Assembly (NCBI GenBank): GCA_031081675.1
Contig: JAVHLZ010000008.1
Location: 47,107 to 90,201, forward strand
From: Armatimonadota bacterium
Lineage (GTDB): Bacteria > Sysuimicrobiota > Sysuimicrobiia > Sysuimicrobiales > Kaftiobacteriaceae
Length of the DNA: 43,095 bases
Reading direction: 5' to 3'
Below are positions 1 to 43,095 of this stretch, piece after piece (position 1 is the first letter of the stretch; every line of letters starts with the position of its first letter). The position numbers were made by a program, and so were the translations under genes. The notes under the pieces were generated by a model that saw only the letters and a list, made by a program, of their open reading frames with translations, had not been told where the DNA came from and made no database searches.

Positions 1-30
1 TCTTCCCTCTTCCTTCTTCCCTCTTCCCTA
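1..30 (-). repeat. Heptamer tandem repeat (GGGAAGA-type)
   Basis: Read on the minus strand, the first 30 bases are TA followed by four 7-nt units: GGGAAGA, GGGAAGA, AGGAAGA, GGGAAGA. It is a pure purine tract on that strand. The first unit supplies the final G of the TAG stop codon of the neighbouring glycosyltransferase. The array touches the window edge and may continue beyond it. Its function is unknown. Confidence 0.7.
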
Positions 31-1017
31 GTGAAGCAAGTTCTGATAGATCGCCCGCAGGCGCTGGCCGACCTGTTCCAGGGAGTGGGCCCGGGCGTAC
101 TCCTGGGCCGCCTCCGCCAGCCGGCGGAACAGCTCCGGATCGTGGGCCAGGGCCCGCAGGCAGGCGGCGAACTGCTCGGGCGTCCGGGCCTTCAGGCAGG
201 TGACCCCGTGCTCAAAGCGCCCCGCAAAGCACTCCGCGTCCCGGAGCACCAGCGGCTTGCCGCAGGCCGCGGCCTCCAGGATGGCCAGCCCTTCGTTCTC
301 CACCGCGCTGGGGAAGAAGAAGACGTCCCCGGCCGCGTAGGCCTCCACCACGTCCTCCACGTACCCCGCAAACCGCACGTTGTCGGGGGCCTGGGCAATG
401 GCGCGCAGCGTCTCCACCTTGGCCGCCCGGTGGACCCGCCCGAACCACACCAGGGTCATCTCGGGCACCTGGCGCCCCGTTTCGATGAACAGGTCCACGC
501 CCTTGCGCAGCAGGGCCAGCCCCACGGCGAAGGGGACGGTGCCGTCCAGACCGAACCGGGCGCGCCCCAGCAGCCGGCGGCGGCGGTCGGGCCTGAACCG
601 CCGCAGGTCCACCCCGTTGCTGACCACCTCGATGGGCCGGTCCAGCTCGTAGCGCCGCAGGACGTCCCGGGCGTAGGGGGAGGGGGCGATGAGCACGTCG
701 GCTTTGCTGTAGAAAAACCGCAGGTACCGCCCCAGGTACGGGGCGATGTGGTCGCTCATGCGGAACGAGTTGGCGAAATCCTCGGCGGTGATGTGGCTGT
801 GGATCAGCACCGGCCGCCGTCCGCTGTACCGCTCCGCCAGGTACAGCGAATACGGACCGATGGAGTGCAGGTGGAGGATATCAAAGGTGTCGCTGGGGTC
901 GGTGGTGACATCCACCCCGGCGCGCGTGAGGGCCCGCACCTGGTTTTCATGCGCCCGGCGGATACCCCCGCTCCACTGGGAGGAGCCGCCGTGCTCCAGG
1001 TACACGCAGACCTTCAT
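28..1017 (-). CDS. GT4-family glycosyltransferase
   Basis: This is a predicted cytoplasmic, GT-B fold, retaining glycosyltransferase of about 329 residues, which would move a sugar from a nucleotide-sugar donor to a lipid, glycan or small-molecule acceptor. Visible marks are the N-terminal strand KVCVYLEHGG, the linker motif VSNGVDLRRFRPD between the two Rossmann-like domains, and the donor-site acidic motif ENEGLAILEAAACGKP (the EX7E motif of GT4). The ATG at 1017 follows a G-rich stretch and gives the normal N-terminus; a TTG seven codons upstream is possible but lacks a ribosome site. It lies 30 bp after the thiI stop and is probably the last gene of iscS-thiI-GT. The acceptor cannot be told from sequence. 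The family call is solid, the substrate is unknown. Confidence 0.85.
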   Translation of the reverse strand: MKVCVYLEHGGSSQWSGGIRRAHENQVRALTRAGVDVTTDPSDTFDILHLHSIGPYSLYLAERYSGRRPVLIHSHITAEDFANSFRMSDHIAPYLGRYLRFFYSKADVLIAPSPYARDVLRRYELDRPIEVVSNGVDLRRFRPDRRRRLLGRARFGLDGTVPFAVGLALLRKGVDLFIETGRQVPEMTLVWFGRVHRAAKVETLRAIAQAPDNVRFAGYVEDVVEAYAAGDVFFFPSAVENEGLAILEAAACGKPLVLRDAECFAGRFEHGVTCLKARTPEQFAACLRALAHDPELFRRLAEAAQEYARAHSLEQVGQRLRAIYQNLLH

Positions 1018-1047
1018 GGGGCGCCCCCCCGCAGACAAGTTTATGCG

Positions 1048-2289
1048 CTAGGAGGGCGCCACTCCTGCGGGGCGGGCCGGTTCCCCGGCGGCCTCCTCTG
1101 CGGACGCCGGCGCCGCCCAGCGGGGGGCAATCACCTGGCGCTCGCTGCGCTCCAGGGCCTCCTGGACCAGGGCCGCCACGTCCAGGGCCCGTTCCGCCTC
1201 TTCGGCTTCGGCCACCGTGGGACGGGTGCGCGGATGGGCCGGAACGAACAGGCTGCAGCAGTCCGGGTGGGGCCGGATGCTGATCTCGTAGGTGCCGATG
1301 GCCCGGGCCCGCGCCATGATCTCCGCCTTGTCGGCCCCGATCAGCGGCCGCAGAACCGGCACGCCGCTACAGGCGTCGATGGCCACCAGGGCCTCCAGGG
1401 TCTGGCTGGCCACCTGGCCCAGGCTCTCGCCCGTGATCAGGGCCAGGGCGCCCTCGCGCCGCGCCAGGACGGTGGCGATCCGCATCATCATCCGGCGCAT
1501 GATCACCACCCGCAGGGGTTCAGGGACGTGGCGCTGGACGGCCCGCTGGATCTCGGTGAAGAACACCACCCACAGGGGCAGCGGCCCGGTGTATTCGGCG
1601 AGGACGGCGCACAGGTCCACCACCTTCTGCCGGGAGCGCTCGCTGGTGAAGGGAAAACTGTGGAAGTGCACGGGGATGATCGTCAGCCCGCGCCGGGCCC
1701 CCAGCCAGGCGGCCACGGGGCTGTCGATCCCGCCGGAGATCAACGCGAGGGCGGTTCCGCCCGTGCCCGCCGGCAGCCCGCCCGGCCCCGGGAGGACCTC
1801 GGAGGTCAGGTAGGCGCGCTCGCGGATCTCGATCCGGATGACCAGGTCGGGATCCTGCAGCCGCACCTCCAGGTCGGGACAGGCGCGCCGCACCGCCTCC
1901 CCTACCTGGCGGTTGATGTCCACGGAGGTGAGGGGGAACCTTTTGTCGGCGCGGTGGGCGTCCACCTTGAATGTGCGGATCGGGCGGCGCTCCCGGGCCC
2001 GCACGGCCAGGGCCACCGCGGCGGCGGTGATGGCGCTCGGCTCGGGCGCCACCACCTCCACGGGGCTGCAGGACACCACCCCGAACACCGTGCCCAGCCG
2101 CCGGGCGGCCTCGGCGGCGTCGCCGTCCACCTCGACGATGACGCGGCCAAACGCCAGCCGCACGTCCGCCCGTCCCACCCCCGCCAGGGCGCGGCGGACG
2201 TTGCGCACCAGCGCGTCCAGGAAGAACTGGCGGTTACCTCCCTTGAGGGCGATCTCCCCGTAGCGCAGCAGGAACGTGGTCATCGCCAC
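1048..2289 (-). CDS. thiI: tRNA 4-thiouridine synthase ThiI
   Basis: ThiI adenylates U8 of tRNA and accepts sulfur from a cysteine desulfurase to make 4-thiouridine; in some bacteria it also feeds sulfur to thiazole synthesis. The 413-residue protein has the N-terminal ferredoxin-like region (LLRYGEIALKGGNR), a THUMP domain at roughly residues 60-165, and a PP-loop ATP pyrophosphatase domain with the signature SGGIDSP at 185-191. The motif HPDCCSLF lies near residue 355. There is no C-terminal rhodanese domain, so it is the short form seen in Bacillus. The gene begins with GTG at 2289 (or ATG at 2283), only 13 bp after the iscS stop, so sulfur donor and acceptor are probably co-transcribed. 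Confidence 0.95.
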   Translation of the reverse strand: MAMTTFLLRYGEIALKGGNRQFFLDALVRNVRRALAGVGRADVRLAFGRVIVEVDGDAAEAARRLGTVFGVVSCSPVEVVAPEPSAITAAAVALAVRARERRPIRTFKVDAHRADKRFPLTSVDINRQVGEAVRRACPDLEVRLQDPDLVIRIEIRERAYLTSEVLPGPGGLPAGTGGTALALISGGIDSPVAAWLGARRGLTIIPVHFHSFPFTSERSRQKVVDLCAVLAEYTGPLPLWVVFFTEIQRAVQRHVPEPLRVVIMRRMMMRIATVLARREGALALITGESLGQVASQTLEALVAIDACSGVPVLRPLIGADKAEIMARARAIGTYEISIRPHPDCCSLFVPAHPRTRPTVAEAEEAERALDVAALVQEALERSERQVIAPRWAAPASAEEAAGEPARPAGVAPS

Positions 2290-2302
2290 CGGCGGATCCG
2301 CC

Positions 2303-3463
2303 TCAACTCACCAGCGCCCGCAGGTCCTCCACGGCGCGGGCAAAGGCCTCGGCGGCCGCGTCCACCTCGTCGACCGTGGTGAATCGGGACAGGCTGATCC
2401 GCACCGTGCAACGGGCCTCCTCGGGGGGCAGACCGATGGCCAGCAGCACGTGGCTGGGCCGGGGGTCGCGGGAATGGCAGGCCGAGCCGGTCGAGATGTA
2501 CACCCCGTCCTGCTCCAGCCGGTGCACCAGCGTCTCCCCCCGCACGCCGGGAACGGTGACGCTGAGAATGTGCGGCGCGGCGCCGTCGTCCGGGGTGTTG
2601 ATCCGCACGTCGGGCAGCCGCTGCAGGCGCGCCCGCAGGCGCGTCTGCAGGGCGCGCATCCGGGCCGCGCCCTCCTCGCGGTCGGCGATCAGCAGCGCGG
2701 CGGCCGCGCCCATCCCGGCGATCCCCGGCACGTTCTCGGTGCCCGGCCGCAGGCCGCGCTCCTGGTCGCCCCCGGCCAGCAGGGGCTCCAGGGAGACGCC
2801 CCGCCGCACGTACAGGGCCCCCACCCCCTTGGGCCCGTGCACCTTGTGGCCGGACAGGGTCATCAGGTCCACCCCCCACGCCGCCGGGCGCAGGGACACG
2901 GTGCCCCAGGCCTGAACCGCGTCCACGTGCAGCAGCGCCCGCCCGCCGGCCGCCCGGTGCCGCAGCACGGCGGCGGCGATCTCCGGGATGGGCTGGATGG
3001 TGCCCAGTTCGTTATTCACCGCCATCACGCTGACCATGGCCGTATCCGGCCGCAGCGCCCGGGCCACCTGCTCCGCCCGCACGCGCCCGGCCCGGTCCAC
3101 CGGCAGCACCTCCAGCTCCCATCCCTGCGGGGCCAGCCGCCGCAGCGTCTCCAGGACCGACGAGTGCTCCACGGCGGTGGTGATCAGGTGCCGCCCGCGT
3201 CGGGCCCGGGCGGCCCCCACCAGGGCGAGGGCGTTGGCCTCGGTCCCTCCCGAGGTGAACACGATCTCCTGCGGGTCCACGCCCACCGAGCGGGCCACCG
3301 CCTCGCGGGCCGCCCGCACCACGCGCTCGGCGGCCACTCCCATCCCGTGCAGGGACGACGGGTTGCCGTAGTCCACCGTGAGTGTCCGGAGAACCGCCTC
3401 CACCACCTGCGGGTGGGGCCGGGTCGTGGCCGCGTTGTCCAGGTAGATCTGCTGCTCTGCCAT
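2303..3463 (-). CDS. iscS: Cysteine desulfurase (IscS/NifS family)
   Basis: This PLP enzyme removes sulfur from L-cysteine as a persulfide and passes it on, here most likely to the adjacent ThiI and possibly to Fe-S assembly. In the 386-residue product I see LDNAATTRP at the start, SGGTEANALA (71-80), the cofactor His in TTAVEHSS, the PLP lysine in SGHKVHGPKG (Lys207), GLRPGTENV, and the active-site cysteine in STGSACHS (Cys329). The ATG at 3463 was chosen because GGAGAG lies just upstream; an earlier GTG at 3481 gives an extension without homology features. It is divergent from the ileS T-box transcript. The assignment is certain at family level; the IscS versus NifS-like subgroup is not settled. 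Confidence 0.95.
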   Translation of the reverse strand: MAEQQIYLDNAATTRPHPQVVEAVLRTLTVDYGNPSSLHGMGVAAERVVRAAREAVARSVGVDPQEIVFTSGGTEANALALVGAARARRGRHLITTAVEHSSVLETLRRLAPQGWELEVLPVDRAGRVRAEQVARALRPDTAMVSVMAVNNELGTIQPIPEIAAAVLRHRAAGGRALLHVDAVQAWGTVSLRPAAWGVDLMTLSGHKVHGPKGVGALYVRRGVSLEPLLAGGDQERGLRPGTENVPGIAGMGAAAALLIADREEGAARMRALQTRLRARLQRLPDVRINTPDDGAAPHILSVTVPGVRGETLVHRLEQDGVYISTGSACHSRDPRPSHVLLAIGLPPEEARCTVRISLSRFTTVDEVDAAAEAFARAVEDLRALVS

Positions 3464-3470
3464 CGCTCTC

Positions 3471-3528
3471 CATTCTAGCACGGGCGGCTCCCGCGTATTG
3501 ACGCTCGATTTTCGCGCGTGCTAGAATG
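3471..3528. promoter_or_regulatory. 12-bp inverted repeat between iscS and ileS
   Basis: CATTCTAGCACG at 3471-3482 and its exact reverse complement CGTGCTAGAATG at 3517-3528 face each other across 34 bp. Each arm contains TAGAAT, a plausible -10 hexamer, on the outward-reading strand. The right arm is the -10 of the ileS promoter. The left arm would place an iscS transcript start almost at the iscS ATG, but no -35 matches it. It could be a repressor operator or a pair of divergent promoters. Confidence 0.6.
3498..3527 (+). promoter_or_regulatory. Sigma-70-type promoter for the ileS T-box transcript
   Basis: TTGACG at 3498-3503 and TAGAAT at 3522-3527 are separated by 18 bp. The start of transcription would fall near 3534, just before the first conserved T-box sequence. 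It resembles the ylxM promoter in this window (TTGACA, 17 bp, TAGAAT). Confidence 0.75.
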
Positions 3529-3537
3529 CGCCACACA

Positions 3538-3820
3538 GCGGCGATGACGGGGACAGTCCCGCCGCCGCCGCGGGTGCAGCGAGCCGGGACGCCGGTGGCA
3601 GCCCGGACCCGCGGGCGGCGGGCGATCGCCCCCGAGGCCGCGCACCCAACGCGCCGACGGTGGCGCCAGTAGGCTGCGCCGGGCTCCTCCCCCGTGACCG
3701 GGAGGACGGAATCGGACCGCGTGGTCCCGTTCCGGACGAGCGCTGAGCCGGTGTGGACGGCTCAGAACGCGGGTGGTACCGCGGGCCTGTCGCCCGTCCC
3801 GAGCGGACGGGCGTTTGCAT
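3538..3820 (+). ncRNA. T-box riboswitch leader of ileS (Ile specifier)
   Basis: A T-box leader senses uncharged tRNA and lets transcription run into the synthetase gene. The conserved parts appear in the expected order: the stem I start GCGATGACGGGGACAGT (3540-3556), an AGCGAGCC..GGTGGCAGCCCGG distal stem I region (3579-3607), ATC at 3625-3627 in the expected specifier position (isoleucine), AGTAGGC near 3669, an antiterminator helix CTGAGCCG/CGGCTCAG (3743-3750/3758-3765), and the hallmark GGGTGGTACCGCG at 3771-3783 that pairs with the tRNA acceptor end. An intrinsic terminator follows. The Ile specifier agrees with the downstream gene. This fills the only stretch over 300 bp without a protein gene. 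Confidence 0.95.
3791..3820 (+). terminator. T-box intrinsic terminator
   Basis: A perfect 9-bp stem, CGCCCGTCC (3791-3799) with GGACGGGCG (3805-3813) around a CGAGC loop, is followed by TTTGCATTGT. It sits directly after the T-box sequence, where the alternative antiterminator fold would compete with it. Confidence 0.85.
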
Positions 3821-3858
3821 TGTGTGGGGGCGTCGTCGCCGCGCGGGAGGGCGTGTCC

Positions 3859-6800
3859 ATGGGAGTGTATCGGCCGGTCCCCGCCAGGGTGGACTTTCCG
3901 GCCCTGGAGCGCGAGATGCTGGCCTGGTGGCAGGCGCACGGCGTGATGGCGCAGTACCTGCGCCGCAACGAGGCGTCGCCCCGGCGGTGGTCGTTCCTGG
4001 ACGGGCCCATCACCGCCAACAATCCCATGGGCGTGCACCACGCCTGGGGGCGGACCTACAAGGACCTGTTCCAGCGCTACAAGACCATGCGCGGGTTCCG
4101 GCAGCGCTACCAGAATGGATACGACTGCCAGGGCCTGTGGGTGGAGGTCAACGTCGAGCGGGAGCTGGGGTTCCGCAGCAAGCGCGACATCGAGCGGTTC
4201 GGGATCGCCCCCTTCGTCAACCTGTGCAAGGAGCGGGTGCTCACCTACGCCGCCCTCATCACCGAGCAGTCCATCCGGCTGGGCATGTGGATGGACTGGG
4301 AGGACCCGGCCCTGCTGCGGCAGCTCGCCGAGGGCATGCGCACCGACCCCGGGCGGCAGATCACCATCCCCGGGCGATTCGGACCGGTCACCGGCACCGT
4401 GGAACAGCTGGTGGGCCGCCTGGGGTCCCCCGAGATCGGGGGGTCGTACTTCACCTTCTCGGACGAGAACAACTACCAGATCTGGGCGTTCCTGAAGACG
4501 TGCTGGCAGCGGGGGCTGATCTACAAGGGGCACGATGTGATGCCCTGGTGTCCCCGGTGCAGCACCGGCATCAGCGAGCACGAGATCGTCACCGAAGGCT
4601 ACCAGGAGATCACCCACCCCGGCGTGTTTCTGCGGTTTCCCCTGCGAGACCGCCCCGGCCGCGCGCTGCTGGTGTGGACCACCACGCCCTGGACGCTGAC
4701 CAGCAATGTGGCCGCGGCGGTGCATCCCGACCTGACCTACGTGGTGGTGCGCCAGGGGGACGAGGAGCTGGTGCTGGCCGAGGGCACCCTGCGCGTGCTG
4801 GACGGCCCCTTCACGGTCGTGGAGCGCCTGCCGGGCAGCCGCCTGGTGGGGTGGCGCTACCGCGGCCCCTTCGACCACCTGCCGCCCCAGCAGGGCATCG
4901 ACCACCGGGTCATCCCCTGGACCGAGGTGAGCGCCGCGGAGGGCACCGGCATCGTCCACATCGCCCCGGGGTGCGGCGCTGAGGACTTCGCCCTCAGCAA
5001 GGAACACGGGCTGCCGGTGATCGCGCCCATCGACGAGTTCGGCGCGTTCGTGGAGGGATTCGGGCCACTGGCCGGGCTGCGGACCGACGAGGCCACCCAG
5101 CCCATCCTCGACCACCTGCGGGCGTCGGGCCTGCTGTACAAGGTGGAGCCCTACACCCACCGGTACCCCGTGTGCTGGCGGTGCGGCAGCGAGCTGGTGT
5201 TCCGGCTCGTGGATGAGTGGTTCATCGCCATGAGCCCGCTGCGCGAGCGGCTGATGGACGTGGCCCGGCGCATCCGGTGGATTCCCGAGTTCGGCCTGGA
5301 GCGGGAGCTGGACTGGCTGCGCAACATGCGCGACTGGATGATCAGCAAGAAGCGCTACTGGGGGCTGGCGCTGCCCATCTACGAATGCGCCCGGTGTGGC
5401 TCGTTCGAGGTCATCGGGTCGGCGGAGGAGCTGCGGGCGCGGGCGGTGGAAGGCTGGGAGGTGTTCGAGGGCCACACCCCCCACCGGCCCTGGGTGGACG
5501 CGGTGAAGATCGCCTGCTCCCGATGCGGCGCGACCACGCCCCGCATTCCCGACGTGGGCAATCCGTGGCTGGACGCCGGCATCGTCCCCTTCTCCACCCT
5601 GGGCTACCGCACCGCGCCCGAGGAGTGGGCCCGGTGGTATCCGGCCGACTTCATCACCGAAAGCTTCCCCGGCCAGTACCGCAACTGGTTCTACTCGCTC
5701 CTGGTCATGGCCACGGTCCTGGACGGCCGCGAGCCCTTCCGGACCTGCCTGGGCTACGCCCTGGTGCGGGACGAGCAGGGCCGGGAGATGCACAAGAGCT
5801 GGGGCAACATGATCGAGTTCAACGAGGCCGCTGACCGCGCGGGCGTGGACGTGATGCGCTGGGCCTACTGCGCCCAGAACCCGGCGGCCAACCTGAACTT
5901 CGGCTACGGCCTGCTGGACGACGTCCGCCGCCGCTTCATCCTGCCGCTGTGGAACGTGGTGTCGTTCTTCACCACCTATGCCGCCCTGGAGTCCCTGGAC
6001 TTCGCGGCGCTGGTGCGCCAGGAGCCGCCCCTGCGGGTGCTGGATCGGTGGCTGCTGTCGCGGCTGACCCACCTGGTGGCCACCGTGGGCGACCGGATGG
6101 ACGACTACGACCCCGCCGGGGCCGCCCGGGCCCTGGAGGCATTCGTGGACGACCTGTCCACCTGGTACGTCCGCCGCAGCCGCCGGCGCTTCTGGAAAAA
6201 CGAGGACGACGCCGACAAGCGCGCCGCCTACTACGCCCTCTACCACACCCTGCGCACCCTGGCGCTGCTGCTGGCGCCCTTCGCGCCGTTCCTGGCCGAG
6301 CGCATCTATCAGGATGTGGTGCGGCCCGCCGACCCGGAGGCTCCCCTCAGCGTGCACCTGTGCGACTTCCCGACTCCCGACCCGGCGCGGATGGACGCAG
6401 ACCTGGAGACCCTGGTGGGGGCCGCCCGGACCCTGGTGGCCCTGGGGCGGGCGGCGCGGGGGCGGGCGCGCATCAAGGTCCGCCAGCCCCTGCCGGCGGT
6501 CCTGCTGGTGACTCGCCACCGCGCCCTGCGCGAGCAGACGGAGCTGCTGGAGCATATCGCCGATGAGCTCAACGTGAAGGCGGTGCGGTTCGTCGACGAT
6601 CCCGCCCCCTACGTGTCCGTGGACGTCTCGGTGCGCTTTGACCTGGCGGGCCCGCGGCTGGGCGCGCGGGTGCAGGAGGTGGCGCGGGCGCTGCGGGCGA
6701 TGGATCCGGCCGACGCCCTGCGCACCCTGGAGCGGGAGGGCCGCCTGGGAGTTCCGGTGGAGGGGGAGACGGTGTGGCTGTCCCGGGATGAGGTGGTGGC

Positions 6801-7146
6801 CCGCCTGCGCGAGGCGCGGGGCTACGCCGCCCAGGGGGAAGGCGGCGAGTTCGCCATCCTGGAGACCACCCTGACTCCCGATCTGGTCCTGGAGGGGCAG
6901 GCCCGGGAACTGGTCCACCAGCTCCAGCTGCTGCGCCGGGAGGCCGGGCTGGCCGTCAGCGACCGCGTGGTCCTCGTCCACGACGGGCAGCTGGGGCCGC
7001 TGCTGGACGCCCACGGCGACTACGTCCGGCGCGAGATTCTCGCGGTGGATGTGCGGGCCGACCCCGCCCGCGCGACCGCCCAGGTCCGGCTGGATGGCCA
7101 GACCGCCCGGGTGGGCCTGATCCGCGTCCCGCCGGGGCAGGTGTAG
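3859..7146 (+). CDS. ileS: Isoleucyl-tRNA synthetase, variant signature motifs
   Basis: IleRS charges tRNA-Ile with isoleucine and edits valine. The 1,095-residue protein has the class I core, a CP1 editing region (LLVWTTTPWTLTSN, then HIAPGCGAEDFALSKEHG), Cys-pair motifs (CPRC near residue 231, CWRCG, CARCG, CSRCG), and an anticodon-binding C-terminal half. The signature motifs are unusual: the HIGH position reads HHAW (60-63, in PMGVHHAWGRT) and the KMSKS position reads EMHKS (643-647, in EMHKSWGN), keeping the second lysine. The ATG at 3859 has GGGAGG eight bases upstream. The Ile-specific T-box supports the specificity. ValRS or LeuRS are less likely. The function is probably normal within a divergent IleRS subfamily. 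Confidence 0.92.
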   Translation: MGVYRPVPARVDFPALEREMLAWWQAHGVMAQYLRRNEASPRRWSFLDGPITANNPMGVHHAWGRTYKDLFQRYKTMRGFRQRYQNGYDCQGLWVEVNVERELGFRSKRDIERFGIAPFVNLCKERVLTYAALITEQSIRLGMWMDWEDPALLRQLAEGMRTDPGRQITIPGRFGPVTGTVEQLVGRLGSPEIGGSYFTFSDENNYQIWAFLKTCWQRGLIYKGHDVMPWCPRCSTGISEHEIVTEGYQEITHPGVFLRFPLRDRPGRALLVWTTTPWTLTSNVAAAVHPDLTYVVVRQGDEELVLAEGTLRVLDGPFTVVERLPGSRLVGWRYRGPFDHLPPQQGIDHRVIPWTEVSAAEGTGIVHIAPGCGAEDFALSKEHGLPVIAPIDEFGAFVEGFGPLAGLRTDEATQPILDHLRASGLLYKVEPYTHRYPVCWRCGSELVFRLVDEWFIAMSPLRERLMDVARRIRWIPEFGLERELDWLRNMRDWMISKKRYWGLALPIYECARCGSFEVIGSAEELRARAVEGWEVFEGHTPHRPWVDAVKIACSRCGATTPRIPDVGNPWLDAGIVPFSTLGYRTAPEEWARWYPADFITESFPGQYRNWFYSLLVMATVLDGREPFRTCLGYALVRDEQGREMHKSWGNMIEFNEAADRAGVDVMRWAYCAQNPAANLNFGYGLLDDVRRRFILPLWNVVSFFTTYAALESLDFAALVRQEPPLRVLDRWLLSRLTHLVATVGDRMDDYDPAGAARALEAFVDDLSTWYVRRSRRRFWKNEDDADKRAAYYALYHTLRTLALLLAPFAPFLAERIYQDVVRPADPEAPLSVHLCDFPTPDPARMDADLETLVGAARTLVALGRAARGRARIKVRQPLPAVLLVTRHRALREQTELLEHIADELNVKAVRFVDDPAPYVSVDVSVRFDLAGPRLGARVQEVARALRAMDPADALRTLEREGRLGVPVEGETVWLSRDEVVARLREARGYAAQGEGGEFAILETTLTPDLVLEGQARELVHQLQLLRREAGLAVSDRVVLVHDGQLGPLLDAHGDYVRREILAVDVRADPARATAQVRLDGQTARVGLIRVPPGQV

Positions 7147-7211
7147 GTCCAGGAGGCGCGCGGCCCGGCGGCCGGGTCTGCGCGGCGCCGAGGCATTCAC
7201 AGGAGCAGCCG

Positions 7212-7934
7212 ATGACCCCTCGCGTGATCGGCGTGTTGGGCGGCCTGGGACCCTGGGCCACCCTGGACCTGTTCGAGAAGATCCTGCGCCTGACGCCCGC
7301 GGAGCGCGATCAGGACCACCTGCGGGTGATCATCGACAACAACCCGCGGGTGCCTGACCGGGGGCCGGCCATCCTGGGCGAGGGGGAGGACCCCACCCCC
7401 GCGCTGGTGGAAGGAGCGCGGACCCTGGAGCGGGCGGGTGCCGACTTCATCGTGATCCCCTGCAACACCGCCCACTACTTCCACGCGTCCATCCAGGCCG
7501 CCGTGGGCATTCCGGTGCTGCACATCATGGAGGAGGTGGCGGCGGCCGCCCGGGCGGAGGTGCCCCAGGTGCGGACCCTGGGCCTGCTGGCGACACCCGC
7601 CACGGTGGCCTCACGCCTGTACCACCACGCGTGCGGGGGCGTCGGGCGCGAGGTGATCGCCCCCGATGCGGCCGGGCAGGAGGTGGTCACCGCTGCCATC
7701 TATGCGGTCAAGGCGGGCCGCCGCGACCGGCGGCTCACCGGGGACCTGCTGGCGGTGGTCCGCGATCTGGTGTCCCGCGGCGCCGGCGCCATCATTCTGG
7801 GCTGCACGGAACTGCCCCTGGTCCTGGACGCCCGGGACCTGCCCGTGCCCCTGCTGGACAGCAACCTCATCCTGGCCCGCGCGGCGGTCCGTCGGGCCCT
7901 GGGCGATCCCGTGCCCTCCGCCTCCCGCCCGTAG
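7212..7934 (+). CDS. Aspartate/glutamate racemase family protein
   Basis: This 240-residue protein belongs to the PLP-independent Asp/Glu racemase superfamily, which inverts amino acids with two cysteines acting as acid and base. Both are present: Cys84 in IPCNTAHYF and Cys198 in ILGCTELPLV. The N-terminus VIGVLGGLGPWATLDLF is typical of aspartate racemase (RacD/YgeA-like) rather than MurI glutamate racemase. An AGGAGC ribosome site precedes the ATG by six bases. It is inserted between ileS and the ylyA-like gene, a place where Bacillus has no such gene. D-aspartate supply for the cell wall or turnover of a related acid is plausible; the substrate is not shown. Confidence 0.85.
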   Translation: MTPRVIGVLGGLGPWATLDLFEKILRLTPAERDQDHLRVIIDNNPRVPDRGPAILGEGEDPTPALVEGARTLERAGADFIVIPCNTAHYFHASIQAAVGIPVLHIMEEVAAAARAEVPQVRTLGLLATPATVASRLYHHACGGVGREVIAPDAAGQEVVTAAIYAVKAGRRDRRLTGDLLAVVRDLVSRGAGAIILGCTELPLVLDARDLPVPLLDSNLILARAAVRRALGDPVPSASRP

Positions 7935-7957
7935 CCGGAGGGCGGGGCGCCACACCC

Positions 7958-7986
7958 TTGCCAACCCGAAGGGCATCGGATACACT
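7958..7986 (+). promoter_or_regulatory. Promoter upstream of the DksA-type gene
   Basis: TTGCCA (7958-7963) and TACACT (7981-7986) are spaced by 17 bp in the gap after the racemase gene, and would start a transcript of about 65 nt leader before the zinc-finger gene, lspA, lgt, rluD and pyrR. Confidence 0.55.
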
Positions 7987-8059
7987 ACCGACGTCACAGA
8001 CGTCCCCGCGCTGCCCCCTGTGCCCGTCGGAGGGGCACGCCGGGGGGAAGGGACGGCGG

Positions 8060-8575
8060 ATGGGAGCTCGAACGGCCAAGTCGAAGTCCCGGAAGGCCCG
8101 ACCGCAGGCCGAGCGGGCCGGGGCGCGGTCCCGCAAGCCGGTCGGGGCGGCTCGCGCCGAGCCCGCGCGCCGGCCGGCCCGTCCTCCGGCTCGACCGCTC
8201 ACCCGCGCGCAGATCGCCGAGCTGCGGGAGCTCCTGGAGCAGGAGCGCGATCGCCTGCTGGAGGAGCTGGAGGCGATGGAGGAGCACACCCCCGAGGTCG
8301 AGGAGCAGGTGGGCATGGACGTCGGGGGAGGCTACGACGAGGACCTGGCGGACGTGGCCAGCAACACGTTCGAGCGCGAGAAGACCATCGCCCTGGAGTC
8401 CAGCGTGCAGGCGACCCTGGCCCAGGTGGAGGAAGCCCTGCGGCGGATGGAGGCCGGGACCTACGGCATCTGCGAGCGCTGCGGCAACCCCATTGACTTT
8501 GCCCGGCTCCAGGTCCTGCCCTACGCGACGCTGTGCATCAACTGCAAGGAGTTGGAGGAGAAGGCCAGCCGCTAG
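8060..8575 (+). CDS. TraR/DksA-type C4 zinc-finger protein (YlyA-like)
   Basis: The 171-residue protein has three parts. Residues 1-48 form a Lys/Arg/Ala/Pro-rich tail like that of a nucleic-acid-binding protein. Residues 50-80 form a charged helix (LRELLEQERDRLLEELEAMEE) of the DksA coiled-coil type. The C-terminus has a four-cysteine zinc finger, CERCG..CINC. Proteins of this family bind RNA polymerase in its secondary channel or act as general stress factors. It takes the place of ylyA, between ileS and lspA, as in Bacillus subtilis. The ATG at 8060 follows GAAGGGA. The coiled-coil tip lacks a clear pair of acidic residues of the DksA kind, so ppGpp-related action should not be assumed. 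Confidence 0.85.
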   Translation: MGARTAKSKSRKARPQAERAGARSRKPVGAARAEPARRPARPPARPLTRAQIAELRELLEQERDRLLEELEAMEEHTPEVEEQVGMDVGGGYDEDLADVASNTFEREKTIALESSVQATLAQVEEALRRMEAGTYGICERCGNPIDFARLQVLPYATLCINCKELEEKASR

Positions 8576-8583
8576 CGGGGGAG

Positions 8584-9036
8584 GTGCCGGTCGTCGCCCG
8601 GGCCGTCCTGGCAGCCGGCGTGGTGGCGGCGGACCAGGCGCTGAAGGCCCTGGTGGCGCACCTCCTGCCTGTGGGCGCGTCGGTGTGGGTGATCCCCGGC
8701 GTGCTGGCCCTCACCCACGTGCGCAACCCCGGCGTGGCGTTCAGCCTGCTGCGGGACGTCCCCGCGATCCTGCCTGCGGCGCTGACCGTCGCCCTGCTGG
8801 GAGTCCTGTTTGGCGGGGCGCGGCGGCTGCCGCGGACGGCGCAGGGCGGGCTGGCGGTCCTGTGCGGCGGTGCCGTGGGCAACCTCGTCGACCGGGTCCG
8901 CATCGGGGCGGTGGTGGATTACGTGGACCTGCGGGTGTGGCCGGTGTTCAACCTGGCTGACGCCGCGGTGACGGCCGGCGCCGTCACCGTTCTGCTGGCG
9001 CTGGCGGTCCCGCCGCTGGCGCGGGGTGGGCGGTGA
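8584..9036 (+). CDS. lspA: Lipoprotein signal peptidase (signal peptidase II)
   Basis: LspA is a membrane aspartyl protease that removes the signal peptide from lipidated prolipoproteins. The roughly 150-residue product has four hydrophobic segments. The conserved blocks are DQALK near the N-terminus, RNPGVAFSLL, GNLVDRVRIG with the first catalytic Asp, and VFNLADAAVTAG with the second catalytic Asp. The start is uncertain: GTG at 8584 gives the usual N-terminus, but GGGGGAGG directly abuts it with no spacer, so translation may depend on coupling to the preceding stop at 8573-8575. It overlaps lgt by 4 bp (GTGA), pairing the two enzymes of lipoprotein maturation. Confidence 0.92.
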   Translation: MPVVARAVLAAGVVAADQALKALVAHLLPVGASVWVIPGVLALTHVRNPGVAFSLLRDVPAILPAALTVALLGVLFGGARRLPRTAQGGLAVLCGGAVGNLVDRVRIGAVVDYVDLRVWPVFNLADAAVTAGAVTVLLALAVPPLARGGR

Positions 9037-9806
9037 AGCCCGTCCTGGTGCAGCTGGGGCCGATTCCCATCTCCACCTTCGGGGTGTTCCTGCTGCTGGC
9101 GTTCGTGGCGGGGCTGGCCGTGGCCCGGGGCCGCGCCCGGGCGCTGGGGGTGGCTCCCGCCCAGATGCTGGACGTGGGCCTGTATGTCATCATCGGCGGC
9201 ATCCTCGGGGGCCGGATCGGCTACGCGCTGGTGAACCTGTCCACGTTCGCCGCCGAGCCCCTGCGGTTGCTGGCCCTGTGGCGGGACGCGGGGCTGGTGT
9301 TCTCCGGCGCCGTGCTGGGGGGCGTCGTGGTGGCGGTGGCCGCAGCCCGCGGACTGCGCGTCTCCCCCTTGGGATTTCTCGACGCGCTGGCGCCCGGGGC
9401 GGCGGTGGGTGTCGCCGTGGCCACGGTGGGCGGCTGGATGCACGGCCTGTTCGTGGGGCGGCCGACCGGCGTGCCGTGGGCGGTTCCGGTGATGCTGGAG
9501 ATGCGGCATCCCGCGGCCATCTACCTGCTGCTGGCGGCGGTGGGCATCTGCGCGGTCCTGTGGGCTCAGGACGCCCGGACGACGCCAGCGGGGACGCTGT
9601 TTTTCCTGTGGCTGCTCCTGTACGGCGTGACCCGGGGCGCGGTGGAGTTCTTCATCGACAGCCCGACGGTGCTGGGTCCGCTGACCCTGGCCCACCTCAG
9701 CAGTGCGGCGGTGGCGGCCGTCGGCGCGGCCGGCCTGGTGGCGGTGTCCCGCCGCACCCGGTATCCCCCCGGCGCGCCCGCGCCGGACGACCCGCCCCGG
9801 CCGTAG
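9033..9806 (+). CDS. lgt: Prolipoprotein diacylglyceryl transferase-like protein, degenerate active site
   Basis: Lgt transfers diacylglycerol from phosphatidylglycerol to the lipobox cysteine. The 257-residue protein has the right length, about seven membrane segments, the N-terminal pattern LGPIPISTFGVFLLLAF, GGRIGYALVN, RHPAAIY and the late TRGAVEFF segment. Several residues known to be needed in E. coli Lgt are changed: His103 (FHGG) is Ser91 in FSGA, Arg143 is Thr131, Asn146 is Gly134, and Glu151 is Leu139 within ATVGGWMHGLFVGR. Its start GTG overlaps the lspA stop. Membership of the family is clear, but transferase activity is doubtful; another Lgt may exist elsewhere in the genome. Confidence 0.8.
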   Translation: MKPVLVQLGPIPISTFGVFLLLAFVAGLAVARGRARALGVAPAQMLDVGLYVIIGGILGGRIGYALVNLSTFAAEPLRLLALWRDAGLVFSGAVLGGVVVAVAAARGLRVSPLGFLDALAPGAAVGVAVATVGGWMHGLFVGRPTGVPWAVPVMLEMRHPAAIYLLLAAVGICAVLWAQDARTTPAGTLFFLWLLLYGVTRGAVEFFIDSPTVLGPLTLAHLSSAAVAAVGAAGLVAVSRRTRYPPGAPAPDDPPRP

Positions 9807-9885
9807 GCGCCCACCCGGACGGAGGGTGCGGACCGGCACCTGCGGGGCGGGGCGGCCGCCCGGCGGTGGAGGCGTCGCATTCTGC

Positions 9886-10836
9886 ATGCAGGAACACCAC
9901 GTGTACTACGTTGACGCCGCCTCTGAAGGGGTCCGCCTGGACCGCTTTCTGGTGGCGCACCTGCGGGCCCACTCCCGCGCGCGGATCCAGGCCCTGATCG
10001 CCTCCGGCCACGTCACCGTGGATGGGCGCCCGGCCCGCCCGGCACTGCGCCTGCGCCGCGGGCAGAGGGTGGAGGTCACGGTTCCCCCGCCGCCCGCGGC
10101 CGGGCTGGTGCCCGAAGCGCTGCCCCTGGATGTGGTGTACGAAGACCCGCACCTGGTGGTCATCAACAAGCCTCCGGGCCTGACGGTCCACCCCGGCGCG
10201 GGGCGCACATCCGGCACCCTGGCCAACGCGCTCGTGGCCCGGTATCCGGACCTGGCCGGCGTGGGCGGGGAGCGGCGTCCCGGCATCGTCCACCGCCTGG
10301 ACAAGGACACGTCCGGCCTGATGGTGGTGGCCCGCACGCCGCAGGCCTATGCGGGCCTGCAACGGCAGCTGGCCGAGCGCACCCTGCGCCGGATCTACCT
10401 GGCGCTGGTCTGCGGCCACCCTCCTCACGACGAGGGGGTCATCGAGGCCTCCATCGGCCGCCACCCGCGCCACCGGACCCGGATGGCCGTCCGGCCGGGC
10501 GGCCGCCCGGCCATCACCCGCTATCGCGTGCGGGAACGGTTCGCCCGGTACGCGCTGGTCGAGGTCTCCCTGCTCACGGGGCGCACCCACCAGATCCGCG
10601 TGCACTTTGCCCACCTGGGCCATCCCGTCGCCGGAGATCCCGTCTACGGGCGCCGGGCCGACGACCTGGGCATCCGCCGCCAGGCCCTGCACGCCTGGCG
10701 CCTGGAGCTGCGGCATCCCGTGACGGGATCTCCGCTGGCCCTCGAAGCACCTCCCCCCGCGGACTTCCTGGCCGCGGTGGAGGCCGCCAGGGCCCAGGAG
10801 GGACCACACCCCCGGCGAACTCGGGCCACCGGGTGA
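9886..10836 (+). CDS. rluD: Pseudouridine synthase, RluD family (YlyB-like)
   Basis: RluA/RluD-family enzymes isomerise uridines in 23S rRNA to pseudouridine. The 316-residue protein has an S4 RNA-binding domain at about 15-75 (LDRFLVAHLRAHSRARIQALIASGHV in two stretches), then the catalytic domain with HRLDKDTSGLMVVAR, whose Asp139 is the nucleophile, and the later RTHQIRVHFAHLGHPVAGD motif. The ATG at 9886 gives the expected short N-terminus; the nearest G-rich site is somewhat far upstream. Its place between lspA/lgt and pyrR matches ylyB of Bacillus. The exact target uridines cannot be read from the sequence. Confidence 0.93.
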   Translation: MQEHHVYYVDAASEGVRLDRFLVAHLRAHSRARIQALIASGHVTVDGRPARPALRLRRGQRVEVTVPPPPAAGLVPEALPLDVVYEDPHLVVINKPPGLTVHPGAGRTSGTLANALVARYPDLAGVGGERRPGIVHRLDKDTSGLMVVARTPQAYAGLQRQLAERTLRRIYLALVCGHPPHDEGVIEASIGRHPRHRTRMAVRPGGRPAITRYRVRERFARYALVEVSLLTGRTHQIRVHFAHLGHPVAGDPVYGRRADDLGIRRQALHAWRLELRHPVTGSPLALEAPPPADFLAAVEAARAQEGPHPRRTRATG

Positions 10837-11424
<588 letters not shown>

Positions 11425-11439
11425 CGGCCGGCGCGGCGG

Positions 11440-13122
11440 CTACGACGGCACGGCGGGGCGCACGGACACCGTTCGCGCGTGGGCGTAGGTCACCAGTCCC
11501 GGGCGCGCGCCCGGAGGCTTGCGGACGTGGCGCCGCTCGGTGTAGTCCACCGCGACCTCCACCGCCTGGCGCGCCCTGCTGTAGTAGGCCGCCAGGGCTG
11601 CGGCCTGCCGGATGGCCTCCTCGGACGGCCGGCCGGCGGCCTGGAGGATCACGTGGGCGCCGGGCACTCCCCGGGCGTGAAACCACAGGTCGGTGGGCCG
11701 CGCCACCGAGAAGGTGAGCCGCTCGTTCTCCCCACCGGTCCGCCCCACCAGCGCCACCGCGCCGCCGGCCAGCGCGTACCGGCGCGGCCCCGCCGGCGGC
11801 CGCGGGCGGACGGGGGCGCGGGCCGGGGGCCCGTAGCCCTGCTCGGCCAGTTCCCTGAGCAGGTCCTGCACATCTTCGGGCGTGGCGGCCTGCTCGGCCA
11901 GGGCCAGCGCCGTCCGCAGGTAGTCCCGGTCCATCTCCAGCGCCTGCAGGCGCTGGCGCAGGTGCGGCAGGGCGTCGCGCAGCCGCGCGTACCGGGCGAA
12001 CAACCGCCGGGCGTTGTCCACCGCCGACAGCGCGGGGTCCAGCGGGATCCGCACAGGCGTCCCGGAGGCGTCCGGCAGCACGGCCTCCGATGCGCCCGCC
12101 GGCACCTCCCGGGCGTAGGCCAGCAGGAGTTCGCCTTGCTCGCGCAGCCTGCCCGCACCCCCGGCCTCCTCCAGGGCCGCCCGCACGCGGGCGAGGGCGC
12201 GCTCGGTACGCTCCAGGGCGGCGCGGACCACCCGCCGCACGGCGGCGCGACCGTCCTCCAGGCGCGCCGCCGCAGCCCCCTGCCCCCAGACCGCCTCCAC
12301 CGCCGCACTCATGGTGGGCACCGGCTCGGCCTGGAGCGCGGACAGGGACACGTAGGGAAATGGCGTACACCCCACGGGCTCGCCGTTCTGGCGGTACAGG
12401 GTGGGGGAGAACCGTCCCCCCTCGACCAGATCGGCAATCTCTTGCAGCACTGCCCCGACCCGGGCGATCTCCTCGGGAGACCGGGCCGGACGGTGGGGGT
12501 CCACGCCTGCGCGCACGCAGATCTCCTGGGCGGTGGCCGGCCCCAGGCCCAGGACCACGGCCCGCAGTCGGGCGGCCACCGGGTCGGTGACCCCCACGGC
12601 CTCCTCCAGGTCCTGCGCCGTCCACGCCCGCGGTGGCCGCCCCGACGGCGGCGGCGGGAGGTAGGGGCGTCCGGGCACCACCGGCCGCACCGCCGACCGC
12701 ACCGGAGGCAGGCACCCCCGCACGACGCTGTCCTCTTCCAGGATGAGGGCGCTGTGCCGTCCCATCAGTTCGGCGATGAGGCGCGCCTGCCCGAAGGCGG
12801 TCGCGCACCGCACGACCACGATGCGCTCCCAGGGAACCTGCTCCACCGCGTCCACCCGCGCATCCCCCAGGCGGCTCCGCAGCAGCCGGACGAAGTCGCC
12901 CGGCTCTCCTCCGCCCGGGGCGGCGACCAGGTGGACCCGGGCCCACCGGGGGTGCGTGGAGTACAGGACGGCCTGCTCGCCCGCGCGGGACCGGACGACC
13001 AGCGCCACCTCATCGGCGGTCGGCTGGACGACCCGCACCACCCGGCCACCCACCAGCGCCGCCCGCAGGTCCGCCACCACCGCGGCCAGGACCAGGCTGT
13101 CGAGGGATGTCACCGGCGACAT
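11440..13122 (-). CDS. rqcH: Rqc2 homologue RqcH (NFACT / fibronectin-binding family)
   Basis: RqcH binds 50S subunits that carry a stalled nascent chain and recruits tRNA-Ala to add alanine tails, marking the chain for proteolysis. The 560-residue protein has an NFACT-N domain with ELMGRHSALIL (usually GRHSN; here Asn is Ala), HhH and coiled-coil middle regions, and a C-terminal NFACT-R domain with DLWFHARGVPGAHVIL. It corresponds to yloA of Bacillus and keeps that place next to yicC, although here it points the other way. The ATG at 13122 lies exactly at the edge of a 45-nt inverted repeat. Older databases call it fibronectin-binding protein; a surface role is unsupported here because there is no signal peptide. 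Confidence 0.93.
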   Translation of the reverse strand: MSPVTSLDSLVLAAVVADLRAALVGGRVVRVVQPTADEVALVVRSRAGEQAVLYSTHPRWARVHLVAAPGGGEPGDFVRLLRSRLGDARVDAVEQVPWERIVVVRCATAFGQARLIAELMGRHSALILEEDSVVRGCLPPVRSAVRPVVPGRPYLPPPPSGRPPRAWTAQDLEEAVGVTDPVAARLRAVVLGLGPATAQEICVRAGVDPHRPARSPEEIARVGAVLQEIADLVEGGRFSPTLYRQNGEPVGCTPFPYVSLSALQAEPVPTMSAAVEAVWGQGAAAARLEDGRAAVRRVVRAALERTERALARVRAALEEAGGAGRLREQGELLLAYAREVPAGASEAVLPDASGTPVRIPLDPALSAVDNARRLFARYARLRDALPHLRQRLQALEMDRDYLRTALALAEQAATPEDVQDLLRELAEQGYGPPARAPVRPRPPAGPRRYALAGGAVALVGRTGGENERLTFSVARPTDLWFHARGVPGAHVILQAAGRPSEEAIRQAAALAAYYSRARQAVEVAVDYTERRHVRKPPGARPGLVTYAHARTVSVRPAVPS

Positions 13123-13224
13123 GCGTCAATCTCCACGATCTGCCCGACCTCCTCAATCTACTCAATCACCAATGGAGCAGGTTGAGAAGATCGAGGAGCT
13201 TGCGCAGATGGAGGAGATCGCCTC
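13123..13224. repeat. Inverted repeat built from 9-nt units
   Basis: Five 9-nt units on the minus strand (13167 down to 13123: GATTGAGTA, GATTGAGGA, GGTCGGGCA, GATCGTGGA, GATTGACGC) face five similar units on the plus strand (13180 up to 13224: GGTTGAGAA, GATCGAGGA, GCTTGCGCA, GATGGAGGA, GATCGCCTC). The centre is 12 nt. The inner 19 nt of each arm pair with only two mismatches (13149-13167 with 13180-13198). It fills the divergent gap between rqcH and yicC. Confidence 0.75.
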
Positions 13225-13228
13225 CTGC

Positions 13229-13257
13229 CGTGCCAGGAACCCGCCGGGCGTGGCACG
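13229..13257 (+). other. Hairpin in the yicC leader
   Basis: CGTGCCA (13229-13235) and TGGCACG (13251-13257) are perfect 7-nt arms around a GC-rich 15-nt loop, ending 14 nt before the yicC ATG. No T-run follows, so it is not a typical terminator. It may affect translation or RNA stability. Confidence 0.5.
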
Positions 13258-13271
13258 AAAGACGTGGCGGC

Positions 13272-14153
13272 ATGATACGCAGCATGACCGGATTCGGCAG
13301 CGCCGAGGTGATCACCCCCGCGGGGCGGTTCCGGGTGGAGGCGCGCGCGGTCAACCACCGGTACGCGGAGGTGGTGGTGCGGCTTCCGCGGGAACTGGCG
13401 ACGCTGGAGGACCGGGTGCGCGCGCTGGTCCAGAAGCGCGTGCTGCGGGGACGGGTCGAGGTCACGATCGTCAGGGACGAACGCGCCGGGCGGACGCGGA
13501 CGGTGCGGTCCGACGTGGACCTGGCGCGGGCGTACGCTCAGGCGTTGCGGGAACTGGCCGACGCCCTGGGCGTGCCCGACGCGGTGGGCCTCCCCCTCAT
13601 TGCCTCCTTTCCCGACGTCCTGAAGGTCGAAGAGGCCCGCGAGGACCTCGAGGCGCTGTGGCCGGCGATCGCCCCGGCGGTGGAGGAGGCGCTGGCGGCC
13701 CTGGTGGCCATGCGGGAGGCGGAGGGGCGCCGCCTGGCCCAGGACCTGCAGGCGCGCCTGGGCCGGATGGAGGATGTGCTCGCCCAGGTAGAACGGCGGG
13801 TCCCGGAGATCCGGGTGGAGTACGCCCGGCGCCTGCGCCAGCGCATCGCCCAGCTCCTGGGCGAGGTGCCCGTGGACGAACAGCGCCTGGCCATGGAAGT
13901 GGCGGTGTTCGCCGAGCGGGCCGACGTGAGCGAGGAGCTCACGCGGCTGCGCAGCCACCTGGCCCAGTTCCGCCACGATGTCGCCGCCGCCCCCGGCCCC
14001 GTGGGTCGCCGCCTGGAGTTCCTCCTGCAGGAGATGCACCGGGAGGCGAACACCATCGGCGCCAAGGCCAACGACCTGGAGATCGCCCGGGCGGTCATCG
14101 CCCTCAAGGGTGAACTGGAGAGTCTGCGGGAGCAGGTGCAGAATATTGAGTGA
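13272..14153 (+). CDS. yicC: YicC family endoribonuclease-type protein
   Basis: YicC proteins (YloC in Bacillus) are conserved RNA-cleaving or stress-related proteins involved in small-RNA turnover. The 293-residue product begins [11 protein letters not shown], the invariant family start, followed by [20 protein letters not shown]. It ends with the DUF1732 block [19 protein letters not shown] and the typical tail [19 protein letters not shown]. The ATG at 13272 was chosen because MIRSMTGFG is the family N-terminus. It heads the run yicC-remA-cmk-coaC-priA, the same order as in Bacillus, and is preceded by the 9-nt-unit inverted repeat. Confidence 0.95.
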
Positions 14154-14178
14154 CGGCCCGGACGGGCGGGTGGTGGGT

Positions 14179-14451
14179 GTGGCTGAGGGAGCGGGGCCTC
14201 GCCTGATCAACATCGGATTCGGCAACATCGTGGCGGCCAACCGCATTGTCGCCATCGTGGCCCCGGATTCGGCGCCGATCCGGCGCATCATCCAGGAGGC
14301 CCGGGACAAGGGGGCCCTGATCGATGCCACCTACGGGCGCCGGACCCGGGCCGTGGTGATCACCGACAGCGGCCACGTGGTGCTGTCGGCCATCCAGCCC
14401 GAGACCGTCGCCCACCGCTTCCTGGGGGCTGACGAGGGGCGGTCACCATGA
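14179..14451 (+). CDS. remA: Extracellular-matrix regulator RemA family (DUF370)
   Basis: RemA is a small DNA-binding protein that activates biofilm-matrix and osmoprotection genes in Bacillus and forms oligomeric rings. The roughly 90-residue product carries the whole conserved core: [50 protein letters not shown] and [16 protein letters not shown]. The start is uncertain: GTG at 14179 is closest to family N-termini, while GTG at 14170/14173 and TTG at 14146 are in frame. It overlaps the kinase gene by 4 bp (ATGA). Whether it controls matrix genes in this organism cannot be told; many non-biofilm bacteria keep it beside yicC. Confidence 0.93.
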
Positions 14452-15017
14452 TCGTGGCCATCGCCGGGCCCATCGGCGTCGGGAAGACCACCGTGGCGCG
14501 GGCGCTGGCGGCGCGGCTGGGATACCGGTACATCTCGGGGGGTGTGGTCTTCCGCGCCCTGGCCCGCGAGTGGGGCGTCTCGGTGACCGACATCAACCGC
14601 CTCGCCGAGCAGAATCCCGAGCTGGACCGGGAAGTGGATCGGCGTCAGCGAGAACTGGCCCGGGCGGGGGACTGCGTGGTGGAGAGCCGGCTGGCCGGCT
14701 GGATGGTGGACGCCGACCTGAAAGTGTGGCTGCGGGCGCCCCTGGAGGTCCGGGCCGAGCGGGTCGCCCGGCGGGAGGGCATCCCGCTGGACGCCGCCCG
14801 GGCGGATCTGCTGGAGCGGGAGCGCAGCGAGTGGACGCGCTACCGCCACCTGTACCGCATCGACATCACCGACCTCTCCCCCTACCACCTGATCATCGAC
14901 ACCACCTGCTGGAGCGCGGAGGCCATCGTGGAGGCGCTGGCGGGCCTCGTGCGCGTCCCGTCTCCTTCCGCCCTCCGGGGAGCGCCGGCAGGCGCCGGGG
15001 CCGGAGGCGTCCGATGA
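14448..15017 (+). CDS. cmk: Archaeal-type cytidylate kinase
   Basis: This 189-residue P-loop kinase probably converts CMP/dCMP to the diphosphate using ATP. It starts with the Walker A motif [21 protein letters not shown] and then shows the pattern of archaeal CMP kinases: [50 protein letters not shown], and [23 protein letters not shown]. Bacterial Cmk is longer and different, and guanylate kinase has other motifs. In Bacillus the gene here, between remA and coaBC, is gmk, so one NMP kinase sits where another is expected. ATGA overlaps join it to both neighbours. CMP specificity is inferred from family resemblance. Confidence 0.78.
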
Positions 15018-15574
15018 CCGCCGGCCGGCTGGCGGGACGGGTGGTGGTGGTCGGCGTCACCGGAGGTGTCGCGGCGTTCAAGGCCGCGCACGTGGTCAGC
15101 GGCCTGCGCAAGCTCGGGGCAGAGGTGCACGTGGCCATGACTCCGGCCGCCACACACTTTGTCTCCCCCCTCACCTTCCGCACCCTGTCCCAGCATCCGG
15201 TGGTCACGGAGATGTGGGAACCCGACCTGCCCCATCCCGAGCCCCACCTGTGGCTGGGAGACCACGCCCACCTGGTTGCGGTGGTGCCGGCGACGGCTCA
15301 CACCCTGGCCAAGCTGGCCCTGGGGCTGGCCGATGACGTGGTCGCCGCCCTGGTCCTGGCCACCCGCGCGCCGGTCCTGGTGGCTCCGGCCATGGCGCCG
15401 TCCATGTACGAGCACCCGGCGACCCAGCAGCACCTGCAGACCCTGCGCCAGCGCGGGGTGCGGGTCCTGGGCCCCGTGGTGGGCTGGCTGGCCTCCGGCC
15501 AGGAGGGGATGGGGCGGATGGTGGAGCCCCAGGTCATCCTGGACGAGATCTGCGCGATCCTGGAGCGCCGGTAG
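15014..15574 (+). CDS. CoaC-like flavoprotein lacking catalytic residues and CoaB domain
   Basis: It belongs to the homo-oligomeric flavin-containing Cys decarboxylase (HFCD) family; in CoaBC this domain decarboxylates phosphopantothenoylcysteine. The 186-residue product has the FMN fold (VGVTGGVAAFKAAHV, TPAATHFVSPLTFRTLS), the catalytic-type His78 in PHLWLGDHAHL, and VVPATAHTLAKLALGLADD. Two residues essential in E. coli Dfp are changed: Asn of PAMN is Ala128 (APAMAPSMYEHPAT), and Cys of the substrate clamp is Ser161 (LASGQEGMGRM). The CoaB synthetase domain normally fused after it is absent, and priA follows at once. It may bind FMN in a different role; whether it works in CoA synthesis is doubtful. 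Confidence 0.8.
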   Translation: MTAGRLAGRVVVVGVTGGVAAFKAAHVVSGLRKLGAEVHVAMTPAATHFVSPLTFRTLSQHPVVTEMWEPDLPHPEPHLWLGDHAHLVAVVPATAHTLAKLALGLADDVVAALVLATRAPVLVAPAMAPSMYEHPATQQHLQTLRQRGVRVLGPVVGWLASGQEGMGRMVEPQVILDEICAILERR

Positions 15575-15578
15575 CCGG

Positions 15579-17516
15579 GTGGCTTCCCCGCCGTTTGCCG
15601 ACGTCGCCCTCAACGTTCCCCTGCGGGCCGGCGATCGGGTGTGGACGTTCGCCGTGCCCGAGTCCGTGCGGCCGCACCTGAGAGTCGGAACGGCGGTCTG
15701 GGTCCCCCTGGGACGCGCCCAGGCCCTGGGGTTTGTGGTCCGGTTCACCTCCGCCGCCCCCGCCCGGCCCCGGCCGATCGCCGCCGTGGAAGATCGCCTG
15801 CCGGTCCTTCCCGAGGACCTGGTGGCCCTGGCGTGGTGGATGGCCGAGCGCTACGTGTGCAGCGTGGGCGAGGCGATCGCCGCCATGGTGCCGCCTCCGC
15901 GGGCCGGCCTGCGCCGGCGGTCGGATCCGGCGCCGGTGTATGCCCCCTCCGGGGAACCGTCATCCGGCGATCCCCCGGGCGTGCTGCCCCTGCTGGAGGC
16001 ACAGGGTGCCCGGGTTGCCGTGGTCGGAGAGGAGGGCCGGTTCGACGCCTACGCGGCCGCCGTGCGGGCGACGCTGGATGAGGGCCGGGGGGTCATCGTC
16101 CTGACCCCGGAGGTGGCCCAGGCCGAGCGTCTGGCGCCGTGGCTGGCCAGGCGGGCAGGGGTTCCCGCGGGGCTGCTCACGGGGGCCGTGGGGGACGGCG
16201 CCCGCTGGAGCCTGTGGCGCAGCCTGCTGGCTGGCCACCCGCGCCTCGTGGTGGGCACGCGCCTGGCCGTCTTCGCGCCGGTGCCTGACCTCGGCCTGAT
16301 CGTGGTGGAGCAGGAAGATGACACCTCCTACAAGGAAGAGCGGGAGCCCCGCTACCACGCCCGCGCCGTCGCCGAGGCGCGGGCGGACCTGGCCGGCGCG
16401 CGGGTGGTCCTGGGCTCGCCGGCGCCGTCCCTGGAGGTGATGGCCGCCGTCCGGCAGGGCCGTCTGGCGGCGGTGACGGCGCCAGGGAGCGAGCGCGTCC
16501 CGGTGGTCGTGGCTGACGTCCGCGCCGAGGCGGCGGCCCTGGGCGGGCTTCTGTCCCGCCGCCTGTACCAGGCGCTGGCGCGGACGCTGCCGGCCGGACG
16601 GGCCACCATCTTCGTCCCCCGCCGGGGATACGCCGACTTCCTCCTGTGCCACGAGTGCGGGGCGGTGCCGCGCTGCCCCCAGTGCGGGGTGGCGTACACG
16701 TACCACCGCGAGCGGGTGCGTCCGGCGCCCGCGGTCCGGCTGGCCTGTCACCTGTGCGGCCGCCACGAAGGCGTGCCCGAGGTGTGTCCCGCCTGCGGGG
16801 GTGTGCAGATGCGCCCTCACGGGGTGGGCACCGAGCGCGTGGAGGCCGCCCTCCGCCGGCTGTTCTCGGGCGTGCCGGTGTTTCGCCTCGACACCGAGTC
16901 CGCCCCCACCGAGGAGGCTCAGCAGCAGATCTGGAGCCGGTTCGCGCGGCGCGGCGGCCTTCTGGTCGGCACCCAGCTGCTGGTCCGGGGCGTGGGCCAC
17001 GTCCGGTCCGCCGTGGTGGGGGCCGTGGGGGTGGATGCGGCCCTGCACCTGCCCGACATCCGCGCGGCCGAGCGGACCTACCAGACGCTGGTCCGGTTGC
17101 GGCGCCTGGCCCTCGAGGAGATGATCGTCCAGACGTTTCACCCCACCCATCCGGTCTGGCTGGCCCTGACCCAGGACGACCCCGACCGGTTCTACCGGGC
17201 GGAACTGGAGGCGCGGGAGCGGTTTGGCTATCCACCCGCCCGGCCGTTGATCAACGTGCTCCTGAGCTGCCCGCAGGCGGGTGCGGCGCGGGAGGCGGCC
17301 CAGGTCGTCGCCGACGCCCTGGCCCCCGCCGCAGACGTGCTGGGCCCGTCGCCCGCCCCGGGGGGGCGACGGCGGGGCCGCGTGCGCTGGCAGCTCCTGA
17401 TCAAAGAGCGCGACCCCGCCCGGGCCCGCCGCATCCTGGCCGACCTGCTGACGTCCCGCCGGCTGCCCCGGGCCGTCGCGGTGACGGTGGACGCCGACCC
17501 GCTCGACCTGTTCTGA
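15579..17516 (+). CDS. priA: PriA-like primosomal protein N', helicase motifs lost
   Basis: PriA recognises stalled forks and reloads the replicative helicase. The 645-residue protein keeps the N-terminal DNA-binding domain, the zinc-binding region with eight cysteines (357, 360, 366, 369, 390, 393, 403, 406) and the C-terminal domain. The ATPase motifs are gone: Walker A (GVTGSGKTEVY in active PriA) reads VVGEEGRFDAY at 148-158, the DEEH box reads EQED at 244-247, and motif VI (QVAGRAGR) reads LVRLRRLA. The same state is known for actinobacterial PriA, annotated as probably lacking helicase activity. GTG at 15579 is the only sensible start, four bases after the previous stop. It likely acts as a structural primosome factor. 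Confidence 0.9.
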   Translation: MASPPFADVALNVPLRAGDRVWTFAVPESVRPHLRVGTAVWVPLGRAQALGFVVRFTSAAPARPRPIAAVEDRLPVLPEDLVALAWWMAERYVCSVGEAIAAMVPPPRAGLRRRSDPAPVYAPSGEPSSGDPPGVLPLLEAQGARVAVVGEEGRFDAYAAAVRATLDEGRGVIVLTPEVAQAERLAPWLARRAGVPAGLLTGAVGDGARWSLWRSLLAGHPRLVVGTRLAVFAPVPDLGLIVVEQEDDTSYKEEREPRYHARAVAEARADLAGARVVLGSPAPSLEVMAAVRQGRLAAVTAPGSERVPVVVADVRAEAAALGGLLSRRLYQALARTLPAGRATIFVPRRGYADFLLCHECGAVPRCPQCGVAYTYHRERVRPAPAVRLACHLCGRHEGVPEVCPACGGVQMRPHGVGTERVEAALRRLFSGVPVFRLDTESAPTEEAQQQIWSRFARRGGLLVGTQLLVRGVGHVRSAVVGAVGVDAALHLPDIRAAERTYQTLVRLRRLALEEMIVQTFHPTHPVWLALTQDDPDRFYRAELEARERFGYPPARPLINVLLSCPQAGAAREAAQVVADALAPAADVLGPSPAPGGRRRGRVRWQLLIKERDPARARRILADLLTSRRLPRAVAVTVDADPLDLF

Positions 17517-17545
17517 GGGCGCGGCGCTGAACCGGCCGCGCCGGG

Positions 17546-17575
17546 TAGACCGACGGAGAGCCGGCGCAGTATAGT
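17546..17575 (+). promoter_or_regulatory. Promoter at def, possibly giving a leaderless mRNA
   Basis: TATAGT at 17570-17575 with TAGACC at 17546-17551 (18 bp spacing) would start RNA near 17582, two bases before the GTG start of def at 17584. No ribosome-binding site lies between -10 and GTG, which fits leaderless translation. The -35 is only a fair match. Confidence 0.5.
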
Positions 17576-17583
17576 GGTATGTC

Positions 17584-18081
17584 GTGAAGATCGTCACCGT
17601 CGACAGTCCCCAGGGGGCCGTCCTCCGGCGCCGCGCGCGGCCCGTCGGGCGGGTGACCGAGCAGGTGCGCGCGTTGATGGACGAGATGTTCCTGACCATG
17701 CGCGCGGCCGGGGGGATCGGCCTGGCGGCTCCGCAGGTGGGCGTCGGCCTGCGGGTGATCGTGGCCGAGGTGGACCGCCGCCGGGTGGCGCTGGCGGATC
17801 CTGTCATCGTGCGGGCCGAGGGCCAGGAGGTGGGGACCGAGGGCTGCCTGTCCATCCCCGGGGTGGTGGCCGAGGTCCCCCGCGCCGCCCGGGTGACCGT
17901 CCGGGGGAAGAACCGGCGCGGGCGCGGTGTCACCGTGACCGCCGAGGGGCTATTGAGCCGCGTGCTCCAGCACGAGATCGACCACCTGGACGGGATCCTG
18001 TTCCTGGACCGGGTGGTGGACCGGTCGACGATCCGCCAGGTGGGACAGACGGCCGAGGTGGAGGCCGCCGTCTCCGGATGA
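17584..18081 (+). CDS. def: Peptide deformylase
   Basis: Def removes the formyl group from the N-terminal methionine of new proteins. The 165-residue metalloenzyme has all three family motifs: GIGLAAPQVG, EGCLSIPG with the metal-binding Cys, and QHEIDHLDG with two metal-binding His and the catalytic Glu. The GTG at 17584 gives the common N-terminus KIVTVDSP. There is no Shine-Dalgarno sequence, but a -10 hexamer ends nine bases upstream. It overlaps fmt by 4 bp (ATGA), so deformylase and formyltransferase are made together, as in Bacillus. Confidence 0.95.
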   Translation: MKIVTVDSPQGAVLRRRARPVGRVTEQVRALMDEMFLTMRAAGGIGLAAPQVGVGLRVIVAEVDRRRVALADPVIVRAEGQEVGTEGCLSIPGVVAEVPRAARVTVRGKNRRGRGVTVTAEGLLSRVLQHEIDHLDGILFLDRVVDRSTIRQVGQTAEVEAAVSG

Positions 18082-19088
18082 CCCCCTCCTCCGCCGCCGG
18101 CTCGGGCCGGCTGCGCGTGGTGTTCTTCGGCACTCCGCAGTTTGCGGTTCCCTCCCTGCAGGCCCTGGCGGCGGAGGCCCACGTGGCCGTCGTGGTCACC
18201 CAGCCGGACCGACCCCGGGGCCGCGGCCGCGTGGTGGAACCTCCCCCGGTGGCCCGGGCCGCGCGGGACCTGGGTCTGCCGGTGATGCAGCCCGTCCGCC
18301 TGCGCGACCCCCAGGTGGTGGAGCGGCTGCGGACGGCGGGGGCGGACCTGCACGTCACCGTGGCATACGGGCGGATCATTCCGCCGGAGATCCTCGCCCT
18401 GCCGCCCCGCGGCAGCATCAACGTGCACCCTTCCCTCCTCCCGCGCCACCGGGGGGCCTCGCCGATCCAGGCGGCCCTCCTGGCCGGGGACGCCGAGACC
18501 GGCGTGACGGTCCTGTACCAGACCCCCGAGATGGATGCTGGAGACATCATTCTTCAGCGCCGGGTGCCCATCGCGCCGGACGACACGGCCCGCACCCTGG
18601 AGGCCCGCCTGGCCCGGGAGGCGGCGGAGGCGCTGGTGGAGGCGGTGCGCCTGATCGCCGCCGGGACAGCCCCGCGGCGGCCGCAGGATCCTGCGGCGGC
18701 CACGTATGCCGGCAAGTTGCGCAAGGAGGACGGCCGCGTGGAGTGGACGCGCCCCGCCGTGGAGCTGGCCCGCCTGGTGCGCGCCATGGATCCGTGGCCG
18801 TCCGCGTTCACCTGGCACCGGGGGCGGCTGCTGAAGATCTGGCGGGCACAGCCGGTGGAGGCCTCCGGCCCGCCGGGCACCGTGGTGGAGGTGCGCCCGG
18901 GCGACGGAATCGTGGTGGCCTGCGGACAGGGCGGGCTGCTGATCACCGAGGTGCAGCCCGAAGGACGGCGGCGCATGACGGCCGACGAGTACGTGCGGGG
19001 CAGCCGCCTGGCGGCGGGGGAGCGGCTGGGCGAGGGTGCGGGAGCGCTGGACGAGGGGAACGCGGGAACGCGGGCGTCTCCCGGATAG
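18078..19088 (+). CDS. fmt: Methionyl-tRNA formyltransferase
   Basis: Fmt formylates Met-tRNA-fMet using 10-formyl-tetrahydrofolate, so that translation can start. The 336-residue protein has VVFFGTPQFAVPSLQAL at the N-terminus, the folate-site motif SLLPRHRGASPIQAAL, the EMDAGDIILQ segment, and the C-terminal OB-like domain that holds tRNA. The C-terminal 20 residues (EGAGALDEGNAGTRASPG region) are low-complexity and unlikely to be structured. ATG at 18078 overlaps the def stop. No frame disruption is seen. Confidence 0.95.
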   Translation: MTPSSAAGSGRLRVVFFGTPQFAVPSLQALAAEAHVAVVVTQPDRPRGRGRVVEPPPVARAARDLGLPVMQPVRLRDPQVVERLRTAGADLHVTVAYGRIIPPEILALPPRGSINVHPSLLPRHRGASPIQAALLAGDAETGVTVLYQTPEMDAGDIILQRRVPIAPDDTARTLEARLAREAAEALVEAVRLIAAGTAPRRPQDPAAATYAGKLRKEDGRVEWTRPAVELARLVRAMDPWPSAFTWHRGRLLKIWRAQPVEASGPPGTVVEVRPGDGIVVACGQGGLLITEVQPEGRRRMTADEYVRGSRLAAGERLGEGAGALDEGNAGTRASPG

Positions 19089-19130
19089 GGCAGAGCGCGC
19101 GTCCGGGCTTCCGCGCGGTTCGGATTTCGA

Positions 19131-19136
19131 TATAAT
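19131..19136 (+). promoter_or_regulatory. Consensus -10 box upstream of the YugP-type gene
   Basis: A perfect TATAAT lies 30 bp before the protease ATG. The region 17 bp upstream (CTTCCG) is a poor -35, so a promoter is likely but not certain. Confidence 0.45.
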
Positions 19137-19165
19137 GAAGGGCGACTACGTCGGTGGAGGGGACC

Positions 19166-19852
19166 ATGTGGTTCTGGGATCCTACGATGATTGTTCTGCT
19201 GCCGGCGATTGCGCTGGCGCTGTACGCCCACTGGCGCGTGCAGTCCACCTTCCGCCGGTACGCGGGCGTGCCGGCGGCCACCGGCTATACCGGCGCCCAG
19301 GTGGCGGCCGAGCTGCTGCGCCGTGCCGGTGTGGCCGGCGTCCGCATCGAGCCGGTGGGTGGCCTCCTGGCCGACCACTATGACCCCGCCCGCAAGGTCC
19401 TGCGGCTGTCGCCGGACGTCTACAGCGGCAACTCGCTGGCCGCGCTGGGGGTGGCGGCCCACGAGGCCGGCCACGCCCTCCAGGACCGGGAGGGCTACGC
19501 CCCGCTGCGGCTGCGGACCGCCATCGTGCCCGCGGCGACCCTGGGGACCAACGCGGCGTGGATCCTGTTCATGATCGGCCTGTTTGCCGGCCTGCCGCGG
19601 CTGATGGACCTGGGGATCCTGCTGTTCCTGGGCTACATCGCCTACGCGCTCGTCACCCTGCCGGTGGAGTTTGACGCCAGCCGCCGGGCCGTGGCGCTGC
19701 TGCAGGGCCACGGGTTCGTGCTGCCCCAGGAAGCCCAGGGCGTCCGCGCGGTGCTCCAGGCTGCGGCCCTGACCTACGTGGCCGCCGCCACCATGGCGAT
19801 CCTGCAGCTGGTCCGGCTGCTCCTGATCCGCCAGGCGTCCCGGGAGGAGTGA
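19166..19852 (+). CDS. Membrane zinc metallopeptidase (YugP family)
   Basis: This 228-residue membrane protein has an N-terminal transmembrane helix (MIVLLPAIALALYA), the zincin motif HEAGHALQD around residue 105, two or more further hydrophobic segments (AAWILFMIGLFAGLP; LMDLGILLFLGYIAYALVTLPVEF) and a final helix. The EFDASRRA stretch after the second pair carries a conserved acidic residue likely to bind zinc. YugP proteins are presumed membrane proteases, and the substrates are unknown. The ATG at 19166 has GGAGGGG before it. It separates fmt from rsmB, which are adjacent in Bacillus, so it is an insertion into that gene order. Confidence 0.88.
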   Translation: MWFWDPTMIVLLPAIALALYAHWRVQSTFRRYAGVPAATGYTGAQVAAELLRRAGVAGVRIEPVGGLLADHYDPARKVLRLSPDVYSGNSLAALGVAAHEAGHALQDREGYAPLRLRTAIVPAATLGTNAAWILFMIGLFAGLPRLMDLGILLFLGYIAYALVTLPVEFDASRRAVALLQGHGFVLPQEAQGVRAVLQAAALTYVAAATMAILQLVRLLLIRQASREE

Positions 19853-19855
19853 CCT

Positions 19856-21232
19856 CTGGGACGCGCCGTCCCTGCGCGGCGACCTCCGGCCAGCCCGGCG
19901 CGCGAGGTCGCCGCGCAGGTTCTGGCGCGGGTTGACAGCACCGGAGCCTACAGCACCCTCCTCCTCCACCACGCCCTGGCCCGGGCGGGGCTGGGGCCGG
20001 CCGACGCCGCCCTGGCCACCGAGATCGTCCAGGGCACGCTGCGCTGGCAGGCGCGGGTGGACTGGACGCTGGCCGCGGTCGTCCGCTACCCGCTGGCCGA
20101 GCTGCCGCCGCCGATCCGGGCGATCCTCCGCGCCTCGGTCTACCAGCTGCTGTTCTTGGACCGCGTCCCCGCCCACGCCGTCGTGTCCGACGCGGTGACC
20201 CTGGCCCGCGCCCACGGGCACGCCGGCGTGGCCGCCCTGGTCAACGCCGTCCTGCGGCGGGTGGCGGCCCGGGGGGAGCGTCCCCTGCCCGAGGATCCCA
20301 TCGGGCGCCTGGCCCTCGAGTACTCCCACCCACGGTGGCTGGTGGAGCGGTGGGTACAGCGCCTGGGCCCCGAGGAGACCGCGCAGCTGTGTCGGGCCAA
20401 CAACACTCCGCCTCCGCTGGCGGTGCGGGTGAACGTCCTGGCCCGCACCCCTGACGAGGTCGCCGCCCAGCTGGCCTCCACCGGCGTCCGCGTTCAGCCC
20501 ACGGTCCTGGCCGAGGGCCTGATCCTCGACGGCCCCGCCGGGCCCCGACGCCGGCTGGTGGAGGAGGGCATCCTCATGGTCCAGGATCTGGGAGCGATGC
20601 TGGTGACGCACCTGCTGGACCCGCAGCCCGGCGAGACCATCATCGACGCCTGCGCGGCGCCGGGCGGCAAGACCACCCACATCGCCGAGCGGCAGGGTGA
20701 TCGCGGCCGGATCATCGCGTGCGACGTGCATCCCGGCCGGCTGGACCTGGTGCGGCGGCGGGCGCAGGGGCGGGGGCTGCGCAGCATCGAGGTGGTGGTG
20801 GCCGATGCCCGCGCCCTGGGAGCCCGCTGGCCAGAGGCGGCCGATCGGGTCCTGCTGGACGCTCCGTGCTCCGGGCTGGGAGTCGTGCGGCGGCGGCCGG
20901 AGATCAAGTGGCGCGTGCGGCCCGCCGACCTCCCCGCCCACGCCGCCCGGCAGCTGGAGATGCTGCGGGGAGCCTGCGGTGCCGTGCGCCCCGGCGGTGT
21001 GCTACTCTACAGCGTGTGCACCACCGAGCCTGAGGAGGGACCGGACGTGGTGGCCCAGTTCCTGCGGGCGCACCCCGACTTCGTGCCGGATCCGGACCTG
21101 CCCGTCCCGCCCGGGCTGCCGTCCGGCGGCGACCCGCCGGGGTCGCTCACCCTGTGGCCGCACCGGCACGGCACCGACGGATTCTACATCGCCCGGATGC
21201 GCCGCCTGGGAAGCCCCCGTCCGGCGCCATGA
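19856..21232 (+). CDS. rsmB: 16S rRNA m5C967 methyltransferase RsmB, apparent CTG start
   Basis: RsmB methylates C967 of 16S rRNA with SAM. The full protein needs an N-terminal NusB-like domain; that reading frame (REVAAQVLARVDSTGAY, then AALATEIVQGTLRWQARVDW) is open from 19853 but has no ATG, GTG or TTG before GTG at 20057, which would cut the domain in half. CTG at 19856 is preceded by GGAGGAG with a six-base gap, and gives 458 residues, the usual size. The methyltransferase domain shows DACAAPGGKTTHIA, DAPCSG (Cys338) and YSVCTTEPEE (Cys388, catalytic). The frame overlaps rlmN by 4 bp. A start at CTG is my inference. Confidence 0.9.
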   Translation: MGRAVPARRPPASPAREVAAQVLARVDSTGAYSTLLLHHALARAGLGPADAALATEIVQGTLRWQARVDWTLAAVVRYPLAELPPPIRAILRASVYQLLFLDRVPAHAVVSDAVTLARAHGHAGVAALVNAVLRRVAARGERPLPEDPIGRLALEYSHPRWLVERWVQRLGPEETAQLCRANNTPPPLAVRVNVLARTPDEVAAQLASTGVRVQPTVLAEGLILDGPAGPRRRLVEEGILMVQDLGAMLVTHLLDPQPGETIIDACAAPGGKTTHIAERQGDRGRIIACDVHPGRLDLVRRRAQGRGLRSIEVVVADARALGARWPEAADRVLLDAPCSGLGVVRRRPEIKWRVRPADLPAHAARQLEMLRGACGAVRPGGVLLYSVCTTEPEEGPDVVAQFLRAHPDFVPDPDLPVPPGLPSGGDPPGSLTLWPHRHGTDGFYIARMRRLGSPRPAP

Positions 21233-22392
21233 CCACCGCCGGCCCCGTGGACCTGACCGGACTGACCCTGCCGGAGATCCAGGCGCTCCTGGAGCGGTGG
21301 GGGGAGCCGCCCTACCGGGCGGCCCAGCTGGCCCGGTGGATCTACCGTCGGTCCGCCACGTCGTGGGCGGAGATGACGGACCTGCCCGCGGCCCTGCGGG
21401 CCCGTCTGGCCGGGCAGTGCCGCCTGGTGGTCCTGCACCCGGTGAGCGTGGTGTCCGCCGACGGAGGCGACACCCTCAAGTACCTGCTGGCTCTGCCCGA
21501 CGGCGCCGCGGTGGAGACGGTGTTCATGCGGTACCGGGACGGCCGCCGCAGCGTGTGCGTGTCCACCCAGGTGGGGTGCGGCATGGGGTGCACCTTCTGC
21601 GCCACCGGCCTGGCCGGGCTGATCCGGAACCTGACCGCCGGGGAGATCGTCGACCAGGTGCTCGCCGTGCAGCGGCTCACCGGAGAGCGCCCGACCCACG
21701 TGGTGTTCATGGGCATGGGCGAACCGCTGGCCAACTACGACGCCACCCTGCGGGCGGTGCGGGTGCTCAACGCGCCGTGGGGAGTGGGCATCGGGATGCG
21801 CCGGATGACCGTGTCCACCGTGGGCCTGGTGCCCCAGATCCGCCGGCTGGCGGCCGAGCGCCTGCAGCTCACCCTGGCGGTCTCGCTGCACGCCCCCACC
21901 GACGATCTGCGGGCGTCCCTGGTGCCCATCACCCGCCGGTGGCCGGTGGCCGAGCTGCTGGACGCCAGCCGCGACTACGTGGCGGCCACGGGCCGCCGGG
22001 TGACCTTCGAGTACGTGCTGCTGGAGGGCGTCAACGACCACCCGGCCCAGGCGGCCACCCTCGCCGACCTGCTGCGCTCCCGGGCGGCGGGGCTGCGGGC
22101 GTCGGGCGAGGACGTCGCCCAGGGGTTTCCGGTGGGCCGCTCCGAGGGGCCGCCCGGCCCCCGCGGGTGGCCGTTCCACGTGAACCTGATCCCCTGGAAC
22201 CCGGTGCCGGACCTCCCCTACCGGCGTCCGCCCCGCGCCCGCGTGGCGGCGTTCGCCCGCACCCTGCGGCGGCGGGGGGTGCCGGTGACGGTGCGCCTGG
22301 AGCGCGGGGTGGACATCGAGGCGGCGTGCGGCCAGCTGCGCCGCACGCGCCCGGTCCCGCCCGCTCCCGTGGGGGCGGAGGTGTCCCGGTGA
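21229..22392 (+). CDS. rlmN: Dual-specificity rRNA/tRNA adenine C2 methyltransferase RlmN
   Basis: RlmN is a radical SAM enzyme that methylates C2 of A2503 in 23S rRNA and A37 in some tRNAs. The 387-residue protein has the Fe-S cluster motif GCGMGCTFCATG, the SAM-binding segment VVFMGMGEPLANYD, VSLHAPTDDLRASLVPI, and a C-terminal Cys in the AACGQL stretch that matches the methyl-carrying cysteine. A short insertion rich in Gly and Pro (about residues 295-320, SGEDVAQGFPVGRSEGPPGP) precedes HVNLIPWNPV. ATG overlaps the rsmB stop (ATGA), and the stop overlaps prkC (GTGA). Confidence 0.95.
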   Translation: MTTAGPVDLTGLTLPEIQALLERWGEPPYRAAQLARWIYRRSATSWAEMTDLPAALRARLAGQCRLVVLHPVSVVSADGGDTLKYLLALPDGAAVETVFMRYRDGRRSVCVSTQVGCGMGCTFCATGLAGLIRNLTAGEIVDQVLAVQRLTGERPTHVVFMGMGEPLANYDATLRAVRVLNAPWGVGIGMRRMTVSTVGLVPQIRRLAAERLQLTLAVSLHAPTDDLRASLVPITRRWPVAELLDASRDYVAATGRRVTFEYVLLEGVNDHPAQAATLADLLRSRAAGLRASGEDVAQGFPVGRSEGPPGPRGWPFHVNLIPWNPVPDLPYRRPPRARVAAFARTLRRRGVPVTVRLERGVDIEAACGQLRRTRPVPPAPVGAEVSR

Positions 22393-24248
22393 TCGCCAGC
22401 GGACGGGTGGTGGCGGGGCGGTACGAGATCCTCGACCGCATCAGCGAGGGCGGGATGGCCACGGTCTACCGCGCCCGCCGGCTCACCGACGGTGCCGTGG
22501 TGGCGCTGAAGGTCCTGCGGGAGCAGTTCAGCGGCGACGCCGAGTTCGTGGAGCGGTTCCAGCGCGAGGCACGGGCCGTCAGCCAGCTGCGCCACCCGTG
22601 CATGGTCGAGATCTACGACAGCGGCGCCGACGGCCCGGTGCACTACATCGCCATGGAGTACGTGGAGGGCTCCAACCTCAAAGAGTACCTTCGCCGGGAG
22701 GGGCGCCTCAGCCCCGAGCGGGCCCTGCAGATCGCCGCCCAGGTCGCCGACGCCCTCGCCCACGCCCACGCCCACGGCATCGTCCACCGGGACGTCAAGC
22801 CCCAGAACATCCTGCTCACCGCCGATGGCCGGGTGAAGGTCACCGACTTCGGCATCGCCCGCGCCCTCAGCGCGGCCACCATCACCCACACCGGGACGGT
22901 GCTGGGCTCGGTCCAGTACCTGTCCCCCGAGCAGGCCCGGGGCGCTGCCGTGGGGGAGGCCGCCGACCTGTACGCCCTGGGGGTTGTCCTCTACGAGATG
23001 GTGACCGGCCGGCTGCCGTTCGAGGACGACGCGCCCATCGCCCTGGCCCTGGCCCACATCCACCGCGATCCCCCTCCGCCGCGCATGCTGGTGCCCGACC
23101 TGCCCGAGCGGGTGGAGGGAATCATCCTCCGGGCCCTGCGCAAGGCGCCCGCGGAGCGGTACCGTTCCGCGGGCGAGATGCGGTCGGACCTGCTGGGCCA
23201 GTCGGACCTCTGGCGCCTCCCCCCTCCGCAGCCGGCCGCAGGACCCGCGCCCGCGCCGCCCCGCCGGATGCCGGCGTCGGTGATCGTCGGCGCGTCGGCG
23301 GTGGTCCTGGCCGTCGGTCTGTGGCTGGGCTGGCGCGCCCTGGCGGGCTACCTGACCGTGCCCGAAGTGACGGTGCCGGATTTCGTGGGCCAGCCCCTGG
23401 AGGTGGCCGAGCAGATGGCCCAGCAGGCCGGCCTGCGGCTGCTGGTCGCCGAGCAGGTCCACAGCGCCACCGCGCCCCCGCACACCGTGGTGTCCCAGGA
23501 CCAACCGCCCGGCAAGGTGGTCAAGCGCGGGCGGGTGGTGCGGGTGACCACCAGCTTGGGGGCCGAGGTGGTGGTGGTCCCGGATGTGGAGGGGCGGTCG
23601 CTGCAGGAGGCGCGCCTGCTCATCGATCAGGCGCGATTGCGCATCGGCGAGCTGCGGGAGGCGTTTGACGAGCAGGTCGCGGGCGGCTTCGTCCTCGCCC
23701 AGGACCCGCAGCCCGGGGCCCGGGTGGAGCGCGGGCGCGCCATCAACCTGGTGGTGAGCAAGGGGCCCCAGCGGCTGACGATGCCCGCCCTGATCGGCCG
23801 CCCCCTGCCCGAGGCCCGCCGCCTGTTGCAGGAGATGGGGATCACCCTGGCCGAGGTGCGCACCGCTACCCGCGCGGACGTGGACCCCGGGACGGTGGTG
23901 GAGCAGTCGCCGGCAGCCGGCACCCGGATGCGCGCCCAGGACCCGGTGGCGGTGACCGTGGCGGTGCGCCCGGGGCAGGAGGATGTGCCCCCCACGACGC
24001 CGGTGGTGACCGCCCAGGCCCAACCCGGCGCGGCCGACGAGAAGGTGACCCTGGTGCAGGTGGTGGTGCCCGCCGGCGATCCCGCCCAGGAGGTGCGGAT
24101 CGTGGTGGTGGACGAAACCGGAGTGCGGGAGCTCCTGCGCCAGCCGTTCGCGCCAGGCGACCGGGTGGCCGAGACCGTGCGCTCGCGGGGCTACACCATC
24201 ATCCAGGTGTACCTGCAGGGGCGCCTGGTGCAGGAGATCCGACCGTGA
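22389..24248 (+). CDS. prkC: PASTA-domain Ser/Thr protein kinase (PrkC/PknB family)
   Basis: A membrane-anchored Hanks-type kinase that senses cell-wall fragments and phosphorylates cell-division and translation proteins in Gram-positives. The 619-residue product has an intracellular kinase domain at 12-270 with Lys41, HRDVKPQNILL (Asp135) and DFGIA (Asp153), a Pro-rich linker, a transmembrane helix at about 297-318, three extracellular PASTA repeats (roughly 325-388, 395-457, 463-526) and a 90-residue C-terminal domain of unknown kind. In Bacillus the phosphatase prpC lies between rlmN and prkC; here rlmN overlaps prkC directly, so no partner phosphatase is adjacent. The gene is GTGA-coupled on both sides. 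Confidence 0.95.
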   Translation: MIASGRVVAGRYEILDRISEGGMATVYRARRLTDGAVVALKVLREQFSGDAEFVERFQREARAVSQLRHPCMVEIYDSGADGPVHYIAMEYVEGSNLKEYLRREGRLSPERALQIAAQVADALAHAHAHGIVHRDVKPQNILLTADGRVKVTDFGIARALSAATITHTGTVLGSVQYLSPEQARGAAVGEAADLYALGVVLYEMVTGRLPFEDDAPIALALAHIHRDPPPPRMLVPDLPERVEGIILRALRKAPAERYRSAGEMRSDLLGQSDLWRLPPPQPAAGPAPAPPRRMPASVIVGASAVVLAVGLWLGWRALAGYLTVPEVTVPDFVGQPLEVAEQMAQQAGLRLLVAEQVHSATAPPHTVVSQDQPPGKVVKRGRVVRVTTSLGAEVVVVPDVEGRSLQEARLLIDQARLRIGELREAFDEQVAGGFVLAQDPQPGARVERGRAINLVVSKGPQRLTMPALIGRPLPEARRLLQEMGITLAEVRTATRADVDPGTVVEQSPAAGTRMRAQDPVAVTVAVRPGQEDVPPTTPVVTAQAQPGAADEKVTLVQVVVPAGDPAQEVRIVVVDETGVRELLRQPFAPGDRVAETVRSRGYTIIQVYLQGRLVQEIRP

Positions 24249-24928
24249 GGTCCGCCCGGGTGGAGATCGCAGCCAGCATCCTGGCGGCCGATTTTGCCCG
24301 GTTGGGCGAGCAGGTGGCCGCCGCGGAGCGGGGCGGGGCCGACGCCATCCACGTGGATGTCATGGACGGCCGGTTCGTGCCCGAGATCACCGTGGGCCCG
24401 GTGGTCATCGAAGCGGTCCGGCGCAGCACCCGCCTGCCGGTGGATGTGCACCTGATGGTGGTCGAGCCCGAGCGCCACGTGGACGCGTGCATCCGCAGCG
24501 GGGCCACCTCGGTGACGGTGCACCAGGAGGCCACCGTGCACCTGCACCGGGTGATCACCCACATCAAGGAGCGGGGAGCGCGGGCGGCGGTGGCCCTCAA
24601 CCCGGGCACTCCCGTGGGGGCGGTGGAACCCCTGCTGCCGGTGCTCGACATGGTGCTGCTGATGACGGTGGACCCCGGCTATGCCGGGCAGCGGTTCCTT
24701 CCCCTGGTCCTGCCGAAGATCCGCCAGCTGCGCGAGTGGGTCCGGTCCCGCGACCTCTCCCTGCGGGTGCAGGTGGACGGCGGGATCACCCCCGAGACGG
24801 CGGGGCAGGCTGTCTCCGCCGGGGCCGACGTCCTGGTGGCGGCGTCGGCCATCTTCCAGAGTCCGGAGGGTGTGGAGGCCGCCCTGGCGCGGCTGCGCCG
24901 GGCGGTGCGGGCTGCGGAGGGAGAATGA
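24245..24928 (+). CDS. rpe: Ribulose-phosphate 3-epimerase
   Basis: Rpe interconverts ribulose-5-phosphate and xylulose-5-phosphate in the pentose phosphate and Calvin pathways. The 227-residue TIM barrel shows IAASILAADFARLGEQV, the metal-binding HVDVMDGRFVPEITVGP, the second metal-ligand block DVHLMVVEPE, VALNPGTPVGAVEPLL, MTVDPGYAGQRFLP and VQVDGGITPETA with the catalytic Asp. The GTG start overlaps the prkC stop. In Bacillus rsgA (cpgA) lies between prkC and rpe; it is missing here. No other oddity is seen. Confidence 0.95.
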   Translation: MRSARVEIAASILAADFARLGEQVAAAERGGADAIHVDVMDGRFVPEITVGPVVIEAVRRSTRLPVDVHLMVVEPERHVDACIRSGATSVTVHQEATVHLHRVITHIKERGARAAVALNPGTPVGAVEPLLPVLDMVLLMTVDPGYAGQRFLPLVLPKIRQLREWVRSRDLSLRVQVDGGITPETAGQAVSAGADVLVAASAIFQSPEGVEAALARLRRAVRAAEGE

Positions 24929-25965
24929 GCGCCGAGGTCGCGTATGTGACCCATCCCGACTGCCGGCTGCACGATCCCGGCCCGGGCCACCCCGAGAGGC
25001 CACAGCGGCTGGACGCCATCGAGCAGGCCCTGGAGGCCCTGCCGCCTGCGGACCTGCCGCGCATGACGACGGAGCCCGCCGACGAGGACGCGCTGGCCTC
25101 CGTGCACAGCCGCGGGTACATCCGCCGCGTCCGCACCCTGGCGGAGGAAGGCGGGGGCGCGCTGGACGCGGACACGGTGCTGAGCCGCGACTCCTTCCGG
25201 GCCGCCCGGGCGGCGGCCGGGGCCGCCCGGGCGGCCGTGGAGGCGGTGCTCCAGGGACGCGCCCGCGCCGCATTCGCGGCGGTGCGCCCGCCCGGCCATC
25301 ACGCCCTGACCGACCGGGGCATGGGGTTCTGCCTGTTCAACAACGTGGCCCTGGCGGCCATGCGGGCGCTGGATGCCGGCTTGCCCCGGGTGGCGATCGT
25401 GGACTGGGATGTGCACCACGGCAACGGCACCCAGGAGATCTTCTACCGCGACGCCCGCGTCCTGGTGATTTCCCTCCACCAGGAGGAGTGGTACCCGGGC
25501 ACGGGAGCGGTGGAGGAGACGGGGGAGGGTGACGGCGTGGGGTGGACAGTCAACATCCCCCTGCCCCCGGGCACCGGCGATGGCGGTTACCGGGTGGTCT
25601 TTGAAGAGGTGGTGATCCCCCTGCTGCAGGAGGCGGCGCCGTCGCTGGTCCTGATCTCGGCCGGCTACGACGCCGCGGTCGGCGACCCCCTGGGGCGGAT
25701 GCGGCTCACCGCCCGGGGGTTCTGGATGATGGCGGACCTGATCCGGCAGGCCCGCCCCGACCGCGGGGGCGTGGTGGCCGTGCTGGAAGGCGGTTACGAC
25801 CTGGAGGCGCTCGGCCAGGGTGTGCGCGCCACCGTGCAGGCGCTGGCGGGGCAGCCTGCCCGGGTGGCCGGGCCGGAGCGGGAGCTGGACGAGGTTCCGT
25901 ACGCGGCCATCCGCTCGCGGGTCCGCCAGGTGCGCTCGGTGGTGCGGGAGCACTGGACGATCTGA
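24925..25965 (+). CDS. Histone deacetylase-family amidohydrolase
   Basis: This 346-residue zinc enzyme is a bacterial member of the arginase/deacetylase fold, of the class II HDAC/acetylpolyamine amidohydrolase type. It has the HPERPQRL entry motif, PPGHHAL with the paired catalytic His, MGFCLFNNVALAA, the zinc site DWDVHHGNGTQ, SLHQEEWYPGTG, a further zinc-site Asp in ISAGYDAA, and the late catalytic-region EGGYDLEAL. Likely substrates are acetylated polyamines, small molecules or protein lysines; the sequence does not decide. ATGA overlap with rpe and a GGAGGGAG ribosome site show it belongs to the same operon, an uncommon neighbour for prkC and rpe. Confidence 0.9.
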   Translation: MSAEVAYVTHPDCRLHDPGPGHPERPQRLDAIEQALEALPPADLPRMTTEPADEDALASVHSRGYIRRVRTLAEEGGGALDADTVLSRDSFRAARAAAGAARAAVEAVLQGRARAAFAAVRPPGHHALTDRGMGFCLFNNVALAAMRALDAGLPRVAIVDWDVHHGNGTQEIFYRDARVLVISLHQEEWYPGTGAVEETGEGDGVGWTVNIPLPPGTGDGGYRVVFEEVVIPLLQEAAPSLVLISAGYDAAVGDPLGRMRLTARGFWMMADLIRQARPDRGGVVAVLEGGYDLEALGQGVRATVQALAGQPARVAGPERELDEVPYAAIRSRVRQVRSVVREHWTI

Positions 25966-26038
25966 CTGGGCGGAGTTTCCGCAAGCAGTACGTGACGCCG
26001 GGCGCCCGCGGTGGCGGCCCGGTGGGGAGACGGGTACA

Positions 26039-26485
26039 ATGGAGACGCCTCCTGCCCCGGTGGTGTCCACGGAGGTGCGCGTCCGCTACGCCGAGACGGA
26101 CGCCATGGGTGTGGCCCACCACACGGCCTATCTGGTGTGGTTCGAGGCGGGGCGCACCGAGTACACCCGGGCGGCGGGGCTGCCGTACCGGGAGGTGGAG
26201 GAGGCGGGCACCCGGCTGGTGGTGGTGGAGGCCCACTGCCGCTACCACCGCCCGGCGCGGTACGACGACGTGGTGGTGGTGCAGACCCGGGTGCGGGATC
26301 TGGGGCGGGCGACCGTGACCTTTGGCTACGAGGTGCGCCGCCGCGACGACGGCGCCCTGCTGGCCGACGGGTACACCGTCCACGCCGCCACCGATGCCGC
26401 CGGTCGGGTCCGCCGCCTTCCGGAGGAGGTTCGCCGGGCCCTGGCCGGCGCAGGAGTGTCGGTCGGGCGGGGAGAAGACCGATAG
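26039..26485 (+). CDS. Acyl-CoA thioesterase, YbgC/4HBT hotdog family
   Basis: The 148-residue protein is a single hotdog domain that should hydrolyse acyl-CoA or acyl-carrier thioesters. The family signature is at residues 14-38: RVRYAETDAMGVAHHTAYLVWFEAGRTEY in two stretches, including the active-site Asp of ETDAMG. The later strand VVVQTRVRDLGRATVTFGYEV is typical. The ATG at 26039 has GGGGAG upstream. It lies 73 bp after the deacetylase gene and may be co-transcribed; its substrate is not known. YbgC-type enzymes often sit with Tol-Pal genes, but those are absent here. Confidence 0.85.
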   Translation: METPPAPVVSTEVRVRYAETDAMGVAHHTAYLVWFEAGRTEYTRAAGLPYREVEEAGTRLVVVEAHCRYHRPARYDDVVVVQTRVRDLGRATVTFGYEVRRRDDGALLADGYTVHAATDAAGRVRRLPEEVRRALAGAGVSVGRGEDR

Positions 26486-26566
26486 CCGTCTCCCCGGTGA
26501 CCAGGATGGATCGACCCGGGCGGGTGCGCGCCCGGAGAGCGCACGAGCGGAGGCGCGCCCGAGGTG

Positions 26567-26599
26567 ATGACCGACGATGACCGACGATCTCAGCGGTGA
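26567..26599 (+). other. Short upstream reading frame overlapping the S1-gene start
   Basis: The decamer ATGACCGACG is duplicated at 26567-26576 and 26577-26586. The second copy holds the S1-gene start. The first ATG, closer to the GAGG at 26561, opens a frame of ten codons (MTDDDRRSQR) ending in TGA at 26597-26599 inside the main gene. It may be a translation decoy or merely a duplication. Confidence 0.35.
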
Positions 26600-27818
26600 G
26601 CGCACGCCAGTCACCGAGGAACCGGTGGAACTGCACGACCGCATTCCCCGGCTGGCCGAGCGCCAGATCGTGACCGGAACGGTGGTCCGCGTCGACACCG
26701 AAGGGGTGCTCGTGGATGTGGGCGCCAAGTCCGAGGGGCTCATCCCGGCGGCCGAACTGGCCCGGGAGGGGGCCGCGGGCGGGACGCTGGCCGTGGGCGA
26801 CCGGGTGGACGTCATGGTGATGCGGGTGGAGGGGGAGGAGGGCACCATTATCCTCTCCAAGCGCCGGGCTGACTTCGAGCTGGCCTGGCGGCGCGTCCAG
26901 GAGGCTCACCAGACCGGCAAGATCCTGCACGCCATGGTGGTGGACAAGGTCAAGGGCGGGCTGGTGGTGGATCTGGGCCTGCGGGGGTTCGTGCCCGGCT
27001 CTCACGTGGACCTTTCCCAGGCCAAGGGCCGCCGCTTCGAGTGGTTCGTGGGGCAGTCCATTCCCCTCAAGGTGCTGGAGGTCGACCGGAGCAAGGGCCG
27101 GGTGGTCCTGTCCCACCGCCTGGCGGTGGAGGAGGAGCGCCAGCGGCGCAAGGCCGAGCTGCTGGCCACCCTGCAGGAAGGCATGGTGGTGGAGGGCGTG
27201 GTGAAGCGCCTCACCGACTTCGGCGCCTTCGTGGACCTGGGCGGAGCGGACGGGCTGCTGCCGATCAGCGAGATGTCCTGGACCTACATCAAGCACCCGT
27301 CCGAGGTGGTGCGGCGCAACCAGCGCCTGCGGCTGACAGTGCTGCGGGTGGATCCCCAGACCGGGCGGATCTCCCTGGGTCTCAAGCAGATCCTGGAAGA
27401 TCCGTGGCAGAAGGTCGGCGAGCACTTCCGGGTCGGCGACATCGTCCGGGGCAAGGTGGTGCGCCTGGTCTCCTCGGGCGCGTTCGTGCGCCTGCGGGAC
27501 CTGGACGCGTTCCTGCCGGTGAGCGAGGCGGCGGAGCGGCGCGTGGGCAGGATCGAGGACGTGTGCAAGGTGGGCGAGACCATCGAGGCCATGATCACCG
27601 AGATCCGCCCCGAGGAGCGCCGGATGCTGCTGTCGGTGCGGAAGATGGAGCGCGAGCGCGAACGCCGCCGCGTCAAGGAGGTCCTGCGCCAGCAGGAGGC
27701 CGAGGCGCGGGTCACCATCGGCGACATCGCGGGCGCCCTGCTGCAGCAGGCGGTGGCGGCCGCCTCCCGCGCGCCGGAGCCTCCGCCGTCCGACGACGAC
27801 CCTCGCCCGGAGGGCTGA
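26577..27818 (+). CDS. rpsA: S1-domain RNA-binding protein (ribosomal protein S1 homologue)
   Basis: The 413-residue protein has four S1 OB-fold repeats at about 30-100 (GTVVRVDTEGVLVDVGAKSEG), 115-185 (AMVVDKVKGGLVVDLGLRG), 200-270 (GVVKRLTDFGAFVDLGGADG) and 285-355 (GKVVRLVSSGAFVRLRDLDA), then a basic coiled-coil tail. Four repeats match the short S1/YpfD form of Gram-positives rather than the six-repeat Gram-negative form. It probably binds mRNA on the 30S subunit or acts as a translation regulator. The start at 26577 is 12 bases from the nearest GAGG, and a decamer duplication puts a competing ATG ahead of it. Confidence 0.88.
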   Translation: MTDDLSGERTPVTEEPVELHDRIPRLAERQIVTGTVVRVDTEGVLVDVGAKSEGLIPAAELAREGAAGGTLAVGDRVDVMVMRVEGEEGTIILSKRRADFELAWRRVQEAHQTGKILHAMVVDKVKGGLVVDLGLRGFVPGSHVDLSQAKGRRFEWFVGQSIPLKVLEVDRSKGRVVLSHRLAVEEERQRRKAELLATLQEGMVVEGVVKRLTDFGAFVDLGGADGLLPISEMSWTYIKHPSEVVRRNQRLRLTVLRVDPQTGRISLGLKQILEDPWQKVGEHFRVGDIVRGKVVRLVSSGAFVRLRDLDAFLPVSEAAERRVGRIEDVCKVGETIEAMITEIRPEERRMLLSVRKMERERERRRVKEVLRQQEAEARVTIGDIAGALLQQAVAAASRAPEPPPSDDDPRPEG

Positions 27819-27895
27819 GGACCGGCCGACGTCTGCGACCGCTTGCGGGATCGCGGCCGTCGCGCCGGCGCGTTCCCCCCGGTCTGTGTTCCCGC

Positions 27896-27901
27896 TATAA
27901 T
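27896..27901 (+). promoter_or_regulatory. -10 box of the tRNA-Pro gene
   Basis: A perfect TATAAT ends ten bases before the tRNA's first base. The matching -35 is poor (TTCCCC at 27873-27878). Confidence 0.55.
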
Positions 27902-27910
27902 GAAAACCGT

Positions 27911-27988
27911 CGGGGAGTGGCGCAGCTGGTCTAGCGCGCAGCGTTCGGGACGCTGAGGTCGCCGGTTCAAGTCCGGCCTCCCCGACCA
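27911..27988 (+). tRNA. tRNA-Pro (anticodon CGG)
   Basis: The 78-nt gene folds into a full cloverleaf. The acceptor stem is CGGGGAG/CTCCCCG with C1-G72, as expected for bacterial tRNA-Pro. The anticodon stem CAGCG/CGCTG holds the loop TTCGGGA with anticodon CGG for codon CCG. The T arm is GCCGG TTCAAGT CCGGC. CCA is encoded at 27986-27988. It stands alone between the S1 gene and a convergent small membrane gene. Confidence 0.97.
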
Positions 27989-28004
27989 CTCTCCCGCCGT
28001 CCGG

Positions 28005-28217
28005 TCACAGGAGGGGCCTGCGCAGCAGGATCCGGCTGGCGACGTGGATCCACAGCCAGGTCACCGCTGCCAGCAGCACCCAGTGGGGGACCTCGCGCAG
28101 GAGGATCGCCGTCAGGGTCGGTGTGCGGTCATCGCGGTCCAGCCACGCCAGGATGTCCATGATGACCAGCACGGCGAGCAAGCCGTAGAATGTCGACACC
28201 CACACCCGGTCCCACAT
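28005..28217 (-). CDS. Small two-helix membrane protein, function unknown
   Basis: I do not recognise this 70-residue protein. It has two hydrophobic segments (FYGLLAVLVIMDILAWL and WVLLAAVTWLWIHVASRIL) separated by the charged loop DRDDRTPTLTAILLREVP, and ends RRPLL. A strong ribosome site, GGGGGAGGG, lies eight bases before its ATG at 28217, which is the main reason to call it a gene. It points toward the tRNA and lies downstream of another small membrane gene on the same strand, 115 bp away. Confidence 0.65.
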   Translation of the reverse strand: MWDRVWVSTFYGLLAVLVIMDILAWLDRDDRTPTLTAILLREVPHWVLLAAVTWLWIHVASRILLRRPLL

Positions 28218-28267
28218 CGGTCATCCCTCCCCCAGCTCCGCCCCCGCGCGGCCCGGATCGGAACGCG

Positions 28268-28295
28268 GCGCCCGGCGGACGGCGGCGCCGGGTGC
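28268..28295 (-). terminator. Possible terminator hairpin between two small membrane genes
   Basis: GCGCCCGGC (28268-28276) and GCCGGGTGC (28287-28295) form a 9-bp stem with one G-T pair. It lies after the DUF5658-like stop. No T-run follows on either strand, so termination is weakly supported. Confidence 0.3.
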
Positions 28296-28332
28296 GGGGG
28301 GCCGGCCGCGCCAGACCGCTCGCGGGGGCCCG

Positions 28333-28668
28333 TCAGCTGCGCGCGTGGACGCCCAGGTACAGAAGGTGGAGGGTCAGGACGCCCGCGTAGACCACCGCCG
28401 CCAGCCGCAGCGCCCGCACGACCCGCGCCTGCCGGGCGGGAGCGGACCGGCAGGCCAGGGCCACTCCGGCGGCCAGCAGGAGCAGGGCGGCGGCCTTGAT
28501 GCCGATGGGCCACCAGGTGTGCAGAAGCGGGCCCAGCCAGGGGTTGGCCTCGACGAAGGCGCCGCGGGCCAGCCCGACGTAGGTATAGACCAGGTCCAGT
28601 TCGTTGGCGATGAGCAGGGACGCGTACCATCGCCAGAGGTCCCGGTGGAGGGAGGCCCCGGTCTGCAT
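28333..28668 (-). CDS. DUF5658-like integral membrane protein
   Basis: The 111-residue product has three hydrophobic segments. The first part, LLIANELDLVYTYVGLARGAFVEANPWLGPL, resembles the DUF5658 pattern of a helix with an Asn-x-x-Asp motif followed by an E-x-N-P turn. The next helix, KAAALLLLAAGVALA, begins with a lysine as in that family. The function of such proteins is unknown. The ATG at 28668 is preceded by GAGGCGG. It is divergent from the DUF402 gene, with 60 bp between. Confidence 0.6.
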   Translation of the reverse strand: MQTGASLHRDLWRWYASLLIANELDLVYTYVGLARGAFVEANPWLGPLLHTWWPIGIKAAALLLLAAGVALACRSAPARQARVVRALRLAAVVYAGVLTLHLLYLGVHARS

Positions 28669-28728
28669 GGTGCCGCCTCGGGGGAAAACTGCCAGCGCAT
28701 TCGCCCCGCCGGGGATGAGTTCCTGCCG

Positions 28729-29322
28729 GTGAGCCCCGCGGTCATCCGGGAGGTGAAGGTCCTGCCCGACGGCCGGCGGGACGAGTACGCCTGCCGGCTG
28801 CTGGACCGCTCGCCCACCTACGCGGCGGTCCTGTACCGGTCGACCGCCCCCCGGCGGGTGGGGCCGCTGCGCCTGCCCCGGGGCACGCTGACCTACGGGT
28901 ACTTCTGGGAAGGCCGGCCCTACACCGTCTACCACTGGATCGCCCCCGACGGGCGCCCTCTGGGCTACTATGTCAACATCGCGGCCGACGTCCGGATCCT
29001 GCCGGGTGAGGTCCGGTGGAGGGACTTAGCGCTGGACCTGCTGTTCAGCCCCGACGGCCAGTCGGTCCAGGTCCTGGACGCCGACGAGGCGGCCCGGCTG
29101 CCGGCTCCCCTGCGCGATCGGGCCGAGGCAGGCCGGGCCCTCGTCCTGACCCACCGGGACGAGATCCTGAAGGAGGTGGCCGCCCTGACCGCCTTCCTGC
29201 GGGGGCGGGCCCGACAGGAATCCGCCCCCAGGGCGCGAACCCTCATCGGGAGCTCGTCGCCCAGACGGCACCACCGGTCGGATCCGTCAACGCAGCGAAG
29301 ACGCGCCCGGGGCGAGAGATGA
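28729..29322 (+). CDS. DUF402 / nucleoside phosphatase-like protein
   Basis: The 197-residue protein has the DUF402 core: YGYFWEGRPYTVYHWIAPDGRPLGYYVNI in consecutive stretches, then LDLLFSPDGQSVQVLDADE. Characterised DUF402 proteins include a Staphylococcus nucleoside tri-/diphosphatase (YgaC-like) and FomD, which hydrolyse phosphate bonds with divalent metals held by Asp/Glu like those in DLLFSPDG and LDADE. The C-terminal 35 residues are basic and look disordered. GTG at 28729 is chosen because it gives a normal N-terminus; an upstream GGGGATGAG is 12 bases away. Substrate is unknown. It is not part of the Bacillus gene order. Confidence 0.75.
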   Translation: MSPAVIREVKVLPDGRRDEYACRLLDRSPTYAAVLYRSTAPRRVGPLRLPRGTLTYGYFWEGRPYTVYHWIAPDGRPLGYYVNIAADVRILPGEVRWRDLALDLLFSPDGQSVQVLDADEAARLPAPLRDRAEAGRALVLTHRDEILKEVAALTAFLRGRARQESAPRARTLIGSSSPRRHHRSDPSTQRRRARGER

Positions 29323-29382
29323 CCACCCAGCACGCACGCGCACGGCACGTCCGGTGTCCTCCCGGCTTCCCTCCATCCCCGT

Positions 29383-29394
29383 CCCCCGCGGGGG
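29383..29394. other. Perfect 12-bp palindrome before the glycosyltransferase gene
   Basis: CCCCCGCGGGGG lies 34 bp before the likely GTG start. It may be a regulator site, or a by-product of high GC. Confidence 0.3.
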
Positions 29395-29428
29395 TGTCCG
29401 CGTCAGCCCTGTGTGGGGGGGACGGGCG

Positions 29429-30604
29429 GTGACGGCGGTGGCGGCCCCCCCCGAGGCCCTGCGGATCGCCATGTTCAGCGAATCCTACCTTCCCCGCACC
29501 AGCGGCGTCGTCCACTCGGTGGCGGCTTTCGCATCCGCCCTGCGGGCCCGCGGGCACCGCGTGGTGGTGGCCGCTCCCCGGATCCGGGGGTACCGGGACG
29601 CCGATCCGGACGTGATCCGCTACCCGTCGATCCCCACCCGGGAGCCGGATTTCGCGCTGGGCCTGTGGTGGGCGCCTGCGGCCGAGCGGGCGGTGGAGGC
29701 CGCCGCACCCGACGTCGTCCACACCCACGGCCCGTTCCTGATGGGCCGGGCCGCGGCGCGCGTGGCCCGGCGCCGGGGGGCTCCGCTGGTCTTCACCCAC
29801 CACACCCTGTACGACGAGTACGTGCACTACGTCCCCGGACCTCGCTGGATGTGGCGGCCCCTGGTCCGCCGCTACGTGGCCCGGTACGCCAACCGCTGCG
29901 CGTGCGTCCTCGCGCCGTCGGCGGCGCTGGCATCCCGGCTGCGCGCCCAGGGAGTCCGCTGTCGGGTGGAAATCCTGCCCACGGGGGCCGTCGATCCCGA
30001 CCTGCTGGCGTCGCTGGACCCCCGGTGGGTGCGGCCGACGTTCGGCATCCCCGCCGGGCAGCCGTTGCTGGTGACCGCCAGCCGGCTGGCGCCGGAAAAG
30101 AGCGTGGACCTGGTCCTGCGCGCCTTCGGCCGCGTGGCCGCCCGGCGCGACGCGGTCCTGCTGGTGATCGGCGGCGGGCCGGAGGAGACGGCCCTGCGCC
30201 GCCTCGCCGGGCGTCTGGGGGTGGCGGGGCGGGTGGTGTTTGCCGGCCGGCAACCCCACCGCCGCACCCTGGAGTGCATGGCGGCCGCGGACGCGTTCAT
30301 CTTCGGGTCCCAGACCGAAACACAGGGCCTGGTGCTGGTGGAGGCTCTGGCGTGCGGCTGCCCGGTGGTGGCGGTGGATGCCGGAGGCGTGGGCGACGTG
30401 GTCACTGACGGGGAGACCGGCTATCTGGTCCCCGCGTCTGCGGACGCCCTGGCCCGCCGGGTGCTGGAGATCCTGGACGATCCCGCCCGGCGGGCGGCCC
30501 TGGCCGCCCGCGGAAAGGAGGTCAGCCGACAGTTCGCGCTGCCGGTCCTGGCGGCGCGCCTGGAACAGATCTACTGGTCCGTGCTGCCCGTTCGTCGGAC
30601 CTGA
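29429..30604 (+). CDS. GT4-family glycosyltransferase (diacylglycerol glucosyltransferase / MgtA type)
   Basis: The 391-residue GT-B enzyme resembles glycosyltransferases that put sugars on diacylglycerol or phosphatidylinositol. It begins LRIAMFSESYLPRTSGVVHSV, has VVHTHGPFLMGRAAARVARR, the segment HHTLYDEYVHYVP, the linker VTASRLAPEKSVDLVLRAF, and the donor motif SQTETQGLVLVEALACGCPVVA containing EX7E. The N-terminal loop with SGV is typical of MgtA/Ugt-like lipid glycosylation. GTG at 29429 follows a G-rich site; ATG at 29471 is less likely because it would remove the first beta strand. It precedes smc by 66 bp. The product is probably a membrane glycolipid, unproven. Confidence 0.87.
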   Translation: MTAVAAPPEALRIAMFSESYLPRTSGVVHSVAAFASALRARGHRVVVAAPRIRGYRDADPDVIRYPSIPTREPDFALGLWWAPAAERAVEAAAPDVVHTHGPFLMGRAAARVARRRGAPLVFTHHTLYDEYVHYVPGPRWMWRPLVRRYVARYANRCACVLAPSAALASRLRAQGVRCRVEILPTGAVDPDLLASLDPRWVRPTFGIPAGQPLLVTASRLAPEKSVDLVLRAFGRVAARRDAVLLVIGGGPEETALRRLAGRLGVAGRVVFAGRQPHRRTLECMAAADAFIFGSQTETQGLVLVEALACGCPVVAVDAGGVGDVVTDGETGYLVPASADALARRVLEILDDPARRAALAARGKEVSRQFALPVLAARLEQIYWSVLPVRRT

Positions 30605-30628
30605 CGTCGGACCAACGATCCGTCCCAT

Positions 30629-30650
30629 CCCGGGGCGTACCGCCCCCGGG
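30629..30650 (+). other. Hairpin in the smc leader
   Basis: CCCGGGGC (30629-30636) pairs with GCCCCCGGG (30642-30650) with one bulged base and a GTACC loop. It ends 20 bp before the smc GTG, just before the GGAGGCG ribosome site, so it might affect smc translation. A CGTCGGACC direct repeat (30593-30601, 30605-30613) flanks the upstream stop codon. Confidence 0.4.
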
Positions 30651-30670
30651 CACCCTGGAGGCGACGCACG

Positions 30671-33600
30671 GTGTATCTGAAGCGTCTGGAGCTGCACGGG
30701 TTCAAGTCTTTCGCCGATCCCACCGAGCTGGAGTTCACCCCCGGCATCACCGCCATCGTGGGCCCCAACGGCAGCGGCAAGAGCAACGTCTTCGACGCCA
30801 TCCGCTGGGTCCTGGGGGAGACGAATGCCCGCAGCCTGCGGTCCGGGAGGATGGAGGATGTGATCTTCGCCGGCAGCGAGGGGCGGCGGGCCATGGGTCA
30901 GGCGGAAGTCTCCCTCACGCTCGACAACACCTCCGGGGGTCTCCCGGTGGAGTACGCGGAGGTGACGGTCACGCGGCGGGCGATCCGGGGCGGGGAGGGG
31001 GAGTACGCCCTCAACGGTCTGCCCTGCCGCCTGCGGGACATCCAGATGCTGTTTCTGGGCACGGGGCTGGGCGGGCGGTCGTACTCCCTGATCGGCCAGG
31101 GGCAGGTGGACAGTGTCCTGTCGGCCAGCCCGGAGGAACGCCGCCAGCTGCTGGAGGAGGCCGCCGGGCTGGCGCGCCACAAGCGCCGCCGCCACGAGGC
31201 CGACCGTCGGCTGGCCCGGGCCGCCGAGCACCTGCTGCGGGCCACCGACGTGCTGGCCGAACTGCGCGACCAGCTGGAGCAGTTGTGCCAGCAGGCGGAA
31301 GCCGCCACCGCCTACGAGGCCGCCGCGGCGGAGATCCGTCGGCTGGATCTGGCGCTCCAGGCGGACGAAGCCCGGCGGGCTCTCGCCGGTGCCCGCCGGA
31401 TCGCCGCCCAGGTGGAGGCCGCCCGGGCCCAGGTGCGGGCGCTGGCCGACGAGGCGACCTCGGTGGGAGCCCAGATGGACCACCTGCGCGCCCGCGCCCT
31501 GGAGGTGGCGGCCGCCTGGGAGGACGGCCAGCGGGCGCTGCTGCGGGCGGTGGAGGAGATGGCCGGGCGGGAGTCGGCCATCCAGGTGCTGACCGAACGG
31601 CTGCGGGCGACCACCGCCGCGCGGGCCCGGTTGGCCGCGGAGCTGGAGCAGGTCCTGGCGCACGGCGGGGAGGCCGAGCGGGAGACGCAGGCCCTGCGGG
31701 AGACGGCCGCCCGCCTGGCGCGGCGCCGCGAGGAGCTGCTTGACCACCTGCGGGAGGCCGAGGAAGCGGGCTCCCGCGCCCGGCAGCAGCTGCTGGATGC
31801 ACAGGCGCGGCTGGCCGCCGCCCGCCGGGATCTCCACGACCTCCTGGCGGCACGCCACCGGACCCAGCACGAGACGGCCCGGGTCGACGCCCGCCTGTCC
31901 ACCATTGCCGAGCAGCTCCGGGACGTGGAGGAATCCCTATGCGCCCTGGAGGCGGAGGAGGCCCGGCTGCGCGCAGCCGCCGCCGATGCGCGGGCGGACC
32001 GCGACGATGCCGAGCGGCGGCGGGCGGAGGCCGCGCAGCGCCTGGCGGACGCGCGCGGACGGCTCCGGGACGCGGCGCAGAGGGTGGAGCGGGCATCCGC
32101 GCGGTGCCGGCAGCTGGCCAGCGAGGCCGAGGTGGCGTCCCGCACTCTGGCCCTTCTGGAGGATCTGGAGAGCGAGCGGGCGGGTGGCGATGGCGTCGTC
32201 CGCGATCTGCTGGCCGACGGCGCCGGAGGCCCCCTGGAAGGTCTGGTGGCGGATGCGCTGGTGGTGCCGGCGCCGTACCGCACGGCCGTGGAGGCCCTCC
32301 TGGGCAGGGCGCTGTACGCGATCATCGCCCGCACGGCGGAGGGGGCCTGCGCCGTCTTGGAAGCCGCTCGCGACCGGGGCGGGGCGGTGGCGGTGGTCCC
32401 GGCCGATCTGCTGACCGCGCCTGTGGACCCCCCGCTGCCCTCCGGAGCCGAGGTGGTCGGGCGGGCTGTGGACCTGGTGGAGGTCACCGACGGCGCCCGC
32501 CCGGTGGTGGAAGCGTTGCTCGGGGAGGCGGCCGTGGTGCGGGACGTGCGCGATGCCCTCGCGCTGCGCCGGGCCGGCTTCCGGGGGCGGATCGCCACCC
32601 TGGACGGCGTGCTGGTGACGTCTGAGGGGGTCGTCGCCCAGGCGGCGGATCCGGACAGTTCAGCCCTGGCCCGCCGGGAGCAGATCGCCGCCCTGCGCCG
32701 GCGCCTGCAGGACGTCCAGATCGAGATGGCCCGCGCCGAGGCCGATCTGCGCGAGGCGCAGGCAGCCGCCGCGGCGCTGGACGCCCAGGCGACTGCCGCG
32801 GCCGATGAGCTGGATCGGTGGACGGCGGCTGCCGCGGAGCGGGCGCTGGCCGCCGGGGTGACGTCGTCGGCCCTGGAGCAGCTGGCCGCCCGCCGGGCCG
32901 AACTGCTGGCCGCCCGGGACCGCCTGGAGGCCGAGCGGGTTGCTTTGGAGGCCGAGGCTCTGCGCGCCTGTCAGGATGAGGCCGACATTCACCAGGCGGT
33001 CCGGGAGCGCGAGCGGGCCGTGGAGGAAGCCCAGGCCGCCTGCGACCGCGTGCAGGAGGCGTATGCCCGCGCGGCGGAGGACCTGGGGGAGACCCGGGTC
33101 GCGCTGGCGGAGGCGGCCGGGGCCCTGGAGGCTGTGCAGGCCCGGGCCGACGAGCAGTCCCGGACGGCCGCCGCCGCCCGCGCCCGGGCGGACGCGCTGG
33201 CCGGGGAGATCACGGTCCTGGACGGCGAGCTGCACCTGCTCACCCATTCCCTCCAGACCGCCCGCCGCGACCGGGAGGAGCTGGCCGCATCCCAGGACGC
33301 CGCCCGCCGCCACCTGGCCGATCTTCATGCCGAGCGCGCCCGCCTCCACGAGCAGATGGCGGCGGCAGAGGCGCGGTGGCGGGAGCTTCAGGAGACGGCG
33401 CGCGCCGTGGAGGACCAGGCGCACCGGCTGGAGGTGCGCCAGGCCCAGGTGGACGCCGAGCTGGCCGCCTGCCAGCGGCGGATCGCCGAGGAGTTCGGCG
33501 TCCGCTGGGAGGACGTGGCGGAGATGTCCCTGCCGGGGAGCCGGGACGAGGTCCGCCGGCGGATCGACGATCTGCGGGCGCAGATGGCGGCCCTGGGTCC

Positions 33601-34225
33601 GGTCAACCTGCGGGCGGTGGACGAGCACGCCGCCCTGGCCGCGCGCGTCCAGGGGCTGGAGGCCCAGGTGGCAGACGTCGAGCGCGCGCGGGCCGCGCTG
33701 GCACAGCTGGCCGGGCGGGTGGACCGGATCCTGGCCGAGCAGTTTGCGCAGACGTTCCGCGACGTCAACGACGAGTTCGGTCGCCTGTGCGCCCGCCTGT
33801 TCGGGGGCGGCCGCGCCCACCTGCACCTGGTCGAGGGCGAGCCCGGGACCGACCCCGGCGTGGAGATCGAGGTGCAGCTTCCCGGCAAGGCGCTGCGCAG
33901 CCTGCCGGCGCTGTCGGGCGGCGAGCGGGTGCTGGTGGCGCTGGCGTTGATCTTCGCCATGCTGCGGGTCCACCCCAGCCCGTTCTGCATCTTCGACGAG
34001 GTGGAGGCGTCCCTGGACGACGCCAACACGCGGCGGTTCACCCTCCTGCTGCGGGAACTGGCCGAGCGCACCCAGGTGGTGATCATCACCCACAACAAGG
34101 CGACCATGGAGGCGGCCGACGTGCTGTACGGCGTCACCATGGAGACCCCGGGCGTGTCCACGGTCATCTCCATGCGCCTGCGCCGGCCCGCCCCCGCGCC
34201 GGAGGCGGCCGCGGCTCCCGCCTGA
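30671..34225 (+). CDS. smc: Chromosome segregation protein SMC
   Basis: SMC forms the ATP-driven ring that, with ScpA and ScpB, organises and separates the chromosome. The 1,184-residue protein starts YLKRLELHGFKSFADPTELEF, has Walker A GPNGSGKSN at 31-39, a long coiled coil interrupted by the hinge at about 510-650, a second coiled coil, then the ABC signature LSGGERVLVALALIF (from residue 1081) and Walker B FCIFDEVEASLDDAN. Length is normal. GTG at 30671 with GGAGGCG upstream gives the invariant N-terminus. scpA and scpB are not here. The rnc-acpP-plsX genes that precede smc in Bacillus are missing, replaced by the glycosyltransferase. Confidence 0.97.
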   Translation: MYLKRLELHGFKSFADPTELEFTPGITAIVGPNGSGKSNVFDAIRWVLGETNARSLRSGRMEDVIFAGSEGRRAMGQAEVSLTLDNTSGGLPVEYAEVTVTRRAIRGGEGEYALNGLPCRLRDIQMLFLGTGLGGRSYSLIGQGQVDSVLSASPEERRQLLEEAAGLARHKRRRHEADRRLARAAEHLLRATDVLAELRDQLEQLCQQAEAATAYEAAAAEIRRLDLALQADEARRALAGARRIAAQVEAARAQVRALADEATSVGAQMDHLRARALEVAAAWEDGQRALLRAVEEMAGRESAIQVLTERLRATTAARARLAAELEQVLAHGGEAERETQALRETAARLARRREELLDHLREAEEAGSRARQQLLDAQARLAAARRDLHDLLAARHRTQHETARVDARLSTIAEQLRDVEESLCALEAEEARLRAAAADARADRDDAERRRAEAAQRLADARGRLRDAAQRVERASARCRQLASEAEVASRTLALLEDLESERAGGDGVVRDLLADGAGGPLEGLVADALVVPAPYRTAVEALLGRALYAIIARTAEGACAVLEAARDRGGAVAVVPADLLTAPVDPPLPSGAEVVGRAVDLVEVTDGARPVVEALLGEAAVVRDVRDALALRRAGFRGRIATLDGVLVTSEGVVAQAADPDSSALARREQIAALRRRLQDVQIEMARAEADLREAQAAAAALDAQATAAADELDRWTAAAAERALAAGVTSSALEQLAARRAELLAARDRLEAERVALEAEALRACQDEADIHQAVRERERAVEEAQAACDRVQEAYARAAEDLGETRVALAEAAGALEAVQARADEQSRTAAAARARADALAGEITVLDGELHLLTHSLQTARRDREELAASQDAARRHLADLHAERARLHEQMAAAEARWRELQETARAVEDQAHRLEVRQAQVDAELAACQRRIAEEFGVRWEDVAEMSLPGSRDEVRRRIDDLRAQMAALGPVNLRAVDEHAALAARVQGLEAQVADVERARAALAQLAGRVDRILAEQFAQTFRDVNDEFGRLCARLFGGGRAHLHLVEGEPGTDPGVEIEVQLPGKALRSLPALSGGERVLVALALIFAMLRVHPSPFCIFDEVEASLDDANTRRFTLLLRELAERTQVVIITHNKATMEAADVLYGVTMETPGVSTVISMRLRRPAPAPEAAAAPA

Positions 34226-34245
34226 CGCGTTCGGGGGAGCGGGCG

Positions 34246-35148
34246 ATGGGGTGGGCGGACCGGCTGCGGGCGGGCCTGACCCGGACCCGGGACGCGCTGC
34301 TGTCGCGGGTGCTGCCGGCTCTGGCCCGGCCCGGGACCGAATTCCTGGAGGAGCTGGAGGCGGCCCTCCTGCAGGCCGATGTGGGGGTGGCCGCCACCTC
34401 CCGCATCGTGGCTGAGCTGGCGCGGCACCCCGCCGCCGGAGAGGCGCAGCGCCTGGACGTCCTGCGCGCCATCCTTCTGGACATGCTGGGGCCGCCGGCT
34501 CCGCTGGCCCTGGATCCGCCCCCGGCGGCCATCCTGATACTGGGCGTCAACGGCTCGGGCAAGACCGCCACCGCCGGCAAGCTGGCCGCCCGCCTGGGCC
34601 AGGAGGGCCGGCGCGTCATCCTGGCGGCCGCCGACACCTTCCGCGCCGCGGCCATCGAGCAGCTGGAGATCTGGGCCGCGCGCGCGGGCGCCGACCTGGT
34701 CCGCCACGCCCCCGGTGGGGATCCCGCGGCGGTGGTGTACGACGCGCTGGCGGCTGCCCGGGCCCGGCGCATGGATGTGGTCATCGCGGACACCGCCGGC
34801 CGCCTCCACACCCGTACCCCATTGATGGCCGAACTGGCGAAGATCGCCCGGGTGGTGGACCGCGCGCTGCCGTCCGGACCGGTGGAACGCCTGCTGGTGC
34901 TGGACGCCACCACCGGCCAGAACGCTCTGGCCCAGGCCCGGGCCTTCCACGAGGCGGTGCGCCTGACCGGCGTCGTGCTGGCCAAGGTGGACGTCTCCCC
35001 CCGCGCCGGGGCGGCCCTGGCGGTGGCCTCCGAGCTGGGGCTGCCGATCAAGCTGGTGGGCGTCGGCGAAGGCCTCGCCGACCTGGGGCCGTTCGATCCG
35101 GCGGCGTATGTGGACGCCCTGCTGCCCCCGCCCGCCGGCCGCGGTTGA
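34246..35148 (+). CDS. ftsY: Signal recognition particle receptor FtsY
   Basis: FtsY is the membrane-associated GTPase that receives ribosome-SRP complexes. The 300-residue protein has the N domain (1-85) without the long acidic A domain, then the G domain with P-loop GVNGSGKT (100-107), ADTFRAAAIEQL, DTAGR (182-186) and the tail GVGEGLADLGPFDP. Two parts differ from the usual FtsY: the P-loop continues GKTATAGKLA rather than GKTTT, and the guanine-binding region reads AKVDVSPRAGA (246-256) instead of TKLDGTAKGG. Lys and Asp of G4 remain. It follows smc by 20 bp with GGGGGAGC upstream. Confidence 0.94.
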   Translation: MGWADRLRAGLTRTRDALLSRVLPALARPGTEFLEELEAALLQADVGVAATSRIVAELARHPAAGEAQRLDVLRAILLDMLGPPAPLALDPPPAAILILGVNGSGKTATAGKLAARLGQEGRRVILAAADTFRAAAIEQLEIWAARAGADLVRHAPGGDPAAVVYDALAAARARRMDVVIADTAGRLHTRTPLMAELAKIARVVDRALPSGPVERLLVLDATTGQNALAQARAFHEAVRLTGVVLAKVDVSPRAGAALAVASELGLPIKLVGVGEGLADLGPFDPAAYVDALLPPPAGRG

Positions 35149-35173
35149 CACCCCGGCGCCGCCGCGGTAGAAT
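35145..35173 (+). promoter_or_regulatory. Consensus promoter of the ylxM-ffh-rpsP cluster
   Basis: A perfect TTGACA (35145-35150) and TAGAAT (35168-35173) are separated by exactly 17 bp. The -35 box overlaps the ftsY stop. Transcription would begin near 35180 and cover ylxM, the methyltransferase, ffh and probably rpsP onward. Confidence 0.85.
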
Positions 35174-35184
35174 GCCGGAGGCCA

Positions 35185-35206
35185 TGTAAAGGTTTTCCCC
35201 TTTACA
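35185..35206 (+). promoter_or_regulatory. TGTAAAGG/CCTTTACA dyad at the ylxM transcript start
   Basis: Perfect 8-bp arms TGTAAAGG (35185-35192) and CCTTTACA (35199-35206) flank TTTTCC. The dyad is AT-rich in a GC-rich genome and lies just after the predicted start of transcription, 14 bp before the ylxM ATG. It could be a repressor operator or a 5'-end RNA hairpin. Confidence 0.65.
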
Positions 35207-35220
35207 CGGTCGGCGGGAGC

Positions 35221-35604
35221 ATGGAGCGAGCGCTGGCCGAGCGCGTGTGGGTGGCCCGGCTGCTGGACACGTACGGCGAGCTGCTGACCGACCACCAGCA
35301 GACCCTGCTGCGGCTGTACTACCTGGACGACCTGTCCCTGGGCGAGATCGCCGAGCGCCTGCGGGTGACCCGCCAGGCGGTCTTTGACGGCCTGCGCCGC
35401 TCGGTACGGGAGCTGGAGCGGTTCGAGGCGTCGGTGGGGCTGGTGGCCGTCGCCGACCGGATGTCCCGGCGGCAGGCCGAGGTGCACGCGCGCCTGGCCG
35501 CCCTGGAGGACGCCATCGCGCAGCTACAGGGCCGGGTGGACGAGGCGGTGCTGCGGGGCATCACCCGGGCCCTGGACGGCCTGCGGCGGGCGCTGCGTTC
35601 CTAG
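35221..35604 (+). CDS. ylxM: YlxM-family HTH protein, SRP-linked
   Basis: YlxM (SRP-associated, UPF0122) is a sigma-70 region 4-like helix-turn-helix protein found beside ffh in Gram-positives and reported to modulate SRP. The 127-residue product has LLTDHQQTLLRLYYLDDLSLGEIAERLRVTRQAVFDGLRRSV in consecutive stretches, the usual family core, followed by a 45-residue coiled helix that is longer than in Bacillus. ATG at 35221 has GCGGGAG just upstream. It carries its own strong promoter with a dyad at the RNA start, and a protein of this kind could bind that dyad; I have no evidence for it. Confidence 0.92.
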   Translation: MERALAERVWVARLLDTYGELLTDHQQTLLRLYYLDDLSLGEIAERLRVTRQAVFDGLRRSVRELERFEASVGLVAVADRMSRRQAEVHARLAALEDAIAQLQGRVDEAVLRGITRALDGLRRALRS

Positions 35605-36240
35605 ATGCCGGCGGACACCCACTACTTCACACCGTCTCCCCGGGTGCGCTCGTCTCCCCGGGTAGTGCGCGCCCGACTGCGAGGCCGGGTCTGGGAGTTT
35701 GTCACCGACCGGGGAGTGTTTGCCCGGGGTGGGGTGGACCGGGGAACGCGCCTGCTGGCCGAGACGATGCGGATCGAGCCCACCGACCACGTGCTGGACC
35801 TGGGCTGCGGCTACGGGCCGCTGGGCCTGGTGGCGGCCGCCCTGGCGCCCGCCGGGCGGGCCGTGCTGGTGGACATCAACGCCCGCGCCGTCGAGCTGGC
35901 CCGGGAAAACGCCCGCCGCCACGGCCTGCACAACGTGGAGGCGCTCCAGGGCGACGGGTGCGCGCCGGTCGCCGGGCGGGAGTTCGACGTGGTGGTGACC
36001 AACCCGCCCATCCGGGCGGGGCGGGCGACCTGGCGGCGCCTGGTACGGGAGGCGTGGGCGCACCTGCGGCCGGGAGGACGGTTCTACTTCGTCGCCCGGA
36101 CCGCCCAGGGAGCCCGCACCCTGGCGCGGGAAGTGGCGGCCGTCTTCGGATCGGTCGTGGAACGGGAGCGGGAGGCGGGCTACCGCGTCTACGAAGCGGT
36201 GCGCCAGCCGGGCAGCCCCGCGGGTGACGGCGGTGTTTGA
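35605..36240 (+). CDS. RsmC-like class I SAM methyltransferase
   Basis: The 211-residue protein resembles the catalytic half of RsmC/RlmG-type guanine-N2 rRNA methyltransferases. It has HYFTPSPRVRSSPR at the N-terminus, FVTDRGVFARGGVDRGTRLL, the SAM motif VLDLGCGYGPLGLVAA, and the N6/N2-methylase signature VVTNPPIRAG. ATG comes directly after the ylxM stop, and its end overlaps ffh by 8 bp (17 bp if ffh begins at 36224), so it is fully embedded in the SRP operon. In Bacillus the similar ybxB gene lies near rpoB instead. Target could be 16S or 23S rRNA; unproven. Confidence 0.85.
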   Translation: MPADTHYFTPSPRVRSSPRVVRARLRGRVWEFVTDRGVFARGGVDRGTRLLAETMRIEPTDHVLDLGCGYGPLGLVAAALAPAGRAVLVDINARAVELARENARRHGLHNVEALQGDGCAPVAGREFDVVVTNPPIRAGRATWRRLVREAWAHLRPGGRFYFVARTAQGARTLAREVAAVFGSVVEREREAGYRVYEAVRQPGSPAGDGGV

Positions 36241-37561
36241 CGGGCTGCACGCGCGCCTCCAGCTCATCCTCACCCGCCTGACCGGCCGCGGCGTCCTCAC
36301 CGAGGCCGATGTGGACGCGGCGCTGCGGGAGGTGCGGCGGGCCCTGCTGGAGGCTGACGTGCACTACCAGGTGGCCCGCGCCTTCACCGAGCGGGTCCGG
36401 GCGGCGGCGGTGGGCCAACAGGTCCTCCAGCACCTGGCCCCCGGCCATCAGGTGGTGAAGATCGTCTACCAGGAGCTGGTGCGCCTGCTGGGCGGCACCG
36501 CCCGGGAGTTGCGGCTGGCCGATCCTCCGCCCGCGATCGTGATCCTGGCGGGCCTGCACGGAAGCGGCAAGACGACCACCGCCGCCAAGCTCGGTCGCTA
36601 CCTGGCCCGGCGGGGGCGGCGGCCGGTGCTGGTGGCCGCCGACCTGCGCCGCCCGGCGGCGGTCTCGCAGCTGGAGGTGGTGGCCCGCCAGGCGGGGGTG
36701 CCCGTCTTCGCGGTCCCCGGTGCCACCGACCCCCAGGCCGTGGCCGCGGCCGCCGTGGAGGAGTCCCGCCGTCGGGGCTGCGACGTGGTGATCGTGGACT
36801 CCGCCGGCCGCCCGCACGCCGACGAGGCCCTGATGGAGGAGCTGCGGCGGTTGCGGGACGCGGTGCGGGCCCACCACGTGCTGCTGGTGGTGGACGCCAT
36901 GACGGGGCAGCAGGCGGTGGCGGTGGCGCAGCGGTTCCAGGAGGCGGTGGGGGTGGACGGGCTGGTGGTCACCAAACTCGACGGGGACGCCCGGGGCGGC
37001 GCCGTGCTGTCGGTGGTGGAGGTCACCGGTGCCCCCGTGCTCTTCGCCGGGGTGGGCGAGACGGTGGACGGGCTGGAACCGTTCCATCCCGACCGGATGG
37101 CGTCCCGCATCCTGGGCATGGGGGATGTCCTCACCCTGATCGAAAAGGCCCAGGAGGCCCTTGACGCGCAGCAGGCGGCGGCCCTGGAGCGCCGCCTCCG
37201 GCGGGCCGAGTTCACCCTGGATGACTTCCGCGCCCAGCTCGCCCAGGTGCGGCGGCTGGGTCCGGTGCAGTCCTGGGCCGCGTTGCTCCCCGCGGGGCTG
37301 CGCCCGCCGGCGGGGGTGGCGGTGGACGAGGCCGCGCTGCGGCGGGCCGAGGCCATCATCGCCTCCATGACGCCCCAGGAGCGGCGGCACCCGGAGATCA
37401 TCGACGGCAGCCGGCGGCGGCGCATCGCCCGGGGCAGCGGCACCACGGTGCAGGACGTGAACCGCCTGCTCCGGCAGTTCGAGGAGGTCCGCCGGCTGGT
37501 GCGCCAGGTGGCCGGGAGGGAGGACCGGGGGCGCCGGGGTCGTCCCGGCGCGTTGGGGTAG
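36233..37561 (+). CDS. ffh: Signal recognition particle protein Ffh (SRP54)
   Basis: Ffh binds hydrophobic signal sequences on ribosomes together with SRP RNA and docks with FtsY. The roughly 442-residue product has the N domain, the G domain with P-loop GLHGSGKTT (107-115), AADLRRPAAVSQLE, DSAGR (usually DTAGR) and TKLDGDARGG, then the M domain with ASMTPQERRHPEII and SRRRRIARGSG. The M domain has only three methionines; most positions carry Val, Leu or Ala. GTG at 36233 gives FDGLHARLQ, the normal N-terminus; a GTG at 36224 is also possible. No SRP RNA gene is visible in the window. Confidence 0.96.
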   Translation: MFDGLHARLQLILTRLTGRGVLTEADVDAALREVRRALLEADVHYQVARAFTERVRAAAVGQQVLQHLAPGHQVVKIVYQELVRLLGGTARELRLADPPPAIVILAGLHGSGKTTTAAKLGRYLARRGRRPVLVAADLRRPAAVSQLEVVARQAGVPVFAVPGATDPQAVAAAAVEESRRRGCDVVIVDSAGRPHADEALMEELRRLRDAVRAHHVLLVVDAMTGQQAVAVAQRFQEAVGVDGLVVTKLDGDARGGAVLSVVEVTGAPVLFAGVGETVDGLEPFHPDRMASRILGMGDVLTLIEKAQEALDAQQAAALERRLRRAEFTLDDFRAQLAQVRRLGPVQSWAALLPAGLRPPAGVAVDEAALRRAEAIIASMTPQERRHPEIIDGSRRRRIARGSGTTVQDVNRLLRQFEEVRRLVRQVAGREDRGRRGRPGALG

Positions 37562-37606
37562 CGGGTCAGATCGCGCAGACACCGTCAGTCCGGAGGAGGG
37601 GAGCGC

Positions 37607-37879
37607 ATGGTGAAGATTCGCCTGATGCGGATGGGGGCCAAGCACAAGCCGTTCTACCGGCTGGTGGTGGCCGACTCGCGGGCGCCGCGCAACGGGCGGT
37701 ACATCGAGGCCATCGGGTACTACAACCCGACCACCGAGCCGTCCACGATCCACATCGACGCCGAGAAAGCCCTGGCCTGGCTGCGCAAGGGCGCCCGGCC
37801 CAGTGATGCGGCCCGGGTGCTGCTGGAGAAGACCGGGATCCTGGCCCGGGCCGCCGGCGCGTCCCGGACCCAGCCCTGA
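37607..37879 (+). CDS. rpsP: 30S ribosomal protein bS16
   Basis: bS16 helps assemble the 5' and central domains of 16S rRNA. The 90-residue product is a full-length match: [24 protein letters not shown], then [16 protein letters not shown] and [22 protein letters not shown] strong ribosome site GGAGGAGGGG precedes its ATG. It follows ffh by 45 bp, as in Bacillus. Confidence 0.97.
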
Positions 37880-37884
37880 CGGTC

Positions 37885-38130
37885 GTGGCCCAGCCCGGCG
37901 TCCGCGATCTGGTGGAGTTCATCGTCCGGGCGCTGGTGGACCATCCGGAGGCGGTCCAGGTCCGGCAGCTGGAGGGCGAGCGGACCATCATCCTCGAGCT
38001 GCGGGTGGCGCCCGAGGATGTGGGCAAGGTGATCGGCCGGCAGGGACGGATCGTCAACGCCCTGCGGACGGTGGCCCGGGCCGCCGCGATCCGCAGCGGC
38101 AAGCGGGTGACGCTGGAAGTACTACAGTGA
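37885..38130 (+). CDS. khpA: KH-domain RNA-binding protein KhpA (YlqC)
   Basis: KhpA is a small KH RNA-binding protein that pairs with KhpB and affects cell size and sRNA-type regulation in Gram-positives. The 81-residue product has VRDLVEFIVRALVDHPEAVQV and the KH signature VAPEDVGKVIGRQGRIVNALRTVARAAA with the GxxG loop (GRQG). GTG at 37885 is five bases after the rpsP stop, so translation is probably coupled. It lies between rpsP and ylqD, the standard order. Confidence 0.95.
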   Translation: MAQPGVRDLVEFIVRALVDHPEAVQVRQLEGERTIILELRVAPEDVGKVIGRQGRIVNALRTVARAAAIRSGKRVTLEVLQ

Positions 38131-38131
38131 C

Positions 38132-38153
38132 CGGGGCGGGACCGCCCGCCCCG
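38132..38153 (+). other. Strong GC hairpin after khpA
   Basis: CGGGGCGGG (38132-38140) and CCCGCCCCG (38145-38153) form a perfect 9-bp stem with an ACCG loop, one base after the khpA stop. No T-run follows, so it may act as an RNA-processing or stability element rather than a terminator. Confidence 0.5.
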
Positions 38154-38175
38154 CGTCAGCGGACGGGAGGCGTGC

Positions 38176-38580
38176 ATGGGCATCACCATCAGCCGGCCGG
38201 TGGTCATCAAGGCCATCGTCACCGAAGGATTCAAACGCACCTACATCCAGGACCTGGAGGAGGCCATCCGGCGGGTGGAGGCCCTCGAGCAGCAGCTGGA
38301 CAGCCAGATCCGCCGCGCGGAGCTGGAGCGCACCATCACCCCCCAGGTGCGCGCCCTGCGCCAGCAGCTGGAGCTGGAGCGGGCCCGCCAGGAGGCGGCG
38401 CGGGCGGAGCTGCAGATGCGGCTGCGGGAGGCCCAGCAGCTGGAGCTCAACACCGAGTTCGCCCAGGGGACGGTGGAGAGCCTGGTCGAGGTGAACGTGG
38501 GCGACAACCTGTTCACCAAGCTGGGGAGGGCGGAGATCGTCGTCAAGGACGGCATCGTGGTGGAGATCCGGGACGGATAG
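38176..38580 (+). CDS. ylqD: YlqD family protein
   Basis: The 134-residue product matches YlqD, a conserved Gram-positive protein of unknown function between khpA and rimM. It has [27 protein letters not shown], a long coiled coil rich in Gln/Glu/Arg (residues 30-95), and a C-terminal beta domain ([30 protein letters not shown]). Its place strongly supports the call. The ATG at 38176 is followed by a normal frame. Its neighbours hint at a ribosome-assembly or RNA role, which is inference. Confidence 0.9.
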
Positions 38581-38588
38581 GGCCCGGA

Positions 38589-39107
38589 ATGGCCCGGGGC
38601 CCGGCGTATGTGATCATCGGCCGCATTCTCCGCCCGCACGGGGTGCGCGGCGAAGTGCGGGTGGCGCCCGACACCGACTTCCCCGAGCGGTGGGACACCC
38701 TGGCGGAGGCGGTGGTCCTGCGGGGCGATCGGGCCACCCCCGTGCGGGTGACGGCGGTGCGGCGTCACGGCGATCACGTCCTGGTACGGTTGGCGGGGGT
38801 GGAGACGCCGGAGCAGGCCGCGGCGCTGCGGGGGGCCGCGCTGGCGGTCCGGCGGGAAGAGGCCATGCGCCCGCCGCCCGGCGCGCACTTCGTGTTCGAG
38901 GTCCTGGGCCTGACGGTGGTCACCGAGGCGGGCGCGGTGGTGGGAACCGTGACCGGGATCCTGCGCACGCCAGCCCACGACGTCTACGTGGTCACCGCCC
39001 CCGACGGCCGCGAGTACCTGATCCCGGCGGTCGGGGCGGTGGTGGTGGCGGTGGACCCCCCCGGCGGGCGCGTGGTGGTCCGCCCCCTGCCGGGGTTGCT
39101 GGAGTGA
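38589..39107 (+). CDS. rimM: Ribosome maturation factor RimM
   Basis: RimM binds bS/uS19 and helps mature the 3' domain of 16S rRNA. The 172-residue product has the N-terminal RimM barrel ([38 protein letters not shown]) and the C-terminal PRC barrel ([46 protein letters not shown]). The ATG at 38589 is nine bases after the ylqD stop. It is followed by trmD as in nearly all bacteria. Confidence 0.95.
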
Positions 39108-39148
39108 GGCGGGATGGTAGAAGTGGTGGATGGGGGAATCCCGCGCCT

Positions 39149-39901
39149 ATGCGCGTCGACATCGTGACGATCTTTCCCGAGGCGTTTGCGCCCCTGAGCC
39201 TGAGCATCCTGGGGCGGGCCCGCGAGCGCGGGCTGCTGGAGGTGGTGGTGTGGGACCTCCGCCAGTTCGCCACCGGCCGGCACCGGCAGGTGGACGATGC
39301 GCCCTACGGAGGCGGCGCGGGGATGGTGATGAAGCCCGAGCCGTTCTTCGCGGCGGTGGACGCCATTCGCCAGGCCGTCCCCGAGACCACGCCCCACATC
39401 ATCCTCACCTCGCCCCAGGGCCGCCTGCTCACCCACGCCGTCGCCCAGGAGCTGGCGCGCAAGGAGCACCTGATCATCCTCTGCGGCCACTACGAGGGCG
39501 TGGACGAGCGGGTCCGGGAGGGGCTGGGCGCCGACGAGATCAGCATCGGCGACTACGTGCTCACCGGCGGCGAGTTGCCGGCCATGGTGATCGTGGACGC
39601 GGTGGCGCGCCTGATTCCGGGCGTGGTCGGGGACGCGGCGTCGGTGGCCACCGACTCGTTTGCCGACGGCCTGCTGGACTACCCCCAGTACACCCGGCCC
39701 GCCGAGTTCCGGGGCCTGCGGGTGCCCGAGATCCTCCTGTCGGGCGACCACGAGGCGATCCGCCGGTGGCGCCGCGCCCAGCGGCTGGCGCGCACCCTGC
39801 GCCGGCGGCCCGACCTGCTGAAGGCGGAGGCCCTCAGCGAGGAAGACCGGCGGCTGCTGGAAGAGTTCGACATCGAAATCGACGGGCCCGATGTGTTATA
39901 A
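39149..39901 (+). CDS. trmD: tRNA (guanine-N1-)-methyltransferase TrmD
   Basis: TrmD methylates G37 of tRNAs that read CNN codons, preventing frameshifts. The 250-residue SPOUT enzyme has [49 protein letters not shown], the knot motifs [13 protein letters not shown] and [21 protein letters not shown], and [14 protein letters not shown] with the catalytic-region Asp. tRNA-Pro(CGG), encoded in this window, would be a substrate since it has G37 after anticodon CGG. The ATG at 39149 is preceded by GGGGGAATC. Confidence 0.97.
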
Positions 39902-39902
39902 T
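39894..39902 (+). promoter_or_regulatory. Extended -10 promoter of rplS
   Basis: TGTTATAAT (39894-39902) is a perfect extended -10 box (TGnTATAAT) that overlaps the trmD stop codon. No good -35 is seen, which is usual for extended -10 promoters. It gives rplS its own transcript in addition to read-through. Confidence 0.7.
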
Positions 39903-39937
39903 GCTCCGTCGCGAGTTCACACGGGAGGGTGCGCGGG

Positions 39938-40279
39938 ATGGACACGGTGGCTGTCGTGGAACGCCCTCAGCGGAAGGAGGGTCTGCCCGAGTTCTCCCCC
40001 GGGGACACGGTGCGGGTTCACTTCAAGGTGGTGGAGGGCGGCCGGGAGCGGGTCCAGGTCTTTGAGGGCGTGGTGATCGCCCGCAAGGGCGGTGGTCTGC
40101 GAGAGACGTTCACGGTGCGCCGCATCAGCCACGGGGTCGGGGTGGAGCGCACCTTTCCCCTGCACTCCCCTCGCATCGAGCGCATCGAGGTGGTGCGCAA
40201 GGGCAAGGTCCGTCAGGCCAAGCTCTACTACCTGCGGGGGAAAGTGGGGCGCGAGGCCCGGGTCAAGGAGAGCCGCTGA
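39938..40279 (+). CDS. rplS: 50S ribosomal protein bL19
   Basis: bL19 sits at the 30S-50S interface. The 113-residue product shows [39 protein letters not shown] in stretches, [50 protein letters not shown] at 39938 follows GGGAGGG by seven bases; a GTG at 39929 is less likely. Its own extended -10 promoter lies upstream, and a strong hairpin follows. Confidence 0.97.
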
Positions 40280-40286
40280 CTCTGGC

Positions 40287-40324
40287 GGCGCCGTCCCGCC
40301 GCCCCCGACGGCGGGTGTGGCGCC
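40287..40324 (+). terminator. Hairpin after rplS
   Basis: A two-part stem, GGCGCC (40287-40292) with GGCGCC (40319-40324) and inner CCCGCCG (40295-40301) with CGGCGGG (40309-40315), encloses a CCCCCGA loop. It lies between rplS and lepB. Without a T-run it may be a rho-independent-like pause or a processing site rather than a full terminator. Confidence 0.5.
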
Positions 40325-40339
40325 GGGTGGACACGTCCG

Positions 40340-40984
40340 ATGCCGCTGGGACTGCTGGATCGCCTGCCCCTGAGCATCCCCACCCTCATCCTTCTGCTCA
40401 CGATCGCGCTGGTGGTGGCGCGCCTGCTGGTGCGCCGGGCGTATGTGATCCCGCCCGCCTGGCGCGCATCCCTGCTGGAAACCCTCGACGCCAGCATCGT
40501 GGCCGCCGGCCTGTCGCTGCTCATCATCACCTTCGTGGTGCAGGCGTTCTTCATTCCGTCGGGCTCCATGGAGCCCACCCTCCAGGTGGGCGACCGCATC
40601 CTGGTGGCCAAGTTCGCCTACCGCCTCAGCCCCATTCGCCGGGGCGACGTGATCGTCTTCCACTACCCCCTCAATCCCGGCAAGGACTTCGTCAAGCGGG
40701 TGGTCGCCCTGGGCGGCGAGACCGTCGAGCTGCGGGACGGGGTGGTGCTGATCAACGACACCCCGGTAACCCAGCTGTCGGCCCCGGAGGCGGATGACGC
40801 CGGGCGGGCCTGCACCACCAACTACGGACCCCAGACGGTGCCTCGGGGATACCTGTTCGTGCTGGGCGACAACCGCTGCAACAGCGAGGACAGCCGGTTT
40901 TTCGGCTTTGTGCCCGAGCAGAACGTCGTCGGCCGCGCCCTGTTCATCTACTGGCCTCCCCAACGGATCGGCCTGGTGCGCTGA
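40340..40984 (+). CDS. lepB: Signal peptidase I
   Basis: SPase I cleaves signal peptides from exported proteins on the outer face of the membrane. The 214-residue protein has two hydrophobic helices (IPTLILLLTIALVVARLLV; IVAAGLSLLIITFVVQAFFI), box B SGSMEPTLQVGD with the catalytic Ser, box D KDFVKRVVALGGE with the catalytic Lys, and box E GDNRCNSEDSRFFG. The two-helix N-terminus is longer than in Bacillus SipS. It is the exit point for proteins targeted by the nearby SRP genes. In Bacillus rbgA lies between rplS and rnhB; here lepB does. Confidence 0.95.
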   Translation: MPLGLLDRLPLSIPTLILLLTIALVVARLLVRRAYVIPPAWRASLLETLDASIVAAGLSLLIITFVVQAFFIPSGSMEPTLQVGDRILVAKFAYRLSPIRRGDVIVFHYPLNPGKDFVKRVVALGGETVELRDGVVLINDTPVTQLSAPEADDAGRACTTNYGPQTVPRGYLFVLGDNRCNSEDSRFFGFVPEQNVVGRALFIYWPPQRIGLVR

Positions 40985-41082
40985 GACCATCCGGCCCGGC
41001 AGGGCGGGGGACGGCTCCCCCGGGGTGGATCAGGCGTGGGAATCCGGCCGCCGGCGCGCGAAGTCCCTTCCGGGAGGACGCC

Positions 41083-41883
41083 GTGACCCTGCGCACCTGG
41101 TCCGTGGCGCAGATCCGCCAGCTGCTGGCCGGCGGGACGGCTGACCCCCGCCTGCTGCGGGCCCTGGCCCGCGACCCGCGGGCCGGGGTGAGGCAACTGG
41201 TCCGCCGCGTGCGGGCCCAGCAGGCGCGCGAGGCCCGCCGGGCCGCCCGCTGGGAGGACCTGGCGGCGGTGGAGCGGCAGTACCGGCGCCTGGGCTTCAC
41301 CGTCATCGCCGGGGTGGACGAAGCGGGGGTGGCTCCGCTGGCCGGACCCGTGGTGGCGGCCGCGGTGGTCCTGCCGCCGGAGGCCCGCTGGCCCGACCTG
41401 GACGACTCCAAGCGCCTGCCTCCCGTCCGGCGGGACGCCCTGTACGCCCGCATCATGACCGAAGCGGTGGCCGTCGCCGCCGCCCAGGCGTCGGTGGAGG
41501 AGATCGACGCGCTTAACATCCTCCAGGCGACCCGGCTCGCGCACCGCCGCGCCGTGGAGGCTCTGAGTGTGCGTCCCCACCTGGTTCTCCTCGACGGCCG
41601 CTACCCGGCCGACCTCCCTGTTCCCCAGGCGGCCCTGGTGGACGGAGACGCCCGCTGCGCCTGCATCGCCGCGGCGTCGGTGGTGGCCAAGGTGACCCGG
41701 GACCGCCTGATGCGCGAGCTGGACGCCGCCTATCCCCCCTACGGGTTCGCCCGCCACAAGGGGTACCCCACCCGCGAGCACCTGGAGGCCATCCGGCGGT
41801 GGGGCCCGTCGCCGGTGCACCGGCGGTCGTTCTCCTCGGCGTGGGAGCGGCAGGAGGTGCTGGCGATGGAGATCTCCGGCTGA
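41083..41883 (+). CDS. rnhB: Ribonuclease HII with altered GRG motif
   Basis: RNase HII removes single ribonucleotides and RNA from DNA. The 266-residue protein has a 70-residue N-terminal extension, as in Bacillus RnhB, and the catalytic acidic set: Asp79 and Glu80 in GVDEAG, Asp171 in LLDGRY, and Asp207 in VTRDRLM, plus LDDSKRL with Lys110. The GRG motif that recognises the 2'-OH of the ribonucleotide (DEAGRGPLAGP in most) reads DEAGVAPLAGP (residues 79-89), so Arg and Gly are Val83 and Ala84. The acidic residues suggest it is still a nuclease, but substrate choice may differ. GTG at 41083 has GGGAGGA upstream. Confidence 0.9.
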   Translation: MTLRTWSVAQIRQLLAGGTADPRLLRALARDPRAGVRQLVRRVRAQQAREARRAARWEDLAAVERQYRRLGFTVIAGVDEAGVAPLAGPVVAAAVVLPPEARWPDLDDSKRLPPVRRDALYARIMTEAVAVAAAQASVEEIDALNILQATRLAHRRAVEALSVRPHLVLLDGRYPADLPVPQAALVDGDARCACIAAASVVAKVTRDRLMRELDAAYPPYGFARHKGYPTREHLEAIRRWGPSPVHRRSFSSAWERQEVLAMEISG

Positions 41884-41892
41884 CGCCTGAGG

Positions 41893-42348
41893 TCAGCGGC
41901 TGACCGCGACCCGCAGCATCGCTGCGCCCAGGGGCGTGAAGCGCATCGTGTACCCGCCAAAGCGCTGGACCGCGTCCACCCCGCGGCTGACCGCGGCCTG
42001 AAACCCCAGCAGACCCTGCTGGGCGCCGACCACCGAGCCCAGGGCGTCCTGCAGGAAGAAGCTCACCTGGTGGCCCCGTCGCGCGTCCCGGGGAAGGTAC
42101 AGGATCTGCTGCTCGATCACGCCGGCGCGCACCACCAGGTCCACCGTCAGCGCGCCGTCGTCGGAGACGTAGCGGTGCAGCACGCGGCCGGCCAGCTCTC
42201 CAGACAGGGCCATCTGGCCGAAGGGAGTCAGCTGTAGCTGCTGGAGGAGCGGGCTGGCGGCGAACGTGGCCAGCGGATCTCCGACGCGGGCGGCCGCCGG
42301 ACCCGCCAGCACCGCCATCATCACCAGGACCAGGGCGATCCGGATCAC
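41893..42348 (-). CDS. Secreted protein of unknown function
   Basis: I do not recognise this 151-residue protein. It has a clear signal peptide (IRIALVLVMMAVLAGPAAA, cleavage after AAA), so it is probably exported by LepB. The mature part is mixed alpha/beta: LATFAASPLLQQLQLTPFGQMALSGELAGRVL, a strand set (LTVDLVVRAGVIEQQILYL), and a C-terminal FQAAVSRGVDAVQRFGGYTMRFTP. There are no cysteines or lipobox in the mature chain. GTG at 42348 with GGGAG before it is the best start. It converges on rnhB with a 9-bp gap and diverges from the DUF420 gene by 113 bp. Confidence 0.75.
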   Translation of the reverse strand: MIRIALVLVMMAVLAGPAAARVGDPLATFAASPLLQQLQLTPFGQMALSGELAGRVLHRYVSDDGALTVDLVVRAGVIEQQILYLPRDARRGHQVSFFLQDALGSVVGAQQGLLGFQAAVSRGVDAVQRFGGYTMRFTPLGAAMLRVAVSR

Positions 42349-42461
42349 CTTGACGCTCCCTCGGACGTCATGCCCGTCTGCCCGGTGGGACCAGTCTCCG
42401 AGGCCGGGAGCCACAGAGGACGCCGGCGCCCGCCGACCAAAACTGTGTGGAGGGCACATCC

Positions 42462-43040
42462 ATGAGCGCACGCCGCAGGGCCGGATGGAGGGTCGGGGTG
42501 AGGGAGGCGGTCGTGCTGGCGGCCGCCCTCAGCGCCGCCGCCTACGGCCTGCTGGGGTTTGCGTTGACGCGCCGGCCGTCCCCAGATCTTCCGCCCGGCG
42601 TCCGGGCGGTGGTGACTGTCCTGCCGACCGCCATCGCCGTGGTCAACGCCGCGGCGCTGACCTGCCTGCTGGCCGGCTGGCGGGCGATCCGGGCCGGGAG
42701 GGTGGCGGCCCACCGGCGGCTGATGCTCGCGGCGACGACGCTGATCGCCGTATTCCTGGCGCTGTACGTGACCCGGGTGGCCCTCGGCGGCGTCAAGGCG
42801 TTCCCGGGGCCGCCGCCGGTCCGCCGGTACGTCTACCTGCCGGTCCTGACCGTCCACGTGACCCTGTCGATCCTGACCGTCCCGCCGGTGGTCTACAACG
42901 TGGTGACGGGGCTGACCCGGCCCGCCGGCGAGGTCCGGGCCACCGGCCACCCCCGGGTGGGGCGGGTGGCGGCGACCCTGTGGACGGTGAGCCTGTCACT
43001 GGGGATCCTCGTGTACTTCCTGCTCAATGTCCTGTACTGA
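42462..43040 (+). CDS. DUF420 / YozB (CtaM-like) membrane protein
   Basis: The 192-residue protein has about five transmembrane helices and the DUF420 pattern: VAAHRRLMLAATTLIAVFLALYVTR, RYVYLPVLTVHVTLSILTVPPVVYNVV and the late GHPRVGRVAATLWTVSLSLGILVYFLL. CtaM of Staphylococcus, from this family, is needed to mature aa3-type terminal oxidase; conserved His residues in the helices may bind haem or metal. No oxidase gene is seen in the window. ATG at 42462 has GGAGGG seven bases upstream. Tandem GGGGTCTGTCCCC units begin right after its stop. Confidence 0.82.
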   Translation: MSARRRAGWRVGVREAVVLAAALSAAAYGLLGFALTRRPSPDLPPGVRAVVTVLPTAIAVVNAAALTCLLAGWRAIRAGRVAAHRRLMLAATTLIAVFLALYVTRVALGGVKAFPGPPPVRRYVYLPVLTVHVTLSILTVPPVVYNVVTGLTRPAGEVRATGHPRVGRVAATLWTVSLSLGILVYFLLNVLY

Positions 43041-43041
43041 C

Positions 43042-43086
43042 GGGGTCTGTCCCCATCGGGGTCTGTCCCCGCTGGGGTCTGTCCCC
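43042..43086. repeat. Three tandem GGGGTCTGTCCCC palindromic units
   Basis: GGGGTCTGTCCCC occurs at 43042-43054, 43058-43070 and 43074-43086 with 3-nt spacers ATC and GCT, a 16-nt period. Each unit is an interrupted palindrome (GGGG, TCTGT, CCCC). The array begins one base after the DUF420 stop and stops at or beyond the window edge; the last nine bases are GCAAGGGAC. Confidence 0.85.
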
Positions 43087-43095
43087 GCAAGGGAC

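Follow-up and report, generated by a model that had tools for sequence, protein, structure and literature searches.

A putative PriA pseudohelicase in Candidatus Sysuimicrobiota, whose single order holds intact, half-decayed and fully decayed PriA motors

The window (the whole stretch of 43,095 nucleotides that was analysed) carries a priA gene whose product is very probably a PriA pseudohelicase, i.e., an ATP-independent scaffold for fork recognition that reloads DnaB by PriA contact, probably with DciA, and whose motor was lost inside its own phylum, a loss that does not go back to the ancestor of the actinobacterial or Deinococcus pseudohelicases. Replication restart usually begins with PriA. 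Most bacteria have conserved its helicase, although E. coli survives without the helicase activity.

The gene occupies positions 15579-17516 of the forward strand, on which all features below also lie, and forms an open frame of 645 amino acids with a GTG start and a TGA stop ending at 17516. Its membership in the PriA family was indicated by the Pfam domains PriA_3primeBD (PF17764; 7.4e-20, 71 bits against a cut-off of 22.7) and PriA_C (PF18074; 3.9e-13, 50.5 bits against a cut-off of 26.9), by two lobes of SF2 type into which a zinc region of eight cysteines is inserted, and by a score of 360 bits with the curated equivalog TIGR00595 (priA, NCBIfam), above the cut-off of 230.35. Among solved chains, phmmer matched it to Klebsiella PriA 4nl4 (1.5e-75). 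The canonical profile PRK05580 scored 420 bits, below its own cut-off of 813, and the actinobacterial profile PRK14873 reached 185 bits (cut-off 812), which places the protein outside the actinobacterial family. The genome is 97.8% complete, and a TIGR00595 search for a second PriA found none, the window copy being single. The other placeable matches were weak and partial (53 and 33 bits) and lay in frames of 1117 and 806 amino acids, which are Mfd-like and RecG-like, as judged from match position and size.

Alignment with intact relatives confirmed that Walker A, the DEEH box and motif VI are altered, as first described, and that the zinc cysteines and both ends of the protein are intact. The 3'-DNA-binding domain (3'BD; residues 8-105; 15600-15893; PF17764) and the C-terminal domain, including GRVRWQ (CTD; residues 548-645; 17220-17513; PF18074), are retained, and all eight cysteines of the zinc region (Cys 357, 360, 366, 369, 390, 393, 403, and 406; 16647-16796) are kept. 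Motif I, or Walker A (residues 150-159; 16026-16055), which reads GVTGSGKTEVYL in the intact relatives, is decayed to GEEGRFDAYA; Arg154 takes the Lys position, and the P-loop (GEEGRF) is shortened by two residues and has no Lys. Motif II (residues 244-247; 16308-16319) has changed from DEEH to EQED (in context, from DEEHE to EQEDD), and motif VI (residues 506-513; 17094-17117) from QVAGRAGR to RLRRLALE, without either of its arginines. The Walker A GKT, DEEH and motif VI arginines of an active helicase are thus absent, and replacement of the Walker Lys together with retained DNA-binding domains is the pattern of the D. radiodurans-type pseudohelicase. The wording that all helicase motifs are gone holds for motifs I, II, and VI and not for the rest of the core, in which motif Ia (LTPE), VGTR, the PRYHAR block past motif II (residues 257-262; 16347-16364; invariant in the window's family, f1, and in intact relatives), the motif III-like GSPAPSLE, VPRRGYA (motif IV), and VGTQ (start of motif V) are still present. 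The same motif state recurs in nine other genomes of family f1, one of them represented by a fragment without motif I, and assembly errors were therefore ruled out as the source of the altered motifs.

A short linker (residues 106-144; 15894-16010), of low confidence in the AlphaFold2 model, stands in place of the winged-helix stretch. The distance from the 3'-binding domain to lobe 1 is 37-52 residues in f1 versus 180-187 in intact relatives; therefore, the winged-helix domain, another feature of the active helicase, is absent from the window protein. The frame is open, as the first-pass annotation had it, but the length is not normal, as the winged helix is missing.

The AlphaFold2 model of the window protein has a confident PriA fold (pLDDT 91.5, pTM 0.93). 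Foldseek returned PriA structures on top, the best over both lengths being 6dcr (TM 0.80/0.81), an E. coli PriA with an engineered winged-helix deletion and retained motor motifs; the window protein has lost both naturally. At the P-loop site, strand 145-149 of the model leads through a loop of four residues into a helix that starts at R154. From the motif loss, the protein is almost certainly incapable of hydrolysing ATP in the usual way, in agreement with the original reading; the acidic residues of motif II are partly left, and weak nucleotide binding may persist. The proposal that ATP is still bound or hydrolysed through a rebuilt non-canonical pocket, so that the protein would remain a slow motor or would sense ATP, could draw on the new motif-II-like sequence (mostly DHEED) and the invariant Arg-Phe at the P-loop, both conserved in f1. 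It is nevertheless highly unlikely, given the P-loop that is two residues shorter and has no Lys, the lost motif VI arginines, and the position of motif I among the least conserved parts of f1 PriA.

Between f1 and the intact family f5, the drop in conservation is concentrated at motif I (identity of 0.55 vs. 0.97) and motif VI (0.57 vs. 0.91), while the 3'-binding domain (0.62 vs. 0.57), the C-terminal domain (0.56 vs. 0.55), motif IV (0.93 vs. 0.80), and PRYHAR (1.00 vs. 1.00) are at or above the f5 level. Pairwise dN/dS values were 0.10-0.18 in f1, 0.12-0.19 in the intact f5, and 0.23-0.32 in f2 and f4. The f1 values are no higher than in the intact relatives, which shows that the protein is in use; the earlier statement that it is kept is borne out by this purifying selection. 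That the gene is a pseudogene in the course of being lost is very improbable: degraded motifs I and VI, the higher dN/dS of f2 and f4, and the f6 gene lying across two frames in its assembly would fit such a fate, but the frame is open in every full-length f1 member read, the f1 dN/dS is low, the zinc cysteines are invariant, the DNA-binding domains are conserved, and the predicted fold is confident. In the f6 locus (L203, G041:C26, approximately 560-1580), priA has its 3'-binding domain in one frame and its helicase core in another; either the assembly is wrong here or the gene is truly split or broken.

The gene order Dfp-priA-def-fmt is common to intact and decayed families wherever the contig permits. 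In the window, priA is preceded by a flavoprotein gene (CoaC/Dfp half; 15014-15574) and followed by def for peptide deformylase (17584-18081) and fmt for methionyl-tRNA formyltransferase (18078-19088), the ATG start of which overlaps the def stop. The exceptions were one f2 locus (G002) in which all three neighbours went undetected and three f2 loci in which no Dfp was found. The flavoprotein gene encodes a CoaC-like half of CoaBC (about 186 amino acids) that stands alone beside priA, with no adjacent CoaB half. Scans for promoters, terminators, and repeats in the surroundings of priA gave nothing of weight.

The host phylum, CSP1-3, now Candidatus Sysuimicrobiota, comprises one class and one order (PMC11604079). 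It was sampled here by 43 genomes from that order in seven families, with the window genome in f1. The PriA motor is intact in f5 (7 genomes; GVTGSGKTE, DEEHE, QVAGRAGRG), and motifs V and VI are kept in f7, as read from the single fragment seen. In f6 (one genome), the motor is half decayed, with GLLEGEKTE and DEEHD yet QLAGKTGG, and in f1, f2, and f4, motifs I and VI are lost wherever readable. Arg replaces the Walker Lys in 27/27 decayed proteins of the phylum with readable motif I, and the first motif VI arginine is gone from every one of these 27; the eight zinc cysteines are found in 37/37 proteins. From the 3'-binding domain to lobe 1 there are 180-187 residues in f5, 82-111 in f2, 46-108 in f4, and 37-52 in f1.

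The RpoB tree places f6 first, followed by (f1,f2) and (f4,(f5,f7)), with a support of 98 for f4 with f5/f7. The PriA tree built without the motif columns also places f6 first, followed by f5 with f7, and unites f1, f2, and f4 (96/96 for f4 with f1/f2). AU tests rejected neither of the two arrangements (p of 0.29 and 0.10), and one to three motor losses within the phylum are therefore possible. Even without the motif columns, the intact f5/f7 proteins cluster with their own phylum and not with a donor (80/97); this position and the shared locus argue against recapture from outside. The motor was lost inside the host phylum, separately from the published Deinococcus case.

Samples from other phyla extend this picture. 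The Actinomycetota sample, drawn from the phylum of an Aquicultoria genome, comprised 119 genomes, of which 51, as counted here, have a PriA matching from Walker A onward; most others start well past it. In all 13 decayed Actinomycetota proteins read, motif I is missing and motif VI is changed, though DEEH is kept in some, and early Actinomycetota have kept an intact PriA. The Nitrospirota sample, from the phylum of a Nitrospira-labelled MAG (G046), gave 36 intact proteins, 15 divergent proteins matching from Walker A, and 36 starting past Walker A, as counted here in 100 genomes. In 15 of the last 36 that were read, the motifs are absent from all, and two sequence types occur (e.g., VEGEEDPSLKE and VLNEHSPSFKG). 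Among the decayed Nitrospirota proteins (L221-L231, L236-L238, and L240), one type is about 750-810 amino acids long and the other about 610-670. GxTGSGKT is kept in all five of the 15 divergent proteins that were read. This Walker-A-positive group (L232-L235 and L239; about 15/100 genomes) has GxTGSGKTRxYQ and QLAGRVGRH. No motor decay was detected among the 81 genomes of the control phylum (Ammonifex), 80 of which match from Walker A, the other being a fragment.

In the PriA tree of all rows, decayed proteins of several phyla group together. This clustering would be expected if the decayed state were old and had come down from an ancestor in common with actinobacterial or other pseudohelicase PriAs, the intact f5/f7 copies having been regained later by transfer; it can also arise from long branches and shared decay. 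Such a history is very unlikely, as the f5/f7 proteins stay with their own phylum when motif columns are removed and keep the same locus, RpoB sets the decayed hosts apart, and the PRK05580 score lies far above that of PRK14873. In the RpoB tree, decayed Actinomycetota lie within Actinomycetota and the Nitrospira-labelled genome elsewhere. With the hosts apart and the canonical profile scoring higher than the actinobacterial one, parallel loss across phyla is the best reading of the sequences. An intact PriA at the same locus in f5, and the intact PriA of early Actinomycetota, indicate that the losses in both phyla are separate. The first-pass annotation had thus asked the right question in setting an old shared state against parallel loss, although no state is shared with Actinobacteria.

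It is likely, with somewhat less assurance than the assignment of the window protein itself, that bacteria have dropped the PriA motor several times (in this phylum, in Actinomycetota, in two Nitrospirota types, and in the published Deinococcus-Thermus case), often with a Walker Lys-to-Arg change and a shortened N-terminal half, and that one order showing all three states of the motor, from intact through half decayed to fully decayed, allows permissive factors to be mapped. In the open-access literature searched, PriA pseudohelicases are described for Deinococcus-Thermus only, with no report for the host phylum or Nitrospirota.

As to how restart might proceed, the 3'-binding domain, zinc region, remaining core, and C-terminal domain would hold abandoned forks and SSB-coated DNA, with the dead motor lobes retained as a rigid body. 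PriA would thereby mark the fork and help DciA to reload DnaB through a PriA-DnaB contact, and lagging-strand clearing, if required, would fall to another helicase. We infer the loss of ATPase activity, the partnership with DnaB and DciA, and any unwinding by another helicase. The claim that restart in this organism must work without PriA unwinding was accordingly worded too firmly and leaves room for such a helicase. DciA is a DnaB loader in other bacteria (PMC9825169) and was detected in 40/43 genomes of the phylum, including the window genome. Its presence did not separate intact from decayed families among the 43 genomes; since it also occurs in intact families, DciA alone does not explain the motor loss. 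DciA scores of most f5/f7 genomes were 26-49 bits versus about 49-68 in families with decayed PriA; one f5 genome reached 63. The main SSB of the genome ends in EGDDDVPF, with the acidic tail DDDVPF. A second SSB-domain match in the genome (L242; G000:C8:10069-10371) falls within a long frame whose upstream part is of low complexity.

That the motor has been lost repeatedly while the DNA-binding parts stayed suggests that PriA is indispensable for recognising forks and not for unwinding them. Within a single order, the motor is found intact, half decayed, or lost, which supplies matched proteins for studying the role of the motor and its replacement.

The window protein resembles canonical PriA (E. 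coli and Klebsiella 4nl4; PRK05580) in domain order, zinc region, 3'-binding domain, and C-terminal domain, and differs from it in that Walker A, DEEH, and motif VI are all unusable. With actinobacterial PriA (PRK14873), it shares a short length (about 610-670 amino acids in several lineages) and the loss of motifs I and VI, but it belongs to a separate lineage, as the 185 bits with PRK14873 and 420 with PRK05580 indicate. A parallel in kind is D. radiodurans PriA, which has the same Lys change and binds forks and DnaB without ATP hydrolysis; in E. coli PriA, the Lys-to-Arg change alone abolishes ATPase activity (PMC4504706). Both the D. radiodurans protein (PMC4504706) and the window protein have Arg for the Walker Lys, a degraded motif II, and retained DNA-binding parts. 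The latter comes from another phylum, has in addition a shortened P-loop and neither the motif VI arginines nor the winged helix, and is known here from sequence. To the kind of PriA already described in Deinococcus, the present data add a loss that is local to the phylum, graded between its families, and repeated in other phyla.
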